Assembly (NCBI GenBank): GCA_025997215.1
Contig: BNUH01000137.1
Span: forward strand, 1 to 5,512
Source of the DNA: Clostridia bacterium
GTDB taxonomy: Bacteria; Bacillota_A; Clostridia; Christensenellales; Aristaeellaceae
DNA length: 5,512 nucleotides
Direction: 5' to 3'
Positions 1 through 5,512 of the stretch are shown in pieces. The notes under the pieces are model-generated. The model worked only from the letters and a program-made list of their open reading frames with translations. It had not been told where the DNA came from and did no database searches. The first letter of the stretch is position 1. The number at the start of each line of letters is the position of its first letter. Position numbers and translations under genes: made by a program.

Positions 1-60
1 CGGCCCCCCACAAGGGGCTTTCAGCCCCCTTGACCCCTGACCAGGGCAATTGCCCTGGAC
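1..60. repeat. GC-rich double-palindrome element downstream of telA
   Basis: Two inverted repeats lie side by side just after the telA stop codon. The first pairs GGGGCT (14-19) with AGCCCC (23-28) across a 3-nt loop and extends through CAA (11-13) / TTG (30-32) with one bulged C. The second is a perfect 18-bp palindrome at 41-58 (CCAGGGCAA/TTGCCCTGG). Neither is followed by a U-run on the telA transcript, so this is not a classical intrinsic terminator. From memory, very similar CCAGGGC..GCCCTGG and AGGGGCT..AGCCCC modules recur between genes in many gut Clostridia. I therefore infer a dispersed REP-like element, which may also act as a 3' end stabiliser. It reaches the left edge of the window. 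Confidence 0.55.
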
Positions 61-82
61 CCATCTTTTTACCGCGAATTAG

Positions 83-1213
83 TTAACTTCCTGTCGCAAC
101 TCGCGGTGCATCTCTCACCTCAAGCAGCTTCCGCTTCAGCTCGTTCTCCAACTGCGTCAGCTGTGCCTCCGCCGCGATCCGCTTCTGCCTGCCTTCACGC
201 TGGATGCTCTGCACCTCCGTCAAGCTATCGATCAACGCCTTATTCGTCTCCACCAGCGTCTCTATATCCACAATCCCACGCTGGCTTTCCCTTGCCGTCT
301 CGATAGTCCCAACCTTCAGCGCCTCCGCATTCTGCCTTAGCATCTTATTCGTCGCATCGGTCACATACCGTTGCGCCTCCAGCGCCGCCTTGCTATTGCT
401 CAACCCCATCGCCAGCACCATCTGGCTCTTCCACAGTGGCAGCGTATTCACTAGCGTCGAGTGGATCTTATCAGCCATCAGCGCGTCGTTATTCTGCACC
501 AACCGAATCTGCGGCGCCATCTGTATACTGATCTGCCGCGTCAGCTCCAGGTCGTATATCTTCTTCTCGAACCGATCAATCGCCTGACTAAGATCATTAG
601 CCCTTTGCGCGTCGCTTGGTTCGCCGCTCTCCTGCGCTTTCCGCTGCGTCTCCGGCAGATCGACATCCCGCAGCGTCTGCAGCTTCTCCTGCCCCGCAAT
701 TATATAGAAGCATAACTGCTTATAGTAATCAACGTTCTCGTCGTATAATCGATCGAGCATCGCGATATCCCTAAGCATCTGCAGCCGATGATCCTCCAGC
801 GTGTCAGCCACCTTGTTAACGCTGACCTCCACCTTGTCGTACCTGGCCTTCAAACTCTGGATCTCATTGGACGCCTTCTTGAATATCCCCAGAATCCCCT
901 TCTGCTTATCGCCCATAGGCGAGAATCCCTGCAGCTGTCCAACCAAATCCGTCAGCGTCTGACCGACGACGCCCGTATCCTTATTCTTGACATTCGCCAG
1001 CGCCGTATCCGCGAATACTGTCAACTTCTGCTGTGCTGTAGCGCCGTACTGCAGCACCTCGGTCGTGTCGCGCACATTTATCTTCTGCGCGAAGTCCCGC
1101 ACGCTCGCCTGATCCTTCGGCGACAGCTGGGTCAGTGTCAAGTCCTCGGGTGCCTTCATCTCCAGCACGTCCGTCTGGACCAGGGTCATCTTGGTGTCGC
1201 TAGCGTCCGCCAT
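83..1213 (-). CDS. telA: TelA/YaaN-family toxic anion resistance protein
   Basis: This 376-residue protein covers the TelA family nearly full length. Diagnostic stretches are GFSPMG (96-101) with KGILGIFKK (105-113), the helical segment ARYDKVEVSVNKVADTLEDH (123-142), LRDIAMLDRLYDEN (147-160), YIIAGQEKL (170-178), and the highly conserved LTRQISIQMAPQIRLVQNND (224-243) followed by LPLWKSQMVLAMGL (258-271). The C-terminal third (about 300-366) is charged, heptad-like helix, probably coiled coil. There is no signal peptide or TM segment, so it is predicted cytosolic. Family members are linked to tellurite and cell-envelope stress resistance, but the biochemical activity is unknown. The start is supported by AAGGAGG at 1222-1228, 8 nt before the ATG. 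It lies 134 bp downstream of xpaC in the same orientation, the order seen for xpaC-yaaN in Bacillus subtilis, and is probably co-transcribed with it. Family assignment is firm; the physiological role is not. Confidence 0.93.
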   Translation of the reverse strand: MADASDTKMTLVQTDVLEMKAPEDLTLTQLSPKDQASVRDFAQKINVRDTTEVLQYGATAQQKLTVFADTALANVKNKDTGVVGQTLTDLVGQLQGFSPMGDKQKGILGIFKKASNEIQSLKARYDKVEVSVNKVADTLEDHRLQMLRDIAMLDRLYDENVDYYKQLCFYIIAGQEKLQTLRDVDLPETQRKAQESGEPSDAQRANDLSQAIDRFEKKIYDLELTRQISIQMAPQIRLVQNNDALMADKIHSTLVNTLPLWKSQMVLAMGLSNSKAALEAQRYVTDATNKMLRQNAEALKVGTIETARESQRGIVDIETLVETNKALIDSLTEVQSIQREGRQKRIAAEAQLTQLENELKRKLLEVRDAPRVATGS

Positions 1214-1235
1214 TCAGGAGGCCTCCTTAATTATT

Positions 1236-1256
1236 CCCCGGGTCTCAACTCCGGGG
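1236..1256 (-). other. Intercistronic hairpin before telA ribosome binding site
   Basis: CCCCGG (1236-1241) pairs with CCGGGG (1251-1256) around a 9-nt loop, 7 nt upstream of the telA Shine-Dalgarno site. Downstream on the transcript is AATAATT rather than a U-run, so it is unlikely to terminate well. It could be a processing or stability element between xpaC and telA. The SD itself sits in a perfect 12-bp palindrome, AGGAGGCCTCCT (1216-1227). Any regulatory role is inference. Confidence 0.3.
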
Positions 1257-1347
1257 CGTTAATCGCGCGCCGGCGGCGTCCCGCTGGTGCGTATCTTCAT
1301 CCGTAGTATATGACGCATTACAACCGAATCAGTTGCATCACGAGCCA

Positions 1348-1980
1348 TCAATTACCTGGTGTCGTCAACCCATTCGACTTTAGCATGCCCTCAAGTACGT
1401 CCATTTCAACCTGGACATCGAGGTATCGATTCTTTTCCAGCGCGTCACACTGCTTTATGAACGCGGAATCAATCTGGTCGAGCATCCGTTCCGTCCGTGC
1501 CCGCGTCTGGAATGCCGCCTGGCTCGTCGAACCCTTGCCCGGCTCCAGCGACGCCCGCGCATCCAGTATCTTAACCGTCGTGGGCAGGTAGTACCGAAGG
1601 AAAGTCCTAAGCTGATTCTGCAGCTCCGGCTTCTCCTCGATCCGCAGCAGCATATCCCGCGCGCTGCCCTCGATGTGGTCTATCGTCCGGCTCAACCCCG
1701 GGTCCGCGATCGCGTCGTTGGCCTGGCGAATCCGCGTGAGCGCCTGCCGCGCCTCATTGATGAGCGAATCCGCCGCGGTATCCCCCGAATTCGGCGCGGC
1801 CTCCACCTCGACCACCCGATCCTTCCAGAATATCCGGCCCAGCCAGTACACGCCTACTGCCAGCACTACTAGCTTCACGTAATCCCAGAACGTATAGATC
1901 GGCGCGGTCAACCCGTACAGCAGCCCCGCCAGCCCCGCGAGCAGGTACGGAATCGGCGATTTTCTGCGAATCCTTTTCAT
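1348..1980 (-). CDS. xpaC: XpaC-family membrane protein (5-bromo-4-chloroindolyl phosphate hydrolysis family)
   Basis: The 210-residue product starts with a basic cytosolic tip (MKRIRRK), then two hydrophobic segments at about 9-29 and 33-52 that form a TM hairpin. A soluble, mainly helical domain follows. Its recognisable family stretches are LINEARQALTRIRQANDAI (73-91), RTIDHIEGSARDMLLRIEE (98-116), LRTFLRYYLPTTVKILD (124-140) and VEMDVLEGML (191-200). This matches the XpaC family, named for a Bacillus gene affecting X-phosphate hydrolysis; no enzyme activity is clearly established. The family is repeatedly found beside telA/yaaN, as here. A GTG nine bases upstream also opens the frame but overlaps the Shine-Dalgarno sequence, so the ATG at 1978-1980 is chosen. 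Its own promoter lies about 40 bp upstream. Known: family and operon partnership. Inferred: membrane-anchored partner of TelA in envelope or oxyanion stress. Confidence 0.88.
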   Translation of the reverse strand: MKRIRRKSPIPYLLAGLAGLLYGLTAPIYTFWDYVKLVVLAVGVYWLGRIFWKDRVVEVEAAPNSGDTAADSLINEARQALTRIRQANDAIADPGLSRTIDHIEGSARDMLLRIEEKPELQNQLRTFLRYYLPTTVKILDARASLEPGKGSTSQAAFQTRARTERMLDQIDSAFIKQCDALEKNRYLDVQVEMDVLEGMLKSNGLTTPGN

Positions 1981-1993
1981 GCTCCCCACCTCC
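1981..1993 (-). promoter_or_regulatory. Ribosome binding site that fixes the xpaC start
   Basis: GGAGG at 1989-1993 lies 8 nt before the ATG at 1978-1980, which is ideal spacing. The alternative GTG codon (1987-1989) falls inside this motif and cannot be served by it, so the longer 213-residue reading is rejected. Confidence 0.8.
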
Positions 1994-2018
1994 GTTTGCG
2001 TCCCCAGCCACCTCTGTT

Positions 2019-2047
2019 ATCCTACCCTAAAATCCCGCCCACGTCAA
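2019..2047 (-). promoter_or_regulatory. Sigma-A-type promoter for xpaC-telA
   Basis: On the minus strand TTGACG (2042-2047; 5 of 6 matches to the -35 consensus) is followed after exactly 17 bp by TAGGAT (2019-2024; 4 of 6 matches to the -10 consensus). The predicted transcript start, near 2012, gives a short leader of about 30 nt that contains the xpaC ribosome binding site. The position between the upstream gene's terminator and xpaC makes functional sense. Confidence 0.65.
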
Positions 2048-2120
2048 TGAATCCCAGCCGATTTCATCTATGTCTGTCGTATTTTCACCGGATTCTAATC
2101 TACTGATGGGTAGAATGTGG

Positions 2121-2150
2121 AAAAACCCCAACGCGATGGCGCTGAGGTTT
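2121..2150 (-). terminator. Strong intrinsic terminator after the 2171-3109 gene
   Basis: Read on the minus strand, 2139-2150 pairs with 2123-2134 over 12 consecutive base pairs (two or three G-U wobbles) around a 4-nt loop. The descending arm runs into five U residues (2121-2125). It sits 20 bp past the stop codon of the Cys-rich gene and upstream of the xpaC promoter. It therefore separates the Cys-rich genes from the xpaC-telA transcript. Confidence 0.85.
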
Positions 2151-2170
2151 CCAACATAACTAATCTATAC

Positions 2171-3109
2171 TTAACACATAGGATATACGTCGCACAGCGG
2201 CTTGCAAGGCAGCACCTGCGGCCTGCAGACATACGGATCATTAGCGGAACCACACGGCACCAGCTTGATCACGCACGCCACGACCTTGACCTGCAGCTTG
2301 GGGCAATGGTCGAATGATATGAACGAATCCCCCAAATCCTCCTCGCCGCACACATCCAGGTAATCGTAATCGGCATCCACGGCGGTCAAGTCCTTAACCT
2401 CTGTCTCCGAACGCGTCGGGTAGCACAGGCTCACCGTCGCCTTGGCATAGATCAACGGATGTTTCGGCAGGCATTTGACGCGCTTGGTCAGCGGAATCTT
2501 CACCTTCTCGGCAAACCAGCTCTTCAGGCAATGCGTGAACCCCGCGCAATCCCTGATGATTATCTCCACCGGAATCTTTATTCTCACATACAGATCATAC
2601 AGGTCGTCGGCGTTATCCTCTTCGAGGCATTCCTCGACGACTGATGCGCCCGTATTCCTCACGCATACGATCGTGTGCGGCGGACGTCCCGGCAGGTCGC
2701 CCTGATCCAGGCAATCCGGATCCAGCGGCAGACAATAAGCCGTCTTGCACTTCTCAACTTTGCCGCAGCCGATGGCGCGCGGCATTAGGTACGGCAGGTT
2801 TCCCGTGAATTCCTGGCACCCGGCGCAGCATCCGTTGCGGCAGCAGGGGCGGTTATTCGGATCGTCGTCGCACATGTCGCCGCAGCAATCCGGTTGGGGC
2901 GGCGCAATCACGTTCGGCGGGTAGCAGCAATTGGGCGTCATACCGCACGGCGGACAGGGCTGCGGAGGCAGCGCCGGGTAATGCGGTTTATACGGATAAG
3001 CCGGGCACGGCTGATATATAGGCATGTTTGGGTAAGCCGGACAATTCGGCCTCTGATGATACGCAGGGGCATGGCCCCGATCTAGAGGATATGAACAGTT
3101 ACAACTCAT
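2171..3109 (-). CDS. Uncharacterised cysteine-rich protein, paralog A (Pro/Tyr-rich N-terminus)
   Basis: I do not recognise a named family. The 312-residue product has 34 cysteines (about 11%). Residues 1-86 form a low-complexity Pro/Tyr/Cys tail with repeated CPAYP (23-27, 35-39) and CC pairs. The core shared with the two upstream paralogs follows in order: PCCRNGCCAGC (88-98), PRAIGCG (110-116), DLPGRPPHTIVCVRNTG (138-154), YDLYVRIKIPVEIIIRDCAG (171-190), CLKSWF (194-199) with IPLTKR (205-210), a strand-like YAKATVSLCYP (221-231), and LQVKVVACVIKLVP (272-285) then DPYVC (291-295). A short Cys tail (302, 306, 312) ends it. No signal peptide, TM segment or enzyme motif is visible. GAGGAGG at 3117-3123, 7 nt before the ATG, supports the start. 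It has a terminator downstream and a candidate sigma-K-type promoter upstream. Inference: a structural, disulfide- or metal-linked protein, possibly of the spore coat; a thiol-rich metal-binding role is the alternative. Confidence 0.88.
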   Translation of the reverse strand: MSCNCSYPLDRGHAPAYHQRPNCPAYPNMPIYQPCPAYPYKPHYPALPPQPCPPCGMTPNCCYPPNVIAPPQPDCCGDMCDDDPNNRPCCRNGCCAGCQEFTGNLPYLMPRAIGCGKVEKCKTAYCLPLDPDCLDQGDLPGRPPHTIVCVRNTGASVVEECLEEDNADDLYDLYVRIKIPVEIIIRDCAGFTHCLKSWFAEKVKIPLTKRVKCLPKHPLIYAKATVSLCYPTRSETEVKDLTAVDADYDYLDVCGEEDLGDSFISFDHCPKLQVKVVACVIKLVPCGSANDPYVCRPQVLPCKPLCDVYPMC

Positions 3110-3129
3110 GATATTTCCTCCTCGCTGTA

Positions 3130-3158
3130 TACCTTATGCATCATTACATATATAGGTG
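3130..3158 (-). promoter_or_regulatory. Candidate sigma-K-type promoter for the 2171-3109 gene
   Basis: The minus strand reads cACc (3155-3158), 16 bp, then CATAAGGTA (3130-3138). This fits the Bacillus late mother-cell sigma-K consensus, mACm with a 16-bp gap and CATANNNTA, at the right distance before the ribosome binding site. An overlapping sigma-A reading also exists: TTACAA (3166-3171), 17 bp, TGTAAT (3143-3148), with 3/6 and 5/6 matches. CATANNNTA alone is expected by chance about two or three times in a window this size on both strands, so the assignment rests on the spacing and position. Sigma-K would imply expression late in sporulation. Confidence 0.4.
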
Positions 3159-3190
3159 CGCGTGTTTGTAATTCTTTAGAATACGACAAA

Positions 3191-3214
3191 GCCGGCGCGT
3201 TCATCCGCGTCGGC
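3191..3214 (-). terminator. Probable weak terminator between paralogs A and B
   Basis: A 9-bp stem with one central A-C mismatch (3206-3214 with 3191-3199, 6-nt loop) is followed on the minus strand by UUUGUCGUAUUCUUU, a broken U-tract. It lies about 95 bp past the stop of the 3308-4150 gene. Partial termination would fit separate promoters for the two Cys-rich genes. Confidence 0.45.
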
Positions 3215-3307
3215 CTCACCGTTATGAGAAGACATGAAGAGACTAAGCACTCTAGGAATGTTTCACCAAAACCAAGGAAGCTGAATCAGCAAATCTACTA
3301 AGAATCG

Positions 3308-4150
3308 TTAATTGTACTTAGGCGGCTGGCAGGAGTACGGGTCAAACCCCAGCACGCCATACGGCACGAGCTTCACGACGCAGGCCTCGACCAGCACCTC
3401 CAGGCGCATGCCGTTCGCTCCCACCGGAATTCCCTGCCCCGTTGCCGGAACCGGAGTGCAGGTGCCCACGTGGGACGCGTTCGCGCTGACATCGGCGGGC
3501 ACGCTGTATGGCGAGCACAGCCTGACACGCACCTTCAGGAATAGGTAGTCGCTGGAGGCCCTTACGGGATCGGCACGCACGCATAGCGGGATGCGAATGT
3601 CCTCGTAGAAATATGACCTTAGGCAATACTGATAGCCGCAGCAGTCGCGCACGATCAATTCCAGCGGAATCTCGGCGTGCAGGACCAGGTCGTAACCGTC
3701 GACTGATATGTTGACGTCATCCGAGCACACGTTGCCCGTGCCCACGGGATGCGCCCTAGGCGTGATGCCCAGCGCGTGCACGCATGTAATGGTATGCGGC
3801 GGGCGGCCTGGCAGCGAGCATCCATCCAACTGACCCGCCAGTATGGGGTGGGATGCATCCTCGCTAAGGCGCAGATTCGGATAATTGACGTCGTCTCCGC
3901 ACTTGTGGGTGCGGCCGCAGCCGATGGCTTTGGGCATCAGCCACGGAATGTCGCCAGCTATGCACTGGCATTGAGAACAGTTACCCCCGCGGCAGCACGG
4001 CAGGGATGGGTGGTCAGCAGAATTGTCAGGTGCGCTGCCCTGTTGAACGCATTCTTCACAAGTCGGGGCATCGCAGCAATCACATCCAGGACCATAGGGC
4101 CAAGGCTGGGCGGGATATAAACCGCCGGCGCAAAAAGGATTGTTGTTCAT
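3308..4150 (-). CDS. Uncharacterised cysteine-rich protein, paralog B
   Basis: The 280-residue product has 24 cysteines. After a variable N-terminus with a CDCC/CEEC patch (23-34), it carries the shared core: LPCCRGGNCSQC (50-61), GDIPWLMPKAIGCG (66-79) with HKC (82-84), SLPGRPPHTITCV (112-124), YDLVLHAEIPLELIVRDCCG (153-172), YCLRSYF (175-181), IRIPLC (185-190), LKVRVRLCSP (205-214), and LEVLVEACVVKLVPYG (250-265) followed by DPYSC (270-274). It is the shortest paralog, with only about 35 residues between the RLC and VEAC blocks and a short Cys-poor tail. The start is supported by GAGGAGGG (4157-4164), 6 nt before the ATG. No convincing promoter is visible in the 254-bp gap upstream, which holds the left arm of the inverted repeat. 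Conserved protein motifs written with different codons indicate an old duplication under purifying selection. Function is unknown; a structural coat-like or thiol/metal-binding role is inference. Confidence 0.87.
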   Translation of the reverse strand: MNNNPFCAGGLYPAQPWPYGPGCDCCDAPTCEECVQQGSAPDNSADHPSLPCCRGGNCSQCQCIAGDIPWLMPKAIGCGRTHKCGDDVNYPNLRLSEDASHPILAGQLDGCSLPGRPPHTITCVHALGITPRAHPVGTGNVCSDDVNISVDGYDLVLHAEIPLELIVRDCCGYQYCLRSYFYEDIRIPLCVRADPVRASSDYLFLKVRVRLCSPYSVPADVSANASHVGTCTPVPATGQGIPVGANGMRLEVLVEACVVKLVPYGVLGFDPYSCQPPKYN

Positions 4151-4323
4151 GCAATTCCCTCCTCGATTGCATGATACGCGCGCGCCGGGGTCCGGTGCTT
4201 GCCATCGCCTGTCGCTTTTTTAAGCGCGCGAATCCGCACCGTTTTGACCCCGTCTGCGCGTCACAACATCCGTCTATATTCACTATATTCAGAGAATTGA
4301 TTATTCTCTAGCAATCATTCTTC

Positions 4324-4401
4324 GATAATGTTTGCGCGACTGGCCGCGAAATCCGCAGCCAGTTCGCGCAGTTTTAATTAGTTATTAATTCTTAAGATGT
4401 G
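4324..4401 (+). repeat. Left arm of a perfect inverted repeat flanking the 4405-5439 gene
   Basis: These 78 bases are the exact reverse complement of 5435-5512. The match stops at 4402 (g against t). Its inner edge lies 3 bp after the stop codon of the Cys-rich gene. It carries a long hairpin, an AT-rich run, and on the plus strand an ATG (4397-4399) that opens only a 12-codon frame here. No direct sign of a transposase or a known recombinase site is seen. Confidence 0.95.
4333..4375 (+). terminator. Hairpin with U-run in the left repeat arm (plus-strand reading)
   Basis: TGCGCG/CGCGCA (4333-4338, 4365-4370) and ACTGGC/GCCAGT (4339-4344, 4358-4363) stack with one bulged T. Three more pairs follow after a mismatch, around the loop 4349-4353. 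TTTT then AT-rich sequence comes next on the plus strand, so it could stop antisense transcription into the 3' end of the Cys-rich gene. On the minus strand the same hairpin is slightly stronger (a U-G pair replaces the mismatch) but lacks a downstream U-run. Confidence 0.4.
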
Positions 4402-4404
4402 GAA

Positions 4405-5439
4405 TTATGGGTTATTGTTGGAAGCTTCCTTGTAGCAGACATACGGGCTCTGGCCGTCGCCGCCGGATCCGCCGGCTATGAGGCGCACGATGCAGGCTTC
4501 GACGAGGATATCCAGCTTCGGGTTGCCGTTCGCGCAGCGGTCGGCATAATTCGGAACCCGGCCGTTCTCACGCTCAACACACGGATATGTGCCGAAGGTG
4601 TACTGATAGGTGCAGCCGTTCTCTTCTTCCTCTTCGTCGAACAGGCAGCGAACCAGGTTCTCAGCCTGCTCAGCCTTCCAGTGGTTATTGGCGATAGCAC
4701 CCATGCAGCGCCAACCGAATGTCGGGCCGTTGCAGAGATAGGGGTCAGCTGGGCAGTCAGTGCTGGCTGGCGGCATAGTGCCCATGTTGGCACCGGCATC
4801 GTCGACCATCGGCACGGCCTCGGCATGGTTCGGGAAGCACAGACGAACACGGACCTTGCTGTAGATGAAGGATGCACCCAAGTGCTTGATGCGAGCGGTC
4901 AGCGGGATATGAACCAGCTCGGTGATGAAGCTCTTCAGGCAATACAGGTAGCCAGAGCAATCGCGGACGATGACTTCCAGCGGGATCTTGAAGCGGACCC
5001 ATAGCCCATAACTGTCGCAGTCGGGATTGAGCAGGTTAAGGTCGTTGAATTTTCTACCTGTGGAGTCTTCCAAGCACTCCTCTTGCTGAACAATGCTGGA
5101 TCCGGTCGCGCGGACGCACACGATGGTGTGAGGCGGACGGCCGGGCAGATCGGCGTAGTTACCGGTTTCGCTTTCATCGAGCTGTTCTGCGCACAGCGGC
5201 AGGGTCTTGATGTATTTGCAAACATGCCGGCGGCCGCATCCTATGGCCTGGGGATACAGCGGCGGGGCATCGCCAGCGACGCTCTTGCAGGCGCAGCAGG
5301 TGCCGTTATAGCAGCAGGGTTCGCCGTCATACTCTTCACCGTTGGGGGTGTCGAAATCTGCGGAATCCTCGCACTCATCGCAGCAAGAGCAGCGGCCGCG
5401 CGGCCAAGTAGCTTCGCCGCAGCAAGGATCCTGACACAT
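4405..5439 (-). CDS. Uncharacterised cysteine-rich protein, paralog C, bracketed by inverted repeats
   Basis: The 344-residue product has 30 cysteines and the full shared core: EPCCYNGTCCAC (40-51), GDAPPLYPQAIGCGRRHVC (56-74), DLPGRPPHTIVCVRATG (97-113), ECLED (121-125), LWVRFKIPLEVIVRDCSG (146-163), YCLKSF (166-171), VHIPLTARIK (176-185), YSKVRVRLCFP (193-203), and PKLDILVEACIVRL (307-320) then SPYVC (331-335). It differs by an insertion of about 100 residues (204-306) between the RLC and VEAC blocks. This holds seven cysteines and an acidic run (DEEEEEN, 268-274). The ATG and the next two bases lie inside the right repeat arm. No Shine-Dalgarno motif precedes it, unlike its two paralogs, and a stop codon lies six codons upstream in frame. 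The body of the gene is clearly genuine, but the true N-terminus may differ if the right arm is not its native leader. Function is unknown. Confidence 0.85.
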   Translation of the reverse strand: MCQDPCCGEATWPRGRCSCCDECEDSADFDTPNGEEYDGEPCCYNGTCCACKSVAGDAPPLYPQAIGCGRRHVCKYIKTLPLCAEQLDESETGNYADLPGRPPHTIVCVRATGSSIVQQEECLEDSTGRKFNDLNLLNPDCDSYGLWVRFKIPLEVIVRDCSGYLYCLKSFITELVHIPLTARIKHLGASFIYSKVRVRLCFPNHAEAVPMVDDAGANMGTMPPASTDCPADPYLCNGPTFGWRCMGAIANNHWKAEQAENLVRCLFDEEEEENGCTYQYTFGTYPCVERENGRVPNYADRCANGNPKLDILVEACIVRLIAGGSGGDGQSPYVCYKEASNNNP

Positions 5440-5512
5440 CTTAAGAATTAATAACTAATTAAAACTGCGCGAACTGGCTGCGGATTTCGCGGCCAGTCGC
5501 GCAAACATTATC
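5435..5512 (-). repeat. Right arm of the perfect inverted repeat, open at the window edge
   Basis: This is the exact reverse complement of 4324-4401, and it is still matching at the last base of the window, so the true repeat may be longer. It supplies the whole visible leader, the ATG (5437-5439) and two bases of codon 2 of the Cys-rich gene. The inner boundary is at 5434/5435. Confidence 0.95.
5461..5503 (-). terminator. Terminator-like hairpin immediately upstream of the 4405-5439 start codon
   Basis: This is the mirror copy of the left-arm hairpin. Read on the minus strand it folds as two 6-bp stems plus three pairs and is followed by UUUU and AU-rich sequence, ending 21 nt before the ATG. 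A terminator in this position would block or attenuate transcription of the gene. It could be an attenuator, a relic carried by the repeat, or a sign that this junction is not native. Confidence 0.35.

Follow-up and report, generated by a model that had tools for sequence, protein, structure and literature searches.

An exact 78-nt inverted repeat around a Cys-rich gene fragment at a contig end is most likely an artefact

In site-specific invertible cassettes, a segment lies between inverted repeats. Assemblers that work with k-mers end a contig tens of bases after its own sequence begins to repeat. Inverted repeats are also known as products of DNA handling. According to the figures given for amplification chimeras (Lasken and Stockwell 2007, PMC1855051), inverted forms made up 406 of 475 chimeras, the segments of 337 of the inverted ones were less than 10 kb apart, and shared bases were present in 93.5% of these 337. 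In another set of figures (PMC4595205), the chimera distances range from 0 to more than 5,000 nt with a peak at 250–300 nt, and the overlaps peak at 6 nt. Nanopore ligation libraries are described as yielding inverted-repeat chimeric reads (PMC13141652), and a legend in the CheckV report (PMC8116208) gives 55, 77 and 99 as k-mer-like lengths of direct repeats.

The locus examined here lies in a window that is a whole contig, since the protein database places the window's own proteins on a contig of 5512 bases. A perfect inverted repeat of at least 78 bp around a single Cys-rich gene had been claimed in the original prediction, and the repeat was confirmed: the left arm (4324–4401, plus strand) and the right arm (5435–5512, minus strand) are exact reverse complements over 78 nt in the letters of the window and are separated by 1033 nt. 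The inverted pair that ranks next in the window's listing has 25 nt at 72% identity; hence, the repeat is far beyond chance. The inner edges had also been placed correctly: the left one is located 3 nt beyond the stop codon of the open reading frame (ORF) at 4405–5439 (minus strand), and the right one is located two bases into codon 2 of this ORF. Since the window is the whole contig, the right arm ends at the contig end.

The features of this locus can be compared with those of the described artefacts. It is similar to the chimeras of multiple displacement amplification, as they are portrayed in PMC1855051, in the inverted join, the nearby segments, the loss of the intervening stretch and, putatively, a few shared bases; it differs from them in that it is known from an assembled contig alone and in that the shared bases had to be deduced. 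A fold-back inverted repeat as a library artefact is also the form described for the ligation-library chimeras (PMC13141652), although that description concerns nanopore reads and the platform used for the window may differ. Finally, as for the k-mer terminal repeats in the CheckV legend (PMC8116208), the contig appears to stop about one k-mer into its own sequence, but those repeats are direct and of odd length (55, 77 and 99), whereas the repeat in the window is inverted and 78 nt long. The earlier remark that its length is close to assembler k-mer sizes was fair in itself, although 78 is not among the lengths in that legend.

The window carries three Cys-rich paralogues on the minus strand, followed by two further genes on the same strand: cys3 (4405–5439), cys2 (3308–4150), cys1 (2171–3109), xpaC (1348–1989), which matches Halogen_Hydrol, and telA (83–1213), a TelA gene. 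The short names cys1, cys2, cys3 and xpaC are labels given in this analysis. cys2 and cys1 are intact paralogues, which served as comparison genes, while cys3 is a gene fragment of 344 aa as an ORF, whose ATG is made by the junction. At E 0.001, none of the models in Pfam or NCBIfam was matched by the Cys-rich proteins of the window, and the structure model of the Cys-rich protein was too weak to hint at its function. In one scan of genome contigs, five distinct related loci (L001–L005) were found, all of them titled as Oscillospiraceae MAGs; isolate names of such type may point to a termite-gut origin of these MAGs. A cys3 protein was matched in 6 of 200 genomes of the family of genome G002, one of the matches being weak (G032, E 8.5e-9).

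Two comparisons bear on the start of cys3. One is with the five close full-length database relatives (P0002–P0006), which are 56–60% identical to the window gene: all five begin with MSQ and have a conserved block that ends in LACGWKWTC, the Cys being at residue 35 or 36. Another is with the cys3 copies of L001–L003: all seven have a Met 34–35 residues ahead of the same Cys, and the residues before this Cys are WKWT in six copies and WKWS in one. The extra 34–35 residues of the relatives end in GWKW(T/S)-C(Q/M)DPC. These two sets overlap, at least three genes being in both. In the window, the frame MCQDPCC begins exactly at the conserved Cys, and the block is replaced there by a reversed copy of the spacer located downstream of the same gene, cys3. 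Followed back from the ATG into the right arm, the frame reaches a stop and bears no trace of the N-terminal block. From the comparison with the relatives, cys3 in the window is judged to be an incomplete gene with 34–35 N-terminal residues missing, and the ATG is apparently not its start. The gene's own upstream sequence was lost at the junction (5434–5435). The claim that the arms enclose almost exactly one ORF is correct for the mechanical ORF but misleading for the gene, given the residues that are missing relative to its relatives.

Four database entries were left out of the count of five. P0001 is the window's own cys3 as called in the database (222 aa), with an internal TTG start instead of the junction ATG. 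The other three, P0007, P0008 and P0009, are close relatives listed without the block (308, 281 and 262 aa), and their contigs are 1660, 6599 and 1097 bases long, respectively; they could count against the truncation reading if any of them is naturally short. MCQDPCC was also considered as a natural start. More distant relatives, namely P0010–P0015 and cys2, indeed begin close to where the window's ATG lies. This start was rejected on two grounds: the gene groups inside the GWKWxC clade, and it is without a ribosome-binding site. In a tree of 14 rows, the window gene and the five GWKWxC proteins form a single set (support 96/96), and within this set the window gene nests such that it adjoins P0002, P0005 and P0006 (87/92, not starred). 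As a separate observation, the stored database calls P0018 (3308–4150) and P0001 (4405–5439) both use internal starts (209 and 222 aa, respectively); longer frames exist for both, and the longer start at 3308–4150 has a good ribosome-binding site.

The 20 bases ahead of the junction ATG contain no GG, while GAGGAGG precedes the starts of both neighbouring paralogues, cys2 and cys1. Among the seven cys3 copies of the relatives, a ribosome-binding site was found at the natural start of four by a pattern script, and the leader of a fifth shows GAAAAGGGG; these five copies, together with cys2 and cys1, are thus the main reference for the lack of a site in the window. On this basis, the junction ATG has no ribosome-binding site. 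This bears on the idea that a recombinase flips 4402–5434 between the arms. The exact inverted arms around an ORF are as expected for such a cassette, and a flip does keep the ORF in both orientations, as had been pointed out; the frame, however, is kept only as the same headless gene without a ribosome-binding site, whichever arm leads it. Neither state would thus make the full protein, and neither orientation gives a sensible product or switch state. The locus departs from site-specific invertible cassettes in two ways: there is no complete gene in either orientation, and no recombinase was found among the five window proteins scanned. No like arrangement was seen in L001–L003 either. Given that a flip restores the same headless gene, a cassette that functions in two orientations is very improbable.

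The left arm is ordinary sequence of the spacer between cys3 and cys2. This spacer is 254 nt in the window and 188 (L003), 216 (L002) and 231 nt (L001) in the relatives, as cut. The arm contains a strong hairpin at about 4333–4368, for which the fold z was − 8.1 on the gene's strand (minus) and − 4.3 on the plus strand. The spacers that the relatives have at this place also fold strongly, as seen without a shuffle control. The hairpin is possibly a terminator; the terminator scan did not report it. The original prediction had called for a search for further copies of the arm and for a nearby invertase or transposase. The arm showed no sequence similarity to L001–L003 (best E 2.1) and only chance-size matches to five related genomes (best E 0.013 over 24 of the 78 bases), and there was no match in plasmids and phages, or in viral contigs for an exact 37-base piece of the arm. 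As far as these comparisons extend, the arm seems to match no known repeat. Neither a recombinase nor a transposase was found among the five window proteins scanned.

The absence of identical arms from the five related genomes, viral contigs, plasmids and phages argues against the cassette, and also against the suggestion that the gene is carried by a small non-autonomous mobile unit with the arms as its termini. Inverted ends around a gene are what such a unit would have. Nevertheless, the gene order cys3, cys2, cys1, xpaC, telA is common to the window and L001–L003, which means that cys3 did not arrive as a lone passenger, and the right arm cuts the gene. A mobile unit is accordingly about as improbable as the cassette, and this suggestion gained no support.

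The structure of the array is relevant to a further explanation, namely, a true inverted duplication in the cell. The Cys-rich proteins form tandem arrays beside xpaC and telA (2171–5439 in the window; L001–L005). L001 has three cys3 copies, and L002 and L003 have two each; all three loci also carry two cys2-like genes, cys1, xpaC and telA. It was also found that cys1 shares the strand of xpaC and telA in the window, whereas L001, L002 and L003 carry it on the strand opposite to these two genes. The leader ahead of its ATG is nearly identical between the window and these loci despite the strand difference, and the best inverted match between the flanks of cys1 in the window is 9 nt. In the duplication, the region that follows cys3 (the spacer, perhaps with cys2 and beyond) would have been copied in reverse into a cys3 copy at about codon 35, breaking that copy, and the assembler would have stopped because the reversed copy is identical. 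The sequence evidence for this event is the same as that for an artefact. In addition, with two or three cys3 copies in the relatives' arrays, the loss of one might be borne, and the difference in cys1 orientation between lineages indicates that the array does rearrange over time. On the other side, the arm is exact and reaches the contig end; the inverted pairs of at least 22 nt listed for L001, L002 and L003 (9, 11 and 12, respectively) include no exact one, the highest being 94% over 32 nt; and a second near-identical gene copy was not found in the protein database. We therefore regard a duplication in the cell as unlikely, though less so than the cassette or the mobile unit.

The right arm is most likely an artefact, since it occupies the extreme end of a short contig and truncates a conserved gene start. 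Specifically, it is very probably a fold-back (inverted) chimera from DNA amplification, library preparation or assembly; a chimeric or assembly junction was among the options in the original prediction, and it is the one favoured by the contig-end position of the arm and the lost conserved N-terminus. An inverted join over about 1 kb, about 2 shared bases and the contig end together fit such a chimera. The two segments are inverted relative to each other and less than 10 kb apart, and the sequence at the junction is not the natural one of this locus, as judged from the relatives, in that the block of the clade is replaced at its Cys codon. About 2 nt (TG) are common to the arm and the codons at the junction in seven relatives' genes; the overlap would hold for the window insofar as its own lost sequence agreed with these codons. 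The distance of about 1 kb and the overlap of about 2 nt appear to be inside the published ranges of chimeras and off their peaks.

The chimera may have been formed as follows. A strand being copied through cys3 toward the gene start would have come loose and annealed by about 2 bases to the opposite strand just past the cys3 stop codon. The annealed end would then have been extended back through the cys3–cys2 spacer. Reads of this chimeric molecule would have taken the contig across the false junction, and the assembly would have halted 78 bases in, where the sequence repeats the contig's own content. Within this model, the arms, the contig end, the loss of the N-terminus and of a ribosome-binding site, and the ordinary left arm are observed, while how the strand was copied and by which enzyme, what reads supported the contig and why the arm has 78 nt are inferred. 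Two coincidences count against the chimera. The left inner edge is 3 nt from the stop codon, and 1.6% of the window positions are as close as 4 nt to a gene edge; an ATG is present at the junction, as in 1.6% of 10,712 placements. Both figures are simple counts judged after the fact. The off-peak distance and overlap, the arm length of 78 nt outside the CheckV legend, and the starts of more distant paralogues near the window's ATG also count against it. For random arms, an in-frame ATG without a stop is expected in 24%, and an ATG, GTG or TTG in 47.5%.

These results indicate that a fold-back chimera can mimic an invertible gene cassette when it falls at the end of a contig, even with an intact-looking open frame, and that a comparison of the N-terminus and the ribosome-binding site with those of relatives exposes such a chimera without reads. 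A different meaning would follow if the junction were both real and recurrent: the lineage would exchange or invert members of its array, and cys3 would be kept in store without its head, its start having to be supplied from elsewhere. We consider this highly improbable. If it were true, this process would also have left its mark in the difference in cys1 orientation. More generally, a real junction would represent a rearrangement among the arrayed genes of a Cys-rich family for which neither Pfam nor NCBIfam has a model.
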